From: Balneolaceae bacterium
GTDB lineage: Bacteria; Bacteroidota; Rhodothermia; Balneolales; Balneolaceae
Assembly (NCBI GenBank): GCA_009711805.1
Contig: VEMX01000049.1
Span: forward strand, 1 to 62,318
DNA: 62,318 nucleotides
Direction: 5' to 3'
Shown: in pieces, positions 1-62,318 of the stretch
How the letters are laid out: every line of letters begins with the position of its first letter
How positions within the stretch are numbered: the first letter of the stretch is position 1
Notes under the pieces: generated by a model
What the model saw: the letters and a program-made list of their open reading frames with translations, nothing else
What the model was told of the DNA's origin: nothing
Database searches by the model: none
Translations under genes and position numbers: made by a program

Positions 1-123
1 GGAGGAAGCAAATAGGCAGTCTCACGATCCACCAAGCGAAAATTAACAGACATTAAAGTATTTTTGGTTCATTGGAAGTTCAACCTAAACTAATAATTTA
101 ACCTCAGAAAGTCCGACAGGCTC

Positions 124-190
124 CTAGCCACTATCTGCGAGGGATGGAGAGCCCGGCGAACCAGCCCGTTGCAGTCTCTTGGTGTATGGC
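124..190. repeat. Degenerate copy of intergenic repeat family B
   Basis: This stretch contains the run agcccggcgaaccagcccg followed by a gcagtctct block. The same text recurs near 60,060 and 61,790. It is a worn copy of a dispersed intergenic element. Apart from this and a terminator, positions 1-300 hold nothing I recognise. Confidence 0.55.
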
Positions 191-249
191 AGATGATGAA
201 AATAATCGATCCGGAACAAAGCAACCGGGTAATTCTTTCGTTAAAACAA

Positions 250-278
250 AAAGCCAGACTGGAAATCAGCCTGGCTTT
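250..278 (-). terminator. Rho-independent terminator of the M42 peptidase gene
   Basis: AAAGCCAG (250-257) pairs perfectly with CTGGCTTT (271-278), with an inner CTG/CAG extension. Read on the minus strand, the hairpin is followed by a T-rich run (complement of ttaaaacaaa). It lies about 20 bases past the stop codon of the peptidase gene. Confidence 0.75.
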
Positions 279-300
279 AAGTTATGAATACGCTCCCCTG

Positions 301-1383
301 TTAGTCATCAAACACAGAAAAGGTCTGATCAGGTTCCAGGGATAGCACAAATTGTACCATTATATTAATGAGTTCCTCTACATCTTTCAAGTTGCAAATT
401 TCCACCGGGGAATGCATATACCGCAATGGCAGCGAGATAAGCGCACTTGGAATTCCCGTCTGTTGATAAAAGATACTGTCGGTATCGGTGCCAGTGCGTA
501 CACTGGTAGCCTCATGCTGAATATCAATTTCGTCTTTCTCGCATACATCTTCCAGGAAAGCAACCACTCTTGGATGATTTGCTCCTCCATGCTGCACCGT
601 TGGCCCTTCTCCCAATTCTACTGTTCCATGCTCTTTCTGATCGATACCCGGAGTGTCAGTGGCGTGGGTTACATCGGTTACCAGGGCCACATCGGGCATG
701 AAGCGGTAGCTCATCATACGGGCTCCGAATCCTCCCACTTCTTCCTGCACCGAGTTCAGGGCAATTACATTTACTTTCAGTTCATTCTTTTTTTTGCTCA
801 ACCGACGGATGGCTTCCGCGATGATGTATCCCCCTATTCGGTTATCAAGAGCCCGGGCCGAAAGAATCTCATCATTCAGATATTCGAGATCTGAAGCAAA
901 CGTAATGGGATCTCCCACCTGGACCAGTTCCAGTGCTTCTTCCTTACTGGATACTCCAATATCTACCCATATATCTTTCCATGCCGGTTGTTTCCCTCCA
1001 CCGTTCTTTTTGTTCTGCAGATGAATAGCCGTATTTCCCGTAACTCCTGCCACCTTTCCCTTTTTATTGTGAATAATCACTCTTTTAGCACGGGCTATAG
1101 TGGAATCACTGCCTCCTAATTTATTCACATACACCAATCCCTTATCCGTAATATGCTGCACCACCATCCCAATTTCATCGCAGTGGGCCTCCAGCATCAC
1201 GGTGGCAACATCACCACTCATATTGATTTTAGCTGCGCAGGAACCGTAGGCATCGGTAACGACCTCATCAGCAAACTGGTCAACATATTGCTTCCAAACC
1301 TTTACTCCCTCTTTCTCATAGCCCGTTGGACTTGGGGTGATTAATAACTTTTCTAAAAATTCTTTCTCCGGATGTTTAGCCAT
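301..1383 (-). CDS. M42 family metallo-aminopeptidase
   Basis: Predicted cytoplasmic di-metal aminopeptidase of the M42 family (FrvX, glutamyl aminopeptidase and PepA-like tetrahedral enzymes), trimming N-terminal residues from short peptides. Metal-site motifs are in the expected order: AHCDE near residues 66-70, ALDNR near 176, QEEVGG near 213 and TDVTHATD near 237. A C-terminal stretch with THxxSP-like spacing (YMHSPVE) supplies the last ligand. The length of 360 residues is normal. The ATG start is followed directly by the typical N-terminal helix (EFLEKLLITPSPTGYE). It is monocistronic, with its own terminator downstream, and divergent from the beta-propeller gene. The exact substrate cannot be read from sequence. 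Confidence 0.93.
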   Translation of the reverse strand: MAKHPEKEFLEKLLITPSPTGYEKEGVKVWKQYVDQFADEVVTDAYGSCAAKINMSGDVATVMLEAHCDEIGMVVQHITDKGLVYVNKLGGSDSTIARAKRVIIHNKKGKVAGVTGNTAIHLQNKKNGGGKQPAWKDIWVDIGVSSKEEALELVQVGDPITFASDLEYLNDEILSARALDNRIGGYIIAEAIRRLSKKKNELKVNVIALNSVQEEVGGFGARMMSYRFMPDVALVTDVTHATDTPGIDQKEHGTVELGEGPTVQHGGANHPRVVAFLEDVCEKDEIDIQHEATSVRTGTDTDSIFYQQTGIPSALISLPLRYMHSPVEICNLKDVEELINIMVQFVLSLEPDQTFSVFDD

Positions 1384-1582
1384 GTTGTACTGTACTAATT
1401 TTATTTTGGTTTGAACTGAGTGTGAATATAAGGAAAAAATGCAGTCATGTAATTCCTGTTGAATGAAGGAGACATTGGTATAATGTTGTTTAGCTGATCT
1501 ACTGAAAGAAATGGAAAAAAGCTGTAGAAATTATATAGTAATCATCCCGGATAACATCCATGAATAATCTCGGAGAAAACTT

Positions 1583-2710
1583 ATGGTAAGATATGCGATC
1601 CTCCTACTGCTCTTACTTCAAGCTTCTAACTCATATCTCTATGCACAGGAATTAACATCTAATTTCAACAGTGATAATGAAAAGTTACTTCTGCAAAGAA
1701 TAAAAAATTACGAACTGACTGAAAGAGATTATTTCATCTCAAACATAAAAAAAGGAAGCTTTCCGGACATAGATACAATTCTACTGAGTCTGGATACAGA
1801 ACAGGGTATTCTTAAATATTCTGATGAGGGGAATAATCAGTTAAGAATAGGAAAAATAGGCAGAGGCCCATTCGAATATATAAATCCTTCTATTGTTTAC
1901 TACGATACAAAAGATGATAATATCTTTGTTTGGGACGCTTCTCAGCTAAAACTGATTCAATATGATTCCCAAGGAAAAGGAATAAAGGAGTTTACAGACT
2001 TTAGGTGGTCTTGGGGAGATTTTGTCATCAATGACAGCACTCTTTTTTTCTACAACAATGGAAAGTCCTCAGGAAAGTATATACAGGAGTATCATTTAGA
2101 AAGCTCAGAAATAATAAAAAAATTTGGGCACATAGACCAACAGCATGCTTTTTTTAAAATATATGAAGGCTCTGGAGGATTAGCCCAGAAAAGTAACTAT
2201 ATATACTATGTGAGCCCCAGCAAGTTAAAAGTGAACAGAATTAACACAGATGATTATACCGAGTATAGCAAAACTATTCATGATCCTGATTTTGAAGTAC
2301 CTCACATAAAAAATGCAGCTGAAATTATATCCCGGGGAAAGCAGAAAATTTCAGAACTAATGAGAGATGCCAGTATTGTATTGGATGTATATGCCTTAGA
2401 AAACTATCTGGTACTTATGGCACAAGTGGGAAAACAATTTTATAATCCCAAAGCTGGATTCTATACCATGGAAAAGAAAAAAATAAAATTCTATGTGCTG
2501 GATTATGGCTCCCTTGACTTGGTAGATACCTTTACGTTTTCATTGGCCATCAACAAAAAACTGCAGCATGAGTTTTGGTCAGCCAATAAGAATCATCTCA
2601 TCTACATTTCTCAATACCCCATAGACAATGATGTCAATAGTGTCCTTAAAAATCCAAACACTTATAAAGTACATTACTTTGCCATTAAAGATGTAAACGG
2701 AACAAACTAA
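1583..2710 (+). CDS. Secreted 6-bladed beta-propeller (TolB-like) protein
   Basis: A 375-residue protein with a signal peptide (residues 1-21: short basic start, a Leu-rich core and a cleavage site near YAQE). The mature part is rich in beta-strand patterns. One segment, GRGPFEY near residue 93, matches the GxGPGEY-type motif common in the Bacteroidota 6-bladed beta-propeller family (BF3164/TolB-like). No enzyme motif is visible and no SusC/SusD partner lies nearby. Start chosen at the ATG preceded by GGAG eight bases upstream. Codon usage is more A/T-rich than in the flanking housekeeping genes, suggesting an accessory gene. Family assignment is moderate; function unknown. Confidence 0.65.
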   Translation: MVRYAILLLLLLQASNSYLYAQELTSNFNSDNEKLLLQRIKNYELTERDYFISNIKKGSFPDIDTILLSLDTEQGILKYSDEGNNQLRIGKIGRGPFEYINPSIVYYDTKDDNIFVWDASQLKLIQYDSQGKGIKEFTDFRWSWGDFVINDSTLFFYNNGKSSGKYIQEYHLESSEIIKKFGHIDQQHAFFKIYEGSGGLAQKSNYIYYVSPSKLKVNRINTDDYTEYSKTIHDPDFEVPHIKNAAEIISRGKQKISELMRDASIVLDVYALENYLVLMAQVGKQFYNPKAGFYTMEKKKIKFYVLDYGSLDLVDTFTFSLAINKKLQHEFWSANKNHLIYISQYPIDNDVNSVLKNPNTYKVHYFAIKDVNGTN

Positions 2711-2814
2711 CCTATAATTTATACATGGCTTCATTTTCCCGGTTACTATAGTGCATGTTTATTGCCTATATTTTCTCTCACAAAAAGAGAAGTTTTTTTA
2801 ATTGATAAGAGTTC

Positions 2815-3249
2815 ATGTTCCGACCCGAATACTCCCCCAATACCTTCTACCACTGGCATGAAATCCCCGTTCGGTTTCGTGATCTTGATCCGCTTAACCA
2901 TGTGAATAACACGCTATTTAATACTTACCTGGAGGAAGCCCGTATTCGTTTCCTGGGAGAAGTTGGACAAATGCAGCGGGAGTTTGATGAGGGTAAAACA
3001 TTTGTCTTGGTGAAATGCACCATCGAATATCTTAAGCAGATAAAGTATCCCTCTTCTGTTTTGGTTGGATCCGGAGTTGGAGAAATTGGAAATACCAGCA
3101 TACAGGCCCTGCAAGGCATCTATGATGCCGAAACCAAAATGCTCCTCGGAACCGGGATATCTACCGGCGTGTGGTTCGATATTAACACTGAACGCCCCTG
3201 CCGCTTGCCAAAAATAGATAAGCTGGAAGAAATGAAAGTAGTAGCGTGA
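2815..3249 (+). CDS. Acyl-CoA thioesterase, 4HBT hotdog fold
   Basis: A 144-residue single hotdog domain of the 4-hydroxybenzoyl-CoA thioesterase/YbgC type, predicted to hydrolyse acyl-CoA thioesters in the cytoplasm. The family signature is clear near residues 22-32: RFRDLDPLNHVNN, with the catalytic Asp and the HVNN turn. It is followed by the FNTYLEEARIRFL helix. The length is typical. About 100 bases separate it from the upstream propeller gene, so it is probably an independent unit. The natural acyl-CoA substrate cannot be predicted. Confidence 0.88.
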   Translation: MFRPEYSPNTFYHWHEIPVRFRDLDPLNHVNNTLFNTYLEEARIRFLGEVGQMQREFDEGKTFVLVKCTIEYLKQIKYPSSVLVGSGVGEIGNTSIQALQGIYDAETKMLLGTGISTGVWFDINTERPCRLPKIDKLEEMKVVA

Positions 3250-3367
3250 TTAGTGACAGGCAAGAATTAACAGTGGGCAATTGATATCACCCAAGGCGTC
3301 CCGGATCTTTTCGGTCTTCAGCAAAGAGGGTGCTTCAAACGGTAATATAATAACAACCTTTATTCTC

Positions 3368-3530
3368 CACCTCACCTTGCCGAAGGCACCCCTTATGGGG
3401 AAATCCTCTCCTGGAGCAGAGGACTTGCTGGTTCATCTGTAGATCGTTTACTTACTTTTGAGATTTTGAGACCCCATTGAAAAGCCCTCTTCTTGCGGCA
3501 CCGCAGATGTCCCGGGAAAGGAGAGGGTTC
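3368..3530 (-). repeat. Intergenic repeat family A, inverted copy
   Basis: A stretch of about 160 bases beginning with CACCTCACC. Its reverse complement matches three copies near 48.7, 49.2 and 49.5 kb, including the segments ccttgccgaaggcacccc, gaaatcctctcctg and ccattgaaaagccctct. It occupies most of the 455-base gap between the thioesterase and the HD protein, in which I see no gene. Confidence 0.75.
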
Positions 3531-3704
3531 CCAGTGGTTAGACGATGATTTTTCTTCTTAGCCGGTTTAACTGTGATAGGTGTGATGAACAGGATGTCTG
3601 TGTACAAGTATCCATTTTCACCTTTGTATCCTTTTTCGCTCAATCACTTAATCCCAATATTACCTATCTTCTGATGTCTTAATTAATCAATCAGTTCGAC
3701 AGCA

Positions 3705-4958
3705 ATGGACAAAAGTACCCGGTACAAAATTTTTAATGACCCTATTCATGGATTTATCACCGTTCCCAAAGGTACCATTTTACGACTGATTGACCATCCC
3801 TATGTACAGCGACTCCGCAGAATCCGGCAGCTTGGCTTGGGATATCTTGTTTTTCCTGCGGCTGAACATTCCAGGTTTTCTCATGCGTTAGGAGCCCTGG
3901 AATTAGGTCAACGGGTACTTAACAACCTTCGGGAAAAAGATACCACCATCAGCCAAAAAGAATATGAAGGCACTTTAATAGCCATATTGCTCCATGATGT
4001 AGGCCATGGGCCTCTCTCCCACACTCTCGAGTATTCCCTAATCAAAGATTTCAATCACGAAATGATGAGCCTGGCCATTATGAAAGACCTGAATAAAGAG
4101 TTTGACGGGACCTTGGACACAGCGATCGAAATCTTTACCAACCAGTACAAAAAGAAATTCCTCTACCAGCTTATATCCTCCCAACTTGACCTGGACCGAC
4201 TGGATTACCTGCGCCGCGATAGTTTTTTTACCGGAGTTTCGGAAGGAACAGTGGGTATCAACCGCATCCTTAAAACCATGCGGGTATTTAACGGGAATAT
4301 TGTAATTGAAAAAAAGGGAATTTATGCGGTGGAAAACTATATCATTGCCCGGCGGCTGATGTACATGCAGGTATATCTCCACAAAACCGTGCTAAGTGCC
4401 GATGCTCTTCTCCGAAATATTTTCAAACGCGTTCGTACCCTTATTGATGCGGGAACTTCGCTGGATTATTCATCCCCTGCCCTGGAATATTTCCTGACTG
4501 AACAACCATCTGCCAAAAAACTCATCACCAAAAACATGATGCAGCGGTATACCGAAATGGACGACCATGATGTATACCTGAACATCAAATTATGGGCCAA
4601 GAGTAAAGATAAAATCTTATCTGACTTGTGTAAGCGGTTCTTAAACCGATCGCTATTCCGAACTACGTTTCTGGATAAAAAGCCGGGAAAAGATTTCCAG
4701 AAAAAGATTCACCAAAAAACTAAGAAAGCACTAAAAAAGCGAGGACTCCCTTCCGACAAGCAAGCGATCGATTATTATCTATCTTTTGAGCGAAGCTACT
4801 CCGAAGCCTACCAATACAAAAACGAAAGCATCTGGATACTGGAAAACGGCAAAGCCATAGAATTTTCCAAAGCAGCAGAAACCAAAAACATCATCGCCCT
4901 CACCGAGCCGGTAGTCAAACACTACTGCGTGCATTTAAAAGAAGTTGATGTAGGGTAG
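3705..4958 (+). CDS. HD-domain phosphohydrolase (dNTPase/SAMHD1-like)
   Basis: A 417-residue HD-superfamily hydrolase of the YdhJ/SAMHD1-like family, predicted to act on (deoxy)nucleotides in the cytoplasm. It opens with the characteristic DPIHGFI element (residues 12-18). The first metal-binding His lies in HSRFSHALG (about 50-58), the HD pair in LLHDVGHGPLSH (about 94-105) and the distal Asp in DLDRLDYLRRDS (about 164-175). The C-terminal part is helical and basic. Starts at ATG and stands alone. Substrate specificity is not evident; members include dGTPases and proteins of unknown activity. Confidence 0.9.
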   Translation: MDKSTRYKIFNDPIHGFITVPKGTILRLIDHPYVQRLRRIRQLGLGYLVFPAAEHSRFSHALGALELGQRVLNNLREKDTTISQKEYEGTLIAILLHDVGHGPLSHTLEYSLIKDFNHEMMSLAIMKDLNKEFDGTLDTAIEIFTNQYKKKFLYQLISSQLDLDRLDYLRRDSFFTGVSEGTVGINRILKTMRVFNGNIVIEKKGIYAVENYIIARRLMYMQVYLHKTVLSADALLRNIFKRVRTLIDAGTSLDYSSPALEYFLTEQPSAKKLITKNMMQRYTEMDDHDVYLNIKLWAKSKDKILSDLCKRFLNRSLFRTTFLDKKPGKDFQKKIHQKTKKALKKRGLPSDKQAIDYYLSFERSYSEAYQYKNESIWILENGKAIEFSKAAETKNIIALTEPVVKHYCVHLKEVDVG

Positions 4959-5029
4959 CATTATCTCCATCCTGCTGTTGCTGTCTGCATAAATTCTGTA
5001 GCAGAACAGTAAAGCCGCTCATAAACTAA

Positions 5030-5250
5030 TTAAACAACCTCCAAGCGTCTGAAAGACCTTGGAGCGTTGGTGAGTTCACCCCTCAATAACGTTGTGGGTT
5101 GTTTATTCTTCAATAGTATTCTGAGCTTATCCCACAATCCTAACGTTCAATTAAACCCCAAACAATTACCCGCTACGCTTGAAGGTCCTGCGGACGCTTC
5201 AAGGTAGCTGAGTTTGGTTTGTTTCATTAAAACTCATCGTCATCTAAAAA
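5030..5250. repeat. Left REP-pair (BIME-like) element next to the RAYT gene
   Basis: Contains two REP-like hairpins in inverted orientation. The first is CCAAG(C)GTCT-GAA-AGACCTTGG near 5040-5061. The second is CTTGAAGGTCC-TGC-GGAC(G)CTTCAAG near 5176-5203. Each has a one-base bulge at the same place, and the second is the reverse complement of the first with compensating changes. The element runs into the last codons of the adjacent transposase gene. A similar element lies at 5917-6082. Between the two left hairpins is an extra inverted pair TTGTGGG/CCCACAA. Confidence 0.85.
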
Positions 5251-5859
5251 ACCTCGTACTCCCCTCATATTTGCTGCTACAAAATTATCTATCCCCCCAA
5301 AAAGTTCTAATACCTTAGCTCTTTCAATAAAAGTAGCACTGTTATTAGATAGTAGGCTCCCATACGAAGAAAATGGATAGCTTTGGAAATCTTTAGTCAA
5401 ACTATGGTGTACAGGGTTTCTATGGATATACACTACCAAATTAAGCAAGTATTCCTCAGATTCGATGGGCTTTCTCTTAAAATTTCCGCCAAATAATGAT
5501 CCACTTCTTCTGTACTTACTATTAATATATTTTGTGTAGCTGTTTATCAAATGTCCTACCTGGTGAGAAGCTGAATAAAGTTTAAAGTTTTCATAAACTA
5601 ATTCATGAAAAGATTTGGGAGGAAAATTTGATTTCAAATATCCAAAATACGATTTCTGTTCTTTTTCATTTCTAATCCGAATTAGAAAATGAACATGATT
5701 TCCCAAAAGGCAATATGAAAACGTCTCCGCAACCGGATATAAATAATAAAAATACTTCTCAAGAAAGGTTTTATAATCGTCCTCTGACCAAAAAACCTGC
5801 CCTTTATTAATACCTTTGTGAAAAAGATGGTAATAGGTATTCTGTTGAAGTTCTCTCAT
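5227..5859 (-). CDS. REP-associated tyrosine transposase (RAYT)
   Basis: A 210-residue Y1-type HUH single-strand transposase of the IS200-like/RAYT family. The HUH motif is seen as NHVHFLIRI (His55 and His57). The likely catalytic Tyr is Tyr108 in SYTKYIN, followed by the family pattern KYRRSGSLF and later YIHRNPVHH. Such enzymes cleave and join DNA at REP hairpins. Consistent with that role, the gene sits between two copies of a paired REP-like element. The frame is intact with an ATG start and appears functional. Unlike IS200/IS605 elements there is no TnpB. Its own 3' end is part of the flanking repeat. Confidence 0.9.
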   Translation of the reverse strand: MRELQQNTYYHLFHKGINKGQVFWSEDDYKTFLEKYFYYLYPVAETFSYCLLGNHVHFLIRIRNEKEQKSYFGYLKSNFPPKSFHELVYENFKLYSASHQVGHLINSYTKYINSKYRRSGSLFGGNFKRKPIESEEYLLNLVVYIHRNPVHHSLTKDFQSYPFSSYGSLLSNNSATFIERAKVLELFGGIDNFVAANMRGVRGFLDDDEF

Positions 5860-5916
5860 ACCATGATGCTTTTAAAATTCTATAAAAAAAAGAAGCTCCA
5901 GATAAAAATTCGAACA

Positions 5917-6082
5917 AAACCTCCAAGCGTCTGAAAGACCTTGGAGCGTTGTGGATTCATTCCTAAGATCATCCATTACTTCCCCCAAACAATTATTCCG
6001 CTACGCTTGAAGGTCCTGCGGACGCTTCAAGGTTGCTGACTTTGGTTTGTTTCATTGAAACTCATCGTCATCTAAAAAACCT
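5917..6082. repeat. Right REP-pair element including a copy of the RAYT 3' end
   Basis: A direct repeat of the left flank: the same two bulged hairpins (near 5928-5950 and 6005-6033) followed by tttggtttgtttcattg and a copy of the final codons of the transposase gene (reverse-strand reading GFLDDDEF). The homology ends after aaaaaacct. The inter-hairpin spacer is about 60 bases shorter than in the left copy. Confidence 0.85.
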
Positions 6083-6100
6083 GTGATCAGAAGCTACAGA

Positions 6101-6574
6101 CTAACCCATCCGCTCATACGTAACAAAAGACAGCTCGTCTTCATCATCCCGGGAAACTTCCTTCCATGTTTCACCAATTTGGTCTCTGTACTCCGGGAAA
6201 AACGTATCCCCATCATATTCTTTGTGGATTTCGGTGATCACCATTTTATCAGCTACATCCAAGGCCTGACGATATAATACTCCTCCCCCAATAATAAAAA
6301 TCTCATCCTCTCCACTCAGATCATCCAAAGCTTTTTCGAGAGCATCATAAGTATCTGCATTCTTATAGGTTTTGGTAGTTGAAAGCACTACGTTTTTACG
6401 ACCTGGAAGAGGAATTTCATTTAACTCCTCGAATACTCCTCTCCCCATTACAATTGGGTAACCTAATGTAGTTTCCTTGAAATGCTTCAAGTCTTCCGGA
6501 TACCGCCAGGGCAATCCGCCTTCTTTGCCAATAACCAGGTTCGGATCGTGAGCAGCTATTACAGTGATGGTCAT
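6101..6574 (-). CDS. folA: Dihydrofolate reductase
   Basis: NADPH-dependent reduction of dihydrofolate to tetrahydrofolate, which recycles the folate oxidised by thymidylate synthase. At 157 residues it has normal DHFR length. Signatures: N-terminal IAAHDPNLVIGKEGGLPW (about 6-23), the active-site acid Asp28 in PEDLKHFK, the PIVMGRGVFEEL helix (about 40-51) and the GGGVLYRQAL cofactor segment (about 97-106). The ATG overlaps the stop of thyA by four bases (ATGA), so it is translationally coupled to its metabolic partner. The gene ends just before the REP element. Confidence 0.96.
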   Translation of the reverse strand: MTITVIAAHDPNLVIGKEGGLPWRYPEDLKHFKETTLGYPIVMGRGVFEELNEIPLPGRKNVVLSTTKTYKNADTYDALEKALDDLSGEDEIFIIGGGVLYRQALDVADKMVITEIHKEYDGDTFFPEYRDQIGETWKEVSRDDEDELSFVTYERMG

Positions 6575-7419
6575 ACAGCCACCTCAAACTTAATAACCGG
6601 GTCGGGGTTATAGTTTTCCAGGGTGAAGTCATCGAAGGTTAAATCGTCTACCGGCTTATTAATAATCTTAAGCGTTGGTAACGGCTTGGGTTTCCTTGTA
6701 AGTTGTTCCCTTAGCCCGTCAACATGATTTTCGTAGATATGAGCGTCAACGATAGTATGTGCGAAGGTACCTGGTTCTAACCCAACTTCCTGGGCTATGG
6801 CCATGGTGAGCGCAGAGTAGCATGCCAGGTTGAATGGAATTCCAAGGGCTATATCCCCGGAACGCTGGGTAAGGTGACAATTCAGTTTTCCGTTACTCAC
6901 ATTAAAGATATACATCAGATGGCATGGAGGCAGGGCCATTTCATCCAATAATCCCGGATGCCAGGTATTCACTACAATGCGTCTGCTGTTGGGATCGGTT
7001 TTGAGCATATCAATAGCCCGCTGAACCTGATCAAATTCTTTGCGGACCCAACACTCATTATCCACGGCCGAACCATTGCCTTCAAAACGAACGACTTCTT
7101 TTTCAAAATAAGGAAAACGACGCCAGAGTACGGGATATATTGGTCCCACATATCCGTTTTCATCGGCCCAGGCATCCCATATGTGGCAGTCATTTTCATC
7201 CCGAAGCCACCGGATATGGTCTTCCCCTCTTAGATACCACAGTAATTCCAATATCACAGAACGGAAATATACTTTTTTAGTCGTTAACAACGGAAACCCT
7301 TCAGATAAATCAACTTTATAGAATTCCGAAAAACTGGAAATTGTATCGGTTCCGGTTCTGTTTTCTTTTTTAACTCCGTTTTCAAGTACATTGCGAACGA
7401 GATCCAAATATGCCTTCAT
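6571..7419 (-). CDS. thyA: Thymidylate synthase
   Basis: Converts dUMP and methylene-tetrahydrofolate to dTMP and dihydrofolate. The 282-residue protein is slightly longer than the 264-residue E. coli enzyme because of a short insertion around residues 85-120. The catalytic Cys lies in LPPCHLMYIF, followed by HLTQRSGDIALGIPFNL, which binds dUMP. The Arg-rich RRIVVNTWHPG precedes it. C-terminal NPDPVIKFEVAV matches the family tail. It lies 18 bases after mgtE and overlaps folA by four bases, so the three are probably co-transcribed. Confidence 0.97.
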   Translation of the reverse strand: MKAYLDLVRNVLENGVKKENRTGTDTISSFSEFYKVDLSEGFPLLTTKKVYFRSVILELLWYLRGEDHIRWLRDENDCHIWDAWADENGYVGPIYPVLWRRFPYFEKEVVRFEGNGSAVDNECWVRKEFDQVQRAIDMLKTDPNSRRIVVNTWHPGLLDEMALPPCHLMYIFNVSNGKLNCHLTQRSGDIALGIPFNLACYSALTMAIAQEVGLEPGTFAHTIVDAHIYENHVDGLREQLTRKPKPLPTLKIINKPVDDLTFDDFTLENYNPDPVIKFEVAV

Positions 7420-7437
7420 GCCTTTTCTTTTGAACGT

Positions 7438-8820
7438 TTAAAGTAAGGTTCCTTTGAGTAGTAATATTGCTATGCTAAAATAGATAATGATTCCGCTTAC
7501 ATCCACTATTGTTGCAACAAAAGGTGCTGACGAAACCGCTGGATCCAGATTCATCTTGGAAAGTACAAATGGCAGCATGGCTCCGGTAAAATTCCCAAAA
7601 AGAACAATTGTAAACAGACTTAAACCTACCACTGCAGCAGTGGCAAACACCTCCATACTAAAAGCTTTGCCTGCCAGCATATCCCATCCGATGAGCGTGA
7701 ATAATCCCAGTAAACCAATCAATAATCCAAGTAACAGTCCTGATGTAAATTCTCTCCTGAAAACCTTGGTCCAGTCTTCAGGTTTTATATCATCGGTTGC
7801 CAGTGCCCGAATAATAAGTGTAGCAGCTTGTGATCCCGAATTACCCCCGCTGGAAATTATGAGGGGCACAAAAAATGAAAGAGCTACTACCTTTTGCAAA
7901 ATCTCTTCATAGCCTCCCATTGCAATAGCTGTAAGTATCTGGCCAACAAACAGTATAATAAGCCACCAAAGCCGTTTTTTTACGATATCGAAGATGGAAC
8001 TCTGTGAATAGTAATCATCCAGGGCATCCATACCGGCCATCTTCTGCATATCCTCTGTGGTTTCTTCTTCAGCCACATCAATGATATCATCCACAGTTAC
8101 AATACCAACCAATACTCCATCCGAATCTACCACAGGCAACGCTACACGATCATACTTGGCGAACATTTTTACAGCTTCTTCCTGGTCATCATTGACCGAA
8201 AGCGCCTCAAATGAACGATCCATCAGTGATTCAATGGTATCTTCTTTGTCGGCCAGAATAAGGCGGGTTATGCGAAGGTCATCGATGAGGTATTCTTTTT
8301 CATCAACCACATAAATAACGTTAAGCGTCTCAGCTATTTCTCCGTATTTGCGGATGTGCTGCATACTCCGTTCAATACTCCATTCCGATTTAACCCTCAC
8401 ATAGCGGGGGGTCATCAACCGTCCCACACTTTCTTCCGGGTAACCCAGTATTTTTTTAACTTGCTTCTGGTCTTCCGGGTTCATGGAATTCATCACCCTT
8501 TGGGTGAGAGGACCGGGTAGTTCTTCAAGAATAGCTACTTGCTCATCAGGCTCAAGATTTACCATTACATCATTAAGCTGCTGTTTGTTAAACAACTCCA
8601 GCAATTCTACACCCTTTCCGGAGGGCATATGGGCAAATACATCAGCAGCTACAGGTTTTTTTAACAACCTGAATACAACCACTGCAATATCGCCCGGCAG
8701 TTCAATTATAAGATCTGCAATATCCGGCGGAGGAACATCCGTCAATACGTCTTTTAATCCAACCCAGTCTTTGGCTTCTATCAGCTCTTCAAATTCAGGT
8801 TTTATCAGTTGGATTAACAT
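7438..8820 (-). CDS. mgtE: Magnesium transporter MgtE
   Basis: Inner-membrane Mg2+ channel of 460 residues with the standard order: N-terminal superhelical domain (about 1-130), paired CBS domains (about 135-260, with VDDIIDVAEEE at the end of the second) and a membrane domain of about five helices (280-460). PLIISSGGNSGSQAATLIIRAL forms the pore-helix signature near residues 318-339. No M-box or other Mg2+-sensing RNA is evident in the 190 bases upstream. First gene of the mgtE-thyA-folA run. ATG start. Confidence 0.94.
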   Translation of the reverse strand: MLIQLIKPEFEELIEAKDWVGLKDVLTDVPPPDIADLIIELPGDIAVVVFRLLKKPVAADVFAHMPSGKGVELLELFNKQQLNDVMVNLEPDEQVAILEELPGPLTQRVMNSMNPEDQKQVKKILGYPEESVGRLMTPRYVRVKSEWSIERSMQHIRKYGEIAETLNVIYVVDEKEYLIDDLRITRLILADKEDTIESLMDRSFEALSVNDDQEEAVKMFAKYDRVALPVVDSDGVLVGIVTVDDIIDVAEEETTEDMQKMAGMDALDDYYSQSSIFDIVKKRLWWLIILFVGQILTAIAMGGYEEILQKVVALSFFVPLIISSGGNSGSQAATLIIRALATDDIKPEDWTKVFRREFTSGLLLGLLIGLLGLFTLIGWDMLAGKAFSMEVFATAAVVGLSLFTIVLFGNFTGAMLPFVLSKMNLDPAVSSAPFVATIVDVSGIIIYFSIAILLLKGTLL

Positions 8821-9011
8821 CGCTAAATCAGTGTTACATAAAGTGTCTTATTACCGGGCGTAGAATCGGGCTTAATCTGCCAAAAAACAAGTGATGAGAT
8901 CATGTAATCGGTAAAAAGAATGTTATTTTTATGGTGGGGATTCATTTGTGGTTTTGAGCTTATGAAATCATTTGTCGCAGTTCGCTAATCGATTATTCGT
9001 TATTCGGATCT

Positions 9012-9629
9012 TTGTTGATTAACGATAGACATTCAAGAGTAGACCGGCATACCCTTGAAAGCTATCAGGGATATAATGCTCATGTATATCGCTATACGGC
9101 AGATGATGATTATAAAATTGGAAGCTCCAAATATCCTGTTGCTCCCCTCCTGTATAAAGCCAACAGTTTGGTCGGAAAACACTCCTATTCCTATGACACA
9201 GCTATCCTCTTTATGTTTTTATGTGTCGCCCGCTGGGAAAGGGAAGAATGGATCCGGAAAATGGAAGACTTCCTGAAAAAACATATAGAAATTATAAGTC
9301 CTGCAATTATCGAAGTATTGTTTAAATACAATTACGACAAACTTATTCGTTTGCTTGAATGGTTTGCCGATGAAATCATTTGTCAGATTATAGCATTCCG
9401 CAAGGATAAAGGACTCGTTTGTTCAGAAACAGTTGCTCTTATTTATAATGAAGCTAATCCGGTTGGTAAATATCATATTGAGAAACCATTAACTGCGTCC
9501 ACCTCACCACCCTCCAAAAAAGCAGTGCTTAAAGTCAATGTTGCTGCTAAAGAATCTTTAGATCGGTTTATCTCTCTGTTAGAAGAAACAGATCTTATGC
9601 TATCCACACATGACGAAACACTGGACTGA
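9012..9629 (+). CDS. Possible truncated YiiX-like papain-fold hydrolase
   Basis: A 205-residue frame of uncertain identity. The middle resembles the C-terminal half of the permuted NlpC/P60 (YiiX/YaeF) family: NAHVYRYTADD near residue 23, then a helix, then GLVCSETVALIYNEAN near residue 136, comparable to the family's CSELV catalytic-Cys motif. The N-terminal half that normally carries the catalytic His is missing. The only available start is TTG and the frame stays open back to 8958 with no ATG. It lies next to another gene remnant. It may therefore be a fragment rather than a working gene. Confidence 0.4.
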   Translation: MLINDRHSRVDRHTLESYQGYNAHVYRYTADDDYKIGSSKYPVAPLLYKANSLVGKHSYSYDTAILFMFLCVARWEREEWIRKMEDFLKKHIEIISPAIIEVLFKYNYDKLIRLLEWFADEIICQIIAFRKDKGLVCSETVALIYNEANPVGKYHIEKPLTASTSPPSKKAVLKVNVAAKESLDRFISLLEETDLMLSTHDETLD

Positions 9630-9748
9630 GGACAACATATTGATCTCATGTATACTCCCCATGACATAGCCCGCTCCACAAATACACAGATGGAGGGAAA
9701 ACTGAAATTAGACTAAACTATTAATCGATCTTGTCGGTTTCTGTATAA

Positions 9749-9931
9749 TTATGGTACTTCCCAGAAAAGGGTGTCTTCCGGTAGCATAAAAAAGTCTTCT
9801 CGTGTAGGTTTGGCGGCGTCTAAACCAACCACATCAAACAGGAAAATATCGGCAATTTTCCCCCTTAAAAAAATGAACCGAGATACCGGGCGGGGTTCAC
9901 CTATCTCAACTCCGGAGGTATTAAAGAATGA
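9749..9931 (-). pseudogene. C-terminal remnant of an unidentified gene
   Basis: The last 59-60 codons before the stop look coding (IGEPRPVSRFIFLRGKI and later EDFFMLPEDTLFWEVP). Upstream of position 9931 the frame runs straight into palindromic repeat sequence, so the rest of the gene appears lost. I do not recognise the family. It could instead be a very short intact gene, but there is no convincing start within the coding-like part. Confidence 0.3.
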
Positions 9932-10120
9932 GTCATCGCGGGCGAAGTGTATACGAAGACCCGCGATCTTCTTGATACGAGCAAGGTGGTTCCCAACGGA
10001 GCAGTGGCGAACGCAGCCCATGTGGCGGGAGATCCCGGTTCTGCACCTACGCTACCGCTTCGGCTAGCCCGGGATGACGGGGTTTTCCCGCACACATCCC
10101 GATTTGATCGGGAGAAGATG
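9932..10120. repeat. Palindromic repeat family C (GATCGCGGG / GATCCCGG type)
   Basis: Holds GTCATCGCGGGC...GACCCGCGATC (9932-9976), then GGGAGATCCCGG...CCCGGGATGAC (10028-10077) and CATCCCGATTTGATCGGGA. These are imperfect palindromes of the same type as those at 48,219-48,382. In the 800-base gap 9630-10428 they, the gene remnant and one inverted repeat are all I can identify. Confidence 0.6.
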
Positions 10121-10291
10121 CGGAATCTCCTTGTTAGGGCATGTAGCCATGGACAAGCGGTGCTACCGAAGAAAAGTACCCAAACTTAAATACGATACGA
10201 ACCTTTTTCCGCCAGAGCCAGCTACCAACTAACTCAAAAAATAAGTGCGTTGTTAACCTACACAAGCAAGACCTTCAGACACACTACTTGG

Positions 10292-10330
10292 GTAAGTACC
10301 ATAATTACGGGCAGCAGTCATGGTACTTAC
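10292..10330. repeat. Perfect 11-bp inverted repeat
   Basis: GTAAGTACCAT (10292-10302) and ATGGTACTTAC (10320-10330) are exact reverse complements around a 17-base loop. There is no T-run on either side, so a simple terminator is unlikely. It could be a protein-binding site or the trace of a mobile element. It lies about 100 bases beyond the 3' end of rnc. Confidence 0.5.
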
Positions 10331-10428
10331 TTGACTTCACCCAAAACGTTAATCACAATTCACAACTTGGTCTATCGCAATTAAGATCACTTTGACTTTT
10401 TATCTCTCGAAGTAAACCTAAACAGGCC

Positions 10429-11172
10429 CTATTCTTCGATTTCCTTCAGGGCCAGGCGGGCAGCGGCTTGTTCGGCTTTTTTCTTACTTTTTCCTTTAGC
10501 TTTGCCATAGCTTTTCTCTCCTATCCAAACCTGAACTTCAAACGTTCGGTTGTGTCCCGGGCCTGATTCTGATACCAGTCGATAGTCGGGCATAGGTAAT
10601 TTCCGGGCTTGTACGTATTCGAGCAACACACTTTTGTAATTATCAACGGTGTTCACGAGCTCATTTAAATCGAGATGCTCCTTAATAACGGAATCCACAA
10701 AAGTGAAGGCTTCTTTATACCCCATAGTGATATAAATAGCGGCGATAATAGATTCAAAGGCATCCGCCAGGATGTTTTTGGAAAGGATAAGGCCTGAATT
10801 TCTCTCTCCCAGTTCCATCAGTTCTTCTAATCCCAGCACAACGGAGATATGAGCGAGTGTTTTCCCTCTCACTAATTTTGCCCGGGCTTTGGTTAAAAAG
10901 CCTTCGTTCTCTCTTGGAAATGCTTTAAAGAGAATTTCGGCAGCGATAAGATCTAAAACGGCATCTCCCAGAAATTCCAGCCGCTCGTAAGAATCAAAGG
11001 TTTCATATTTTTCCTCCGACAGCATTGAACGGTGCCTCAAGGCTTTCAAAAATAAAGAAGGATCATCAATATCAAAACCGATGATCCCCTCTAATTTAGA
11101 AATACGTGTTGTAAGGTCGGGTGATAAATCTACATCTTCCTTCTTAAATAAAGATTTAAACCATCCCTGCAT
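10429..11172 (-). CDS. rnc: Ribonuclease III
   Basis: Endoribonuclease that cleaves double-stranded RNA, including rRNA precursors. It is 247 residues long. The RNase III signature ERLEFLGDAVLDLI is at residues 63-76 and a second metal-site segment (ADAFESIIAAIY) follows near 131-142. A C-terminal double-stranded RNA-binding domain (about 175-245) ends in KKKAEQAAARLALKEI. The ATG lies six bases after fabF, making it the last gene of the fatty-acid run. The acpP-fabF-rnc order is conserved in many bacteria. Confidence 0.95.
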   Translation of the reverse strand: MQGWFKSLFKKEDVDLSPDLTTRISKLEGIIGFDIDDPSLFLKALRHRSMLSEEKYETFDSYERLEFLGDAVLDLIAAEILFKAFPRENEGFLTKARAKLVRGKTLAHISVVLGLEELMELGERNSGLILSKNILADAFESIIAAIYITMGYKEAFTFVDSVIKEHLDLNELVNTVDNYKSVLLEYVQARKLPMPDYRLVSESGPGHNRTFEVQVWIGEKSYGKAKGKSKKKAEQAAARLALKEIEE

Positions 11173-11178
11173 TTCACA

Positions 11179-12423
11179 TCATTCTTTAAACTTTTTAAAT
11201 ACCAGGGATGAATTGTGCCCGCCAAAACCAAAGGCATTGTTAAGGGCATATCCAATATCCCGTACTTCCGCTTCATTTGGAGTGTAGTTCAGATCGCATT
11301 CAGGATCCGGAGTCTCCAGGTTAATAGTAGGCGGAACGGTACCATGATATATAGCCAATAAAGTAGCTATAGATTCTATAGCTCCGGCCGCACCCAGGGT
11401 ATGACCGTGCATTGACTTTGTAGAATTCACATTCATTGTCTTTGCATGATCCCCAAATACCTTTTTAATGGTATTGGTTTCGGCAACATCTCCAAGAGGT
11501 GTTGAAGTACCATGCATGTTGATGTGGTCTACATCTTCGGGTTTAATTCCAGCCGAGTTGAGTGCAGTACTCATGGCAAGAATTACTCCGTTTCCATCAG
11601 GATCGGGAGCAGTGATGTGGTAAGCATCTGCCGAAAATCCATAACCTACAATTTCTCCATAGATACGAGCTCCCCTGTTGATGGCAGCTTCATACTCTTC
11701 GAGTACAAAAATACCTGCACCTTCCCCTAAGACAAACCCATCTCTGGTTTTGTCGAATGGGCGGGATGCTGTTTCCGGGGAATCGTTCCGGGTAGACATG
11801 GCTCTCATCGCGTTGAATCCTGAAATACCAATCTGGGTGACTGGTGCTTCAGTTCCACCTGATACAGCCATATCCGCCTGCCCGTTACGAATAGCATCGT
11901 ATGCTAAGCCTATGTTATGAGAACCCGTTGCACAAGCCGATACTGCACAAAAATTTGGCCCTTTAAAACCGAAGCGAATGGAGATTTGTCCTGAAATAAT
12001 ATCAGGAATCAACATAGGAATGAAGAATGGAGAAACCCCCCGTGGTCCGCGCTCATGAAATGAGACAGACTGTTTATAAAAGGTTTCCATGCCTCCAATT
12101 CCGGTTCCTACTAATACCGCAACACGTTCTTTGTTTATTGAATCCAGGTCTAATTTACTGTCATCAATAGCTTCTTGAGCTGCAATAAGGCCGTATTGAG
12201 CAACCTTATCTAGCCTACGCGCTTCTTTGCGGTCGAAATAATTAGAGGAATCGTAATCTTCGATCTGAGCGGCAAATTTTGTAGGAAAATCAGTAGTATC
12301 AAAATGTTCGATAGTTCGAACACCACTTTTTCCAGAAACTAAACCGTTCCAGAATTCAGGCGCGCTTTTTCCCAAAGGTGTAAAAGCACCAATGCCTGTA
12401 ATAACGACTCTGCGAGTACTCAT
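11179..12423 (-). CDS. fabF: 3-oxoacyl-ACP synthase II
   Basis: Condensing enzyme of fatty-acid elongation, using malonyl-ACP in the cytoplasm. At 414 residues it has the usual length. The catalytic triad is visible: Cys164 in SACATGSHN, His in MHGTSTPLGD (about 303) and His in HGHTLGAAGA (about 340). The C-terminal NNAFGFGGHNSSLVF is typical. ATG start, 18 bases after acpP. Regulation is presumably with the whole fatty-acid run. Confidence 0.97.
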   Translation of the reverse strand: MSTRRVVITGIGAFTPLGKSAPEFWNGLVSGKSGVRTIEHFDTTDFPTKFAAQIEDYDSSNYFDRKEARRLDKVAQYGLIAAQEAIDDSKLDLDSINKERVAVLVGTGIGGMETFYKQSVSFHERGPRGVSPFFIPMLIPDIISGQISIRFGFKGPNFCAVSACATGSHNIGLAYDAIRNGQADMAVSGGTEAPVTQIGISGFNAMRAMSTRNDSPETASRPFDKTRDGFVLGEGAGIFVLEEYEAAINRGARIYGEIVGYGFSADAYHITAPDPDGNGVILAMSTALNSAGIKPEDVDHINMHGTSTPLGDVAETNTIKKVFGDHAKTMNVNSTKSMHGHTLGAAGAIESIATLLAIYHGTVPPTINLETPDPECDLNYTPNEAEVRDIGYALNNAFGFGGHNSSLVFKKFKE

Positions 12424-12441
12424 AAAATATGTTTAAGTTTT

Positions 12442-12681
12442 TTAGGAAACTTTGCCTGATAAGTAACTTACGGCATCTCCTACAGTTGCAATGTTTTCGG
12501 CGTCTTCATCTGGAATACTGAGGTCAAAATCTTTTTCAAATTCCATAATTAACTCTACAGTATCTAAAGAGTCGGCACCAAGATCGTTTGTGAAGTTAGC
12601 GTCAGCAACAACTTCTGATTCGTCAACGCCAAGTTTATCTACGATTATGGCTTTTACTTTTGATTCTACATCTTGTGACAT
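12442..12681 (-). CDS. acpP: Acyl carrier protein
   Basis: A 79-residue acidic carrier that holds acyl chains during synthesis. The phosphopantetheine attachment Ser38 lies in [13 protein letters not shown], the standard motif. N-terminal [15 protein letters not shown] is the usual first helix. It is separated from fabG by 95 bases, the widest gap in the run. That gap may carry an extra promoter or processing site, as often seen for this abundant protein. Confidence 0.97.
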
Positions 12682-12776
12682 AACTGGTCCTTTTCAGTGA
12701 TTAGTTGGGATTTTTACTTTTAAAAAAAATAGATTTATCAACTTAAAAATTCATTTCAGCATCTGCAACAGAAGTC

Positions 12777-13526
12777 CTACATCGCCATGCCGCCATCAAC
12801 GCGAATTACTTCGCCGGTGATGTACGAGCTTAAATCGGATGCCAGAAAAGCTACAGCTTTAGCCACTTCCTCTGCTTCTCCTGCTCTGCCAAGGGGAGTT
12901 TCTGCTTTTATAGATTCGAGCACCTTCTCATCCAGCTCTCCTGTCATATCCGTCAGAATATATCCCGGAGCTACAACATTTGCACGAATATTTCTGGAAG
13001 CAAATTCTTTTGCATAAGATTTTGTGAATCCTATAATACCGGCCTTGGAGGCGGCATAGTTGCTTTGTCCGGCATTTCCGGATATCCCTACAACCGAACT
13101 TATGTTGATGATGGCTCCGCCTCTATTCCGCATCATGGGCTTGGCAGCTGCTTTTGAATAATTAAAAATACTTTTCAGGTTGGTGGTAATTACAGCATCC
13201 CACTGTTCTTCGGTCATGCGGAGGATTAAGTTATCTTTTGTGATTCCCGCATTGTTTACAATAATATCAATTTTACCCCACTGATCTACAATATCGGCAA
13301 TAACTTCTTCTGCACGTTCGTAGTTTACCGCATCTGCCTGTACTGCTTTTGCTTTACGTCCTTTTTCTTCGATCTGCGCTTTAACTTCATTTGCAGCATC
13401 TTCTGAGCGAGCATAGGTGATCACCACATCGGCTCCAAGATCAGCAAGCATTAAAGCAATCGCTTTACCAATTCCACGGCTTCCGCCGGTTACTAAAGAT
13501 GTTTTACCTTCTAATGAAATACTCAT
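12777..13526 (-). CDS. fabG: 3-oxoacyl-ACP reductase
   Basis: NADPH-dependent short-chain dehydrogenase/reductase of 249 residues that reduces 3-oxoacyl-ACP. The cofactor motif GGSRGIGKAIA is at 14-24 and NNAG at 91-94. The catalytic Ser143/144 is in NISSVVG, with Tyr157 and Lys161 in YAASK. The C-terminal ITGEVIRVDGGMAM matches FabG. Position between fabD and acpP settles the assignment among SDR proteins. It starts nine bases after fabD. Confidence 0.96.
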   Translation of the reverse strand: MSISLEGKTSLVTGGSRGIGKAIALMLADLGADVVITYARSEDAANEVKAQIEEKGRKAKAVQADAVNYERAEEVIADIVDQWGKIDIIVNNAGITKDNLILRMTEEQWDAVITTNLKSIFNYSKAAAKPMMRNRGGAIINISSVVGISGNAGQSNYAASKAGIIGFTKSYAKEFASRNIRANVVAPGYILTDMTGELDEKVLESIKAETPLGRAGEAEEVAKAVAFLASDLSSYITGEVIRVDGGMAM

Positions 13527-13535
13527 AGTGATTAT

Positions 13536-14423
13536 TTATTGAACTCCGGATTTGTTTACACCTTTCAGTGTTCGTTTTACCAACCCTTGCAATACCTTGC
13601 CCGGACCTACCTCCACAAAAGAATCGGCTCCATTGTCGGCCATATTCCTGAGTGTTTGTGTCCAGCGAACCGGATTGAGTAACTGATTCAACAGGTTCGA
13701 ACGTATTTCATCGGGATTGGTTGTTGGTTCGGCTGTATAATTACTGTAAATAGGACAAATAGGTTCATGAACCGCCAAATTTTCGAGTTCTTCTTTAAGT
13801 CCGTCGTAGGCTGGCTGCATGAGTGATGAATGAAAGGCTCCGCTTACCGGCAGTACTTTAGCCAGGCGAGCACCATTTTCTTTTGCAAGCTCTACGGCTT
13901 TGGGTACGGCGGTAACATCACCAGATATAACCAGCTGTCCCGGGCAATTGTAATTGGCCGCTATAACTTCTTTGCCTGTTTTTTCGGTAGCTTGTTCGCA
14001 AACTTTTTCTACGGCTTCATCTTCCATCCCTATAATAGCAGCCATTGTTCCAGGGTTCTCGCTACCTGCTTGTTGCATCAACTCCCCCCTTTTGCGCACA
14101 ATACGCAGTGCATCTTCAAAAGAAACTGCTCCACAAGCTACAAGGGCTGAAAATTCGCCCAGGCTATGCCCGGCTACCATATCGGGGGTAGCATCCAGTG
14201 TTTTAAAAAGGGCTACCGAATGAAGAAAGATTGCAGGTTGAGTATACTCGGTTTGCTTCAGTTTTTCTTCCGGACCTTCAAACATAATTTCTTTAAGGTC
14301 AAAGCCCAGAATATCGTTAGCCTGATCTACCAGTGTAGCAAAATCAGAATTTGACTCGTAATGGTCTTTCCCCATGCCTACAAATTGTGATCCCTGTCCG
14401 GGAAATAGATATGCTTCTGCCAT
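13536..14423 (-). CDS. fabD: Malonyl-CoA:ACP transacylase
   Basis: Transfers malonyl from CoA to ACP. It is 295 residues long, with the N-terminal FPGQGSQFVGMGKD, nucleophile Ser87 in GHSLGEFSAL and a catalytic His in SGAFHSSLM (about 195). The start codon overlaps the fabH stop by one base (TAATG), implying translational coupling. Nothing unusual. Confidence 0.96.
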   Translation of the reverse strand: MAEAYLFPGQGSQFVGMGKDHYESNSDFATLVDQANDILGFDLKEIMFEGPEEKLKQTEYTQPAIFLHSVALFKTLDATPDMVAGHSLGEFSALVACGAVSFEDALRIVRKRGELMQQAGSENPGTMAAIIGMEDEAVEKVCEQATEKTGKEVIAANYNCPGQLVISGDVTAVPKAVELAKENGARLAKVLPVSGAFHSSLMQPAYDGLKEELENLAVHEPICPIYSNYTAEPTTNPDEIRSNLLNQLLNPVRWTQTLRNMADNGADSFVEVGPGKVLQGLVKRTLKGVNKSGVQ

Positions 14424-15415
14424 TATTTAATCCCCCATTTCAAATAGGTAGCGCCCCAGGTGAAACCTCCACCAAAAGCGGCCAAAATAATATTCTCACC
14501 GTAGTTTAACTGCTCTTTCCAATCATACAGACAAAGCGGTATGGTCCCCGCTGTTGTATTTCCGTATTTGTTGATGTTAATCATCACTTTTTCATTGGAA
14601 AGCCCCATGCGGCGTGCGGTAGCATCAATAATTCTAAGGTTAGCCTGATGAGGAACCAGCCAGGCTACATCTTCCGGGTCCAGTTTGTTCTTCTCCATGA
14701 TTTCAAGGGATACATCGGCCATTCCCATGGTAGCTTTTTTGAAAACGGATCTTCCATCCTGACGAACAAAATGTTCCATATTCTCAACCGTTTCCTTCGA
14801 GGCGGGATTTAAACTCCCCCCTGCAGGTTGATACAGACTACAATTTGTATCCCCTTCTGAGTGATGTATATAATCGATTATACCAGTTTCGTCTTCCGAC
14901 TCCTCCAGCAGCACCGCACCCGCACCATCACCAAACAAAATACAGGTGCTACGATCGGTGAAATCGAGTATAGAGCTCATTTTATCGGCCCCAATAATCA
15001 ATACCTTTTTAGCTCTTCCAGACTCTATGTACATGGCTCCGGTGGAGAGTGCATATAAAAAGCCAGAACAAGCTGCGGAAAGGTCGAAGGCGAACGCATT
15101 GGTTGCTCCTATCTTTTCCTGTACCAAACAGGCTGTAGAAGGGAATAGATAATCGGGGGTAACTGTCCCTACAATAATCAAATCAATTTCTTCCGGAGAA
15201 ACCCCTTTACTTTCCAGAGCTTCCTTAGCCGCTTCCGCCGACATAAAAGCCGTTGCTTTATCTTTATCTTTTAAAATTCTTCGTTCTTCAATTCCGGTAC
15301 GTGTCCTAATCCACTCATCATTTGTGTCAACCATTTTTTCAAGGTCATGGTTGGTAAGACGGTGTTCAGGCAAATAGTGTCCTACCGCCGTAATCTTTGC
15401 TCTTTTTACGTCCAT
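14423..15415 (-). CDS. fabH: 3-oxoacyl-ACP synthase III
   Basis: Initiating condensing enzyme, joining acyl-CoA and malonyl-ACP. It is 330 residues long, with catalytic Cys116 in DLSAACSGFLYAL, His in VPHQANLRI (about 254) and Asn in NKYGNTTAGT (about 284). The N-terminal TNDEWIRTRTGIEERR is diagnostic. The branched-chain E1 in this window could supply branched CoA primers, but primer preference cannot be read here. It starts 14 bases after plsX. Confidence 0.97.
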   Translation of the reverse strand: MDVKRAKITAVGHYLPEHRLTNHDLEKMVDTNDEWIRTRTGIEERRILKDKDKATAFMSAEAAKEALESKGVSPEEIDLIIVGTVTPDYLFPSTACLVQEKIGATNAFAFDLSAACSGFLYALSTGAMYIESGRAKKVLIIGADKMSSILDFTDRSTCILFGDGAGAVLLEESEDETGIIDYIHHSEGDTNCSLYQPAGGSLNPASKETVENMEHFVRQDGRSVFKKATMGMADVSLEIMEKNKLDPEDVAWLVPHQANLRIIDATARRMGLSNEKVMININKYGNTTAGTIPLCLYDWKEQLNYGENIILAAFGGGFTWGATYLKWGIK

Positions 15416-15429
15416 AAGAGAGATGTAAC

Positions 15430-16413
15430 TCAGTTTAGAGATGCTATAATTTTGCCGTTTACATCCTGTTCAACGGTTTGAACGGCATTTTTAATCATAT
15501 TTTTTATGGCCAGGGCAGAACTACCTCCGTGTCCTACTACACTGACTCCATTAACGCCCAGAAATGGGATTCCCCCTACTCGCTCGTAGTTGAATGATCC
15601 CAGGGCTGAACCTAACAGTTGTTGTGTTTTTTGGATGTCTTCCTTAGTCATATCGGATTGGCCAATAGCTTTCTCAATCATTTTCATGAGAATGCCTGGG
15701 ATAGATTCGCCGAATTTAAGGATGATATTTCCCACCAGGCCGTCGCATAAATATACGTCAGCTTTTCCGGTCAGGATATCTTTGCCTTCTACATTACCTA
15801 TAAAACCATCCAGCGACTGCAGGTCCTGATGAATCTCTTTTAGTATATCGGTTCCCTTACCTTCTTCTTCTCCAACATTGAGTAAACCAACGGTGGGTGA
15901 ATCAAGAGATAGAATTTGCCGGCAAAAAACCTTTCCCATTTTGGCAAATTGACGAGCCATATCGGCTTTTAACTCAAGGTTAGCTCCTGCATCTACCAGC
16001 AAGCGAAAACCTTTTAAGGTGGGATAGTACGAGGCAATAGTTGGCCTTAGTACCCCCTCCAGTTTCCCTAAGATAAAGGTGGAAGCAGCCAGTAAGGCAC
16101 CGGTATTACCGGCACTTACAAAAGCATCGCATTTACCTGCTTTATGCAGTCCCAGCCCAATTGCTATAGATGATTGCTGTTTGGTTTTAAAAGCCTGGGT
16201 CGGCGATTCTTCCATCCCTATTACCTGAGGAGCATTATGTACAAGAATCCGGCTTTCATCATATTGGTGATTAGCAAGTTCTTCGTTTATAATACCTTCG
16301 GGGCCAACAAGAAGTACGGTTAACGACTCATTTTCGCTAACTGAATCTATAGCACCTTTAACTGGGTTTTTGGGGAAGTGATCTCCCCCGGCAGCGTCTA
16401 CTGCAACAATCAT
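15430..16413 (-). CDS. plsX: Phosphate acyltransferase PlsX
   Basis: Makes acyl-phosphate from acyl-ACP for the first acylation of glycerol-3-phosphate, linking fatty-acid and phospholipid synthesis. It is 327 residues long, with the N-terminal VDAAGGDHFPK, GNTGALLAAS near 103 and a C-terminal GVNGVSVVGHGGSS near 286. The order rpmF-plsX-fabH is strongly conserved across bacteria. It starts 11 bases after rpmF. Confidence 0.96.
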   Translation of the reverse strand: MIVAVDAAGGDHFPKNPVKGAIDSVSENESLTVLLVGPEGIINEELANHQYDESRILVHNAPQVIGMEESPTQAFKTKQQSSIAIGLGLHKAGKCDAFVSAGNTGALLAASTFILGKLEGVLRPTIASYYPTLKGFRLLVDAGANLELKADMARQFAKMGKVFCRQILSLDSPTVGLLNVGEEEGKGTDILKEIHQDLQSLDGFIGNVEGKDILTGKADVYLCDGLVGNIILKFGESIPGILMKMIEKAIGQSDMTKEDIQKTQQLLGSALGSFNYERVGGIPFLGVNGVSVVGHGGSSALAIKNMIKNAVQTVEQDVNGKIIASLN

Positions 16414-16424
16414 AAATAATGATT

Positions 16425-16601
16425 TTAGTTAGCTTTCATTACCTGGCGGCCACGGTAATACCCACATTCCGGGCATACGTGATGGTACCTGTGGAGCTCG
16501 CCACAGTTTGAGCATTTTGCCAGGGTAACATCAGAAATGGCGTGGTGTGCACGACGTTTGTTTCTGCGAGAATTCGAGGTTTTTCGCTTTGGATGTGCCA
16601 T
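16425..16601 (-). CDS. rpmF: 50S ribosomal protein L32
   Basis: A small, 58-residue gene read on the minus strand. It starts with [20 protein letters not shown] and then has a zinc ribbon with Cys30, Cys33, Cys43 and Cys46 (CSKC and CPEC). Both the basic N-terminus and the four-Cys ribbon are typical of L32. It lies in the usual place between yceD and plsX, 23 bases from yceD. The intact C+ zinc-ribbon form suggests no need for a zinc-independent paralogue here. Confidence 0.95.
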
Positions 16602-16624
16602 TAATATCTATTTTATAATGTATG

Positions 16625-17128
16625 TTATTTCTTTAGTTCCTTTAGTGCATCCCATCTTGGATCCGTGGTTTCTTCATCCTCTTCCGGAATATCGCCGAAT
16701 TGTTCATTCAGTATCTCCTTGGGATTACCGTCTTCATCCAAAAAACGGGGATGCAATTTCTTTGTGGGTAAATTCAGGAGAATGGTATCTCGTACATCCT
16801 GTTCTAAATCTATCTGCCTGCTTGCTAAATCATAATTTCGTACCGCTCCCTTTTCACCGGCTGATTCTTCAACTTCATCAGCCTTAAAAAGCACTTCATA
16901 ATCCTTATTCACCTTGTATTCAAAAGCATCCAGCGAGCGATCACAAACCAACTCTATAGTTGCATCAATATTGAATTTGGCTTGAGTAAAATGAGGTGTA
17001 CGGTAAAATTCTATATGTAAATTACCTTGTACCAGTGATACTTCTCCCAGGTCAAATTCTTCCGAATCTAACTCTACGGTTTTTTCACTGTGTCCTTCAG
17101 GTATTTCAAAGATCTTATATTTAAGCAT
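16625..17128 (-). CDS. YceD/DUF177 family protein
   Basis: A 167-residue YceD-like protein, known mainly as the conserved partner of rpmF; in some organisms it affects 23S rRNA maturation. The N-terminus MLKYKIFEIPEG and a middle CDRSLDAFEY correspond to the family core. The second Cys of the usual CxRC pair is Ser here. I chose the ATG at 17128 because GGAGG lies nine bases upstream. The frame extends to a TTG at 17185 that overlaps the kinase gene and has no ribosome-binding site. Confidence 0.85.
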   Translation of the reverse strand: MLKYKIFEIPEGHSEKTVELDSEEFDLGEVSLVQGNLHIEFYRTPHFTQAKFNIDATIELVCDRSLDAFEYKVNKDYEVLFKADEVEESAGEKGAVRNYDLASRQIDLEQDVRDTILLNLPTKKLHPRFLDEDGNPKEILNEQFGDIPEEDEETTDPRWDALKELKK

Positions 17129-17181
17129 AGAATGCCTCCACAATAGCTTCTTAAGATAATGATTATACCAATGTGGTTCAA

Positions 17182-17820
17182 TCAATTAAATAGACCAAAG
17201 AGTCGTTGCTCAACAAGGCCAATTACCTTTCCAAGGTCTTCCTGATTGTTTACAAAATCAATGTCATCTGTATCAATAATTAACTTTTCATGGGGATATC
17301 GCCCGATCCAGTCTTCATATAGTTTGTTTAGTCGCTCCAGGTAGTCGATGCGAATGGTGTTCTCATAGTCTCTTCCCCGCTGTTGAATTTGGCGTACCAG
17401 GGTGGGTACCTGTGCGCGAAGATAAATCAGTAAATCGGGCGGACGAAGGTAGTGGCTCATTTCACGAAAAAGCGCTTCATAGTTTGTGAAGTCCCGGTCA
17501 CTCATCAGGCTCATTTCATGTAGGTTTTTAGCAAAGATTTCTACATCTTCATAAATGGTACGGTCCTGAATAAGACTTACCTTATCCTCCAACATCTCTT
17601 TCTGGTGTTTGAACCGGCTCGACAAAAAGTAAATCTGGAGATTGAAACTCCAGCGTCTCATGTCTTCATAAAAATCGGCCAGGTAGGGATTATCATCTAC
17701 CGATTCGTAAAACGCTTTCCAGTTAAAATGTTTTGAGAGTAAACCGGTTAAAGAAGATTTTCCTGCCCCGATATTTCCGGCTACTGCTATATACTTAGTT
17801 GTATTGCTATCGTCAGTCAT
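17182..17820 (-). CDS. Deoxynucleoside kinase
   Basis: A 212-residue kinase of the dNK/dGK-dAK family that phosphorylates deoxynucleosides for salvage. The P-loop GNIGAGKSS is at 15-23. The DRTIYED motif (about 86-92) corresponds to the family's DRS catalytic/substrate segment, and an Arg-rich lid (QIQQRGRDYE, about 145) follows. The start overlaps the pgi stop by four bases (ATGA), so it is coupled to pgi. Which deoxynucleosides are preferred cannot be decided. Confidence 0.9.
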   Translation of the reverse strand: MTDDSNTTKYIAVAGNIGAGKSSLTGLLSKHFNWKAFYESVDDNPYLADFYEDMRRWSFNLQIYFLSSRFKHQKEMLEDKVSLIQDRTIYEDVEIFAKNLHEMSLMSDRDFTNYEALFREMSHYLRPPDLLIYLRAQVPTLVRQIQQRGRDYENTIRIDYLERLNKLYEDWIGRYPHEKLIIDTDDIDFVNNQEDLGKVIGLVEQRLFGLFN

Positions 17821-19118
17821 GTTCCTTGATTTTCTTTTCCGAGCAAACGGTACATCGCTTTTTTGTAATCTTCAACCCCTGGCTGATCAAAAGGATTTAC
17901 CCCAATACTATAAACATATATACCAGTTAGCAACTCATAAAAATAGATCAATTCACCGATGTTTTCTTCATTCAGTGCATGTAAGCAAATTTTAACAACA
18001 GGAACATCACCGGAGCTGTGCGCTTCAATGGTTCCTTCTCTTGCTTTGGCATTAACCTGATGAAAATGTTTCCCTGATAAATAATTGAGTTTATCTCCAT
18101 TCTCAACCAGTTCATTAACAGTGAGTTTCGAGGTAGGGAGTTTCACCGTAATAAACGTTTCCATTAAGCTACGGCTTCCCTGTTGGATGAACTGTCCCAA
18201 ACTGTGCAGATCGGTAGAATATGTGGCTACAGCCGGAAAGATCCCCTTGCCTTCTTTCCCCTCGCTTTCTCCCAGGAGCTGTTGAATCCACCCACCAAAA
18301 GATTTTAATTCGGGCTCAAAAGACGAAATAACATCTATGGTTTTCCCCTTTCTGTACATTGCATGCCGAAGTGCAGCATATTCTATCACCGGCTCAGGAT
18401 TTTCCTCATACCTATTAAAAGCTCCAACTGCCCCATAAAATAGTGTACGGATATCATGCCCTGCCACCGCTATTGGAAGCAGACCAACCGGTGTTAACAC
18501 CGAAAAACGTCCCCCCACATTGTCGGGAATAATAAATTTCCGGTATCCTTTGTCTTCAATTAACTTATTAAGGACGCCCCCTTCTTTGCCTGTGGTGCAA
18601 ATAATTCTCTCTGAAGCCTCCTCTTCATACATCTCTTCCAAAAGTGGACGAATCATTCGAAATGACAGCGCTGTTTCGAGTGTGGATCCTGATTTTGAGA
18701 TAACATTCAGATAGATACTTTTGTGGGAGCCATCTTTTTTTTTCTCCTTGAGATAACTAAGCAATTGGGAAAGGTATTTACCTCCCATGTGATGTCCGGC
18801 ATAAATGATCTCCGGACCGTCGGCCCCAAAATGGGGAGACAACGCTTCTATCACTGCTTTAGCACCCAAATAAGATCCTCCAATGCCACAGACGATAAAG
18901 ATATCGGCTTGTTCCCGGATTTGAGCAGCCAAAGTTGATATCTCTTCAATTTCGGCATCATTAGGGTCAGAGAGAATATCTCTCCAACCCAACCATTCTG
19001 TCCCGGGACCATCTCCACTTTTTATAAGCTGAGATCCCTGCCGGGCATTTTTCTTTGCCGCATCAAAGTCTTGCTCTGTAATATATTTACGGGCGAAACT
19101 AATATCACATTCAATCAT
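17817..19118 (-). CDS. pgi: Glucose-6-phosphate isomerase
   Basis: Interconverts glucose-6-phosphate and fructose-6-phosphate. At 433 residues it belongs to the shorter, Bacillus-like form. Sugar-phosphate segments: FIVCGIGGSYLGAKAVIE near 73-90, NVISKSGSTLETALSFR near 139-155 and GGRFSVLTPVGLLP near 202-215. The late ANAREGT-like KAREGTIEAH and the terminal DQPGVEDYKK complete the active site. It starts two bases after pfkA, giving consecutive glycolytic steps in one run. Confidence 0.95.
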   Translation of the reverse strand: MIECDISFARKYITEQDFDAAKKNARQGSQLIKSGDGPGTEWLGWRDILSDPNDAEIEEISTLAAQIREQADIFIVCGIGGSYLGAKAVIEALSPHFGADGPEIIYAGHHMGGKYLSQLLSYLKEKKKDGSHKSIYLNVISKSGSTLETALSFRMIRPLLEEMYEEEASERIICTTGKEGGVLNKLIEDKGYRKFIIPDNVGGRFSVLTPVGLLPIAVAGHDIRTLFYGAVGAFNRYEENPEPVIEYAALRHAMYRKGKTIDVISSFEPELKSFGGWIQQLLGESEGKEGKGIFPAVATYSTDLHSLGQFIQQGSRSLMETFITVKLPTSKLTVNELVENGDKLNYLSGKHFHQVNAKAREGTIEAHSSGDVPVVKICLHALNEENIGELIYFYELLTGIYVYSIGVNPFDQPGVEDYKKAMYRLLGKENQGT

Positions 19119-19120
19119 AA

Positions 19121-20110
19121 TTATCTAAGTAATTTAGCTAGCTCTATAAGAGAATAGTCGAGATCTTTTTTCTTGGATACCACCACTCTCAAGGGAGTTA
19201 TTTTTAGTGCATTATTTACAATACCAACAACAATCTGGGAGTGGCCCTCCAAAAGCACTTTAACAGCATTTGCTCCCAACCTGCTTGCCAATACGCGATC
19301 CCGGGCCGAGGGTGAACCGCCCCGCTGAATATGACCGAGGATACATACCCGCATATCATATTGTTTAAAATCACCTTTTATTTTATCCGCGAGTTTTATG
19401 GCGCCACCTATTTCATCTCCTTCTGCCACCACAATGAGGCTGCTTCGTCGCTGTTCCTTAAGCATATCCTTGAGCTGCTTCTTAACCTCTTCAATATGGG
19501 TGAGTTCTTCGGGAAGCAGAGCCAGTTCTGCTCCACCAGCAATACTGGTTTCCAGGGCAATGAAGCCTGCATCTCTTCCCATAACCTCAACCAGGAACAT
19601 GCGCTCATGGGCATCCGCGGTGTCTCTGATTTTATCGATTGCATCCAAAGCGGTATTCAAGGCAGAGTCGTAACCTATGGTTTCGTCTGTTCCCACAATA
19701 TCATTATCGATAGTAGCAGGTATACCAATTACATTAATGCCATGCTCTTCACTTATAATATTTGCTCCGGCAAATGTGCCGTCTCCCCCAATCGTGATCA
19801 AGGCATCTATTTCATATTTTTTAAGATTTTCGGCAGCTTTTTTGCGACCTTCTTTTGTTCGAAACTCTTCGGACCGGGCAGATTTAAGAATGGTTCCTCC
19901 TCGTTGAATGATGTTTGATACCGAATGGGTATCCATAGTAATAAATTCATCATTTATAAGGCCAAAGTAACCATGTTTGATACCGTAGACCTCAACATTT
20001 TTATGGGCTGCAGTGCGTACCACTGCCCTGACAGCTGCATTCATTCCCGGAGAATCGCCACCGCTTGTGAGTAAACCAATTCGTTTTATATTTACTACTG
20101 AATTTGACAT
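19121..20110 (-). CDS. pfkA: ATP-dependent 6-phosphofructokinase
   Basis: Phosphorylates fructose-6-phosphate. At 329 residues it is of standard bacterial size. The ATP site GGDSPGMNAAVRAVVR is at 17-32 and GGDGTFAGA near 103. The catalytic TIDNDI segment is near 127, MGRDAGFIAL near 173 and GHIQRGGSPSARDR near 251. The Gly in GGDGT favours ATP use over pyrophosphate. First gene of the 12-gene run; divergent from the prenyl synthase gene with about 100 bases between them that probably hold both promoters. Confidence 0.96.
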   Translation of the reverse strand: MSNSVVNIKRIGLLTSGGDSPGMNAAVRAVVRTAAHKNVEVYGIKHGYFGLINDEFITMDTHSVSNIIQRGGTILKSARSEEFRTKEGRKKAAENLKKYEIDALITIGGDGTFAGANIISEEHGINVIGIPATIDNDIVGTDETIGYDSALNTALDAIDKIRDTADAHERMFLVEVMGRDAGFIALETSIAGGAELALLPEELTHIEEVKKQLKDMLKEQRRSSLIVVAEGDEIGGAIKLADKIKGDFKQYDMRVCILGHIQRGGSPSARDRVLASRLGANAVKVLLEGHSQIVVGIVNNALKITPLRVVVSKKKDLDYSLIELAKLLR

Positions 20111-20210
20111 AAAATATTAACTGAGTGTGTGAGTGATTGAAAGTAAATATTTGTTGTTTATAATGAGTAAATTTAATGCTTCCAAGTTTAAGAAAATTTA
20201 AACATAATTG

Positions 20211-21230
20211 ATGATCGATAGCCAAGAGCTACAAAAGATTACTTCAGAAACAATTACCCGCAAAACCCTGAGCGATATTACAGCTCCTGTGTCAGAAAAT
20301 CTCTCCGACTTCCGTGAGTTTTTTAAGGATACAATCCGTTCTGATGTTTTTGTACTCGACCAGTTAGTCAAATATTTACTGAAGCAGAAAGGTAAAGAAT
20401 TACGACCAACTCTCGTATTTATGACTGCAAAATTATTTGGTGACATTAACCATCGTAGTTATGTAGCAGCTACTATGATTGAGTTGTTGCACACGGCTAC
20501 TCTCATTCATGATGATGTTGTTGATGAAGCCGATACACGCCGGGGGTTTGTAAGTATCAACAAGATCTGGAAAAATAAAGCCGGGGTATTGCTTGGAGAT
20601 TTTCTGCTTTCAAAAGGATTACTGATTTCACTTGAACACAAAGAATTCCACCTCCTTGAAGTTCAATCTCGTGCCGTACAAAAAATGAGTGAAGGTGAAT
20701 TGAGGCAGCTTAAAACAGCCGGCCTGTTTAATATGACTGAGGAACGCTATTACCAAATTATCTCAGAAAAAACAGCCAGCCTTATCTCAACTTGTTGCGA
20801 ATGCGGAGCTATTTCGGCCACTGATGATGAGCAAAAACATTTATTAATGAGAGAGATTGGCTACAATATTGGTATTGCCTTTCAAATCAGGGACGACCTG
20901 TTTGATTATGGAATGTATGACATAGGAAAACCCACCCGCAACGACATCCAGGAACGCAAAGTAACGCTTCCCCTGATAAAGGCTCTTGAGAATGCATCCA
21001 GGAAACAGTCGGCCCATATTCGGGCGCTTATGAAAAAGCGTAAGAAAAGTTCAAAGAATACGGAAGACATCGTAAATTTTGTTCATAAAAACGGGGGGAT
21101 GCAGGCAGCAAAAGAAGCCATGTACACCTATGCCAACAAAGCTATTGAAGTACTGGAGCAAATATCAGAATCATCGCACAGAAGTGATTTTGCTGACCTG
21201 ATTCATTTTGTGATAACCCGGAAGAAGTAG
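20211..21230 (+). CDS. Long-chain polyprenyl diphosphate synthase
   Basis: Trans-prenyltransferase, 339 residues, probably making the side chain of menaquinone. The first Asp-rich motif HDDVVDEADTRRG is near residue 98 and the second, QIRDDLFDYG, near 224. The KGKELRP substrate motif is near 61. It resembles IspB/HepT. Chain length is not predictable by eye. I use the ATG at 20211 rather than the TTG one codon earlier. It is followed eight bases later by lpxH, forming an envelope-related run. Confidence 0.92.
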   Translation: MIDSQELQKITSETITRKTLSDITAPVSENLSDFREFFKDTIRSDVFVLDQLVKYLLKQKGKELRPTLVFMTAKLFGDINHRSYVAATMIELLHTATLIHDDVVDEADTRRGFVSINKIWKNKAGVLLGDFLLSKGLLISLEHKEFHLLEVQSRAVQKMSEGELRQLKTAGLFNMTEERYYQIISEKTASLISTCCECGAISATDDEQKHLLMREIGYNIGIAFQIRDDLFDYGMYDIGKPTRNDIQERKVTLPLIKALENASRKQSAHIRALMKKRKKSSKNTEDIVNFVHKNGGMQAAKEAMYTYANKAIEVLEQISESSHRSDFADLIHFVITRKK

Positions 21231-21238
21231 TCCCAATA

Positions 21239-22018
21239 ATGAAGTACCGGAAACACCTTTTTATATCAGATGTTCATCTGGGAGCATTTCCCACAAAAAT
21301 TAATGCCCAAATTGAAGAAGACCTCATTTGTCTTATCAACCATTGTATAGACGAACGCTATCGTATTTATGTGCTGGGCGATTTATTTGATTACTGGATG
21401 GAGTATCCTGAAAAAGGATTTGTCCCTGCACTGGGTAGAAAAGTTCTGGATGCTTTTGAAAAGTACAACCATACCGTAGAAGCAGCAGTTTTTATTACCG
21501 GTAATCATGACAATTGGACATTCGGGCATTTTGCAAAACGGGGATTCGACATAGAGCATAATTTCAGATTAACACAGATACAACAAAAACGCTTACTGCT
21601 TATGCATGGAGATGGGGTAGCCGCCTCAAAAATCGATTTCCCCCGGGCGGCCTTTCACCGGTTACTGAGAAGCAATTCTTTTGTAAATGCATACCAAACG
21701 GTACTCCCTCCCCGGCAGGGACTCGCGGCAATGAAAATGTTTTCTTCATTCAGCAAAAAGAATAATTATTTAAATCCTGAACCGTTAAACCGACAGGCAA
21801 AAAAGATCTTTAACAAACACAACCTGGATTTCATCTTAAGCGGACATGATCACATACCCCGGGAAGAAACATTCAGGAACGGAACCTATATAAATCTTGG
21901 AACCTTTTTTAAACACCGGAGTTTAGCGGTATTTGAGGACAACAAATTATCTCTCTCTATTTGGGATGCGGATACAAAAAGTTTGTTACCTTTCTCTTCA
22001 ATGAAAAAACAAGCATGA
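21239..22018 (+). CDS. UDP-2,3-diacylglucosamine diphosphatase (LpxH-like)
   Basis: A 259-residue calcineurin-like phosphoesterase that hydrolyses UDP-2,3-diacylglucosamine in lipid A synthesis. Metal motifs in order: SDVHLG (10-15), GDLFDYW (47-53), GNHDNW (88-93), MHGDG (about 122) and GHDHIP (about 201). Its presence supports a lipid A-bearing outer membrane. The last codons overlap the start of the PBP gene by four bases (ATGA). Confidence 0.88.
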   Translation: MKYRKHLFISDVHLGAFPTKINAQIEEDLICLINHCIDERYRIYVLGDLFDYWMEYPEKGFVPALGRKVLDAFEKYNHTVEAAVFITGNHDNWTFGHFAKRGFDIEHNFRLTQIQQKRLLLMHGDGVAASKIDFPRAAFHRLLRSNSFVNAYQTVLPPRQGLAAMKMFSSFSKKNNYLNPEPLNRQAKKIFNKHNLDFILSGHDHIPREETFRNGTYINLGTFFKHRSLAVFEDNKLSLSIWDADTKSLLPFSSMKKQA

Positions 22019-24348
22019 GCGACACTGAAAACAACAATATAGATAGTGAGCGGTATTTCAACGATCCTGAATACCGAAAGCAGATTTTAGAGGAGCGTAA
22101 AAAACGCAATGCTTCAACAGCATCAAACTCCTCCCTGCTTTCCAGGAAAATAATGATTTGGGGAGGTTCGGCCCTGGGTGTTATGTGTATTGTAATGCTG
22201 ACCTATATTATATATTTGTTTCAGGGGCTGCCCCCTGCCGATAAGTTTGAAAATCCGGATACGGCCATAGCTTCTGAAATCCGCAGCCGTGATGGAGCAG
22301 TTCTTGATAAATATTTTGTAGAAAACAGGACTTGGGTTCGTTATGAAGAAATATCAGGAAATGCAATTGACGCTCTAATTGCGACCGAAGATCATCGCTT
22401 CTACAGCCACTGGGGTATGGATATGTTCCGAACCCTGGCAATCCCCATCAACATATTAAGGGGGCGCTGGGAAGGTGCCTCAACCATCAGCCAGCAACTG
22501 GCCCGGAATATGTATAAAGAAATTGGCCAAAAATTTTCCTATTCCAGAAAATTCCGGGAAATGATTACGGCAGTACAGCTCGAACGTAATTATACTAAGC
22601 GCGAGATTGTAGAAATGTATCTTAATACGGTGGAATTTCCGAACTCAGCCTTTGGTATTGAAGCAGCCTCTCAAACTCATTTTGGAAAACCTGCCAAGGA
22701 ATTGACAGTATCTGAAGCCGCCTTAATGATTGGTTCGTTGCAAGCTATATTCACCAATAATCCCCGCATTAACCCTGAAAATGCAAAGAAGAGACGTAAT
22801 ATAGTTCTGTTGCTCATGAAACGAAGAGGGTTTATCACCGAAACAGAATATCAAATGTTGGCCGATGAACCCATTGTACTCGATTATCATCCTCCCTTCT
22901 CTTCAGGGCAAGAAACACGCTACTTTAGCCAGTACGTACGCCAAAAAATTGAACCCTGGTTACAGGAAAATGGCTATGATCTTTTTAAAGACGGACTGGT
23001 AATCTATACCACCATCGACTCCCGATTGCAACAGCATGCAGAAAAGGCCGTCAAAACAAAGCTCGACTCCTTGCAAACAATTTTTAAAAACGAATGGACT
23101 TCCCCGGGCAGTGATGAGTATATGGATCTCTTTTGGAAAAAATACCCAACCTACCTGATTCAGTTTTTAGAAAAAACCGATCGCTTTAAAAATGGATACC
23201 AGAAGTACAATACTAAATTCAGGCAAGTTGTGTACGATTCACTAATGCAGGATACCGCTTTTGTTGATTCTGTCAAAAGAGCTAATACGCGTTTAGAAGC
23301 GGGATTTGTGGCCATTGAACCTGATAATGGAAATGTTTTAGCCTGGGTAGGAGGATCTGATTATGGAAGTGTACAGTACGACCATGTATACCAATCCCAG
23401 CGACAGGCAGGTTCCACTTTTAAGCCTTTCGTATATACCGTAGCCATTGATAATGGATTTAAACCTTATCACAAGTTTTCTAAATATCCCATCTCTTTCT
23501 ACCAAAAAAATGGCAATGTGTGGGATCCTAAAGATTCATCGGTAGACGATGGCCCGACAATGGTTCCTTTAAGAAAAGGCCTGGCAAAAAGTATGAATAA
23601 CGTTACCGTTCGTTTACTGCCAGAACTGGCAGGAGCTCCCGGTACCAATAAGCAATGGGAATTGACACCGGCAGTACGTAAAATCAAAGACATGGCTTCC
23701 AAGATGGGAATTGATATGAGCGATGTTCCGGACTTCCCTGCCATTGCCCTGGGTACCGCAGAAGTGTCGTTATTAGAACTCACCAGCGCCTATACTACCT
23801 TTGCCAATAAAGGAGTGCATATTGAACCGATCGCCTTAACCCGTATTGAAGACAAACAGGGGAATGTATTGAAGGAGTATAATCCCAAATACACCCAGGA
23901 AGTCATCAGTCCTGAAACAGCTTATATAATGACAGACATGATGCGTGGGGTTATCCGGGGAGGTGAAGGATTCCACGGAACAGGAGTACGCTTGAGAAAT
24001 AAATACGGGGTGAGTCAGGATGTTGCGGGGAAAACCGGAACTACCAATAATGCATCTGACAACTGGTTTGTAGCTATGATGCCCCATATTGTAATGGGTG
24101 CATGGGTGGGTGGCGAAGACCTTAAAATTCGGTTTAATCAGGATGTTGGGTACTCAAGCATTGGTCAGGGTGCCCGGACCGCTCTTCCCATCGTTGGAAC
24201 TTTTATTAATTCGGCTTCTGCAGATGAACAAGCCTATTGGAAATTTGATTCCTTTGAACCCCCTCCCGGTTTCATTCCTCCTGTAGATCCTAACAAAGCC
24301 GAAAATGATCTTCTCAAAGATGAGAATAAGGGTAAAATTGGCTGGTAA
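22015..24348 (+). CDS. Penicillin-binding protein 1A (transglycosylase/transpeptidase)
   Basis: Class A bifunctional peptidoglycan synthase, 777 residues. It has a cytoplasmic N-terminus, one membrane segment (about 46-69), a GT51 domain with ATEDHRFYSHWG (122-133) and GASTISQQLARNMY, and a transpeptidase domain. The active-site Ser sits in GSTFKPF (about 464), SMNN near 525 and KTGTTNN near 672. I place the start at the ATG overlapping lpxH. A longer in-frame reading to a TTG at 21961 would run inside lpxH. The C-terminus ends in a charged tail. Confidence 0.95.
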   Translation: MSDTENNNIDSERYFNDPEYRKQILEERKKRNASTASNSSLLSRKIMIWGGSALGVMCIVMLTYIIYLFQGLPPADKFENPDTAIASEIRSRDGAVLDKYFVENRTWVRYEEISGNAIDALIATEDHRFYSHWGMDMFRTLAIPINILRGRWEGASTISQQLARNMYKEIGQKFSYSRKFREMITAVQLERNYTKREIVEMYLNTVEFPNSAFGIEAASQTHFGKPAKELTVSEAALMIGSLQAIFTNNPRINPENAKKRRNIVLLLMKRRGFITETEYQMLADEPIVLDYHPPFSSGQETRYFSQYVRQKIEPWLQENGYDLFKDGLVIYTTIDSRLQQHAEKAVKTKLDSLQTIFKNEWTSPGSDEYMDLFWKKYPTYLIQFLEKTDRFKNGYQKYNTKFRQVVYDSLMQDTAFVDSVKRANTRLEAGFVAIEPDNGNVLAWVGGSDYGSVQYDHVYQSQRQAGSTFKPFVYTVAIDNGFKPYHKFSKYPISFYQKNGNVWDPKDSSVDDGPTMVPLRKGLAKSMNNVTVRLLPELAGAPGTNKQWELTPAVRKIKDMASKMGIDMSDVPDFPAIALGTAEVSLLELTSAYTTFANKGVHIEPIALTRIEDKQGNVLKEYNPKYTQEVISPETAYIMTDMMRGVIRGGEGFHGTGVRLRNKYGVSQDVAGKTGTTNNASDNWFVAMMPHIVMGAWVGGEDLKIRFNQDVGYSSIGQGARTALPIVGTFINSASADEQAYWKFDSFEPPPGFIPPVDPNKAENDLLKDENKGKIGW

Positions 24349-24588
24349 CCTTTAATTACCCTCTCCTATTCTTGATCTAATAAATAGTATAAAGGTTGTG
24401 AACACAGCTTTTCTTTTCCTGGGGTGGGACTTAACTTGTAGTCTTTTCGGGAGTGAAATACTAAGGGAACTATCAGGTTGCATTGAGTTACCCCCGCTAA
24501 GCCCGCTGTCCATTCCAGTTACATAAATAGGCTAAAATAGTTGGAGCAAAGCATGCTGCTAAACGCAGATTGAAACAACCTGGGTCAG

Positions 24589-25323
24589 TTAAAAATCAAA
24601 GTCGTCCATAAATTCTACGGGCTCTTTCGGCATAGCTATTGCAAGCCCTAAGTAAACCAATAAACTTGCTCCGTATCCCATAAAGAATGCAGCTACAAAA
24701 ATGAATCGCACCACGGTAGAACTGATTCCAAAATACTTTGCCAACCCACCGCAAACACCAGCCAGTTTTTTGTTAGACCGGGATTTCATTAATTTTTTGG
24801 CGTGGCGATAGCCGTAGGCATCAAAATCCATATTGGACGACTTAGCCCCGGAACTACTTCCAAAGTCTGAATCAAGATCATTACTCAATCGTGAAGTTGA
24901 GCTTGGTTTTTTTGCCCCGCTAATTTCAGCGCCATGGATATCAGAGTATTGTTGCTTGGCTTTACGTCTTTTCTTTTTCGCTTTTTTGCGTTTTCGCTCT
25001 TTCTTTCTGTCGCCCACGAAGAACCCAAACCCAATCAAGGTAACAAGTATTCCTCCTACAATTGGTAAAACATCCACAGAATTTCTAACAAATTCTCCCA
25101 ATCCTTCTCCTACAGGTATTCCAATCCATTGAATTAAAAAAGTGAGAGACAGAAACAGCATTACCATTCCTGATATCGTTGCTACGTTCCAAATGCCCTT
25201 CCCGGTATCTTTTTCTTCCTCTTTAAGGAAGTCCTGCATCGTAGTATTAAGATCGAATTCATCGAACTCCAGAGAAGCAGTTCCGGTTTGTGATTTTGTT
25301 TTTTGCTTTGATTGTTCAGCCAT
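24589..25323 (-). CDS. PspC-domain membrane protein
   Basis: A 244-residue protein. The N-terminal cytoplasmic segment is followed by two membrane helices (about 45-68 and 80-103). A strongly basic linker (KKERKRKKAKKKRRK) and a Ser-rich region come next. A C-terminal PspC domain starts with RSNKKLAGVCGGLAKYFGIS (about 180-199), followed by further membrane helices. PspC proteins take part in envelope-stress responses, but the other psp genes are absent here. Strong GGAGG before the ATG. Lies 78 bases after fau. Confidence 0.85.
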   Translation of the reverse strand: MAEQSKQKTKSQTGTASLEFDEFDLNTTMQDFLKEEEKDTGKGIWNVATISGMVMLFLSLTFLIQWIGIPVGEGLGEFVRNSVDVLPIVGGILVTLIGFGFFVGDRKKERKRKKAKKKRRKAKQQYSDIHGAEISGAKKPSSTSRLSNDLDSDFGSSSGAKSSNMDFDAYGYRHAKKLMKSRSNKKLAGVCGGLAKYFGISSTVVRFIFVAAFFMGYGASLLVYLGLAIAMPKEPVEFMDDFDF

Positions 25324-25401
25324 AATTTTCCTCCAGATGACAACTACGAGTCAATCCTCGTAATGTTACGTCATTATACCAGATTATTCGGTCATTCTTT
25401 C

Positions 25402-25977
25402 TTACGTTTTTAAAATACCTTTATTTGTAATAAGTACATCTAATTTTACATCAAAATCTTCGGTCGGTATTTCCTTTTGTACAAAACGCTCAAATACCAA
25501 TCCCACTTTTATACCCTCAGTGTGGCTTAGAAACCGATCATAAAAACCCTTACCATATCCCAGGCGATTTCCCTGCTTATCAGCTGCCACCATAGGAACT
25601 ATAATCAGATCAAAAACATCGATGTGGACTTTCTCAGCATCAGTAGGTTCCAACACTCCCCATATATTAGGAGATAAATCATCAAACGAATGTAGCCTTA
25701 CATGGCTAAGGGTTCCATCTTCAAAATTAGTTACAGGCACATATACTTCTTTATCGGCCGCCAGTAGCTTTTTGATAAATGAGTGAGTGTTTACTTCTCT
25801 CCTTTGATTCATCGAGACATAGCAGTGGATTTTCTGCGCTTTCAGAAACAAATCTGTCTCCATCAACTGAGATACAAGCTGATCTGATTTTCTTTTCCAA
25901 ACTTCTTCAGGAATCGTATCTCTGGAAGCCAATATTTCTCTTCGCAATTCCTCTTTTTGCTGTTGAATAGCAGACAT
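25402..25977 (-). CDS. 5-formyltetrahydrofolate cyclo-ligase
   Basis: A 191-residue enzyme (5-FCL/YgfA family) converting 5-formyl-THF to 5,10-methenyl-THF with ATP, returning it to the active folate pool. The N-terminus EELRREILASRD and the C-terminal signature GNRLGYGKGFYDRFL (about 136-150) are diagnostic. ATG start, two bases after bshC, so probably co-transcribed. It shares the folate theme with folA, thyA and metF elsewhere in the window. Confidence 0.93.
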   Translation of the reverse strand: MSAIQQQKEELRREILASRDTIPEEVWKRKSDQLVSQLMETDLFLKAQKIHCYVSMNQRREVNTHSFIKKLLAADKEVYVPVTNFEDGTLSHVRLHSFDDLSPNIWGVLEPTDAEKVHIDVFDLIIVPMVAADKQGNRLGYGKGFYDRFLSHTEGIKVGLVFERFVQKEIPTEDFDVKLDVLITNKGILKT

Positions 25978-25979
25978 TA

Positions 25980-27593
25980 CTATAAATGGATAAGGTGATG
26001 CGTTGACAAATCCAGTTCTTGCTCTTCCAATTCATCAATCAGTTTGGACCAAATATCCAGCCCATACTTATTCATAAAATAAACAGGAGAAACGGATCGC
26101 TCCTGTAACCCTCCATCGGGAAACAGGTTCACTTTGATCTTCTCAATTCTTTTAATTTGTGTTACTTCCTGCTGTTTAATGGATCGATAAACCTTCCCTT
26201 TCAGTTTATCCAGTTCGTTTGAAAAACCGGCAATGGTTTTGCCTACAGTTCCATCGAGGGTGGGATCTATTTCGTTTATTACTTTAGAAGGTCTTTCGGT
26301 TGTGGATTGTATATCCTGTTTCCATTTTCCGAACACAGCTTCCAGGTCGGGGGTATCGGCCTGTTCAACAAATTCCTTTTCGAGATCTTCGATACGTTTA
26401 CTGTAATCCGAAAAATCGAAAGGAAGTTTCTCTGTAATACGCGAAATCCCTGATTCAATCAGCGTAATGCTTAGCCGGGGGAAAATAACCGGCATTTCCA
26501 GGTCAAACTCATGGTAAAGCTTCTTCATTTGTGCGTAATAAGCAATTTCGCCCGGCCCGGCTACATACCCCAGGGTTGGCAACAGCTTGTCTTGCAAAAT
26601 CGGACGCATAAATACATTTGGTGAAAAAGCATGCGGCTGATCTTCTATTGCCTGCAGTAATTGCTCATGATTCCAGTTTGTATCCGCTGCTTTCCATCCG
26701 CTACCGTCTTTTTGTATTTTAACCCGGCCTTGCTCTTTTGATACATAAAATAGATTTGTGTCTCCATTTGTCACTTGTTGATGGTAACCCTCATCTACCT
26801 CGGTACTCTGCTTTTCAATAGCCTGATGGATAGGGTCAGCTTCTTCTATAGAGTGCTTTAGTTCTGCTTTCAGAAGCTCTTTAACCGCTGGATAATTACT
26901 ACCGGCTATGAGCACCCCTTCTTTGGCAAACCAATGATTTATCAGCCTGGCAAAAGCCTGTCCATGGGTATGCCCTTCTTTATAATATCCCTGTAGCTGG
27001 GACCACAAAGCTTCCGTAAAATCAGTATCGAACAATTCCTCTTTTACCTTTTCCTTAAAAGACAAGAACTCAGCATTAATTAACTGATCGGCTACGGCAA
27101 AGTTATTCCCTTCTTTATCAAGCTTAATTTTATGAAAATCTTTACGCCCCAATATTCCAGTCCAGGCAATTTCATCAAAATCATGGTCTTCATCTGCCAT
27201 CCAAAATACGGGAACCACAGGTCGGTTTAATTTCTCTTCCCACTTTCGGGCCAGCAGTATAGCTGTTGCTGTTTTATAGACTGTAAAAAGGGGGCCACCA
27301 TACACTCCCAACTGTTGACCTGTTACAACGGTAAGTACATTATCCTGCCTAAGTTTTTGAAGTGGAGCATCCTGCTCTTCTTCAATTCCCAGTGATGTAT
27401 GATAATCTTTTAAGGCAGTTATATAATCTGTGCGGTGGGTACCCCCTTTTAATTGCTTACTCCTTTTTTCTATATCAGCATCCCGAAGTGGGTTATAAGT
27501 ATATAAGGAGGAAAGCTTACTGAAGTTGGAAATATATGTTTGAAATAATGACGAAAATGGAAGTTTTGAAAAGGTACAGCCGTTAATATCCAA
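25980..27593 (-). CDS. bshC: Bacillithiol biosynthesis cysteine-adding enzyme BshC
   Basis: Predicted to add cysteine to glucosaminyl-malate, the last step of bacillithiol synthesis. It is 537 residues long. The N-terminal Rossmann core carries VTGQQLGVYGGPLFTVYKT (about 88-106) and PVFWMADEDHDFDEI (about 127-141), both typical of BshC. A long helical domain follows, with an N-terminal TYISNF-type segment preceding the core. The start is TTG, preceded by AAGGG seven bases upstream; no ATG is available nearby. BshA and BshB are not in this window. Confidence 0.92.
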   Translation of the reverse strand: MDINGCTFSKLPFSSLFQTYISNFSKLSSLYTYNPLRDADIEKRSKQLKGGTHRTDYITALKDYHTSLGIEEEQDAPLQKLRQDNVLTVVTGQQLGVYGGPLFTVYKTATAILLARKWEEKLNRPVVPVFWMADEDHDFDEIAWTGILGRKDFHKIKLDKEGNNFAVADQLINAEFLSFKEKVKEELFDTDFTEALWSQLQGYYKEGHTHGQAFARLINHWFAKEGVLIAGSNYPAVKELLKAELKHSIEEADPIHQAIEKQSTEVDEGYHQQVTNGDTNLFYVSKEQGRVKIQKDGSGWKAADTNWNHEQLLQAIEDQPHAFSPNVFMRPILQDKLLPTLGYVAGPGEIAYYAQMKKLYHEFDLEMPVIFPRLSITLIESGISRITEKLPFDFSDYSKRIEDLEKEFVEQADTPDLEAVFGKWKQDIQSTTERPSKVINEIDPTLDGTVGKTIAGFSNELDKLKGKVYRSIKQQEVTQIKRIEKIKVNLFPDGGLQERSVSPVYFMNKYGLDIWSKLIDELEEQELDLSTHHLIHL

Positions 27594-27596
27594 AAT

Positions 27597-28175
27597 TTAC
27601 CCTTTTAGTTTTTGAATGCGGTCTCTGATTTTAGCCGCTTTTTCATAGTTTTCGGTTTCAATTGCAGTCTGCAGTTCCTCTTCTAATTCCTCGAGTTTAG
27701 AAAATTCTTTCTGCCCCGAACCTTCATCTTCAGATTTAAGAGCTTCTTCCAGGGTTTGAGGTTCAGGGTCGGTACTAATGCCAGCCTCATCCAACACTTC
27801 ATCTTTCACATATATTGAAACGTTAAAACGCACAGCAAGGGCAATGGCATCACTTGGGCGAGCGTCTAACTCAAACACTTCATCATCATGCTCCAAAATT
27901 ATCTGTGCGTAAAATGTCCCTTCTGAGAGTTCATTTATCAGGATGTAATTTATTTCACTATCCAAACTCAAGATCATATTTTTGAGCAGATCATGTGTCA
28001 TAGGACGTGGCGGTTTTATATTTTCAAGCTCCAGGGCAATGGCCTGTGCTTCAAAAGACCCAATAATGATAGGCAATCGTTTATTTCCCTCTGCCTCTGT
28101 TAGTATTAAGGCATATGCACCACCACTGCTCGGACTCGTAGAAAGACCCAGTATTTCCATTAATTTTTTACTCAA
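27597..28175 (-). CDS. Bifunctional nuclease (BFN/DUF151) protein with UVR motif
   Basis: A 192-residue protein. The N-terminal BFN domain has GSFEAQAIALELE (about 38-50), PRPMTHDLL and LDARPSDAIALAVR (about 103-116). The C-terminal UvrB/UvrC-type motif has ETENYEKAAKIRDRIQKLK. This architecture is widespread in Bacteroidota and related phyla. A nuclease role is known only for some plant and bacterial homologues, so the activity here is inferred. First gene of the run that continues into bshC, and divergent from nuoA. Confidence 0.88.
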   Translation of the reverse strand: MSKKLMEILGLSTSPSSGGAYALILTEAEGNKRLPIIIGSFEAQAIALELENIKPPRPMTHDLLKNMILSLDSEINYILINELSEGTFYAQIILEHDDEVFELDARPSDAIALAVRFNVSIYVKDEVLDEAGISTDPEPQTLEEALKSEDEGSGQKEFSKLEELEEELQTAIETENYEKAAKIRDRIQKLKG

Positions 28176-28418
28176 AACAACACTCGTTTATCAACACCAT
28201 TTAAATTTTAATACCGAAAAGGTAACGAATTTTAATTAAGTCTTAAACAATTAGGCAATGTTAACAACTGCTTTCCTGCAATAATAGTTTATTTGAAAAA
28301 CCAAAGAATTTTTCTTCCATAAAAAGTTAAATAAAGCCTATATTCACGCCCAAATTCGTTGACTTTGCATAACAATGAGCCTAACTTTTTAGGCCTTTAC
28401 TGAGAATCACCAAAAAAC

Positions 28419-28793
28419 ATGCTTGAAAACTATTTTCCAATATTAGTCCTCGCAATTGTTGCCATTGTTTTGGCAATAGTGTTGATGACTCTTTCACGTA
28501 TTTTAGGTCCGTTCCGGCCCAATGCCACTAAACTAAACCCCTATGAAAGCGGAATGGACCCCGTAGGCGAAGCCAGAGATCGATATTCCATAAGTTTCTA
28601 TCTTGTAGCAATGGAATTTATTGTGTTCGATTTAGAAGTGGTTTTCATTTACCCATGGGCTGTTCGCTATTTAGATTTGGGTTTTGGAACGTTCATAGCG
28701 ATGATGATATTTATCATAATGCTATTTGTTGGACTGTTATATACGCTCAAAAAAGGAACATTAGACTGGGAATTAAATAATTACAGAGGTTAG
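28419..28793 (+). CDS. nuoA: NADH-quinone oxidoreductase subunit A
   Basis: A 124-residue membrane subunit of complex I with three predicted helices. The conserved loop NPYESGMDPVGEARDRYSISFYLVAMEFIVFDLEVVF is readable from about residue 41 (quoted only in part: NPYESGMDP and FDLEVVF). First gene of the nuo operon. The 240 bases upstream separate it from the divergent BFN gene. A small GCCTAA/TTAGGC hairpin lies in the leader near 28,379. Confidence 0.96.
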   Translation: MLENYFPILVLAIVAIVLAIVLMTLSRILGPFRPNATKLNPYESGMDPVGEARDRYSISFYLVAMEFIVFDLEVVFIYPWAVRYLDLGFGTFIAMMIFIIMLFVGLLYTLKKGTLDWELNNYRG

Positions 28794-28802
28794 TTCTACA
28801 CT

Positions 28803-29285
28803 ATGGGAATTGAATCAGCATTAGGAGACGGTTTTTTTACCACCAAAATTGACTCGCTTACAAACTGGGCCCGGGCCAATGCGGCATGGCCAATGCCAAT
28901 GGGGCTTGCCTGCTGTGCAATTGAAATGATGGCCTTTGCAGGGCCGCGTTATGATGCTTCACGATTTGGATCAGAGGTTATGCGCTTCTCTCCACGCCAG
29001 AGCGATGTTATGATTGTGGCCGGTTGGTCTACCTATAAAATGGCGCACGCCATCAGAAGAATTTGGGACCAGATGCCCGACCCCAAATGGTGTATTGCCA
29101 TGGGTGCTTGTGCATCTACCGGAGGCATGCACCGTTGTTATGGGGTTGTCCAGGGAGTTGACAATTACCTGCCCGTTGATACCTATATTTCAGGATGCCC
29201 GCCCCGCCCCGACGCCCTTCTTCATGCATTAATGAAGATACAGGATAAGATTAAAACCGAACACTCAGTGCTCTTAGATACCTAA
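28803..29285 (+). CDS. nuoB: NADH-quinone oxidoreductase subunit B
   Basis: A 160-residue peripheral-arm subunit holding the N2 iron-sulfur cluster next to the quinone site. Ligand motifs [10 protein letters not shown] (about 38-47), [10 protein letters not shown] (about 101-110) and [11 protein letters not shown] (about 136-146) are all present. It lies nine bases after nuoA and four before nuoC. Confidence 0.97.
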
Positions 29286-29288
29286 TTC

Positions 29289-29801
29289 ATGAGTTTAGAA
29301 TTGAACGAAACATTACAGGCTGTAGTAGACGGATTATCGAACAATTATTCCGATAGTTTGATTGAAGTTTATCAATCCTGCGACCATACGTACATCAGAG
29401 TTGAAGCAAATTCGATCCTGAATGTGTGCAAGTACCTTAAAGAAGAGCACCACTTCATCTTTTTGTGTGATATCATCGGAACCGACCGGTATACCTCGGA
29501 TGAACGATTTGAAGTCATCTACAACCTGATGAACCTGAGAACGCAAGATCGTTTGATGGTTAAGATTCGCCTTGAAGAAAAAAATCCGGTTGCACAATCC
29601 GTAACCTCAGTTTGGACCAGTGCCGGATGGATGGAACGGGAAGCCTACGATATGTACGGAGTGCGTTTTGAAGGTCATCCCGATCTGCGTAGAATTTATT
29701 TGCCGGAAGATTTTGAATACTTCCCTCTCAGAAAAGAATTTCCACTACTCGGTATTCCCGGCTCTATCGAGTTGCCGAATACAACCCCAGATACAGAGTA
29801 A
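29289..29801 (+). CDS. nuoC: NADH-quinone oxidoreductase subunit C
   Basis: A 170-residue (30-kDa family) peripheral subunit, encoded separately from NuoD rather than fused as in E. coli. The signature EREAYDMYGVRFEGHPDLRR and the following IYLPEDFEYFPLRKEFPL match the family C-terminal region. ATG start. Three bases precede nuoD. Confidence 0.95.
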   Translation: MSLELNETLQAVVDGLSNNYSDSLIEVYQSCDHTYIRVEANSILNVCKYLKEEHHFIFLCDIIGTDRYTSDERFEVIYNLMNLRTQDRLMVKIRLEEKNPVAQSVTSVWTSAGWMEREAYDMYGVRFEGHPDLRRIYLPEDFEYFPLRKEFPLLGIPGSIELPNTTPDTE

Positions 29802-29804
29802 GGC

Positions 29805-31097
29805 ATGAAGTTAAAAGACATCAATAGCAAAGTTGACCCCAAGTTCTTCAAAGAACACCAACAAGGCATCTACCAGAGTCTTGAGGACAAACACACAACG
29901 ATAGAAGAAATTGACGCAGCCGATCCGCTGAATGCAAAGATGGTCCTGAATATGGGCCCTCAGCACCCTGCTACGCACGGTGTACTGCGATTGATCCTGC
30001 AACTTCGTGGTGAGTTAATTGAAAAAGGAAAGCTTGATATAGGCTACCTGCACCGGGGAGTTGAAAAAATTGCCGAGAATAAAACCTACCAGGAATTCAT
30101 GCCCTACACCGACCGTATGGATTACCTGTCTCCCTACAATAACAATGTAGCTCTGTGTGCCGCTGTAGAAAAATTAGCGGAAGTTGAAGTACCAGAACGA
30201 GCTCATTATATACGAATGATTTGCTGTGAACTGGCGCGGATCTCATCACACTTGCTCTGGTTAGGCACCATGGTTATGGATGCCGGAGCTATTTCATTTT
30301 TTATATGGACCTTTCGTGAGCGGGAAAAAATTTACGACATTTTTGATGAGGTAGCCGGCCACCGTTTTACGGTTTCACACTCCCGAATAGGTGGAGTAGC
30401 CAGTGATTTTACCGACAGTGCTGTAGCCCGGATTAAAGAATTTGTGCAAAAATTCCCACAGGAACTTAAAGACTGGCATAAACTACTCGACAGAAACCGA
30501 ATCTTTATAGACCGAAACGAGGGAGTTGGCACCCTTAGCACGGAAAGAGCCCTCGATCTTGGAGCAACCGGACCTGTACTGAGAGCCTCCGGATATGGGG
30601 TGGATCAGAGAATCATTAAGCCATATGCCCGATACGATGAAGTAGAATTTGAAGTACCCACCCGGCTCGAAGGTGATAACCTCGCAAGATATTTTGTCCG
30701 GATGGAAGAGATGCGTGAAAGTATCAGGATTATTCAGCAATGCTTCGATAAAATGCCAAAAGGACCGGTACGAGCTAACAATGCTAAACAAGCTTATCCG
30801 TCAAAAGATGAAGTGTACTACTCCATGGAAGGAATGATACACGACTTTATGATGACCGATACGGGTATTTGCCCGCCCGCTGGCAAAGAAGTATATCACG
30901 CTGTTGAGTCACCCAAAGGGGAATTAGGATATTTTATACAAAGTGACGGTACCGGACACCCATGGAGGTTAAAAGTTAACGCTCCCTCCTTCCGAAACCT
31001 TCAGGTATTGGAACATATACTGGATGGTGAAATGGTGGCTGATACGGTTGTTGTAATTGGAGGAATCGATCCTGTAATGGGAGAAGCAGATAAATAA
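29805..31097 (+). CDS. nuoD: NADH-quinone oxidoreductase subunit D
   Basis: A 430-residue (49-kDa family) subunit that forms the quinone-binding cavity with NuoB. MGPQHPATHGVLRL near residue 50 carries the conserved His pair. HRGVEKIAENKTY (about 83) and YDEVEFEVP (about 278) follow. The C-terminal DPVMGEADK is close to the family DIVFGEVDR ending. Its stop overlaps the nuoE start by one base. Confidence 0.96.
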   Translation: MKLKDINSKVDPKFFKEHQQGIYQSLEDKHTTIEEIDAADPLNAKMVLNMGPQHPATHGVLRLILQLRGELIEKGKLDIGYLHRGVEKIAENKTYQEFMPYTDRMDYLSPYNNNVALCAAVEKLAEVEVPERAHYIRMICCELARISSHLLWLGTMVMDAGAISFFIWTFREREKIYDIFDEVAGHRFTVSHSRIGGVASDFTDSAVARIKEFVQKFPQELKDWHKLLDRNRIFIDRNEGVGTLSTERALDLGATGPVLRASGYGVDQRIIKPYARYDEVEFEVPTRLEGDNLARYFVRMEEMRESIRIIQQCFDKMPKGPVRANNAKQAYPSKDEVYYSMEGMIHDFMMTDTGICPPAGKEVYHAVESPKGELGYFIQSDGTGHPWRLKVNAPSFRNLQVLEHILDGEMVADTVVVIGGIDPVMGEADK

Positions 31098-31636
31098 TGA
31101 AAGATAATTACAGCTTTACAAAAGAAGATTTAGAAGAAATTGAAAAGATAAAGGCGAAGTTCCCGGAAGTAATGCCGGCAACATTACCTGTATTGTGGGT
31201 AGCACAGCGCAGATTCGGACATGTTGAACCTCCGGTACAACAACTGGTTGCTGATACATTAGATTTGCCTGCGGCTCATGTTCACGGGGTAGCAAGTTTT
31301 TATACTCAATACTATAAAGAGGAAAAAGGTAAATACGTGTTGGATGTTTGTACTACTACAAGCTGCCAGCTCTGTGGAGGCTATAAAATGCTTCATTACC
31401 TCGAAGACAAACTGGGCATTAAAGCCGGAGAAACTACTGAAGACGGCATGTTCAGTATTCAGTCGGTTGAATGTCTTGGCGCCTGTGGTTATGCCCCTAT
31501 GATGCAAGTTACCAACGATGTATATGTGAACAATCTCACCGAAGAAAAATTAGACACGGTTATTGAGGATTTGAAAGACGGCAGCATGCCCGACTTTGAA
31601 TCAGTAGGTATGCCGCAATTCGAAAAGAGGAAATAA
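31097..31636 (+). CDS. nuoE: NADH-quinone oxidoreductase subunit E
   Basis: A 179-residue (24-kDa family) subunit with a [2Fe-2S] cluster. Four Cys ligands are visible: VCTTTSCQLCGG near residue 92 and ECLGACGYAPM near 133. It works with NuoF in NADH oxidation. Spacing of four bases to nuoF. Confidence 0.95.
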   Translation: MKDNYSFTKEDLEEIEKIKAKFPEVMPATLPVLWVAQRRFGHVEPPVQQLVADTLDLPAAHVHGVASFYTQYYKEEKGKYVLDVCTTTSCQLCGGYKMLHYLEDKLGIKAGETTEDGMFSIQSVECLGACGYAPMMQVTNDVYVNNLTEEKLDTVIEDLKDGSMPDFESVGMPQFEKRK

Positions 31637-31640
31637 CAGA

Positions 31641-32927
31641 ATGGCTGTAGACTGGAAATCATATAAACCGGTTCTCATACCCGACATCCCCAACCTTGAA
31701 AACATAGATGTTTATGTTAAAAATGGAGGGTACGGGGCTTTAAAAGAAGTGGTAACCCAGGATAAATGGGGGCACTCCGATGTCGTCAATGAAGTGAAGG
31801 CAGCAAATATTCGAGGACGCGGCGGTGCCGGCTTTAATGCCGGATTAAAATGGTCTTTTATGCCCAAGCCCGATGGCGGACCCCGATATCTCGCCTGTAA
31901 TGGGGATGAATCGGAACCGGGTACATTTAAAGACCGAAAGATATTTGAGTACAATCCACATCTTTTTATTGAAGGAGCCCTGATTGCGGCTTATGCCATG
32001 CAGGTAACCACCATATATGTGTACATCAGGGGCGAGTATATCTCCTGGGTACGGATGATGGAGAAAGCTCTTGCCGATGCCTATGACAAAGGTTTCATCG
32101 GTAAAAACCTATTTGGTACTGATTTCAGCGTTGAGTTTGAAATTACCTATGGTGCCGGTGCTTATATTTGCGGAGAAGAAACGTCCATGCTGGAGTCTCT
32201 GGAAGGCAAGCGTGGATACCCCCGCGTTAAGCCTCCCTTTCCCGCTCAAAAGGGATTATGGGGACGCCCAACCACCATCAACAATATTGAAACCCTGGCC
32301 AATGTGCCGCTTGTAATTAAAAATGGAGCAGGTTGGTTTAAAGGAATTGGTACTGAAAGCCATCCCGGACCGGTGCTTTATGGAATTTCCGGACATGTAA
32401 ACCGCCCCGGAGTATATGAACTCCCCACAGGGGTTCCCGTGATGGATCTCATAAATGAAGTGGCTGGCGGTATTCGCAACGGAAAAAAACTGAAGGCTTT
32501 AATTCCCGGAGGTTCATCTACACCGGTACTTCGTGCCGATCAGCTTGTAGATACCTGTATGGATGCCGATTCGTTACGTGAAGCGGGCTCCATGATGGGG
32601 ACTGCCGGTATGATTGTAATGGATGAAGACACTGACATGGTAGAAACGCTGTGGAGAATCTCCCATTTTTATCATCACGAATCATGTGGCCAATGTACCC
32701 CTTGCCGCGAAGGTACGGGATGGGCCGAAAAGATCTTGTTGAAAATCAGGAATGGAGAGGGTGAAATCAGAGATTTGGATCTCTTGTTGGACCTCACCAC
32801 TCAAATGGAAGGGCGAACTATATGTGCCCTGGCTGATGCAGCCGCATGGCCCATCCGACATACCATCAACCGATTCAGAGATGAATTTGAAGCAAAGTGC
32901 AAAAAGAGTACTCATGCCGTTGCTTAA
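31641..32927 (+). CDS. nuoF: NADH-quinone oxidoreductase subunit F
   Basis: A 428-residue (51-kDa family) NADH-binding, FMN-containing subunit. The nucleotide segment RGRGGAGFNAGLKW is near residue 57 and the flavin/NADH segment GAGAYICGEETSMLESLEGK near 169. The [4Fe-4S] ligands SCGQCTPCREGTGW are near 346. A gap of 121 bases, unusually long for this operon, precedes nuoG; no gene is visible in it. Confidence 0.97.
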   Translation: MAVDWKSYKPVLIPDIPNLENIDVYVKNGGYGALKEVVTQDKWGHSDVVNEVKAANIRGRGGAGFNAGLKWSFMPKPDGGPRYLACNGDESEPGTFKDRKIFEYNPHLFIEGALIAAYAMQVTTIYVYIRGEYISWVRMMEKALADAYDKGFIGKNLFGTDFSVEFEITYGAGAYICGEETSMLESLEGKRGYPRVKPPFPAQKGLWGRPTTINNIETLANVPLVIKNGAGWFKGIGTESHPGPVLYGISGHVNRPGVYELPTGVPVMDLINEVAGGIRNGKKLKALIPGGSSTPVLRADQLVDTCMDADSLREAGSMMGTAGMIVMDEDTDMVETLWRISHFYHHESCGQCTPCREGTGWAEKILLKIRNGEGEIRDLDLLLDLTTQMEGRTICALADAAAWPIRHTINRFRDEFEAKCKKSTHAVA

Positions 32928-33048
32928 TTGATGGATCGTATTGATTTAAGAAATTATTCCAGAAGAATAGCATAAAGAAAATGATAGATGATGATTGACA
33001 CTGTAGTAACAAAGCTTAATCATCATACATAATTCAAGAATCCTACAC

Positions 33049-34776
33049 ATGCCAGAAATATTTATAGACGGAGTTAGATACGAATTTGGAGAAGATGATA
33101 ATGGTCTGCTTCAGTTTATTCTCGATCAGGGCAAAGAAGTTCCTTTCTTCTGCTACCACCCTTCTATGTCGGCACCGGCCAATTGCCGCCAGTGCTATGT
33201 AAAAGTTGGAACACCGGTAAAAGGTGATGATGGTGAATATGAGCTGGATGAGGATGGTGAACGTAAAATTCGCTGGTTCCCCAAAATGCAGACCTCTTGC
33301 AGCACTCAAATGCAGGATGGTATGGTGGTGCAAACACAGGAATCAAGCGAAGAAGTTGCCCGGGCTCAAAAAGACACCATGGAACTTATTCTTATCAATC
33401 ACCCGCTCGACTGTCCTATCTGTGACCAGGCTGGTGAATGTCCCCTCCAGATTCAAACCTATAAATATGGTCCCGAGGGCAGCCGTTTTGAGGTAAAGAA
33501 AGTTCATAAACCAAAGCGGATTGAACTCGGACCAAGGGTTACCCTGGATGCTGAACGGTGTATCAACTGTACACGATGTGTTCGCTTTACAGAAGAAATA
33601 AGTGAAACCAATCAGCTTACCATAACTTCCCGTGGAGATAAGAACTATCCTACTACCATGCCGGGTACTGAATTTGATGATTCATACTCGATGAATACCA
33701 TCGATATTTGTCCGGTGGGTGCACTTACATCCACCGACTTTAGGTTTAAAGCCCGTGTCTGGGAAATGAACCAAACCCCAAGTATTGATGTAACCAACGG
33801 CAAAGGATCCAACATTGACATCTGGACCCGTGATAACCTGGTGCTTCGCATTACTCCCCGGTTTAACGAAGAAGTGAACGACCACTGGCTCCCTGATGAA
33901 AGCCGTAATGTATACCGCCGGTTTAATGAAAACCGAATCTCCAGACCCGCCATTAAACTGGATGGAGACAACCAGACCAAAACTTCGTGGAACAATGCTA
34001 TTGAAACCTTTGCCGAAACACTGGAGGCGAACAAGCCCGAAGATGTGCTGGTAGTGGGTAGTGCGCATGCATCCGTTGAAGAAAACTATTCGGTTATGAA
34101 GTTTTTTAACCTGTGGGGAGTAAATAACTTTGTATTTAATCCACACATTATTGAAGGTGCAGGCGATGACTTCCTTTTAACGGATGATCAGGCTCCAAAT
34201 ACTACTGGGGTTAAGCTTCTTGGATATGAAGAAACAAACAACCTTAAAGAAGCCGTCTCGAAAGCAAAAGTAGTAATCATGCTTGCGGATGAGTTTGTAG
34301 ATCGAAATGTGCTCGACGCAGAGGATCTTTCCGGTACATTTAGTGTACTGCTAAGCACAAATGAGTGCGAAACCGCAAACACTGCCGATCTCGTGATCCC
34401 CATTACTTGTATAGCCGAACACGCCGCAAGCTACGTAAATGTAGATGGCCGGATTCAACGCTCCTTCCCTGCCAAAGAAACAAGATTTACCGATCGCAGC
34501 CTGAATCTTGAAATGACACAGAGCCGGCTTGACCGCTACGGAACAAATTTTGACAACTGGAGAACTGAAGACAATAAAGTTGACTGTGTGCCTGCCTGGA
34601 CCGTCATTAACCACCTGGCAGAGCGCATGAACATCAACTTGTCTTTGGGCACTTCAAGAGAAATAATGGATGAAATAGCATCCGCCATACCGGCTTTCAA
34701 CAATGTAAGCTACGAGCGTATGGATAATGAAATGGGTATAAATCTTAATTCAACAAAGGAAGAGGCAACAGCTTAA
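33049..34776 (+). CDS. nuoG: NADH-quinone oxidoreductase subunit G (short form)
   Basis: A 575-residue peripheral subunit. N-terminal [2Fe-2S] ligands sit in FFCYHP...NCRQC (about 33-50). They are followed by HPLDCPICDQAGECPLQ (about 121-137) and the [4Fe-4S] set CINCTRC...DICPVGA (about 171-227). The molybdopterin-oxidoreductase-like domain is much shorter than in E. coli NuoG (about 900 residues). The extra CxxCxxxC cluster N7 site is not seen. The stop is directly followed by the nuoH ATG. Confidence 0.95.
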   Translation: MPEIFIDGVRYEFGEDDNGLLQFILDQGKEVPFFCYHPSMSAPANCRQCYVKVGTPVKGDDGEYELDEDGERKIRWFPKMQTSCSTQMQDGMVVQTQESSEEVARAQKDTMELILINHPLDCPICDQAGECPLQIQTYKYGPEGSRFEVKKVHKPKRIELGPRVTLDAERCINCTRCVRFTEEISETNQLTITSRGDKNYPTTMPGTEFDDSYSMNTIDICPVGALTSTDFRFKARVWEMNQTPSIDVTNGKGSNIDIWTRDNLVLRITPRFNEEVNDHWLPDESRNVYRRFNENRISRPAIKLDGDNQTKTSWNNAIETFAETLEANKPEDVLVVGSAHASVEENYSVMKFFNLWGVNNFVFNPHIIEGAGDDFLLTDDQAPNTTGVKLLGYEETNNLKEAVSKAKVVIMLADEFVDRNVLDAEDLSGTFSVLLSTNECETANTADLVIPITCIAEHAASYVNVDGRIQRSFPAKETRFTDRSLNLEMTQSRLDRYGTNFDNWRTEDNKVDCVPAWTVINHLAERMNINLSLGTSREIMDEIASAIPAFNNVSYERMDNEMGINLNSTKEEATA

Positions 34777-35811
34777 ATGAGTCCCGGAGGTTTCGAATTA
34801 TTTAGTCTTCTGTATATCCCCACATGGGTGGCAGTATTAGCTATTGGATTATTCAGTTATTTAAACTCAGCTGCAATTCTGGTTTATGCCGAACGAAGAG
34901 TCGCATCATTTATACAAAACAGGGTTGGTCCAAACAGAGTGGGCCCGGCAGGACTTTTACAGCCGGTAGCCGATGTAGTAAAACTTCTTCTTAAGGAGGA
35001 TGTTACTCCAACTCACGGATACAAGGTACTTCACGCTGTAGCCCCTATGATTCCGGTTATAACCGCTTTAATGTCGGTAGCTGTGATTCCTTTTGGAGAA
35101 GGTTTATATGTAACTGATATCAATGCCGGTGTTCTTTATATACTGGCGGTTGCTTCGCTTGGTGTATATGGCGTAACATTAGCTGGGTGGTCTTCTAACA
35201 GTAAATACTCATTGCTTGGAGGATTGAGAGCCGCTGCCCAAATGATCAGTTATGAATTGCCTATGGGTATGGCTGTTGCATCAGCTGTATTGGTTGCCGG
35301 ATCACTGAGTATGGTTGAAATTGCTGCTTCCCAAGAGTATTTATGGAATATTTTTATCAATCCGATTGGTGCTGTCATCTTTATTGTGGCTGCCTTTGCC
35401 GAAGCCAACCGTACTCCCTTTGATCTTGTAGAAGCTGAACAGGAACTCGTAGGTGGTTTTCACACAGAATATAGTGGAATGAAATTTGGGATGTTCTTCC
35501 TGGCTGAATATATGCACGTATTCATCGGCAGTATTCTTATTACTACCTTTTTCTTTGGCAGTTACCACTTGCCCTTTGCCGGATATTGGCTGCCTGAACT
35601 ATCCCCCCTTCTGAAAGGAGTACTGGATGTTTCAGTGTTCTCTGCCAAAGTAGTATTTTGGTGCTTTGTGTTTATTTGGGTGCGATGGACCATCCCAAGA
35701 TTTAAGTACAACCAGGTTATGAAATTAGGTTGGGCCAGACTGCTGCCGCTGAGTATCCTGAATTTTATGATTATTGCCGCCGGCTTGTACATTTATCATA
35801 ATGTACTTTAA
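34777..35811 (+). CDS. nuoH: NADH-quinone oxidoreductase subunit H
   Basis: A 344-residue membrane subunit with about eight helices, linking the peripheral and membrane arms near the quinone entry. Signatures: ERRVASFIQNRVGPNRVGP (about 38-56), ANRTPFDLVEAEQELVGGF (about 211-229) and WVRWTIPRFKYNQVMKLGW (about 301-319). A terminator follows within 30 bases, and nuoI to nuoN are not downstream. Confidence 0.97.
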   Translation: MSPGGFELFSLLYIPTWVAVLAIGLFSYLNSAAILVYAERRVASFIQNRVGPNRVGPAGLLQPVADVVKLLLKEDVTPTHGYKVLHAVAPMIPVITALMSVAVIPFGEGLYVTDINAGVLYILAVASLGVYGVTLAGWSSNSKYSLLGGLRAAAQMISYELPMGMAVASAVLVAGSLSMVEIAASQEYLWNIFINPIGAVIFIVAAFAEANRTPFDLVEAEQELVGGFHTEYSGMKFGMFFLAEYMHVFIGSILITTFFFGSYHLPFAGYWLPELSPLLKGVLDVSVFSAKVVFWCFVFIWVRWTIPRFKYNQVMKLGWARLLPLSILNFMIIAAGLYIYHNVL

Positions 35812-35834
35812 TTGTTAAAATGACTTTAACTACA

Positions 35835-35866
35835 ATCCCGCTTGATTTATTGAGCGGGATTTTTTT
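35835..35866 (+). terminator. Rho-independent terminator after nuoH
   Basis: ATCCCGCT (35835-35842) pairs perfectly with AGCGGGAT (35853-35860) around a 10-base loop and is followed by at least six T residues. It closes the nuoA-H transcript. Confidence 0.9.
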
Positions 35867-35974
35867 GTATCGCATGAATTGCCTAACCCAAACATGTGAT
35901 GGTACACATGCACCAGCTTAATTATTATCACCTAAGGTTTTTTGTAAACAACAATTCAATTAACGGAGCTTATC

Positions 35975-36481
35975 ATGAAAGCACTAACACATACTTTTCT
36001 TGTTTTAATAGGAATACTAACGATAAGCTCTTGTACCATTTACGAAACAGAAATAGAAACAGATGTTGAACTGGTATACAGTAGTACCATCTCTATAGCT
36101 GAAGTAGATTTTGTTCCCGAGGATGATTTTGTAACAGTTGCAGAATATGGCTGGGACAATTTAGATGAAGTTACCGTTGATGAAGGTTTAGTACTCGGCT
36201 ATATCCGGTTCGAGGGCACCACAGCCTGGCAGTCTCTTCCCCTTTCCACTCCTTTCGAGAATGATGTAGTTGTACTCAGATATAGTTATGACATCGATAC
36301 ATTTAACCTGATTATTGAAGGAGAAGTTGGCGGAAACAATGAAGCAAATGAAAATCTCTTTGATGGAGATATACTGCGGGTGATAGCAATTCCCCCAACT
36401 CAGATCATCCGGGGTAAAGGAATCGATTACAACAATTACCAGCAGATTGTAGACCTGTATGATATTGACTTCAATGAATAA
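35975..36481 (+). CDS. Small lipoprotein of unknown function
   Basis: A 168-residue protein with a lipoprotein signal peptide (residues 1-20). The lipobox ISSC puts the lipidated Cys at about residue 20. The mature part is strongly acidic, without recognisable domain motifs. Similar small Bacteroidota lipoproteins with a beta-sandwich look are common, but I cannot name a family. It has its own terminator immediately downstream, so it is probably monocistronic. Confidence 0.75.
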   Translation: MKALTHTFLVLIGILTISSCTIYETEIETDVELVYSSTISIAEVDFVPEDDFVTVAEYGWDNLDEVTVDEGLVLGYIRFEGTTAWQSLPLSTPFENDVVVLRYSYDIDTFNLIIEGEVGGNNEANENLFDGDILRVIAIPPTQIIRGKGIDYNNYQQIVDLYDIDFNE

Positions 36482-36506
36482 ATCCGGCTTAGACTAAAAT
36501 AAATTT

Positions 36507-36539
36507 AAAAGGCCTTGTTTTTTTGCAAGGCCTTTTTTT
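36507..36539 (+). terminator. Rho-independent terminator after the lipoprotein gene
   Basis: AAAGGCCTTG and CAAGGCCTTT form a 10-bp stem (about 36508-36517 and 36526-36535) with a T-rich loop, and T residues follow. The stem is nearly symmetric, so it could also act weakly in the other direction. Confidence 0.85.
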
Positions 36540-36591
36540 GATTACGGATGTGGTACAAAAAATAAGAGCATACAATAGCTGGTAAATTATT

Positions 36592-37686
36592 TTGGTACGA
36601 GATCCTAAACAAATTGTAACTCCCTTTGCTTTCGAAGTGCACCCAGACCTATTGGGGCTGCCTCTGGCAACCCCAAAACGCAGATTTGCTGCATTGATCA
36701 TCGATTTACTAATTGCTGCTATTCTGTCTTCCCTGGGAAATATGCTATTGGCCCTGGCTTCAACCGGTGTTTTCTTTTGGTTGGCCATCAGAACCAAAAA
36801 TGAAATTCGCTGGCAAAATATTTTACGTTATACTGGGGCAACATTGGCAAGTATTTTTGTATTCGGAATTACTTTGGGGGTTTTGTTTAGCACCTCCCCT
36901 GACGATATGTCTACCCCTACCCCAGCAGTTGTAACCGCCGATGGTGAAGCGGTTAAAACAGATTGGATAGATTTTTCAAAAAAAATAACCCAAACTGATT
37001 TTACCGACCCAAATGATGTTGAAGCTCTGGAAACATATGCAGAACAGATGGAAGAAAATGTACTCCATGGAACGGACTCTGAGCTAAAAAACACCCGATA
37101 CGATTCTCTTGCACTTGCTCAATTCATTGCATTTTATAAGTCTGCATTAACACAGGATAGTTTAACTACCGATAGCTTAAGATCCTTAATAGCTGCTAAT
37201 GTAGCAGCTCCTGAAATATCGGAACTGGAAACACGTAATGAAATTTTTGAAGAACGAATCTCTGATCTGGAAGACAGGAATGAAGATCTCCGGGAAAAAG
37301 TCGAAAACCCCAGCCTCCTCAGTACGATTAAGGCTACCGGTGAAGACTTTGGACTTACACTTGGATGGGTAGGAATTTACTTTATTCTATCCCTTGCATT
37401 GTTCAAGGGACGAACTTTAGGCAAAAAACTATTAAGTCTACAAGTAGTCCGGCTTAATAATAAACCCATTGGGATTTGGTTCTCACTTGAACGTTTTGGT
37501 GGTTATGCCGCTGGTTTGGCCACAGGGTTGTTGGGCTTCTTCCAGGTATATTGGGATCCTAACCGACAAGCTATACATGACAAAATTGCCGGCACTGTAG
37601 TAGTAGATTTAAGAGAGAAGAAAAAAATAAAAGTTGCTCCTCTAAAAGAAAAAGTACTACAAGAAGAAAATTTATTAAAAGACTAA
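36592..37686 (+). CDS. RDD-family membrane protein with coiled-coil insert
   Basis: A 364-residue membrane protein. The RDD-type opening TPKRRFAALIIDLLIAAILS (about 27-46) leads into the first helices. A soluble middle part (about 110-235) contains a predicted coiled coil (ELETRNEIFEERISDLEDR). It is followed by the second RDD half with GRTLGKKLLSLQVVRL (about 287) and a C-terminal YWDPNRQAIHDKIAGTVVV. In many RDD proteins the two halves are adjacent, so the insert is noteworthy. The start is a TTG; no ATG fits before the domain. Two bases separate it from the cupin gene. Confidence 0.8.
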   Translation: MVRDPKQIVTPFAFEVHPDLLGLPLATPKRRFAALIIDLLIAAILSSLGNMLLALASTGVFFWLAIRTKNEIRWQNILRYTGATLASIFVFGITLGVLFSTSPDDMSTPTPAVVTADGEAVKTDWIDFSKKITQTDFTDPNDVEALETYAEQMEENVLHGTDSELKNTRYDSLALAQFIAFYKSALTQDSLTTDSLRSLIAANVAAPEISELETRNEIFEERISDLEDRNEDLREKVENPSLLSTIKATGEDFGLTLGWVGIYFILSLALFKGRTLGKKLLSLQVVRLNNKPIGIWFSLERFGGYAAGLATGLLGFFQVYWDPNRQAIHDKIAGTVVVDLREKKKIKVAPLKEKVLQEENLLKD

Positions 37687-37688
37687 TT

Positions 37689-38060
37689 ATGAAATATGAA
37701 CCCATAGATTTAAGCAAAAAATTTGAATTATTTGATGAATACTGGACACCAAAATTAATTGCAGAATCAAACAATCAACTGGTAAAGCTTGCAAAGTTAA
37801 AGGGTGAACTGGTGTGGCATACCCATGAAAAAGAAGACGAGCTCTTTTTTATAGTGAAGGGAAAACTAAAACTTAAATTCAGGGATGGAGAAGTTGTTTT
37901 AAAAACAGGTGAATTATTTGTAGTACCCGCTGGTAAAGAACACCTGCCCATAGCGCTCGAGGAAAGCTGGGTTATGTTAATAGAACCGGCTTCTACTCTT
38001 CATACCGGAGATATTAACGAGCAGAGAACAGTAGGTATTGATGAACAAGAATGGATTTAA
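37689..38060 (+). CDS. Cupin-domain protein
   Basis: A 123-residue single cupin barrel. Motif 1 appears as WHTHEKEDELFFIVKGKLKL (about 38-57), with His, His and Glu metal ligands. Motif 2 appears as GELFVVPAGKEHLPI (about 73-87). Small cupins of this type have varied or unknown activity, and the substrate cannot be inferred. Probably co-transcribed with the RDD gene. Confidence 0.88.
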   Translation: MKYEPIDLSKKFELFDEYWTPKLIAESNNQLVKLAKLKGELVWHTHEKEDELFFIVKGKLKLKFRDGEVVLKTGELFVVPAGKEHLPIALEESWVMLIEPASTLHTGDINEQRTVGIDEQEWI

Positions 38061-38525
38061 GTTCTGTTTTTCCTTGTTCAATATTAAGAAGGGTAATTTT
38101 ACCTAACAGAAATTCTCTATTCAGTTTAGTTTAACCAAGTTGAAAAGAGCTTTGAAAAACCAGGGATTTTGTTCAATATCAGGAGCAGGAGGAAGTTGAG
38201 GCCGCAGCTTATACCCCATATTCGAAGATTTCAACCGACAGATAACGCAGACAATAGGTAAAAAAATGGTTTTACAAAACTTTACCAAAAACAGTTATTA
38301 TTATTGAATGTATCCCAAATTTTATATCTGTATCCGGTTCAAAACTAAACATAAATGTACTGTTTGTAATTAAATGTATATTTTGTGATTATCATTCAGG
38401 TATGTTTTGTTAAAATATAATCAGGACAAAAGTTAATACCGGGAGAAATTTTTACCTGTTATCAAAAGCTTCCCAGGGATTACGATTCCAGAACCAACAT
38501 CCAATTAAGGTCAAGGATTTAGAAT

Positions 38526-41500
38526 ATGCTTTCTCGTACAAAAATTATTCAATTGTTTGAGGCTTCTTCTACCCCTACTTCCATCATCGAGTATAGCGGG
38601 CAGGAATTCACCCTGATACAAGTAAATGATGCCTTCCTCTCCCAGATACAGTATGAAAAAAATGACATCATTGAATCTGCATTTTTTGAAATATTTCCTG
38701 CCGGCTCAAAACAGAAAGGTTCTCACCCGTTTAAAGATTCTCTTCAAAAAGTTCTGGCTACCAAAAAGTCCCATGAGATTTCACGCCTGTGTTCTGAAGT
38801 ACTATTTGGTAAATCAGAAGACAAGAAGAGGTACTTTAAAATTGTTAATACTCCTGTGCTTACTGAGAATGATGAGGTAGATTTCATTATAAACTCAATT
38901 ACCGATATCACTAAGCTGGTATTAAATGAAACCGAACATAAGCTGATACTGGAGAATACGGAAGACAGCTTTATTTTAGTAGACACAGACCTGATTATTC
39001 AAAATTTTAATACTCTTTTTGCTAAAAATTACAGCGATATCTACGGCGTTGAAGTAAAAAAGGGCGACTCTATATTAGATTATGCCGTATCCAAGAAAAA
39101 GGAACAGCTTGAACAAATTTACCAGCGCGTATTAAATGGAGAAACAATAGAAGCCAGTATCTCGGCTGAAACCGACGAAGGCACGAAAAGATCTTTTTCC
39201 ATCAAATACAAACCTGCCCATGATGAAGAAAGTAGTCTCATTGGTTGTTTCATTAGTCTCCGGGAGATAACGGTAGAAAAAAAAGCTCAACGATCATTAA
39301 AAGAAAAAGAGACCCGCTTTCGGGCACTGGTGGAACAAGGTGGGGATGTGGTTGTAATTTTAGACGAAGATGGAAATCCCAAGTATATCACTCCTTCTGT
39401 AAAACCGGTTTTTGGCTATACTACTGAAGAAGCCAAAAAAAATAATGTGCGTGAAGTCACCCATCCCGATGATTTTGGTCATGTAAAAAAAGCTTTAAAA
39501 GATGCGTTTAGAATGCCCGGTAAGAGTATTCCTACTCCTCCGGTACGTATGAAACAGGCTGACGGCTCCTGGCGTTGGTTCGAAACATCCATTTGCGATC
39601 TCAGAAATGAGCCATCGGTTGGCGGCATTGTTGATACCATCCGGGATGTTCATGAGCAAGTACTTACCGAAAAAATGCTTGCTCATTCTAAAGAAAAATA
39701 TCAGTCAATAATTCAAACTATTGATGGCATCATATGGGAAGCCGATCCCGATACTTTTGTTTTCAACTATGTAAGCCCTCAGGTTCAGCGAATATTAGGA
39801 TATAATCCAGAAATATGGATTGGTACATCCGAATTTTGGGTACAAAAAATACATCCAACCGATCGTAGTGAGACTGTGGAGTATTGTAAAAACCAAACAA
39901 AACAGGGTAAAAACCATACCTTTGAGTACCGAATGCAAAAGGCCAATGGCGATTATACCTGGATCAGAGATGTAGTTACGGTTATCAAGGAAAATGGAGT
40001 GCCTGTCTCCCTGAACGGCTTGATGATCGATATAAACCAGGAAAAAAAACTCGAACAAAAACTGAAGGAAGTATACAAGCTTGCCAAAATTGGAACCTGG
40101 GAGCTAAATCTGGTTGAAGATAAGCTCTATTGGTCAAATGTAGTAAAAGAGATGTTTGAAGTAGATAAAGACTTTGAGCCTGAACTGGAAACAACTCTCA
40201 ACTTTTATGCAGAAGGAGAAAACAGAGATAAAATTACATCTGCGATAGAAAACGCGATACACACGGGAGAAGCTTATGATATAGAACTAAAAATTATCTC
40301 TGCCAAAAATAAAGAAAAATGGATCCGGAATATAGGAAAGGCCGAATTTAAAAATGGAAGTTGCATTCGCCTGTATGGAAGTACTCAGGATATAACAAAG
40401 CGGAAAAAAGCAGAGCTAAAAAGCATTTTTGAACGCAAAAATAAAGAAGCCCTGATTAACAGTACCAACGATTTGGTATGGAGTATTGACACCAATTTAA
40501 AACTAATAACTGCCAATGACAGTTTTCATAGAACCGTAAAAGAGAAAGTTGGAGTAACATTAAAGCCGGGAAACCCCATCACAAAAGGATTTGAGGAATA
40601 TCCGAAATACAAAAAAAAGTGGGAAGATTATTACAAAAAAGCGTTAAACGGAGAACATTTTAGAATTGAAATTCTGGAACCAGCCCATATAAAAACTGAT
40701 CCTCAATGGTTTGAAACCAGTTTTAACCCCATCTATCAAGAAAATAAAATTACAGGGGTGGCCTGTTTTTCCCGAAATATTACCCAGGCTAAAAAAGCAG
40801 AAAAAGACCTGAAACGTGCTGAGGAAAAATACAGAAATGTGGTGGAACACAGTACCAATATGTTCTACCAGCACGATACGGAAGGAGTACTTAAGTATGT
40901 AAGTCCACAGTCAATTGACTTTTTGGGATATACCCAGGAAGAATCCCTGAAAAAATGGACTGAATTTGTTACTGACCATCCGGTAAATAAAAAGGGTGAA
41001 GAAATTACGCAAAGGGCTATAGATACCGGAGAAATACAGAAACCCTTTGAGCTTCAGCTCAAAACCGGTGATGGCCGGATTATTTGGGTAGAAGTAAATG
41101 AAGCTCCTTTAATTAAAAAAGAAAAAGTAGTGGGTATTGTAGGGTCTCTAACAGACATCACAGACCGCAAACAGTATGAAGAAAAGCTCAAAAAGAGTGT
41201 AGAACGGTATGATTATGTTACCAAGGCCACTTCTGATGCGGTTTGGGATTGGAATTTGCAGACCAATAAGATCTACAGAGGGAACGGTTTTGAAAATTTA
41301 TTTGGATATAAAAAGGAAGATCTGGAAACAGAAAAAGTTTCCTGGCATGCTAATATCCATCCGGAAGACAAGGACAAAATTGAGAAAAGCGTTAAAAAAC
41401 TTCTTAATAGTGAACAGCAAAGGTGGCACAAAGAGTACCGATACCAAAAATCAGACGGCAGTTATGCCATAGTTGAAGATCAGGGTTTTGTTATCCGTAA

Positions 41501-43106
41501 TGAAAAGGGAAAAGCCATTCGCATGATTGGTGCCATTCGGGATATTACAGAAGAAAAAAAGATCGAAATACAAAACCTTATCCAACAAAAAGTAGCGCTC
41601 TTTTTTAAAGAGGAAAACAAACTCAATCAAATTTTAGAAGAGGTACTTCAATATCTCGCTGAATTCGGAGATTTCAATATTGGCGAAATTTGGCTAACCA
41701 GTATTGATCAGAAACACTTAAACCTGGCTTCAACATTTGCAAATGATCCCAAAAGCAAACTATTTCATGAATCCGGAAGTCCGGTTAAACGTTTTGCCAA
41801 AGGGAAAGGATTGCCAGGTAAAGTATGGGAATCCGAAGATATTATTATATGGAACGAGATTAATCACTGGAAATCGGCTGCCAGAAAAACTGTTGCAGAA
41901 AAGTATGATTTGAATTCTGCTTATGGACTTCCCCTCTTCCAAAACCAACATATAGTAGGAGTACTGATATTATTAAGCCGTACCGCTTTAGATGAAAACC
42001 AAATTAATATTTTTCTCTATGAGGCCCTGGAACATTTTCTGGGTGCCGAAATCAAAAGAAAACAACAAGCAGAAGAAATGTTGCTTTTATTTGAGAGTGC
42101 CCCAGATATTCTTGCCATTGCCTCACCAAATGGTCATTTCACTAAAGTAAACCCTACATTCTGCGAAATGATGGGATATTCGGAAGAAGAACTTACCTCA
42201 CAACCGTTTAAGAACTTTATTCACCCTGATGATATCGGGGACACGATGGAAGAATATAATGTGACCATCACCGGAAAACGGCATGCCAATCATTTCGTGA
42301 ACAGATACATCACCAAATCAGGAGAGCATATCTGGATTTCATGGACTTCATCAGATGTCTTCAATGAAGACGGACTGGTTTTTGCTTTCGGCAGGAATGT
42401 AACCCAACAGATCAAAAATGAGAAAGCCATTAAAGCATCTCTGAAAGAGAAAGAAACGCTTCTTTCAGAAATTCATCACCGGGTTAAAAATAACCTTGCG
42501 GTTGTCTCCGGAATGATGCAACTACAGGTTTTTGAGTCTAACAATGAAAGTTTAAAACCTCAGCTTCTTGATAGTATTTCCAGAATTAAGACCATGGCTA
42601 CAGTTCATGAATTACTGTATCAGTCAAACAATTTTTCACAGGTTGAATTTTCCGAAACCATGAAAAAACTAATCAACAGCATTGGGAGCACCCTTCAGGA
42701 AGAACCAGAAATTGAGCTCGATATCAGCTGCGATTCCGTTTACTTGAATATTAACCAGGCCATCCCTGCCTCCCTGATTGTAAATGAAGTGATTACAAAT
42801 GCCTACAAACATGCATTTAAAGAAATGGATGAAGGAATTATTAAATTCAGGCTTACTGAAAATAATGATTTTATTAATATAGAAATCTGCGACAATGGGA
42901 TTGGTATCCCTGAGCAAAAACTATCTCCCGGTAAAAAAATATCTCTGGGCATGCATCTTATTAAACTTTTGTCTCAACAGATTGATGCAACTTATGAGTA
43001 TAAGGAGAGAAATAAAGGCACTTTTTTCTATTTATCTTTCAAAAAAGAAGAACATGTGACAGGTGTAGGTGATCATCATTTTAGCAAAAAAACTCCAGCC
43101 CCATAG
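38526..43106 (+). CDS. Multi-PAS/GAF sensor histidine kinase (HisKA_2 type)
   Basis: A 1526-residue protein without a signal peptide or obvious membrane helix, so probably cytoplasmic. Reading along it I find eight PAS(-PAC) units, starting at about 1, 135, 261, 385, 507, 631, 763 and 885. Most end in a DIT-type linker. A GAF domain (about 1016-1178) and a ninth PAS (about 1183-1298) follow. A HisKA_2 dimerisation domain has the phospho-acceptor His in EIHHRVKNNL (about 1315). The ATPase domain carries NEVITNAYKHAF, CDNGIGIP and SLGMHLIK. No response regulator is adjacent. The upstream 465 bases contain no gene I can see. Confidence 0.93.
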   Translation: MLSRTKIIQLFEASSTPTSIIEYSGQEFTLIQVNDAFLSQIQYEKNDIIESAFFEIFPAGSKQKGSHPFKDSLQKVLATKKSHEISRLCSEVLFGKSEDKKRYFKIVNTPVLTENDEVDFIINSITDITKLVLNETEHKLILENTEDSFILVDTDLIIQNFNTLFAKNYSDIYGVEVKKGDSILDYAVSKKKEQLEQIYQRVLNGETIEASISAETDEGTKRSFSIKYKPAHDEESSLIGCFISLREITVEKKAQRSLKEKETRFRALVEQGGDVVVILDEDGNPKYITPSVKPVFGYTTEEAKKNNVREVTHPDDFGHVKKALKDAFRMPGKSIPTPPVRMKQADGSWRWFETSICDLRNEPSVGGIVDTIRDVHEQVLTEKMLAHSKEKYQSIIQTIDGIIWEADPDTFVFNYVSPQVQRILGYNPEIWIGTSEFWVQKIHPTDRSETVEYCKNQTKQGKNHTFEYRMQKANGDYTWIRDVVTVIKENGVPVSLNGLMIDINQEKKLEQKLKEVYKLAKIGTWELNLVEDKLYWSNVVKEMFEVDKDFEPELETTLNFYAEGENRDKITSAIENAIHTGEAYDIELKIISAKNKEKWIRNIGKAEFKNGSCIRLYGSTQDITKRKKAELKSIFERKNKEALINSTNDLVWSIDTNLKLITANDSFHRTVKEKVGVTLKPGNPITKGFEEYPKYKKKWEDYYKKALNGEHFRIEILEPAHIKTDPQWFETSFNPIYQENKITGVACFSRNITQAKKAEKDLKRAEEKYRNVVEHSTNMFYQHDTEGVLKYVSPQSIDFLGYTQEESLKKWTEFVTDHPVNKKGEEITQRAIDTGEIQKPFELQLKTGDGRIIWVEVNEAPLIKKEKVVGIVGSLTDITDRKQYEEKLKKSVERYDYVTKATSDAVWDWNLQTNKIYRGNGFENLFGYKKEDLETEKVSWHANIHPEDKDKIEKSVKKLLNSEQQRWHKEYRYQKSDGSYAIVEDQGFVIRNEKGKAIRMIGAIRDITEEKKIEIQNLIQQKVALFFKEENKLNQILEEVLQYLAEFGDFNIGEIWLTSIDQKHLNLASTFANDPKSKLFHESGSPVKRFAKGKGLPGKVWESEDIIIWNEINHWKSAARKTVAEKYDLNSAYGLPLFQNQHIVGVLILLSRTALDENQINIFLYEALEHFLGAEIKRKQQAEEMLLLFESAPDILAIASPNGHFTKVNPTFCEMMGYSEEELTSQPFKNFIHPDDIGDTMEEYNVTITGKRHANHFVNRYITKSGEHIWISWTSSDVFNEDGLVFAFGRNVTQQIKNEKAIKASLKEKETLLSEIHHRVKNNLAVVSGMMQLQVFESNNESLKPQLLDSISRIKTMATVHELLYQSNNFSQVEFSETMKKLINSIGSTLQEEPEIELDISCDSVYLNINQAIPASLIVNEVITNAYKHAFKEMDEGIIKFRLTENNDFINIEICDNGIGIPEQKLSPGKKISLGMHLIKLLSQQIDATYEYKERNKGTFFYLSFKKEEHVTGVGDHHFSKKTPAP

Positions 43107-43136
43107 AACACCTCTTAACTTTATGTAGCCAATTCT

Positions 43137-44090
43137 CTAAAACAATTCCCTGGCTACCTCATATACTGATCGGGATTTACCCATCGAATAAAAATGCAAA
43201 ATAGGTACACCAAATTCTATAAGTTCCTTCGACTGTTGCACAGCCCATTCAATACCTACTTGTTTTGCGGCATCATTGGTTGTACAAGTTTCCAGCTCTT
43301 TTGTCAATTCGACCGGTAAATTCACGTGAAAAAGCTGAGGCAAAATATTTAGGTGTCGTTTTGTGGTAATTGGCTTCAGGCCAGGTATAATGGGACATTC
43401 AATACCATAATCTCTGCACTTTTCCACAAAATCGAAGAAAGCCTGATTATCAAAAAACATTTGGGTAACAATGTAATCCCCGCCTGTATCAATTTTATTC
43501 TTCAGGTATTTGAGATCTGTATCCATATTTGGTGCCGCATAATGCTTCTCCGGATAACCGGCCACTCCTATACAAAAATCGGAGGGCTTTGCATTTTCCA
43601 GATCATCATCCAGGTAAACCCCATTATTCAGATTTACCACCTGTTCAATAAGCTCCGAAGCATATTCATGCCCATTCGGTTCTGGTACAAATTCCCGTTC
43701 AGGCTTCCGGGTATCTCCCTGGATCAGCAACACATTATCAATACCCAGAAAATTCAGATCAATTAAGGCGTTTTCTGTTTCTTCCTTGGTAAATCCCCCA
43801 CATATGATGTGGGGTACGGCATCTACACTATAGTGATTTTGGATGGCTGCACAAATCCCTACCGTACCCGGCCGCTTGCGCACCGTTTTGCGTTCCAGAA
43901 GACCGTTCCCTCTCTTTTTATAGATGAACTCCTCTCTGTGATAGGTAACGTCTACAAAGGGTGGCTCAAACTCCATCAGTGGATCCATATGATCAAACAA
44001 AGACCGTATGTTTTGTCCCTTTAAGGGAGGTAAAACTTCAATAGAAAAAAGAGTGCCGTCTGATTGTGCAATATGTTCTGTTACTTTCAT
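43137..44090 (-). CDS. metF: Methylenetetrahydrofolate reductase
   Basis: Reduces 5,10-methylene-THF to 5-methyl-THF, the methyl donor for methionine synthase. The 317-residue FAD-dependent barrel opens with [28 protein letters not shown] (about 93) and [12 protein letters not shown] (about 119) carry folate and FAD contacts. [16 protein letters not shown] (about 210) and IIPGLKPI (about 233) follow. The ATG overlaps the metH C-part stop by four bases. It is the third gene of the riboswitch-controlled methionine operon and converges with the PAS kinase. Confidence 0.96.
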
Positions 44091-46786
44091 TCTTTAAATG
44101 GGTCGTAGTCTAAATTTGGAGAAAGCCATTTCTCAACTTTCTCTTTCGTACATGATTTTCGTTTTGCATAGTCTGTAACCTGGTCTTCTCCAATATTCCC
44201 CACCCGGAAATACCTCGAATTGGGATGAGAAAAATAGATACCGCTTACCGAAGAAGCAGGATACATTGCATACGACTCGGTAAGAGTAATACCCGCATCC
44301 TCCGGAACATTCAACAGGTCAAATAAAATACTCTTTTCGGTATGATCCGGGCAGGCAGGATAACCGGGAGCCGGACGTATACCGGAATAGTCTTCTGTGA
44401 TGAGTTCTTCATTAGTAAAATCCTCTTTGGGTGCATATCCCCAATAGTCCGTGCGCACCCGTTCGTGCATAAGTTCTGCAAAAGCCTCGGCCAGCCGATC
44501 GGCCACTGCTTTCACCATGATAACCATATAGTCATCATGCTGATTCTCATATTCTGAGATCAACTTCTCGATACCTATTCCCGAAGTAACCGCAAAGAAC
44601 CCTATGTAATCGGTTGTGTCATATTTTTGGGGGATAATATAATCAGAAAGACAAGAGTTGGGTTGCCCCTTTCGCTTCTTGGTCTGCTGTCTTAGAAAAT
44701 GGAACTTTCGATCTTCGGAAGTTCGATTATCATCTTTATAAAGAATTACATCATCGCCATAACTTGTTGCCGGGTAGAAACCTATCACTGCATTTGCAGT
44801 CAATAAATCTTCTTCTATTATCCGGTCAATGAGTTTATTGGCATCATTATAAAGCGAAGTTGCCTGTTCTCCTACTTCTTCATGTTCAAGTATATCCGGA
44901 AATTTGCCTGTTAACATCCAGGTTTTAAAAAAAGGGGACCAGTCGATATAATTCCTGATTTCCGTTATTGGAAAATCCTCAAACGTTTTATTCCCAATGA
45001 AAGCAGGTTTAGGCGGTTTATATCCTTTCCAGTCAATTTCCGTTTTATTTTTCCGGGCCTGTTCAATCGTCAGAAGTTGTTTCTTATTCTGGCGAGCCTC
45101 ATGTTTTTTTCTAAGCCCGTTGTACTCTTCTTTTACTTCCTGTTTAACAAGGTCTTTTTTCTTAGGGTTGATGAAATCCTCAGCCACGGTTACTGCTTTG
45201 GAGGCATCCAGTACATGCACCACCGAACCTTCATATTCGGGATCAATTTTAACGGCTGTATGCAGCCTGGAAGTTGTAGCCCCGCCTATTAACAGTGGCA
45301 GATTCAGTTTCCGCTTCTTCATTTCCCGGGCTACATATATCATTTCATCCAGGGAAGGAGTTATCAATCCGCTAAGCCCAATTGCGTCAACATTGTGTTC
45401 AACAGCTTTATCCAGAATTTTTTCAGCCGGAACCATCACTCCCAGGTCCACTACATTGTAATTATTACAAGCCAGTACCACGCTTACAATATTCTTTCCT
45501 ATATCGTGAACATCTCCTTTCACCGTTGCAAGAAGTACCTTTCGCCGTTCACTGGTGTCCTTATTGCGGGCTTTTTCTTCTTCCAGATATGGCGTCAGGT
45601 AGGCTACGGCCTGTTTCATTACCCGGGCACTTTTAACCACCTGGGGCAGAAACATCTTACCTGAGCCGAATAAATCTCCCACTATATTCATCCCGTCCAT
45701 TAAAGGACCCTCAATCACTTCAAGGGGGCTTCCATATTTTAGGCGGGCTTCCTCCGCATCTTTTTCTATATAATCATTAATGCCTTTCACCAGGGAGTGG
45801 CTGATACGGCCTTCTACCTCTTTTTCCCTCCACTCGGCGTCTTGTTTCTTCTTAATGGCAGATGACTCTCCTTTAAATTCTTCAGCAATCTCCATTAAGC
45901 GTTCAGTTGCATCATCCCTGCGGTCAAAAAGTACATCTTCTACCCTTTCGAGCAGGTCTTCCGGGATGTCATCATAGACCTCAAGTTGGGTAGGGTTCAC
46001 AATCCCCATGTCCATACCATGATCAATAGCATGATATAGAAAGGCGGAGTGTATAGCTTCCCGAACCCGGTTATTTCCCCTGAAAGAAAACGATACATTA
46101 CTAACTCCTCCTATTATGTGTGCCCCGTACAGGTTTTCCCGTATCCATTTGGCGGCTTGAAAAAAGTCGACGGCGTTTTTCCGGTGCTCATCCATCCCCG
46201 TGGCAACCGGGAATATATTGGGATCCAGAATAATATCGGAAGGATCGAAACCAGCCCTTTGTGTGAGTAGTTTATAGGCCCGCCCACAGATCTCTATACG
46301 GCGATCCAGGCTGTCGGCCTGCCCATCTTCATCAAAGGCCATACATACAACAGCAGCTCCAAAACGACGAATAATTTTTGCTTTTCTGAGAAACTCCTCT
46401 TCCCCGTCTTTTAAAGAAATAGAGTTTACAACTCCTTTTCCCTGCATGGTTTTTAAGCCGGCTAAAATGACTTCCCACTTGGAAGAATCTACCATGACAG
46501 GGATGCGGGCTATTTCAGGATCTGAAGCGATAAGATTCAGGAAATTAGTCATTTCCTGCGCACTGTCGAGCATCCCTTCATCCATATTTACATCGATGAT
46601 CTGAGCTCCGCCCTGCACCTGATCCAGTGCTACCTTAAGAGCATTATCATATTCTTTATTCTTTATATAATTAAGAAAACGCCTTGAGCCCGTTACATTT
46701 GTGCGTTCTCCTACGTTTACAAAATTTGAATCTTTGGTAATAACCAGCGGTTCTAATCCGCTTAGTGTAAGTGGTAGTGATTCCAT
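44087..46786 (-). CDS. metH: Methionine synthase, C-terminal protein (folate, B12 and activation modules)
   Basis: An 899-residue protein corresponding to E. coli MetH without its homocysteine-binding module. Order: pterin-binding domain ([13 protein letters not shown] at about 22, DVNMDEG, VDSSKW), helical cap and B12-binding domain with [12 protein letters not shown] near 420 (the His binds cobalt). The C-terminal reactivation domain has [12 protein letters not shown] near 805. It accepts the methyl of 5-methyl-THF and passes it to homocysteine held by the separate N-terminal protein. It starts two bases after that gene, so the pair is a split cobalamin-dependent methionine synthase. Confidence 0.95.
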
Positions 46787-46788
46787 AG

Positions 46789-47793
46789 CTAAACGGCAGC
46801 TGACTGCTTATTTTTTCGAAGTTCGTAATTCTTTGCCAGTTCGGCCATTTTTGAAATATGAGCGGGGGTCGTCCCGCAACACCCTCCCAGTATATTCACC
46901 AACCCTTCTTGTACATACTCTTTTACTTCTTGAACCATCAGTTCAGGAGTTTGGTCGTATTCGCCAAATTCATTGGGGAGCCCCGCATTGGGATGAGCAC
47001 TAATATGAAAGGGGGATTTGTAGGATAAATTCTGTAGATAAGGCTGTAACTGACTGGCGCCTAAAGCACAGTTAAAGCCTACACTCAATAAAGATATATG
47101 CGAAATCGAAATTAAAAAGGCCTCCACGGTTTGCCCGGACAGTGTTCTTCCGCTTGCATCGGTAATTGTTCCTGATACCATAACCGGCAACTCTTGTCCT
47201 CTTTCCTCGAACAGTTCCTGTACCCCAAACAAAGCGGCTTTTGCATTTAAGGTATCAAATACGGTTTCAATGAGCAGCACATCGGCTCCGCCATCCATGA
47301 GTCCCTGAGCTTGTTGTTTGTAGGCCTCAGCAAGTTCATCAAAGGTAACCGCACGATAGCCGGGATCAGAAACATCGGGTGACATAGAGGCTGTTTTATT
47401 GGTGGGCCCTATCGAGCCTGCAACATATCTCGGTTTATCAGGATTTTTGTCTGTGAACTTCCTGGCAGCCTCAGCAGCAATTTCTGCAGATTTTTTGTTG
47501 AGCTCATACACTATATGCTCCAGCTTATAATCAGCCTGGGCTATTGTAGTAGCACTGAAGGTATTGGTCTCAATAATATCAGCTCCCGCCTCCAGGTATT
47601 CTTCATGTATTTGCTGAATGATATCGGGTCGGGTGAGGCTCAATATATCATTATTTCCCTTCAGATCGTCTGTATGATCTTCGAAGTACCCGGTTCTAAA
47701 GTCATTTTCTTCCAGGTCATAGCGTTGAATCATGGTACCCATGGCACCATCCAGAATCAGTATTCGGTCTTGTATTGCGTCTTCTATTTTCAC
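46789..47793 (-). CDS. Methionine synthase, N-terminal homocysteine-binding protein
   Basis: A 334-residue homocysteine S-methyltransferase barrel matching the first module of MetH. It opens [13 protein letters not shown] and carries the zinc ligands Cys near 241 (GFNCALGA) and the Cys pair near 303-304 ([11 protein letters not shown]). The following gene supplies the folate, B12 and reactivation modules, so I read it as the separate first part of MetH rather than an independent BhmT/MmuM enzyme. The start is GTG at 47793, overlapping the sequence GAAAGAG that the upstream riboswitch can mask. No good ATG lies nearby. Confidence 0.92.
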
Positions 47794-47826
47794 TCTTTCA
47801 TAGTATGATTAGCTTATAAGAAAGAG
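47793..47826 (-). promoter_or_regulatory. Expression platform of the SAM riboswitch (start-site masking helix)
   Basis: On the minus strand CTCTTTC (47826-47820) is perfectly complementary to GAAAGAG (47799-47793), whose last base is the first base of the GTG start. The same CTCTTTC can instead pair with GAAAGA in the 3' strand of aptamer helix P1. The alternatives exclude each other, suggesting control of translation start. Confidence 0.6.
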
Positions 47827-47843
47827 CATGGTAAGGTAGCTCG

Positions 47844-47962
47844 CTTATCTTTCTTCATACATTATGTGCATGAAGTGGGAATTGGCACCTGCCCCCTACA
47901 ATTAAGTAATGGATGGTTGCCAAGACGTCAACGGGCCCATTCCCTCAGTCTTTCTGTATAAG
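47844..47962 (-). ncRNA. SAM-I (S-box) riboswitch aptamer
   Basis: The reverse complement reads CTTATACAGAAAGACTGAGG, then GAATGGGCCCGTTGACG, CTTGGCAACC, CAGGTGCCAATTCC and ending GAAAGATAAG. These are the conserved S-box blocks: P1 closed by CTTAT/ATAAG, the GAGGGA kink-turn region, the GGCAACC internal loop and the GTGCCAATTCC segment. It lies 50 bases before the split metH-metF operon and is expected to shut it down when S-adenosylmethionine is plentiful. Confidence 0.93.
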
Positions 47963-47980
47963 CATTCAATAAATTCAACC

Positions 47981-48012
47981 TAAATATAAGAGAATAGTCT
48001 CCGTTCAGCAAT
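47981..48012 (-). promoter_or_regulatory. Putative promoter of the methionine operon
   Basis: On the minus strand ATTG (48012-48009) and TATATTTA (47988-47981) are 20 bases apart. This resembles the Bacteroidota -33 TTTG and -7 TAnnTTTG elements. Transcription would start about ten bases before the riboswitch aptamer. Based on motif and position only. Confidence 0.4.
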
Positions 48013-48218
48013 ATTTGATCTTCTTTTTATGAAATCATATTTATTTTTCCATGAAAACACAGAACAGATCCGGTTTCAGTTCCCTCCATTAGGTTTAGAT
48101 ACAGGTAACAATGCTTATTTACTTTTCCCTGACCGCTCCGTCGAAGACTGGAAAGATCTGGCATGAGGGTATACACATCCCAGTTCTCCCATTACTCCCA
48201 ACCTGGAATTGCCCCAAC

Positions 48219-48382
48219 CAGGGAGATCGCGGGTCTGGGCCCGCGATGACTTGTTGGTTAAATTTAAACAACAAGGGCAGTCATCCCGCACGCAGCGAAG
48301 CCGAAGATCCGGGATCTCCCTGATTCAACATCTCAAACCACTTCGGGAGATACCTGGTCTGGGCCAGGGATGACCGGGTTTT
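48219..48382. repeat. Palindromic repeat family C cluster
   Basis: Three imperfect palindromes: GGGAGATCGCGGG...CCCGCGATGAC, then GTCATCCCGC...GATCCGGGATCTCCC, then GGGAGATACCTGG...CCAGGGATGACC. The first two are in opposite orientation and flank about 40 bases, a BIME-like layout. The same type occurs at 9932-10120. Confidence 0.7.
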
Positions 48383-48430
48383 AATGCATTGGTTTATGTA
48401 AGTGACGAGTCCTCAGGAGAGGATTTAGGT

Positions 48431-48530
48431 GAAGTGGAGTACACAGCAGTCTCAGCCTTCATCGCAACTAACCATATCAAGGCTAATTGAGGCAGTACCC
48501 ATATTTAACAAGATCACCGCATCATTGAGA
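48431..48530. repeat. Partial copy of repeat family B joined to the end of family A
   Basis: Follows an aggagaggatttaggtgaag segment typical of the family A right end. It continues with cagcagtctcagccttcatc, tcgcaactaa and accatatc blocks resembling family B. It is degenerate. The region 47,963-49,792 contains no gene I can support; it is filled by repeats of families A, B and C. Confidence 0.5.
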
Positions 48531-48717
48531 AGCCCCCCTTAAAGCTCTCTTAAATCTTACAACGATCATCGGGGTTCATTACAGAGAACCAAGTCCATCG
48601 AGCACTGACTTAAGAGCAGTAGCTTCGCAAGGCTTTGATTTGCTGCAGGAGGAAGAATTGTTATAGGTACCCTCCTACAAGTTTAGAACCAGAAAATACC
48701 ACTCACTCCCCTTTCCC

Positions 48718-48870
48718 CCACCTCACCCAAACCCTCTCCTCCAGGAGAGGGCTTTTCAATGGGGGCCAAAATCTCAAAAATGTGTAAACAATCTATTGGT
48801 TACCCAGCAAGTCCTCTCCTCCAGGAGAGGATTTCCCCATAAGGGGTGCCTTCGGCAAGGTGAGGTGAAA
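48718..48870 (+). repeat. Repeat family A, copy 2
   Basis: Starts with CACCTCACC and ends with GGTGAGGTG, giving terminal inverted repeats. Inside are two CCTCTCCTCCAGGAGAGG palindromes separated by about 70 bases (cttttcaatgggggccaaaa and a ctattggttacccagcaag segment). Closely matches the copies at 49.2 and 49.5 kb and the inverted copy at 3.4 kb. Confidence 0.85.
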
Positions 48871-48939
48871 GATAAAGGCTGTTATCCTATTACAACTTGA
48901 AACACCTGCTTCACTCAAGACTGAAAAGATCCGGGGGGC

Positions 48940-49045
48940 TATGGTAACAGCGTTGAGGTATATTCCAACCATATTTAGGGAAAGCGCCGCGTCGGAGCTA
49001 TACCAGGCCTAATTAAAGTCCCAGGTTCCTCGAATGGAGGCCTTT
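48940..49045 (+). repeat. Repeat family B copy
   Basis: Contains cagcgttgaggta, ccaaccatattta, cgccgcgtcgg, ccaggcctaattaaagtccc and ctcctcgaatgga-like blocks. They appear in the same order as at 49.3-49.5, 60.0-60.2 and 61.7-61.9 kb. Confidence 0.75.
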
Positions 49046-49164
49046 ACTACTTCCCAGAAGGATAAAACTCTTTAAAAGAATCAATAAACATATCCTTATT
49101 ACCGCAGCATCGGTTTTGTTTGTGAAGAGCAACCAGCCAAAACAACACTCATTACCTTTTACTC

Positions 49165-49342
49165 CCCACCTCAACCTGCTAAGAACATCCCCACGGGGAA
49201 CCCTCTCCCTCCCCCCTGGGGACGTCTGCGGCGCACAAGAAGAGGGCTTTTCAATGGGGGCCAAAATCTCAAAAATGAGTAACCGATCTATTGGTTAGCC
49301 AGCAAGTCCTCTCCTCCAGGAGAGGATTTAGGTGAGGTGAGA
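49165..49342 (+). repeat. Repeat family A, copy 3
   Basis: Begins CCACCTCAACC and ends GGTGAGGTGAG. Compared with copy 2 the left palindrome is replaced by ctggggacgtctgcggcgc followed by aagaagagggcttttcaatg. The right half is nearly identical to copies 2 and 4. Confidence 0.85.
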
Positions 49343-49470
49343 GTATATGGCAGCATCAGTCTTCATGGCAACTGAAGTAATCAGCGTTGATGTACATCCC
49401 AACCATATTTCGGGAGATCGCTGCGTCGGTGTTGGGAGTACCTTTAAGGGCCTCCCGATCCGACAGAAGT
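49343..49470 (+). repeat. Repeat family B copy abutting family A
   Basis: Directly follows copy 3 of family A. Blocks seen are cagtcttcatggcaactga, atcagcgttgatgta, cccaaccatatttc, gggagatcgctgcgtcgg and a degraded end. The A-B junction recurs near 48.43 kb and 49.66 kb, suggesting that the two families form a composite unit. Confidence 0.75.
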
Positions 49471-49489
49471 GGCAGAAACCTTGATCATC

Positions 49490-49662
49490 CGACCTCACCC
49501 TGCCTTGACATCCCTTCGGGATACCCTCTCCTTCCCCCTGGGGACGTCTGCGGCGCACAAGAAGAAGGCTTTTCAATGGGGGCCAAAATCTCAAAAATGT
49601 GTAAACAATCTATTGGTTGGTCAGCAAGTCCTCTCCTCCAGGAGAGGATTTAGGTGAAGTGG
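49490..49662 (+). repeat. Repeat family A, copy 4
   Basis: Nearly identical to copy 3 from ctggggacgtctgcggcgc to the final ggagaggatttaggtga. The left end is CCTCACCC. It is the last repeat before the outer-membrane protein gene, whose stop lies about 130 bases further. Confidence 0.85.
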
Positions 49663-49792
49663 AGTACACAGCAGAAGACTCATCGCTGCACTGAGTGACT
49701 CTTTAGCGTAAATCTGAATTGTTTTCCCTATCAAAGCCTTATTCAAAACCGGTGATCGGGAAATGAGTGATGAGCTGATTAGGCATATGAGG

Positions 49793-51454
49793 TTATAGCC
49801 TGGTTCTAATCCCTACATGCACTTTTCCATTCCCGATACTTTCATCAGGAGATAGTGCATAACTGAAGCTGAGCCTGCCGATACGGGTTTTATAACTGAG
49901 TCCAAATCCACCTGAATACAATAGTTGTTGCGTGGAAAAAGAATCGTCAGATTCGGTAATTAACACGGGGCGTTCATACCACCCGGTTCCTGCAAACACA
50001 AAGAAATACGAACTCTGATCGGCAAGAAAACGATATTCTACATCTCCCCATACCATTTTACCAGCCCGAAACTGATCTTCGGCATAGCCCCGCAGTGAGT
50101 TTGCTCCTCCGAATCTTTTTAAATCATTAATAGTCACTCTATCTGTATCGAGTATAAAGGCATTTAGAGTAGATGCTATCACACTTTTTGGGGGTAATGG
50201 GATATAGTATTCCATTTCTAAAGAAAGGCCTCGTTGGGTAAAAGCAGCAAGGGTATCATTCTCCAGGTCCTTATGACTGATGGTAAACATAAGATTAATG
50301 CGGCTCCCCCGACGAGAAACATCATAGTTATCCAATGAAAAGAATTCGAAGCCAAATCGCCCCGACTGCTTTCTGCCATCCGGTTCTACCACTACCGGAA
50401 TATTATTCCCTGAAGTGGATGATTGAACCCCAATCCCACCTTTAAGCTTAAAACCTGTTTTCAACTGATAAAAAGCATCTACATTAAATTCACGAGCCTG
50501 ATAGGTCGTATCATTCTGGTATAGCTGAAAACCCGCTGAGAGACCTACAGGTAAATCTCCAATCCAATGTTGGTTTATCTCCATGGAAAGCTGGCTGGTC
50601 TCAGGCTTGAGCCTCTGATACTGAAATTCCACCCCGTTCCCCTGCTGCAACACATTCCACAGGGACAGTTCCACATCTCCTACCACCTGTCCCTCGCCGG
50701 AAGCATCCGGAGCATATCCAAGCAATCCGTCAAACTTATTAAGAGAGCGTTCCTCTACCTCTACAATAATCACCGGCTCTTCTTCCTTTAGATAAATATG
50801 GGGAAAACTGACAGTATTAAATAGTTCACTGGCATTCAGTTTTTCCCTCAGAAAGCGCAGATAATCCGGGGTGATCAACATCGAATCCTGATAACCAGAT
50901 ATCTTTTGTAAATAGGACTGACTATTTAGCTGGGCACCGGAAAAATAGATCTGGGATGAGTACACTTTCTCTCCCGTATGTATGCGAAGGCCTGCTTGCA
51001 CATTACAATTGGTATAATCCGGGTTAAACCGTTCTATGGTATAGGAAACAAATGCAAAGCCCTGATCTTCCAGCTTTTTCATTTCCTCCTCAATAAACCT
51101 GAGAAACTTGTGTTCAGTATATGTCCCGAGGTCGCCCCTTGAATACGAAATACGAACTGCTCCCCGGTATTTTAATTTCAACTCCGAAAAGCTAAACTGA
51201 CATCCTCTGTCGATATACACGCTGGAGGCTGAAACAGAATCTACCGTAGCATTCATATATCCTTCGGCTACATACCATCCCAATAACGGTTGCTGCCAGT
51301 TGTCCTGCATCCCGGATACTTGTTGTTGTATGCTATCCGGTACCTCCACAACTTCCCCTTTCTCAATCACACGATAGGATTTTGAAGGATATTGCCCCCA
51401 TAAGCTGGAAGTACTACAAAGAAGTAGTAACAATAAAAAGAGAAATCGGCTCAT
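49793..51454 (-). CDS. BamA/TamA-like outer-membrane barrel protein
   Basis: A 553-residue Omp85-superfamily protein. A signal peptide (residues 1-18, Leu-rich) precedes POTRA-like segments with alternating helix and strand pattern. A C-terminal barrel carries GGANSLRGYAEDQF (about 455-468), the conserved loop-6 RGY motif. It is smaller than BamA (about 800 residues) and probably has two or three POTRA units. It may help insert or export a specific outer-membrane protein. I chose the ATG at 51454. A TTG nine codons earlier would overlap speE and lengthen the signal peptide. Confidence 0.8.
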   Translation of the reverse strand: MSRFLFLLLLLLCSTSSLWGQYPSKSYRVIEKGEVVEVPDSIQQQVSGMQDNWQQPLLGWYVAEGYMNATVDSVSASSVYIDRGCQFSFSELKLKYRGAVRISYSRGDLGTYTEHKFLRFIEEEMKKLEDQGFAFVSYTIERFNPDYTNCNVQAGLRIHTGEKVYSSQIYFSGAQLNSQSYLQKISGYQDSMLITPDYLRFLREKLNASELFNTVSFPHIYLKEEEPVIIVEVEERSLNKFDGLLGYAPDASGEGQVVGDVELSLWNVLQQGNGVEFQYQRLKPETSQLSMEINQHWIGDLPVGLSAGFQLYQNDTTYQAREFNVDAFYQLKTGFKLKGGIGVQSSTSGNNIPVVVEPDGRKQSGRFGFEFFSLDNYDVSRRGSRINLMFTISHKDLENDTLAAFTQRGLSLEMEYYIPLPPKSVIASTLNAFILDTDRVTINDLKRFGGANSLRGYAEDQFRAGKMVWGDVEYRFLADQSSYFFVFAGTGWYERPVLITESDDSFSTQQLLYSGGFGLSYKTRIGRLSFSYALSPDESIGNGKVHVGIRTRL

Positions 51455-51470
51455 ATTCGTCAAAACAAGA

Positions 51471-52322
51471 TTAACGAACAATTTCGGCTACAAAGTTAGG
51501 TAAAGCAAACGCCGCTTTATGAACAGCCCTATTGTAATATTTAAAACTTCCCCCAAATTCAGAAACTCCTTTTTCTACACGACTCAACACCTGCTCTTCC
51601 ATGGGATCCATTCCTTTTGATGCATAGGCAAAAGACCACATTCCTGATGGGTATAATGGTATGTACCCCAAGTACATATAAGAAACATCAAACACCTCAT
51701 CCAGAACAGTAAATACCTGCTTTATATCTTTCTGATACTCTTCAATCCAGGGAGATTCAGTTTGGGCAGAAAGTACCCCTTCATCATTCAAAGCATCACA
51801 GCAAAACCGAAAAAAATCTTTTTTAAAAAGTCCTTCCGCCGGTCCAACCGGGTCTGAACCATCCACAATAATTACGTCATATTTTCTGCTGGCTTCTTTA
51901 GCAAAAGTGATTCCGTCTGTGAAATGAACTTTAAGCCTGGGATCTTCCCACGCTCCCACATCGGGCATATACTCTTTGGATGCCTGTACCACCACTTCAT
52001 CAATTTCAACCAAATCCACCTCCTGTACAGCAGGATGCTTCAAAACTTCCCGGGCGGTGCCCCCATCTCCTCCCCCTATGATAAGTACCTTTTCAGGATG
52101 TGGATGAGCAAACATCACTACATGGCTCAGCATTTCGTGGTAAACGAATTCATCTTTTTCGGAAAGCATCACCATTCCGTCTATCGTCATCAGCTTACCC
52201 CAACTGTCCGTCTCATATATTTCCACCTGTTGATAGGGTGTTTGCTTAGAAAAGAGAACTTCTTCCACCCCAACGGTAAGGCCGGTACGTCCTTTGTAGT
52301 ATTCGTTATAGGATAAAGGCAT
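51471..52322 (-). CDS. Spermidine synthase-like aminopropyltransferase
   Basis: A 283-residue enzyme transferring aminopropyl from decarboxylated SAM to an amine. GGGDGGTAREVLKHP (about 82-96) binds the nucleoside, and VEIDEVVV and DGSDPVGPAEGLF (about 157-169) complete the active site. The start is the ATG at 52322; a longer reading would overlap the decarboxylase gene. The acceptor is uncertain: putrescine, or agmatine as in Thermus, since arginine decarboxylase is next door and no agmatinase or ornithine decarboxylase is present. Confidence 0.9.
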   Translation of the reverse strand: MPLSYNEYYKGRTGLTVGVEEVLFSKQTPYQQVEIYETDSWGKLMTIDGMVMLSEKDEFVYHEMLSHVVMFAHPHPEKVLIIGGGDGGTAREVLKHPAVQEVDLVEIDEVVVQASKEYMPDVGAWEDPRLKVHFTDGITFAKEASRKYDVIIVDGSDPVGPAEGLFKKDFFRFCCDALNDEGVLSAQTESPWIEEYQKDIKQVFTVLDEVFDVSYMYLGYIPLYPSGMWSFAYASKGMDPMEEQVLSRVEKGVSEFGGSFKYYNRAVHKAAFALPNFVAEIVR

Positions 52323-52368
52323 GGGCTTAATGGTTACTGCTTGTTTGTTGTTTGGGATTAGCTGCTTG

Positions 52369-52881
52369 TTACTTGTACCACAGTAGAACACCTGCAAAGG
52401 TAGCTCCGCATTTATCTACCTGGTGTTCAATACCAATTTTCTTAATCTCTTTGAGCTTCCGCTTTCGATACTCAAAGGCATCTACCACCATTTGTTCTAC
52501 AATATTTTCTACATATTCGAGGCGAGTGTGGTCTTCAAACTCCATAATGACTCCAGGTTCGGCAGGATCTTCCGGGATACCAACAGCTACAGCCGAGGCA
52601 ATCCACATTTGGGGAGTTTGGGAATCGATGGTTGCATATGCCAGGGGAATCAATCCTCCTTTTGGAAGCATGATTTCATCTCTTGATACCTGCCGGGCAT
52701 CAGGCGGACAAATACTGCTCATTCTCATTAGGTTGGTATCTCCTATACCTGCTTCGAGCAGGGCGTTATCGAAGGCATTAAGGCGGGTATTTCCTTCAGC
52801 TGTTCCTGACACCAGGCAATATATGTTTGGTGTTTTTACCATCTCCAGCTTATGCTTTTTTTCATTAACCGGGGTATTCAT
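52369..52881 (-). CDS. Pyruvoyl-dependent arginine decarboxylase
   Basis: A 170-residue proenzyme that should self-cleave between Ser55 and Ser56 in MSSICPPDA, turning Ser56 into the pyruvoyl cofactor. This motif matches the archaeal and chlamydial enzymes. GLIPLAYATI (about 76-85), the acidic VGIPEDP near 99 and GVIMEFE near 109 are family features. It makes agmatine from arginine without PLP. It sits four bases after speH, so it belongs to the polyamine operon. Confidence 0.93.
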   Translation of the reverse strand: MNTPVNEKKHKLEMVKTPNIYCLVSGTAEGNTRLNAFDNALLEAGIGDTNLMRMSSICPPDARQVSRDEIMLPKGGLIPLAYATIDSQTPQMWIASAVAVGIPEDPAEPGVIMEFEDHTRLEYVENIVEQMVVDAFEYRKRKLKEIKKIGIEHQVDKCGATFAGVLLWYK

Positions 52882-52884
52882 GCT

Positions 52885-53292
52885 TTAATCCTGCTTAATT
52901 GTATTGACAGATGGTTTAAAAGGCAATGTTTCACCTTTGGGCACTTTAAATAACCCTCTTTTCATTTCCATGCTGGAGACATTTTGTGAGCCATATGCTT
53001 CCTTAAGCTGTTCCTGTATGAGCCATGGATCGATGGTATCCCCGCAAGTAAAAATATCAACAGCTGCATAATTGTATTCCGGCCAGGTATGAATACTCAC
53101 ATGAGATTCAGCAATAACCACTACTCCGCTTACCCCATATGGGCTAAATTTATGAAAACTATGAGAAATGATAGTCGCTTTGGCAGTTTTCACCGCGCTC
53201 AGCATACTCTCTTCTATGTGCTCAACATTATTAAGCGATGAGCTTTCGCAATCATAATATTCTACTAAAATGTGACGACCAAGTGCTTCCAA
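52885..53292 (-). CDS. speH: S-adenosylmethionine decarboxylase proenzyme
   Basis: A 135-residue prokaryotic AdoMetDC proenzyme. It should cleave at Glu62/Ser63 in ESHVSIHTWPE to form the pyruvoyl group. His68 and Cys83 (FTCG) fall at exactly the positions known from the Thermotoga enzyme. That agreement supports the TTG start at 53292, the only start in the right place; GRHILVEYYDC follows at once. It produces the aminopropyl donor for the downstream synthase. First gene of the operon, divergent from the E1 gene. Confidence 0.95.
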   Translation of the reverse strand: MEALGRHILVEYYDCESSSLNNVEHIEESMLSAVKTAKATIISHSFHKFSPYGVSGVVVIAESHVSIHTWPEYNYAAVDIFTCGDTIDPWLIQEQLKEAYGSQNVSSMEMKRGLFKVPKGETLPFKPSVNTIKQD

Positions 53293-53467
53293 TGTATTTA
53301 TTATCTCGATTTTTTTAAAAGTACTGTGAGTTGGGCTTTTCTAAGAAAGAACGAAAACGTATACTTGGCTAAGGAAGCTGCAAGATACTTCTTTTTCTTT
53401 TATGACTATGAGGCCGGCCGGCAAATGCCGGAAAGCCCTCTAATATACGGATGTTTATAAAATTTTT

Positions 53468-55459
53468 ATGATCAAGACTTCGAAAAAAATTCCCAGAGAT
53501 ACGGCTCTCAATATCTACAAATCTCTATTACTTCCCCGCCGTATTGAGGAACGAATGCTCAAATTATTACGCCAAAACAAAATCAGTAAATGGTTTTCAG
53601 GAATAGGACAGGAAGCTATTTCTGTAGGCCTAACCCTTTCAACCAAGCCCGAGGATTACATTCTTCCGATGCACCGGAACCTGGGGGTTTTTACCAGCCG
53701 AAACGTCCCGCTTTATTACCTGTTCTGCCAGCTTTTTGGTAAAATTGACGGACTCACCGACGGCCGGGATCGCTCTTTCCATTTTGGATCTATGAGGTAT
53801 AACATTATTGGAATGATTTCGCACCTTGCAGCGATGATGCCGGTAGCCGATGGTATTGCACTTGCCAAAAAACTGAAAGGAGAAGACGCCGTAGCTTTCT
53901 CTTTTTGTGGTGATGGTGCTACCAGTGAGGGGGATTTCCATGAAGCACTGAATCTTGCAGCTGTCTGGAAACTTCCCGTTGTGTTTATGATTGAAAATAA
54001 CGGCTATGGCTTGTCTACTCCTACTTCCGAACAATATGCCTGTGAGCACCTCTCCGACCGGGCCAAAGGTTATGGAATGCATGGTTTTCATATTGACGGA
54101 AATAATGTATTAGAAGTGATGGAAACCGTAGAAAAAGCACGTAAACTTGCTCTTAAAGGAGAACCGGTACTCATTGAAGCCCATACATTTAGAATGCGGG
54201 GACATGAAGAAGCTTCTGGTACACACTACGTCCCTGATGTACTTTTTGAAGACTGGGCTGATAAAGACCCTATCCTCCGTTTTGAGAAGTTTATGCTGGA
54301 TAAAGGATTTGTGGAGAACAAGAAAGATTTTGAAGCTATGATCGAAGAAACCGATGCTTCTTTCCAGGAAGATCTTCAGCGAGCACTGAAGGCCGATGTG
54401 CCTACCTTTGACAAAGATACGGAATTAGGCCGGGTGTATACCGATGAAACGCCGGACACTCCTTCTGCTTCCATAAATGGCAGTTCTTCCGAGAAAAGAT
54501 TTGTGGATGCAATTCAAATGTCACTGCGACAAGCCTTCCGCGAGGATGATTCATTTATAATCATGGGGCAGGATATTGCAGAATATGGCGGTGTATTTAA
54601 GATCACGGAAGATTTTCTGGGGGAATTTGGCAAGGAACGCATCCGAAACACGCCCATCATAGAGTCGGGAGCTATTGGAGCCGCCATGGGGCTTGCCCTC
54701 GAAGAGTTTAAACCAGTAGTTGAGATGCAGTTTGCAGATTTTATTTCCTGTGGCTTCAACCAGATTGTTAATAACTTGGCTAAGACCCATTACCGCTGGT
54801 CACCTTCACTGAATGTAACCATTCGCGCCCCTCATGGCGGAGGGGTTGCTGCCGGCCCTTATCATTCTCAATCGGTAGAAGGATGGTTTATGCAAATTCC
54901 CGGTTTAAAAGTTGTGGTTCCCGGAACGGTTGAAGATGCCCAAAACCTACTCTATTCATCTCTGTATGATCCGAATCCCGTATTATTTTTTGAGCATAAG
55001 AAACTATATCGCAGCCTGAAAGAAGCAACCCCGGATAAAGCAGTTTATGAACCTCTTGGGAAAGCAGCCATACGCCGGGAAGGCACAGATGCTACTATCA
55101 TCACGTATGGCATGGGGGTACAGTGGGCAAAAGCTGCTGCAGATACATTCGAAAAAGAAGAAAATATTTCTTTGGAAATCCTGGACCTTCGCTGCCTCCT
55201 TCCTCTCGATAAAAAAGCTATTCATGCTACTGTCCAAAAAACAGGAAAGGTATTGCTCCTGCAAGAACCTTCAATAACTCTGGGTCCGCTGAGTGAGATC
55301 TCGGCTATCATATCTGAAGAATGCTTTGAGTGGTTGGATGCCCCATTAATGCGTTGTGCCGCTCTGGATACTCCTATTCCTCACGCCAAAACACTTGAAG
55401 ATGGATATATGGCTGAACATAAACTTGAAGATAAAATTCGCAAGTTGGTTCATTATTAA
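53468..55459 (+). CDS. Fused branched-chain 2-oxoacid dehydrogenase E1 (alpha plus beta)
   Basis: A 663-residue fusion. The alpha half (about 1-325) has the thiamine-diphosphate motif GDGATSEGDFHEALN with IENN (about 143-180). A linker at about 325-340 leads to the beta half with FIIMGQDIAEYGGVFK (about 358-373), ESGAIGAAMGLA and the C-terminal LEDGYMAEHKLEDKIRKLV. It decarboxylates branched 2-oxoacids or related substrates and passes the acyl group to an E2, which is not nearby. Fused E1 proteins are common in Bacteroidota. It may supply branched CoA primers to FabH. Confidence 0.93.
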   Translation: MIKTSKKIPRDTALNIYKSLLLPRRIEERMLKLLRQNKISKWFSGIGQEAISVGLTLSTKPEDYILPMHRNLGVFTSRNVPLYYLFCQLFGKIDGLTDGRDRSFHFGSMRYNIIGMISHLAAMMPVADGIALAKKLKGEDAVAFSFCGDGATSEGDFHEALNLAAVWKLPVVFMIENNGYGLSTPTSEQYACEHLSDRAKGYGMHGFHIDGNNVLEVMETVEKARKLALKGEPVLIEAHTFRMRGHEEASGTHYVPDVLFEDWADKDPILRFEKFMLDKGFVENKKDFEAMIEETDASFQEDLQRALKADVPTFDKDTELGRVYTDETPDTPSASINGSSSEKRFVDAIQMSLRQAFREDDSFIIMGQDIAEYGGVFKITEDFLGEFGKERIRNTPIIESGAIGAAMGLALEEFKPVVEMQFADFISCGFNQIVNNLAKTHYRWSPSLNVTIRAPHGGGVAAGPYHSQSVEGWFMQIPGLKVVVPGTVEDAQNLLYSSLYDPNPVLFFEHKKLYRSLKEATPDKAVYEPLGKAAIRREGTDATIITYGMGVQWAKAAADTFEKEENISLEILDLRCLLPLDKKAIHATVQKTGKVLLLQEPSITLGPLSEISAIISEECFEWLDAPLMRCAALDTPIPHAKTLEDGYMAEHKLEDKIRKLVHY

Positions 55460-55543
55460 GTAAATAATCTCAAATAGAATTAAGTTGTTTCTCATTTGAT
55501 TTGAGTATTTTAGCTCAAATCATCAATAAACAAGAATATATAA

Positions 55544-55924
55544 ATGGGGATTTTTTCAGGTTTAATGGGAAATGCAGGTGTTGTAGAGCCCGAAACACTA
55601 AACGATGAATACCATAAACTGCTCACTGAATCAGAACACATAGAAGTAGGGTTTAAATTAGTTCGTGATCTCTTCATATTCACAAACAAGAGGCTCATAC
55701 TGGTAAATAAACAAGGGGTAACAGGAAAGAAAGTGGAATACCTTTCCCTTGCCTATGGCAGCATTTCCCGATTTAGCATAGAAAGTAATGGAACTTTTGA
55801 TCTGGATGCAGAGTTAAAAATTTGGATTTCCAGCAGCCCTGCCCCCGCTGTAACTCAAAAGTTTAATAAAAAAGTAAATATCTATGCCGTACAAAAAACG
55901 TTGGCCAATTATGTGTTGAACTGA
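55544..55924 (+). CDS. Bacterial PH-domain protein (bPH_1)
   Basis: A 126-residue single bacterial pleckstrin-homology domain. The family core is clear: RDLFIFTNKRLILVNKQGVTGKK (about 43-65, quoted in part as FTNKRLILVNKQG), then YGSISRFSIES and FDLDAELKIWISS. These proteins form rings or bind partners in stress responses, but no precise role is known. ATG start, monocistronic. Confidence 0.9.
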   Translation: MGIFSGLMGNAGVVEPETLNDEYHKLLTESEHIEVGFKLVRDLFIFTNKRLILVNKQGVTGKKVEYLSLAYGSISRFSIESNGTFDLDAELKIWISSSPAPAVTQKFNKKVNIYAVQKTLANYVLN

Positions 55925-56010
55925 TGGATGTCTTTACCGGGAATTCTTATACTACAAGCAGAAGTATACGGTCAATGAGATTCCGTTTTTTTTAAGTGAT
56001 TAGGAAAATT

Positions 56011-56562
56011 ATGCAGTCAGAGGAACTTGAAAAGCTTCAGTACCCAGTTGGCAAACACCAAACACCGCCTTCCATCAGTTCAAAAGACATTGAAGACTGG
56101 ATAGAGGAAATCGCCTCTTTCCCTATTTTGCTAAAAACGGAAGTGGAAACACTGTCTCCTGAAGAACTGAAGTGGAAATACCGGCCGGGAGGATGGTCCA
56201 TTCGGCAAGTCATTCACCATTGTGCAGATAGCCATATGAACAGCTTTATACGGTTTAAACTGACCCTGACAGAGGACGCTCCTGTAATAAAAGCGTACCT
56301 GGAAAATCGCTGGGCAGAACTCCCCGACTCTAATCAACCGGATATCAAAGAATCACTTTATATCATGGAGGGACTTCACAGCCGCTGGAACTTGTTGTTG
56401 AAAAATCTCAGCTCAAAAGATTTAAAAAGAACCTTCACACATCCTGAAACAGGTAAAAAAATTAGTCTGAAATATAATATTTGTCTTTATGCATGGCACT
56501 GCCGGCATCACCTGGCACATGTAAAGCAGGCTAAAAAAGTAAAAGACAAATACTGCTGTTAA
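56011..56562 (+). CDS. DinB/YfiT-like putative bacillithiol S-transferase
   Basis: A 183-residue four-helix DinB-superfamily protein. WSIRQVIHHCADSHMNSF (about 63-80) holds the first metal-binding His. The C-terminal YAWHCRHHLAHVKQ (about 159-172) holds the His pair. It fits the YfiT/BstA group, which uses bacillithiol to detoxify electrophiles, and this agrees with bshC in the same window. I chose the ATG at 56011, with AGGAA five bases upstream; a GTG five codons earlier is possible. Confidence 0.85.
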   Translation: MQSEELEKLQYPVGKHQTPPSISSKDIEDWIEEIASFPILLKTEVETLSPEELKWKYRPGGWSIRQVIHHCADSHMNSFIRFKLTLTEDAPVIKAYLENRWAELPDSNQPDIKESLYIMEGLHSRWNLLLKNLSSKDLKRTFTHPETGKKISLKYNICLYAWHCRHHLAHVKQAKKVKDKYCC

Positions 56563-56570
56563 ATCTGCCT

Positions 56571-57473
56571 TTAAATCGACTCTGCTTCAATAAACACTCG
56601 TTTTACCCGCGGATATGCTTCTTTAATTTTTTCAGAAAGCTGATGGGTGGCCTCCTCTACCGTTACGGAGTCAATATCATCCACAAAGTCTGCACTGATG
56701 GTAACCAGTATATATTGCGGTCCCATATGAAGGGTTAGTACTTCCTTTACCGTGGCAATACTCTCCATCTCACGAGCAGCCCCCTGTATCCCCTGTATAA
56801 TCAATTCATCTGCACTCTCTCCTATAAGCAATCCCTTGGTTTCGTGAGCCAGCCAGGCAGCTGTTGCCCCCAAAATCACTCCAATTATGATAGAGGCTAT
56901 GCCATCAAAAATCAGTATCCCTGTGTATTGGGACAAAAACACCCCTATAAAAGCAACAACAAGGCCGAACATAGCGGCAGAGTCTTCGAACAGAACTACA
57001 AAAGTAGTGGGATCTTTTTCTTTACGAACCGCTTCGTAATATCCTTTCTCCCCTTTCTTGTGCTTAAACTCTTTCCAGGCAAAATACCAGGCAAAGCCCT
57101 CGAAAATCATTGCCAGCCCCAGTACAATGTAATTAATCATGGGGTTCTCAATGACATGGGGATCCATCAAACTATGAATTCCTTCATATATAGAAATCCC
57201 TGCACCCACAGCAAAAATCATAATGGCCACCACAAAGCTCCAGAAGTACACTTCTTTGCCATGTCCGAACGGAAAGTTTTTATCGGCTGGTTTCTGAGCC
57301 TTCTTCAAGCCCAACAACAATAAAATCTGATTTCCGGTATCCACTAACGAGTGAATCCCCTCCGACATCATCGCCGAACTCCCCGAAAGGGTTGCAGCAA
57401 TAAATTTGGTGACAGAGATAAGAGAATTGCCCACCAAGGCAGCATAAATTACTTTTTTTGATCCTGATGCCAT
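56571..57473 (-). CDS. Cation diffusion facilitator (CDF) metal transporter
   Basis: A 300-residue inner-membrane protein with about six helices and a cytoplasmic ferredoxin-like C-terminal domain (about 210-300). The first transport-site motif is SEGIHSLVDTGNQ (about 37-49), and the second site lies around FDGIASIIIG (about 184). It exports a divalent cation such as zinc, iron or manganese by proton exchange. The exact metal cannot be told. The PNFPFGHGK-like NFPFGHGKEVYFWS (about 66) is typical. Converges with the DinB gene. Confidence 0.92.
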   Translation of the reverse strand: MASGSKKVIYAALVGNSLISVTKFIAATLSGSSAMMSEGIHSLVDTGNQILLLLGLKKAQKPADKNFPFGHGKEVYFWSFVVAIMIFAVGAGISIYEGIHSLMDPHVIENPMINYIVLGLAMIFEGFAWYFAWKEFKHKKGEKGYYEAVRKEKDPTTFVVLFEDSAAMFGLVVAFIGVFLSQYTGILIFDGIASIIIGVILGATAAWLAHETKGLLIGESADELIIQGIQGAAREMESIATVKEVLTLHMGPQYILVTISADFVDDIDSVTVEEATHQLSEKIKEAYPRVKRVFIEAESI

Positions 57474-57711
57474 TTTAAATATTAGATTAAAGATGTAAGA
57501 TGTTAGACAAAGGATATAAGATTACAGATCAAACTCCTGGAGTATTCCTTTATTTATTTTTGGTCTTATGTCTCATACCCTGAGGCTGGATTCTCTCCAA
57601 AGAAAAGCCTTTTTGGGGAGAGATGCAGATGAGAGATAAAGGATGAAAAATAATCCTGCCGAAATGAACTACCCCGGGGCAGAGCCATCGGGGAGTTCTT
57701 TGATTAAAATA

Positions 57712-57757
57712 AAATCCCGACATCATAGGAAAGAACTCCTATCAAAAGCCGGGATTT
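57712..57757 (-). terminator. Terminator after the sigma-factor operon
   Basis: AAATCCCG (57712-57719) pairs with CGGGATTT (57750-57757), with an inner ATAGGA/TCCTAT stem. On the minus strand the hairpin is followed by a T-rich run. It lies six bases past the stop of the small gene. The rest of 57,474-57,711 holds nothing I recognise. Confidence 0.8.
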
Positions 57758-57762
57758 CAGGA

Positions 57763-58017
57763 TCAACATTCATTAGCAATTCGTTTGATAAGTCGATCAA
57801 TAAAGCCCTCCCGGGCTTTGATATCTGTTTGCTTGCGAAAATGCTCCAGTAGCTGTTTGCCTCCTTTTGCATGAAATGCCAGTTCACGTATTTCATCATC
57901 ATGAACCAACACTTCACCAAAAGCCTCTCTCTCAACCGGCTCAATGGTATCTTCAACAAAGTCGGTAATATAATCTTCTATAACCGGGTGATATTCTTTA
58001 TCTAAAAAATTCTTCAT
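57763..58017 (-). CDS. Small acidic protein downstream of an ECF sigma factor
   Basis: An 84-residue soluble protein with no membrane segment and no zinc-binding HxxxCxxC motif. Its helical layout (DYITDFVEDTIEPVERE, then a second helical stretch) recalls the N-terminal part of anti-sigma domains. It follows the sigma factor gene by 57 bases and has its own terminator, so it is likely the regulatory partner. That is inference from position; I do not recognise the family. One terminal Cys is the only Cys. Confidence 0.65.
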   Translation of the reverse strand: MKNFLDKEYHPVIEDYITDFVEDTIEPVEREAFGEVLVHDDEIRELAFHAKGGKQLLEHFRKQTDIKAREGFIDRLIKRIANEC

Positions 58018-58074
58018 TTGGGTAATGCTAAAAATCTGTAGGTAACTAACACTACCTTTATATAGCAGAAGAAT

Positions 58075-58683
58075 TTAATTTGTTCCCAGTTCTACATAAT
58101 TTTTTATCAAAAGCTTAACCTGGGCTCTGCCCCGGTTAATACGTGATTTAACAGTTCCCATAGGTACTCCGGTTACCTCTGAAATTTCATCATAGCTTAA
58201 CTGTTGTATATCCCGGAGTATGACCACTTCTCTGAAATCTTCGGGAAGTTCCATCAATGCCTTTTCAAGCTGTTCCATGCATAGCTTCTCATGCAGAACA
58301 TCATCCTGAAGGATATCTCTATTTTCCAGAACCATTTCTCTGCTGTCCGGGTCCGATTCATCCTTATGGATCGAAACCTTGTACATTCTCTTTTTCTTCT
58401 TATAGAGGCTCTTGGCCAGGTTTAATGCGATGGTATACATCCAGGTAGAAAATTTAGCAATGCGTTCATAGGAATGTTTGCTCTTGTGAACCCTAAAAAA
58501 CGTCTCCTGAACCAGATCTTCACAATCCTGATGGTTGCGGGTATACCTGTAAAGGAAGTTATGCAGGCGATCCTGGTAGCGGCGCACCAATTCGTTAAAC
58601 GCCTGTTCTTTTCCTTCCTGAAAGTATTCCATTAAATCTTCATCGGTATAATTTTGTACTGATGACGGAACAAATGATTCCAT
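58075..58683 (-). CDS. ECF (sigma-70 family) RNA polymerase sigma factor
   Basis: A 202-residue sigma factor. Region 2 (about 28-95) has DCEDLVQETFFRVHKS and FSTWMYTIALNLA. Region 4 (about 140-190) has LPEDFREVVILRDIQQLSYD, with helix-turn-helix EISEVTGVPMGTVKSRINRGR (quoted in part). This is the RpoE-like pattern. It sits 53 bases after holA and ahead of the small acidic gene. Target promoters cannot be deduced here. Confidence 0.93.
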   Translation of the reverse strand: MESFVPSSVQNYTDEDLMEYFQEGKEQAFNELVRRYQDRLHNFLYRYTRNHQDCEDLVQETFFRVHKSKHSYERIAKFSTWMYTIALNLAKSLYKKKKRMYKVSIHKDESDPDSREMVLENRDILQDDVLHEKLCMEQLEKALMELPEDFREVVILRDIQQLSYDEISEVTGVPMGTVKSRINRGRAQVKLLIKNYVELGTN

Positions 58684-58736
58684 AATAAACCCCTGAGTTG
58701 ATACAGTTACAATTCTATGTTAAGCGCGAGTCGGTA

Positions 58737-59798
58737 TTAACCGATGATTCGCTTGACAAGGAGGAATAGAATTGATGTGGGGTCTAATGTGCTGAATCCT
58801 TTTATGGAGCGATCTGCATCCAAAAGGGCTTCAAATACACGCGGCATATCGCCGTAGCGGAAATTCGAGGCATCTTTCCAAAGCTTGTTAAAGTACCAAC
58901 TGCTATTGATACCCATCTCGCTTTGAACCTGGTTTTTAGCATTACCTTTTTCGATAAGCCGCCGAATCTGCCAGATATTTATAAACACACTGTTAAAGAA
59001 CCCCACGAGTCGAATCAATTCACCCGTGTCTGATTTAGTGTGTTGCAACATCTGTTCCGCGATGTATAACGATTGGTTCAAATCTCTCTTAACAATAGCT
59101 TCTTTCAACTCAATGGCCGTATACTCACGATATGAGCCGATTATTTTTTTAACGTCCTCTTCAGAGACAGTATCAGAAGTGTCCACAAAAGTACACACTT
59201 TATCTATTTCTGTAGACAGTAACTGCAGGTTATTACCTACAAACTGAGCCAACAACTGGGCTGCCGCCGGCTCTATACTTTTTTTGTGATGGGCTCTTAT
59301 CCAGTCTATTACCCAATCAGGAATCAGGTAGTCCGGCATTCGGTCAAACTCATAAAAACCCACCTGCTTACTCTTTTTTAGGGCTTTTCCAACCTTAGTG
59401 TTCCCTGCCGGTTTTTTGGGATCAAATAATACCAGCAAGGTAGATGGATTGGGGGTTTCGAAATAACCTATAAAATCGTTGATATGTCCTGTGGGACCTT
59501 CCGTTGTGCCACCCCGGTTGATTTGAAGAAAATTCCGGATAATCACTACCCGGCGTTCAGCCATCATAGGGAAACTGCGTGCTATAGACAGCGCCTGGGC
59601 CGGATTTATGTCCTGCCCATATAATAGGTCGAAATTAAAATCCTTTTGTTCGGGAGGAATGACGGCTGAGAATTTCTCCAACAGTTGATCGAGGTAAAAC
59701 TCCTCGTCCCCATACAGGTAATACACAGGTTTTAGCTTGCCGGAATTGAGCTCCCCAAGCACCTGTCGGAATATGTCGCTGCTGTTTTTTCTTGCCAT
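58737..59798 (-). CDS. holA: DNA polymerase III delta subunit
   Basis: A 353-residue clamp-loader subunit that opens the sliding clamp during replication. The N-terminus has YYLYGDEEFYLDQLLEKF, followed by a Rossmann-like domain with LLVLFDPKKPAG (about 110). A helical collar domain has AQFVGNNLQLLSTEIDKVC (about 183; quoted in part as VGNNLQLLSTEIDK). I prefer the ATG at 59798 over a TTG three codons upstream; neither has a clear ribosome-binding site. Confidence 0.9.
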   Translation of the reverse strand: MARKNSSDIFRQVLGELNSGKLKPVYYLYGDEEFYLDQLLEKFSAVIPPEQKDFNFDLLYGQDINPAQALSIARSFPMMAERRVVIIRNFLQINRGGTTEGPTGHINDFIGYFETPNPSTLLVLFDPKKPAGNTKVGKALKKSKQVGFYEFDRMPDYLIPDWVIDWIRAHHKKSIEPAAAQLLAQFVGNNLQLLSTEIDKVCTFVDTSDTVSEEDVKKIIGSYREYTAIELKEAIVKRDLNQSLYIAEQMLQHTKSDTGELIRLVGFFNSVFINIWQIRRLIEKGNAKNQVQSEMGINSSWYFNKLWKDASNFRYGDMPRVFEALLDADRSIKGFSTLDPTSILFLLVKRIIG

Positions 59799-60022
59799 CG
59801 GTGGCAAAGATAAGGAAAGAGATGATGAATGAAATGCAAAGTTGTAGAATTCGTGTAATTATTTGAATAAACAACCCAAGACAACGCTACCGGGGTATCA
59901 ATCAAAAAACCGCAGTTGATTGTTATACAGGTTAATATACCTGCCATGGTTACCTTGGTTTTCAATATATCTCTGGCTCTTTGTCTGGGGGCAAGAAAAA
60001 ATATAATAAAAGCCTCCTTCTC

Positions 60023-60180
60023 CCGTGGGGATGTCTACGGCACGCGAGGGATGCGTGAGCCCGGCGAAGCAGCCCGTGGCAGTCTCCCTATTCATGGCAA
60101 CTAATGTGATTAGCGTTGATGTTGTACCGGGCCTAATTGAAGTCCCCGGCTCCTCGAATGGAGCTTCTTTTAGGGAATTC
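60023..60180 (+). repeat. Repeat family B, near-complete copy
   Basis: Starts with gatgtctacggcacgcgagg and continues with gagcccggcgaagcagcccg, tggcagtctccc, cagcgttgatgtt, accgggcctaattgaagtcc and ggctcctcgaatggagc. It is the cleanest copy at its left end. The 530-base gap between holA and the next gene holds this and nothing else I can identify. Confidence 0.8.
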
Positions 60181-60340
60181 CAATCCTCTGTGTGGCCAGC
60201 CTCCTTGCCAGGCTTTTGGAAATAAAAATGAATAAGACTTGAATGCTTCGACCAATACATGTTATCAAAAATATAACTATCCTCTTCCCTCCACCTTTCA
60301 TAACCCAATAATTGAATAACCCCATAAGCAGTCCGTATTT

Positions 60341-60844
60341 ATGTCCCATTTGAATTCTGAAAAGACTCCTCTGTTCAATTTACCTGATAACAGCTTTCCA
60401 CTCACACTATCTTGGATAAAGGATACATTCAGGATGAATTACAGTTTATATACCGGTGATAAGCCTATTGGAGAGATTAAAGACAACAGCCACAATAAGT
60501 CGGCGAAAGGAAGTTTGCTTGGCCATAATTTTGTGTTCGAAGGCGAAGGATTATTCAGAAGAAAAATCAATATCATCAGCCTTAAACAAAAGGAGATACT
60601 GGGCAGTATCCGCTTTAAGTTGTTGGGTTATAGTGCTGAAATGAATCTGTTGGGGAAGTATTTTTTGTGGAAATCAAGAGGTATTATGAAGAACAAATGG
60701 GAAATCCGGAATGGTCGGCAAGAAATTCTTTTTCAATCACAAAAAAGAAAAGAAGGAAGGGCTACTGCAAATACTGAAGAAGACCTATTACTTATATTCA
60801 GTGCCTTGATCATCCAAAATAGTTTAATCAAAGCCGGGCTATAA
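60341..60844 (+). CDS. Protein of unknown function, LURP/scramblase-like pattern
   Basis: A 167-residue soluble protein, beta-rich with a basic middle (FRRKINIISLKQKEILGSI) and WKSRGIMKNKWEIRNG. The repeated strand pattern is loosely like the tubby/LURP-one fold, but I see no firm signature and do not assign a family. ATG start without a strong ribosome-binding site. It precedes the methyltransferase gene by 35 bases, so they may be co-transcribed. Surrounded on both sides by intergenic repeats. Confidence 0.6.
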   Translation: MSHLNSEKTPLFNLPDNSFPLTLSWIKDTFRMNYSLYTGDKPIGEIKDNSHNKSAKGSLLGHNFVFEGEGLFRRKINIISLKQKEILGSIRFKLLGYSAEMNLLGKYFLWKSRGIMKNKWEIRNGRQEILFQSQKRKEGRATANTEEDLLLIFSALIIQNSLIKAGL

Positions 60845-60879
60845 ACGCTTGCAATTTGCATTAATAACCGGCAAAATGA

Positions 60880-61638
60880 GTGTTCTGTATGAAAGAGCCC
60901 ATCGACAATTTTTCCGAACAATCGAAACTGTATAGTAAATACCGGCCGGTTTACCCGAATGAGCTGTACAGGAAAATCCTGCAACATGTGAAGCATACAG
61001 AACGATGCTGGGATTGTGCTACTGGAAACGGACAGGTTGCTTCAGCTTTGGTTCAACATTTTGACCAGGTGTTTGCAACGGACATCAGCAAAGAACAACT
61101 CTCCAATGCAGAAAAAGATGACGATATTGAATACAGCATTCAGCGAGCCGAAAAAACTTCCTTCAGGGATAACTCCTTCGATTGTATAACGGTAGCCCAG
61201 GCCGCCCATTGGTTCGATCTCTCCGCATTCGCCTCCGAGGTACAACGGGTAGCCAAAAAACGAGCAATTCTCGCAATCTGGGGATATGGCCTTCTCCGTT
61301 TTGATGATGCTACTGATAACATCATTAACACCTTCTATCACGATGTTGTTGGACCTTATTGGGATGAAGAACGCCGGCACCTGGATCATGAATATGAAAC
61401 CATTCGCTTTGATTTCGAAGAAGTTCTGAACTCAAAAGAATTCAGTATCAAAAAACAATGGACACTCCCCCAACTGAAGGGCTTTTTGAATACATGGTCG
61501 GCCGTTCAACACTACAAAAGAGATAACAACAACCAGAACCCGGTAGATGAGGTCATTCAACACCTGGGAGTATTCTGGGATGATGATGAAATCAAAGAAG
61601 TCCGGTTTCCCCTTTACCTGAAGATTTGGAGAGTTTGA
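60880..61638 (+). CDS. Class I SAM-dependent methyltransferase
   Basis: A 252-residue methyltransferase with a complete Rossmann core. Motif I is WDCATGNGQVASALV (about 46-60), the acidic loop is VFATDIS (about 66), and motif post-I/II is DNSFDCITVAQAAHWFD (about 96-112). The AQAAHWFD stretch is typical of the trans-aconitate/TMT1-like group, which often methylates small acids, but the substrate here is unknown. ATG start. No companion genes that would point to a pathway. Confidence 0.88.
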   Translation: MFCMKEPIDNFSEQSKLYSKYRPVYPNELYRKILQHVKHTERCWDCATGNGQVASALVQHFDQVFATDISKEQLSNAEKDDDIEYSIQRAEKTSFRDNSFDCITVAQAAHWFDLSAFASEVQRVAKKRAILAIWGYGLLRFDDATDNIINTFYHDVVGPYWDEERRHLDHEYETIRFDFEEVLNSKEFSIKKQWTLPQLKGFLNTWSAVQHYKRDNNNQNPVDEVIQHLGVFWDDDEIKEVRFPLYLKIWRV

Positions 61639-61744
61639 TTGTGGAGGAAAGGCAGAAGGCAGAAGTTGTAAAGTGATGAAGTAATTAAGTGATGAAGTTT
61701 TTGAGTTCTAAATTCAAGCTACTGATCTCGTTCCAAACGTCCCC

Positions 61745-61925
61745 CTTGGGGAAGGAGAAGATAGCCCCGCAAGAAGGTTGTGTGAGCTCGGCGAACCAGA
61801 CCGTGGCAGTCTCCTTATTCATGGCAACTGATGTTATCAGCGTTGATATAGATCCCAATCATATTTGGGGAGATCGCCGCGTCGATAGCGTACCGGGACT
61901 TATTTAAGATATGGGCTCCTCGCGT
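61745..61925 (+). repeat. Repeat family B copy near the right edge
   Basis: Blocks gtgagctcggcgaaccagac, gtggcagtctccttattcat, ggcaactgatgttatcagcg, ttgatatagatcccaatcat and ggggagatcgccgcgtcg, then taccgggactta and ggctcctcgcgtgcc. It combines the left end seen at 60.0 kb with the middle seen at 49.3 kb, so it is probably the most complete copy. Confidence 0.8.
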
Positions 61926-62080
61926 GCCGAAGGCATCCCAACGGGGAATGGGGCACTTATGGGATATGTGGCTTCCCTTACCGAAAACATGGGGAACGAT
62001 GACAAGCAACGGAGAAGTAGGATCGTAAGCAGGAAAAAACTAAGGGTTTACACCCACTGAGATCTACATGTTTTCTTGAT

Positions 62081-62119
62081 TTTTTCGTCTCTTTTGTATC
62101 AAGACAAAAGGGACAAAAA
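62081..62119. repeat. Inverted repeat around a CTTTTGT...ACAAAAG core
   Basis: TTTTTCGTCTCTTTTGT (62081-62097) and ACAAAAGGGACAAAAA (62104-62119) pair with two mismatches around a six-base loop. Similar tcttttgtatcaagacaaaag palindromes are scattered through Bacteroidota genomes, to my knowledge. Beyond it, 62,120-62,318 shows no gene. Confidence 0.6.
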
Positions 62120-62318
62120 GATTCACGGACATGGCCAAAAAAGTAATACGAATCGGGAAAGATCATCAGAAGATTCTTCTGCCGTAGGCATCCCTTATAT
62201 AAAAAAGAAAGTCAAGGATACATTTTTCCCATGACGGTCCCGAACTGATTTTTGAAGTTTCAGGACGCCCTGAAGGATGGTAAATTCTCGGATTCAATAG
62301 TGTTGATGATGGCATACA

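Follow-up and report, generated by a model that had tools for sequence, protein, structure and literature searches.

Among the described associations between transposases and repetitive extragenic palindromes, the closest precedent for the locus reported here is that of Nunvar et al. 2010, in which the 3′ end of a rayt gene, together with the sequence running from its stop codon to the REP, was found integrated into the adjacent BIME in four cases (PMC2817692, Additional file 4), and which was read as the BIME-forming mechanism acting on rayt genes too (PMC2817692). Overlap of REP or TIR sequences with the 3′ ends of such genes has also been described (Di Nocera et al. 2013, PMC3733652). Two further systems provide points of reference: the E. 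coli REPtron (TnpA-REP/yafM with its Y and Z2 REPs), where the bulge in the hairpin is important for recognition (PMC8266576), and TnpA-REP subclass 2.6, which is found mostly in Bacteroidetes (Quentin et al. 2018, PMC6006769).

Here we analyze a RAYT locus in a 62,318-nt stretch of DNA (the window) from the 4.08-Mb genome of a Balneolaceae bacterium. As in the cases of Nunvar et al. 2010 (PMC2817692), the rayt 3′ end, the stop-to-REP segment and the downstream REP are duplicated beside the gene; those cases, however, concern proteobacterial RAYTs and GT(A/G)G REPs, whereas the gene here encodes a Bacteroidetes-type RAYT and its REPs are without a GTAG foot. Capture of a rayt end beside REPs is already published, and the present case adds an instance from another RAYT lineage.

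Results and Discussion

Architecture of the Locus

The locus is a REPtron, that is, a RAYT gene with its own REP/inverted-REP pairs: on each side, the gene is flanked by a hairpin A read on the plus strand and a hairpin B read on the minus strand (Table 1). The A hairpins form a direct repeat with 100% identity (5036-5069 vs. 5918-5951), as do hairpin B and the adjoining gene end with 96% identity (5170-5254 vs. 5998-6082), and the similarity on the B side extends, at 95% over 100 bp and E 2.1e-38, from CCCCAAACAATTA onward (5156-5254 vs. 5983-6082). The preliminary description had spoken of two direct copies of one element, which is true of the hairpins and the B side but not of the A-B spacers, about 105 nt on the left vs. 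51 nt on the right and largely different in sequence; given these unequal spacers, the arrangement is not a simple duplication of one block.

Table 1. Features of the RAYT locus (window coordinates)
Feature	Position	Strand	Basis and remarks
REP hairpin A1	5036..5068	+	3′ side of RAYT gene; DNA fold -11.5 kcal/mol, z -4.6; matches template
Left A-B spacer, about 105 nt	5069..5173	.	Sequence; unlike right spacer
REP hairpin B1	5174..5206	-	3′ side of RAYT gene, inverted relative to A; matches template; DNA fold -12.4 kcal/mol (+ strand), -13.3 (- strand)
Source of copied tail (RAYT stop codon and last eight codons)	5227..5254	-	Repeat and tail-string searches
RAYT (TnpA-REP-like) gene, 210 aa	5227..5859	-	NHVH (HUH), YIHRNP catalytic-Tyr and SS motifs
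REP hairpin A2	5918..5950	+	5′ side of RAYT gene; identical to A1 (repeat search, fold)
Right A-B spacer, 51 nt	5951..6001	.	Segment ATTCCTAAGATCATCCATTACTTCCCCCAAACA recurs at C15:71972-72008
REP hairpin B2	6002..6034	-	One lower-stem base pair lost; -9.9 kcal/mol
28-nt relic of RAYT 3′ end	6055..6082	-	Stop triplet changed from TAA to CAA; folA stop codon 18 nt beyond its end

A on the plus strand and B on the minus strand represent a single hairpin type with a common 33-nt template. Each hairpin carries two single-base C bulges, one per arm, rather than the lone one-base bulge first described. The compensating stem changes noted at the same time are borne out: A and B differ at 4 of the 14 template base pairs, with every change compensated on both sides. 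This A-versus-B comparison within the window is unbiased, while the percentage of paired positions across the wider list of template matches is biased, the listed sequences having been selected for pairing. The template, AACCTNNNNNAGCGTCCGNAGGWCCTNNNNNAGCGTT, recurs with variations across the RAYT family and is devoid of the 5′ GT[AG]G foot of canonical REPs. Since the hairpins contain CGTC we also considered the CGTC-type REPs, in which CGTC forms an unpaired terminal motif and the stem measures 8-9 bp (PMC3733652), and dropped the assignment as the hairpins here do not match that description.

The encoded protein combines NHVH and YIHRNP, i.e., the HUH motif and the single catalytic tyrosine within YIxxNP that characterize RAYT/TnpA-REP proteins. 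Among profiles, NCBIfam NF047646 REP_Tyr_transpos matches it best (E 7e-11, with 42.2 bits against a curated cutoff of 80), Pfam Y1_Tnp scores only 14.1 bits and stays under its cutoff, and a contig search for relatives returned only distant ones from other phyla at about 30% identity. The AlphaFold model (mean pLDDT 70, pTM 0.71, from a five-sequence alignment) has as its top PDB match 4ER8 (E 1.5e-4), a structure of E. coli RAYT with a bound REP hairpin, which ranks ahead of IS200/IS605 transposases; judged by this best match, the protein is predicted to adopt the RAYT fold.

The likeness to the E. coli REPtron thus comprises the predicted fold and the bulged stems of inverted-pair REPs, and is offset by an identity of 14% over the structural match, by the GTAG foot not being found here and by the nature of the stem irregularities (an AA-GC mismatch in E. 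coli vs. two single-C bulges). TnpA-REP subclass 2.6 shares the NH[LIV]H, YIHxNP and SS motifs as well as atypical flanking secondary structures without GT[AG]G (PMC6006769), but differs, in a comparison made by motif only, at two positions (YIHRNP vs. YIH[QN]NP, and FG at the WQ position). In its motifs and atypical REPs the locus therefore appears to resemble subclass 2.6, these two motif positions apart.

A Second Copy of the Gene End

The preliminary description had also claimed that the right element carries a duplicate of the last eight or so RAYT codons (GFLDDDEF), and this is what we find: the copied coding part amounts to 28 nt, comprising the stop triplet, the last eight codons and one further nucleotide. 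Searched with up to three mismatches throughout the 4.08-Mb genome, the tail string matches only at 5233 and 6061 and the reversed string, used as a control, nowhere (0 matches), so that chance is excluded.

The right copy has since deteriorated. Its stop triplet reads CAA instead of TAA in the sense direction, which shows it to be noncoding, and one base pair of hairpin B2 is gone (GGTAGC to GGTTGC), with a predicted stability of -9.9 vs. -12.4 kcal/mol for its left counterpart. The single other B copy in the genome, at C15:72003-72056, can arbitrate at two B-side positions and, taken as an outgroup, assigns the GGTTGC change to the right copy alone and a change from GAC to GAG to the left one alone; with one private change each, both B-side copies have mutated since their separation. 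The right copy looks like the scar that a local duplication left at the RAYT/BIME locus, and this scar is decaying.

Beyond the relic lies folA, and it could be asked whether the right block is retained for the sake of that gene, for instance as a 3′-end stabilizer or as a terminator using the T-run of the tail. The block starts only 18 nt past the folA stop codon, and REPs are often located downstream of coding regions (PMC3733652); a terminator-like site, however, was not found on either strand between 4900 and 6200, and hairpin B2 is weakened, so we hold such a function to be highly unlikely.

REP Units Elsewhere in the Genome

Outside the locus, the lone B copy at C15 stands without a tail and without a neighboring A, and is followed by a piece of the right-element spacer. 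REPs of the A/B type thus number two pairs, one to either side of the gene, and this single B, in place of the high copy number of canonical REPs, and searches of the 4.08-Mb genome recovered no dispersed REP copy with the tail. These counts bear on the two origins that had been put forward for the right element, namely a scar of a lost second transposase copy or a mobile unit that includes the 3′ tail of the gene and allows the enzyme to recognize and spread its own gene end. A scar fits. For the mobile unit one may cite that the right copy has its start within the coding sequence and a sharp end at 6082, but dispersed tail-bearing copies are absent, the sole other B copy has no tail, and the hairpin and tail of the right copy are decaying; the genome-wide search proposed for this very purpose has gone against it.

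The right spacer and the C15 segment also contain a stretch that, read on the sense strand, resembles the 3′ end of a second RAYT gene (EVMDDL-stop). We rejected this reading as the A-B spacer encloses the segment, the left spacer too contains part of it (CCCCAAACAATTA), and no RAYT found in the analysis has that ending.

The genome holds several other elements of related interest. An approximately 170-bp element with terminal inverted repeats (ACSCGTTTACCGGTTRGA) is present in about 37 copies (L038-L044, L144-L173; e.g., G000:C4:27763-27933, C6:51220-51390 and C58:6750-6920), shows apparent target duplications of 7-9 bp such as TAACCATTA and TAGCTTCTA and, in the copies read, encloses an inverted REP hairpin pair of the same bulged template, amounting to a MITE that carries a REP pair. 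A second, distant RAYT gene (L035, G000:C5:106700-108300), with an open frame of 217 codons, has one REP-like palindrome adjoining the gene and one within its own reading frame (G000:C5:107585-107609), the latter a placement described for TnpA-REP genes of subclass 2.4. On the same contig, at about 101 kb and 115 kb, lie CRISPR-like repeats (GTTTCAATCCTTGTTCTAATGGATTATGTATTCCGAC; L036 and L037), both adjoined by REP-like palindromes. A third RAYT (L045, G000:C61:13800-15600), more divergent and apparently frameshifted, is flanked by several long tandem palindromic units (CTGACGGCTGGACTTGCCC...).

REP Units in Related Loci

For the boundaries of the REP units, the gene end and 250 nt of downstream flank of each RAYT locus were searched for repeats within that locus. 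Sixteen family loci with upstream direct repeats at E <= 1e-5 and three further loci with repeats were available; in all 19, the repeated unit starts past the stop codon, at +4 to +33 nt (earliest match per locus), and in none is the coding tail part of it. Thirteen relatives were further searched with their own RAYT gene ends and REP, with at most 23 scored candidates per genome; setting aside the genes themselves, none of the about 150 matches listed has the coding tail in a REP unit. Two apparent exceptions were discarded: G062:C54:198-276 is a RAYT gene truncated where its contig starts, and G056:C288:1055-1105 the end of another RAYT gene. Matches at G021:C11 and G062:C15 extend just into the stop triplet or 2 nt past it. 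Among the matches listed and the 19 loci, the window's right copy is the only tail-bearing REP found. With the unit edge in relatives lying beyond the stop codon, a mobile unit that includes the tail becomes very improbable.

In the relatives, direct copies of the REP pair surround the RAYT genes and in some cases form regular tandem arrays. In one relative (L105, G065:C58:22500-26580), the gene lies within a REP-pair array of 134-bp period that extends on both gene sides and would lend itself to work on how arrays grow. The family matches showed no two RAYT genes adjacent in tandem. As the genus is represented by a single genome, no close relative offers an empty site for comparison.

Origin of the Tail-Bearing Copy

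The most economical route to the tail block, to which we give an even chance, is unequal recombination between REP pairs followed by deletion. A local duplication copied a block reaching from hairpin B into the gene's 3′ end across to the other side of the gene. On this account, the directly repeated REP pairs flanking the gene would recombine unequally and yield a tandem gene duplication, the unequal exchange joining the A2 spacer to the B-plus-tail block, and a later deletion would take the second gene save for its last 28 nt, halting just before folA. The presence of the tail only beside the gene counts for this account, as do the direct REP-pair copies around RAYT genes of the family, which are substrates for unequal exchange, and the regular tandem arrays found there (the 134-bp period of L105). 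It further accounts for the contrast between the B side and tail, which match the left copy, and the A2-side spacer, which does not: an A2 with a different spacer next to a B and tail 95% identical to the left ones is what is expected if the exchange point lay in or near B. Against recombination and deletion count that no remnant of a second gene survives past the 28 nt, that the family matches are devoid of an adjacent tandem RAYT pair, and that a one-step capture by RAYT-primed copying would give an identical picture.

Such a capture during BIME formation, with a nick near REP B and no complete second gene ever having existed, is an appreciable possibility that we put forward tentatively. 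Copying or strand transfer would take the 3′ end of the gene along with the REP, as proposed in the four published cases, where rayt 3′ ends lie within adjacent BIMEs and a RAYT-driven process has been argued (Nunvar et al. 2010, PMC2817692). The E. coli TnpA-REP cuts at sites 5′ and 3′ of the REP (PMC8266576), and tandem BIME arrays are common in the RAYT family considered here. The duplicated segment itself, 5983-6082 vs. 5156-5254 at 95%, has the composition of the published captures, i.e., gene end, stop-to-REP sequence and REP. The published tails, however, are located between the REPs of a BIME, whereas the tail in the window stands at the outer edge of a single REP pair with folA, and not a REP, coming next; a diagnostic cleavage dinucleotide was not identified at the 6082 junction; and no further instance appeared in the 19 family or order loci or in the about 150 matches listed, so that tail capture, if real, is rare here.

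A more general proposition, that a Bacteroidetes-type RAYT acting on bulged, GTAG-less REPs is able to cut, or to copy, into the coding end of its own gene, we consider doubtful at present. If true, tail-bearing REP units would be occasional direct products of the RAYT and not scars of ordinary recombination. As a single case, the locus leaves the picture of RAYTs unchanged; it adds one example of a duplication catching the end of the transposase gene next to its REPs, from outside the Proteobacteria and from a RAYT subclass that has been little studied, and intermediate states in sister strains could tell whether ordinary recombination or the transposase extends REP arrays.
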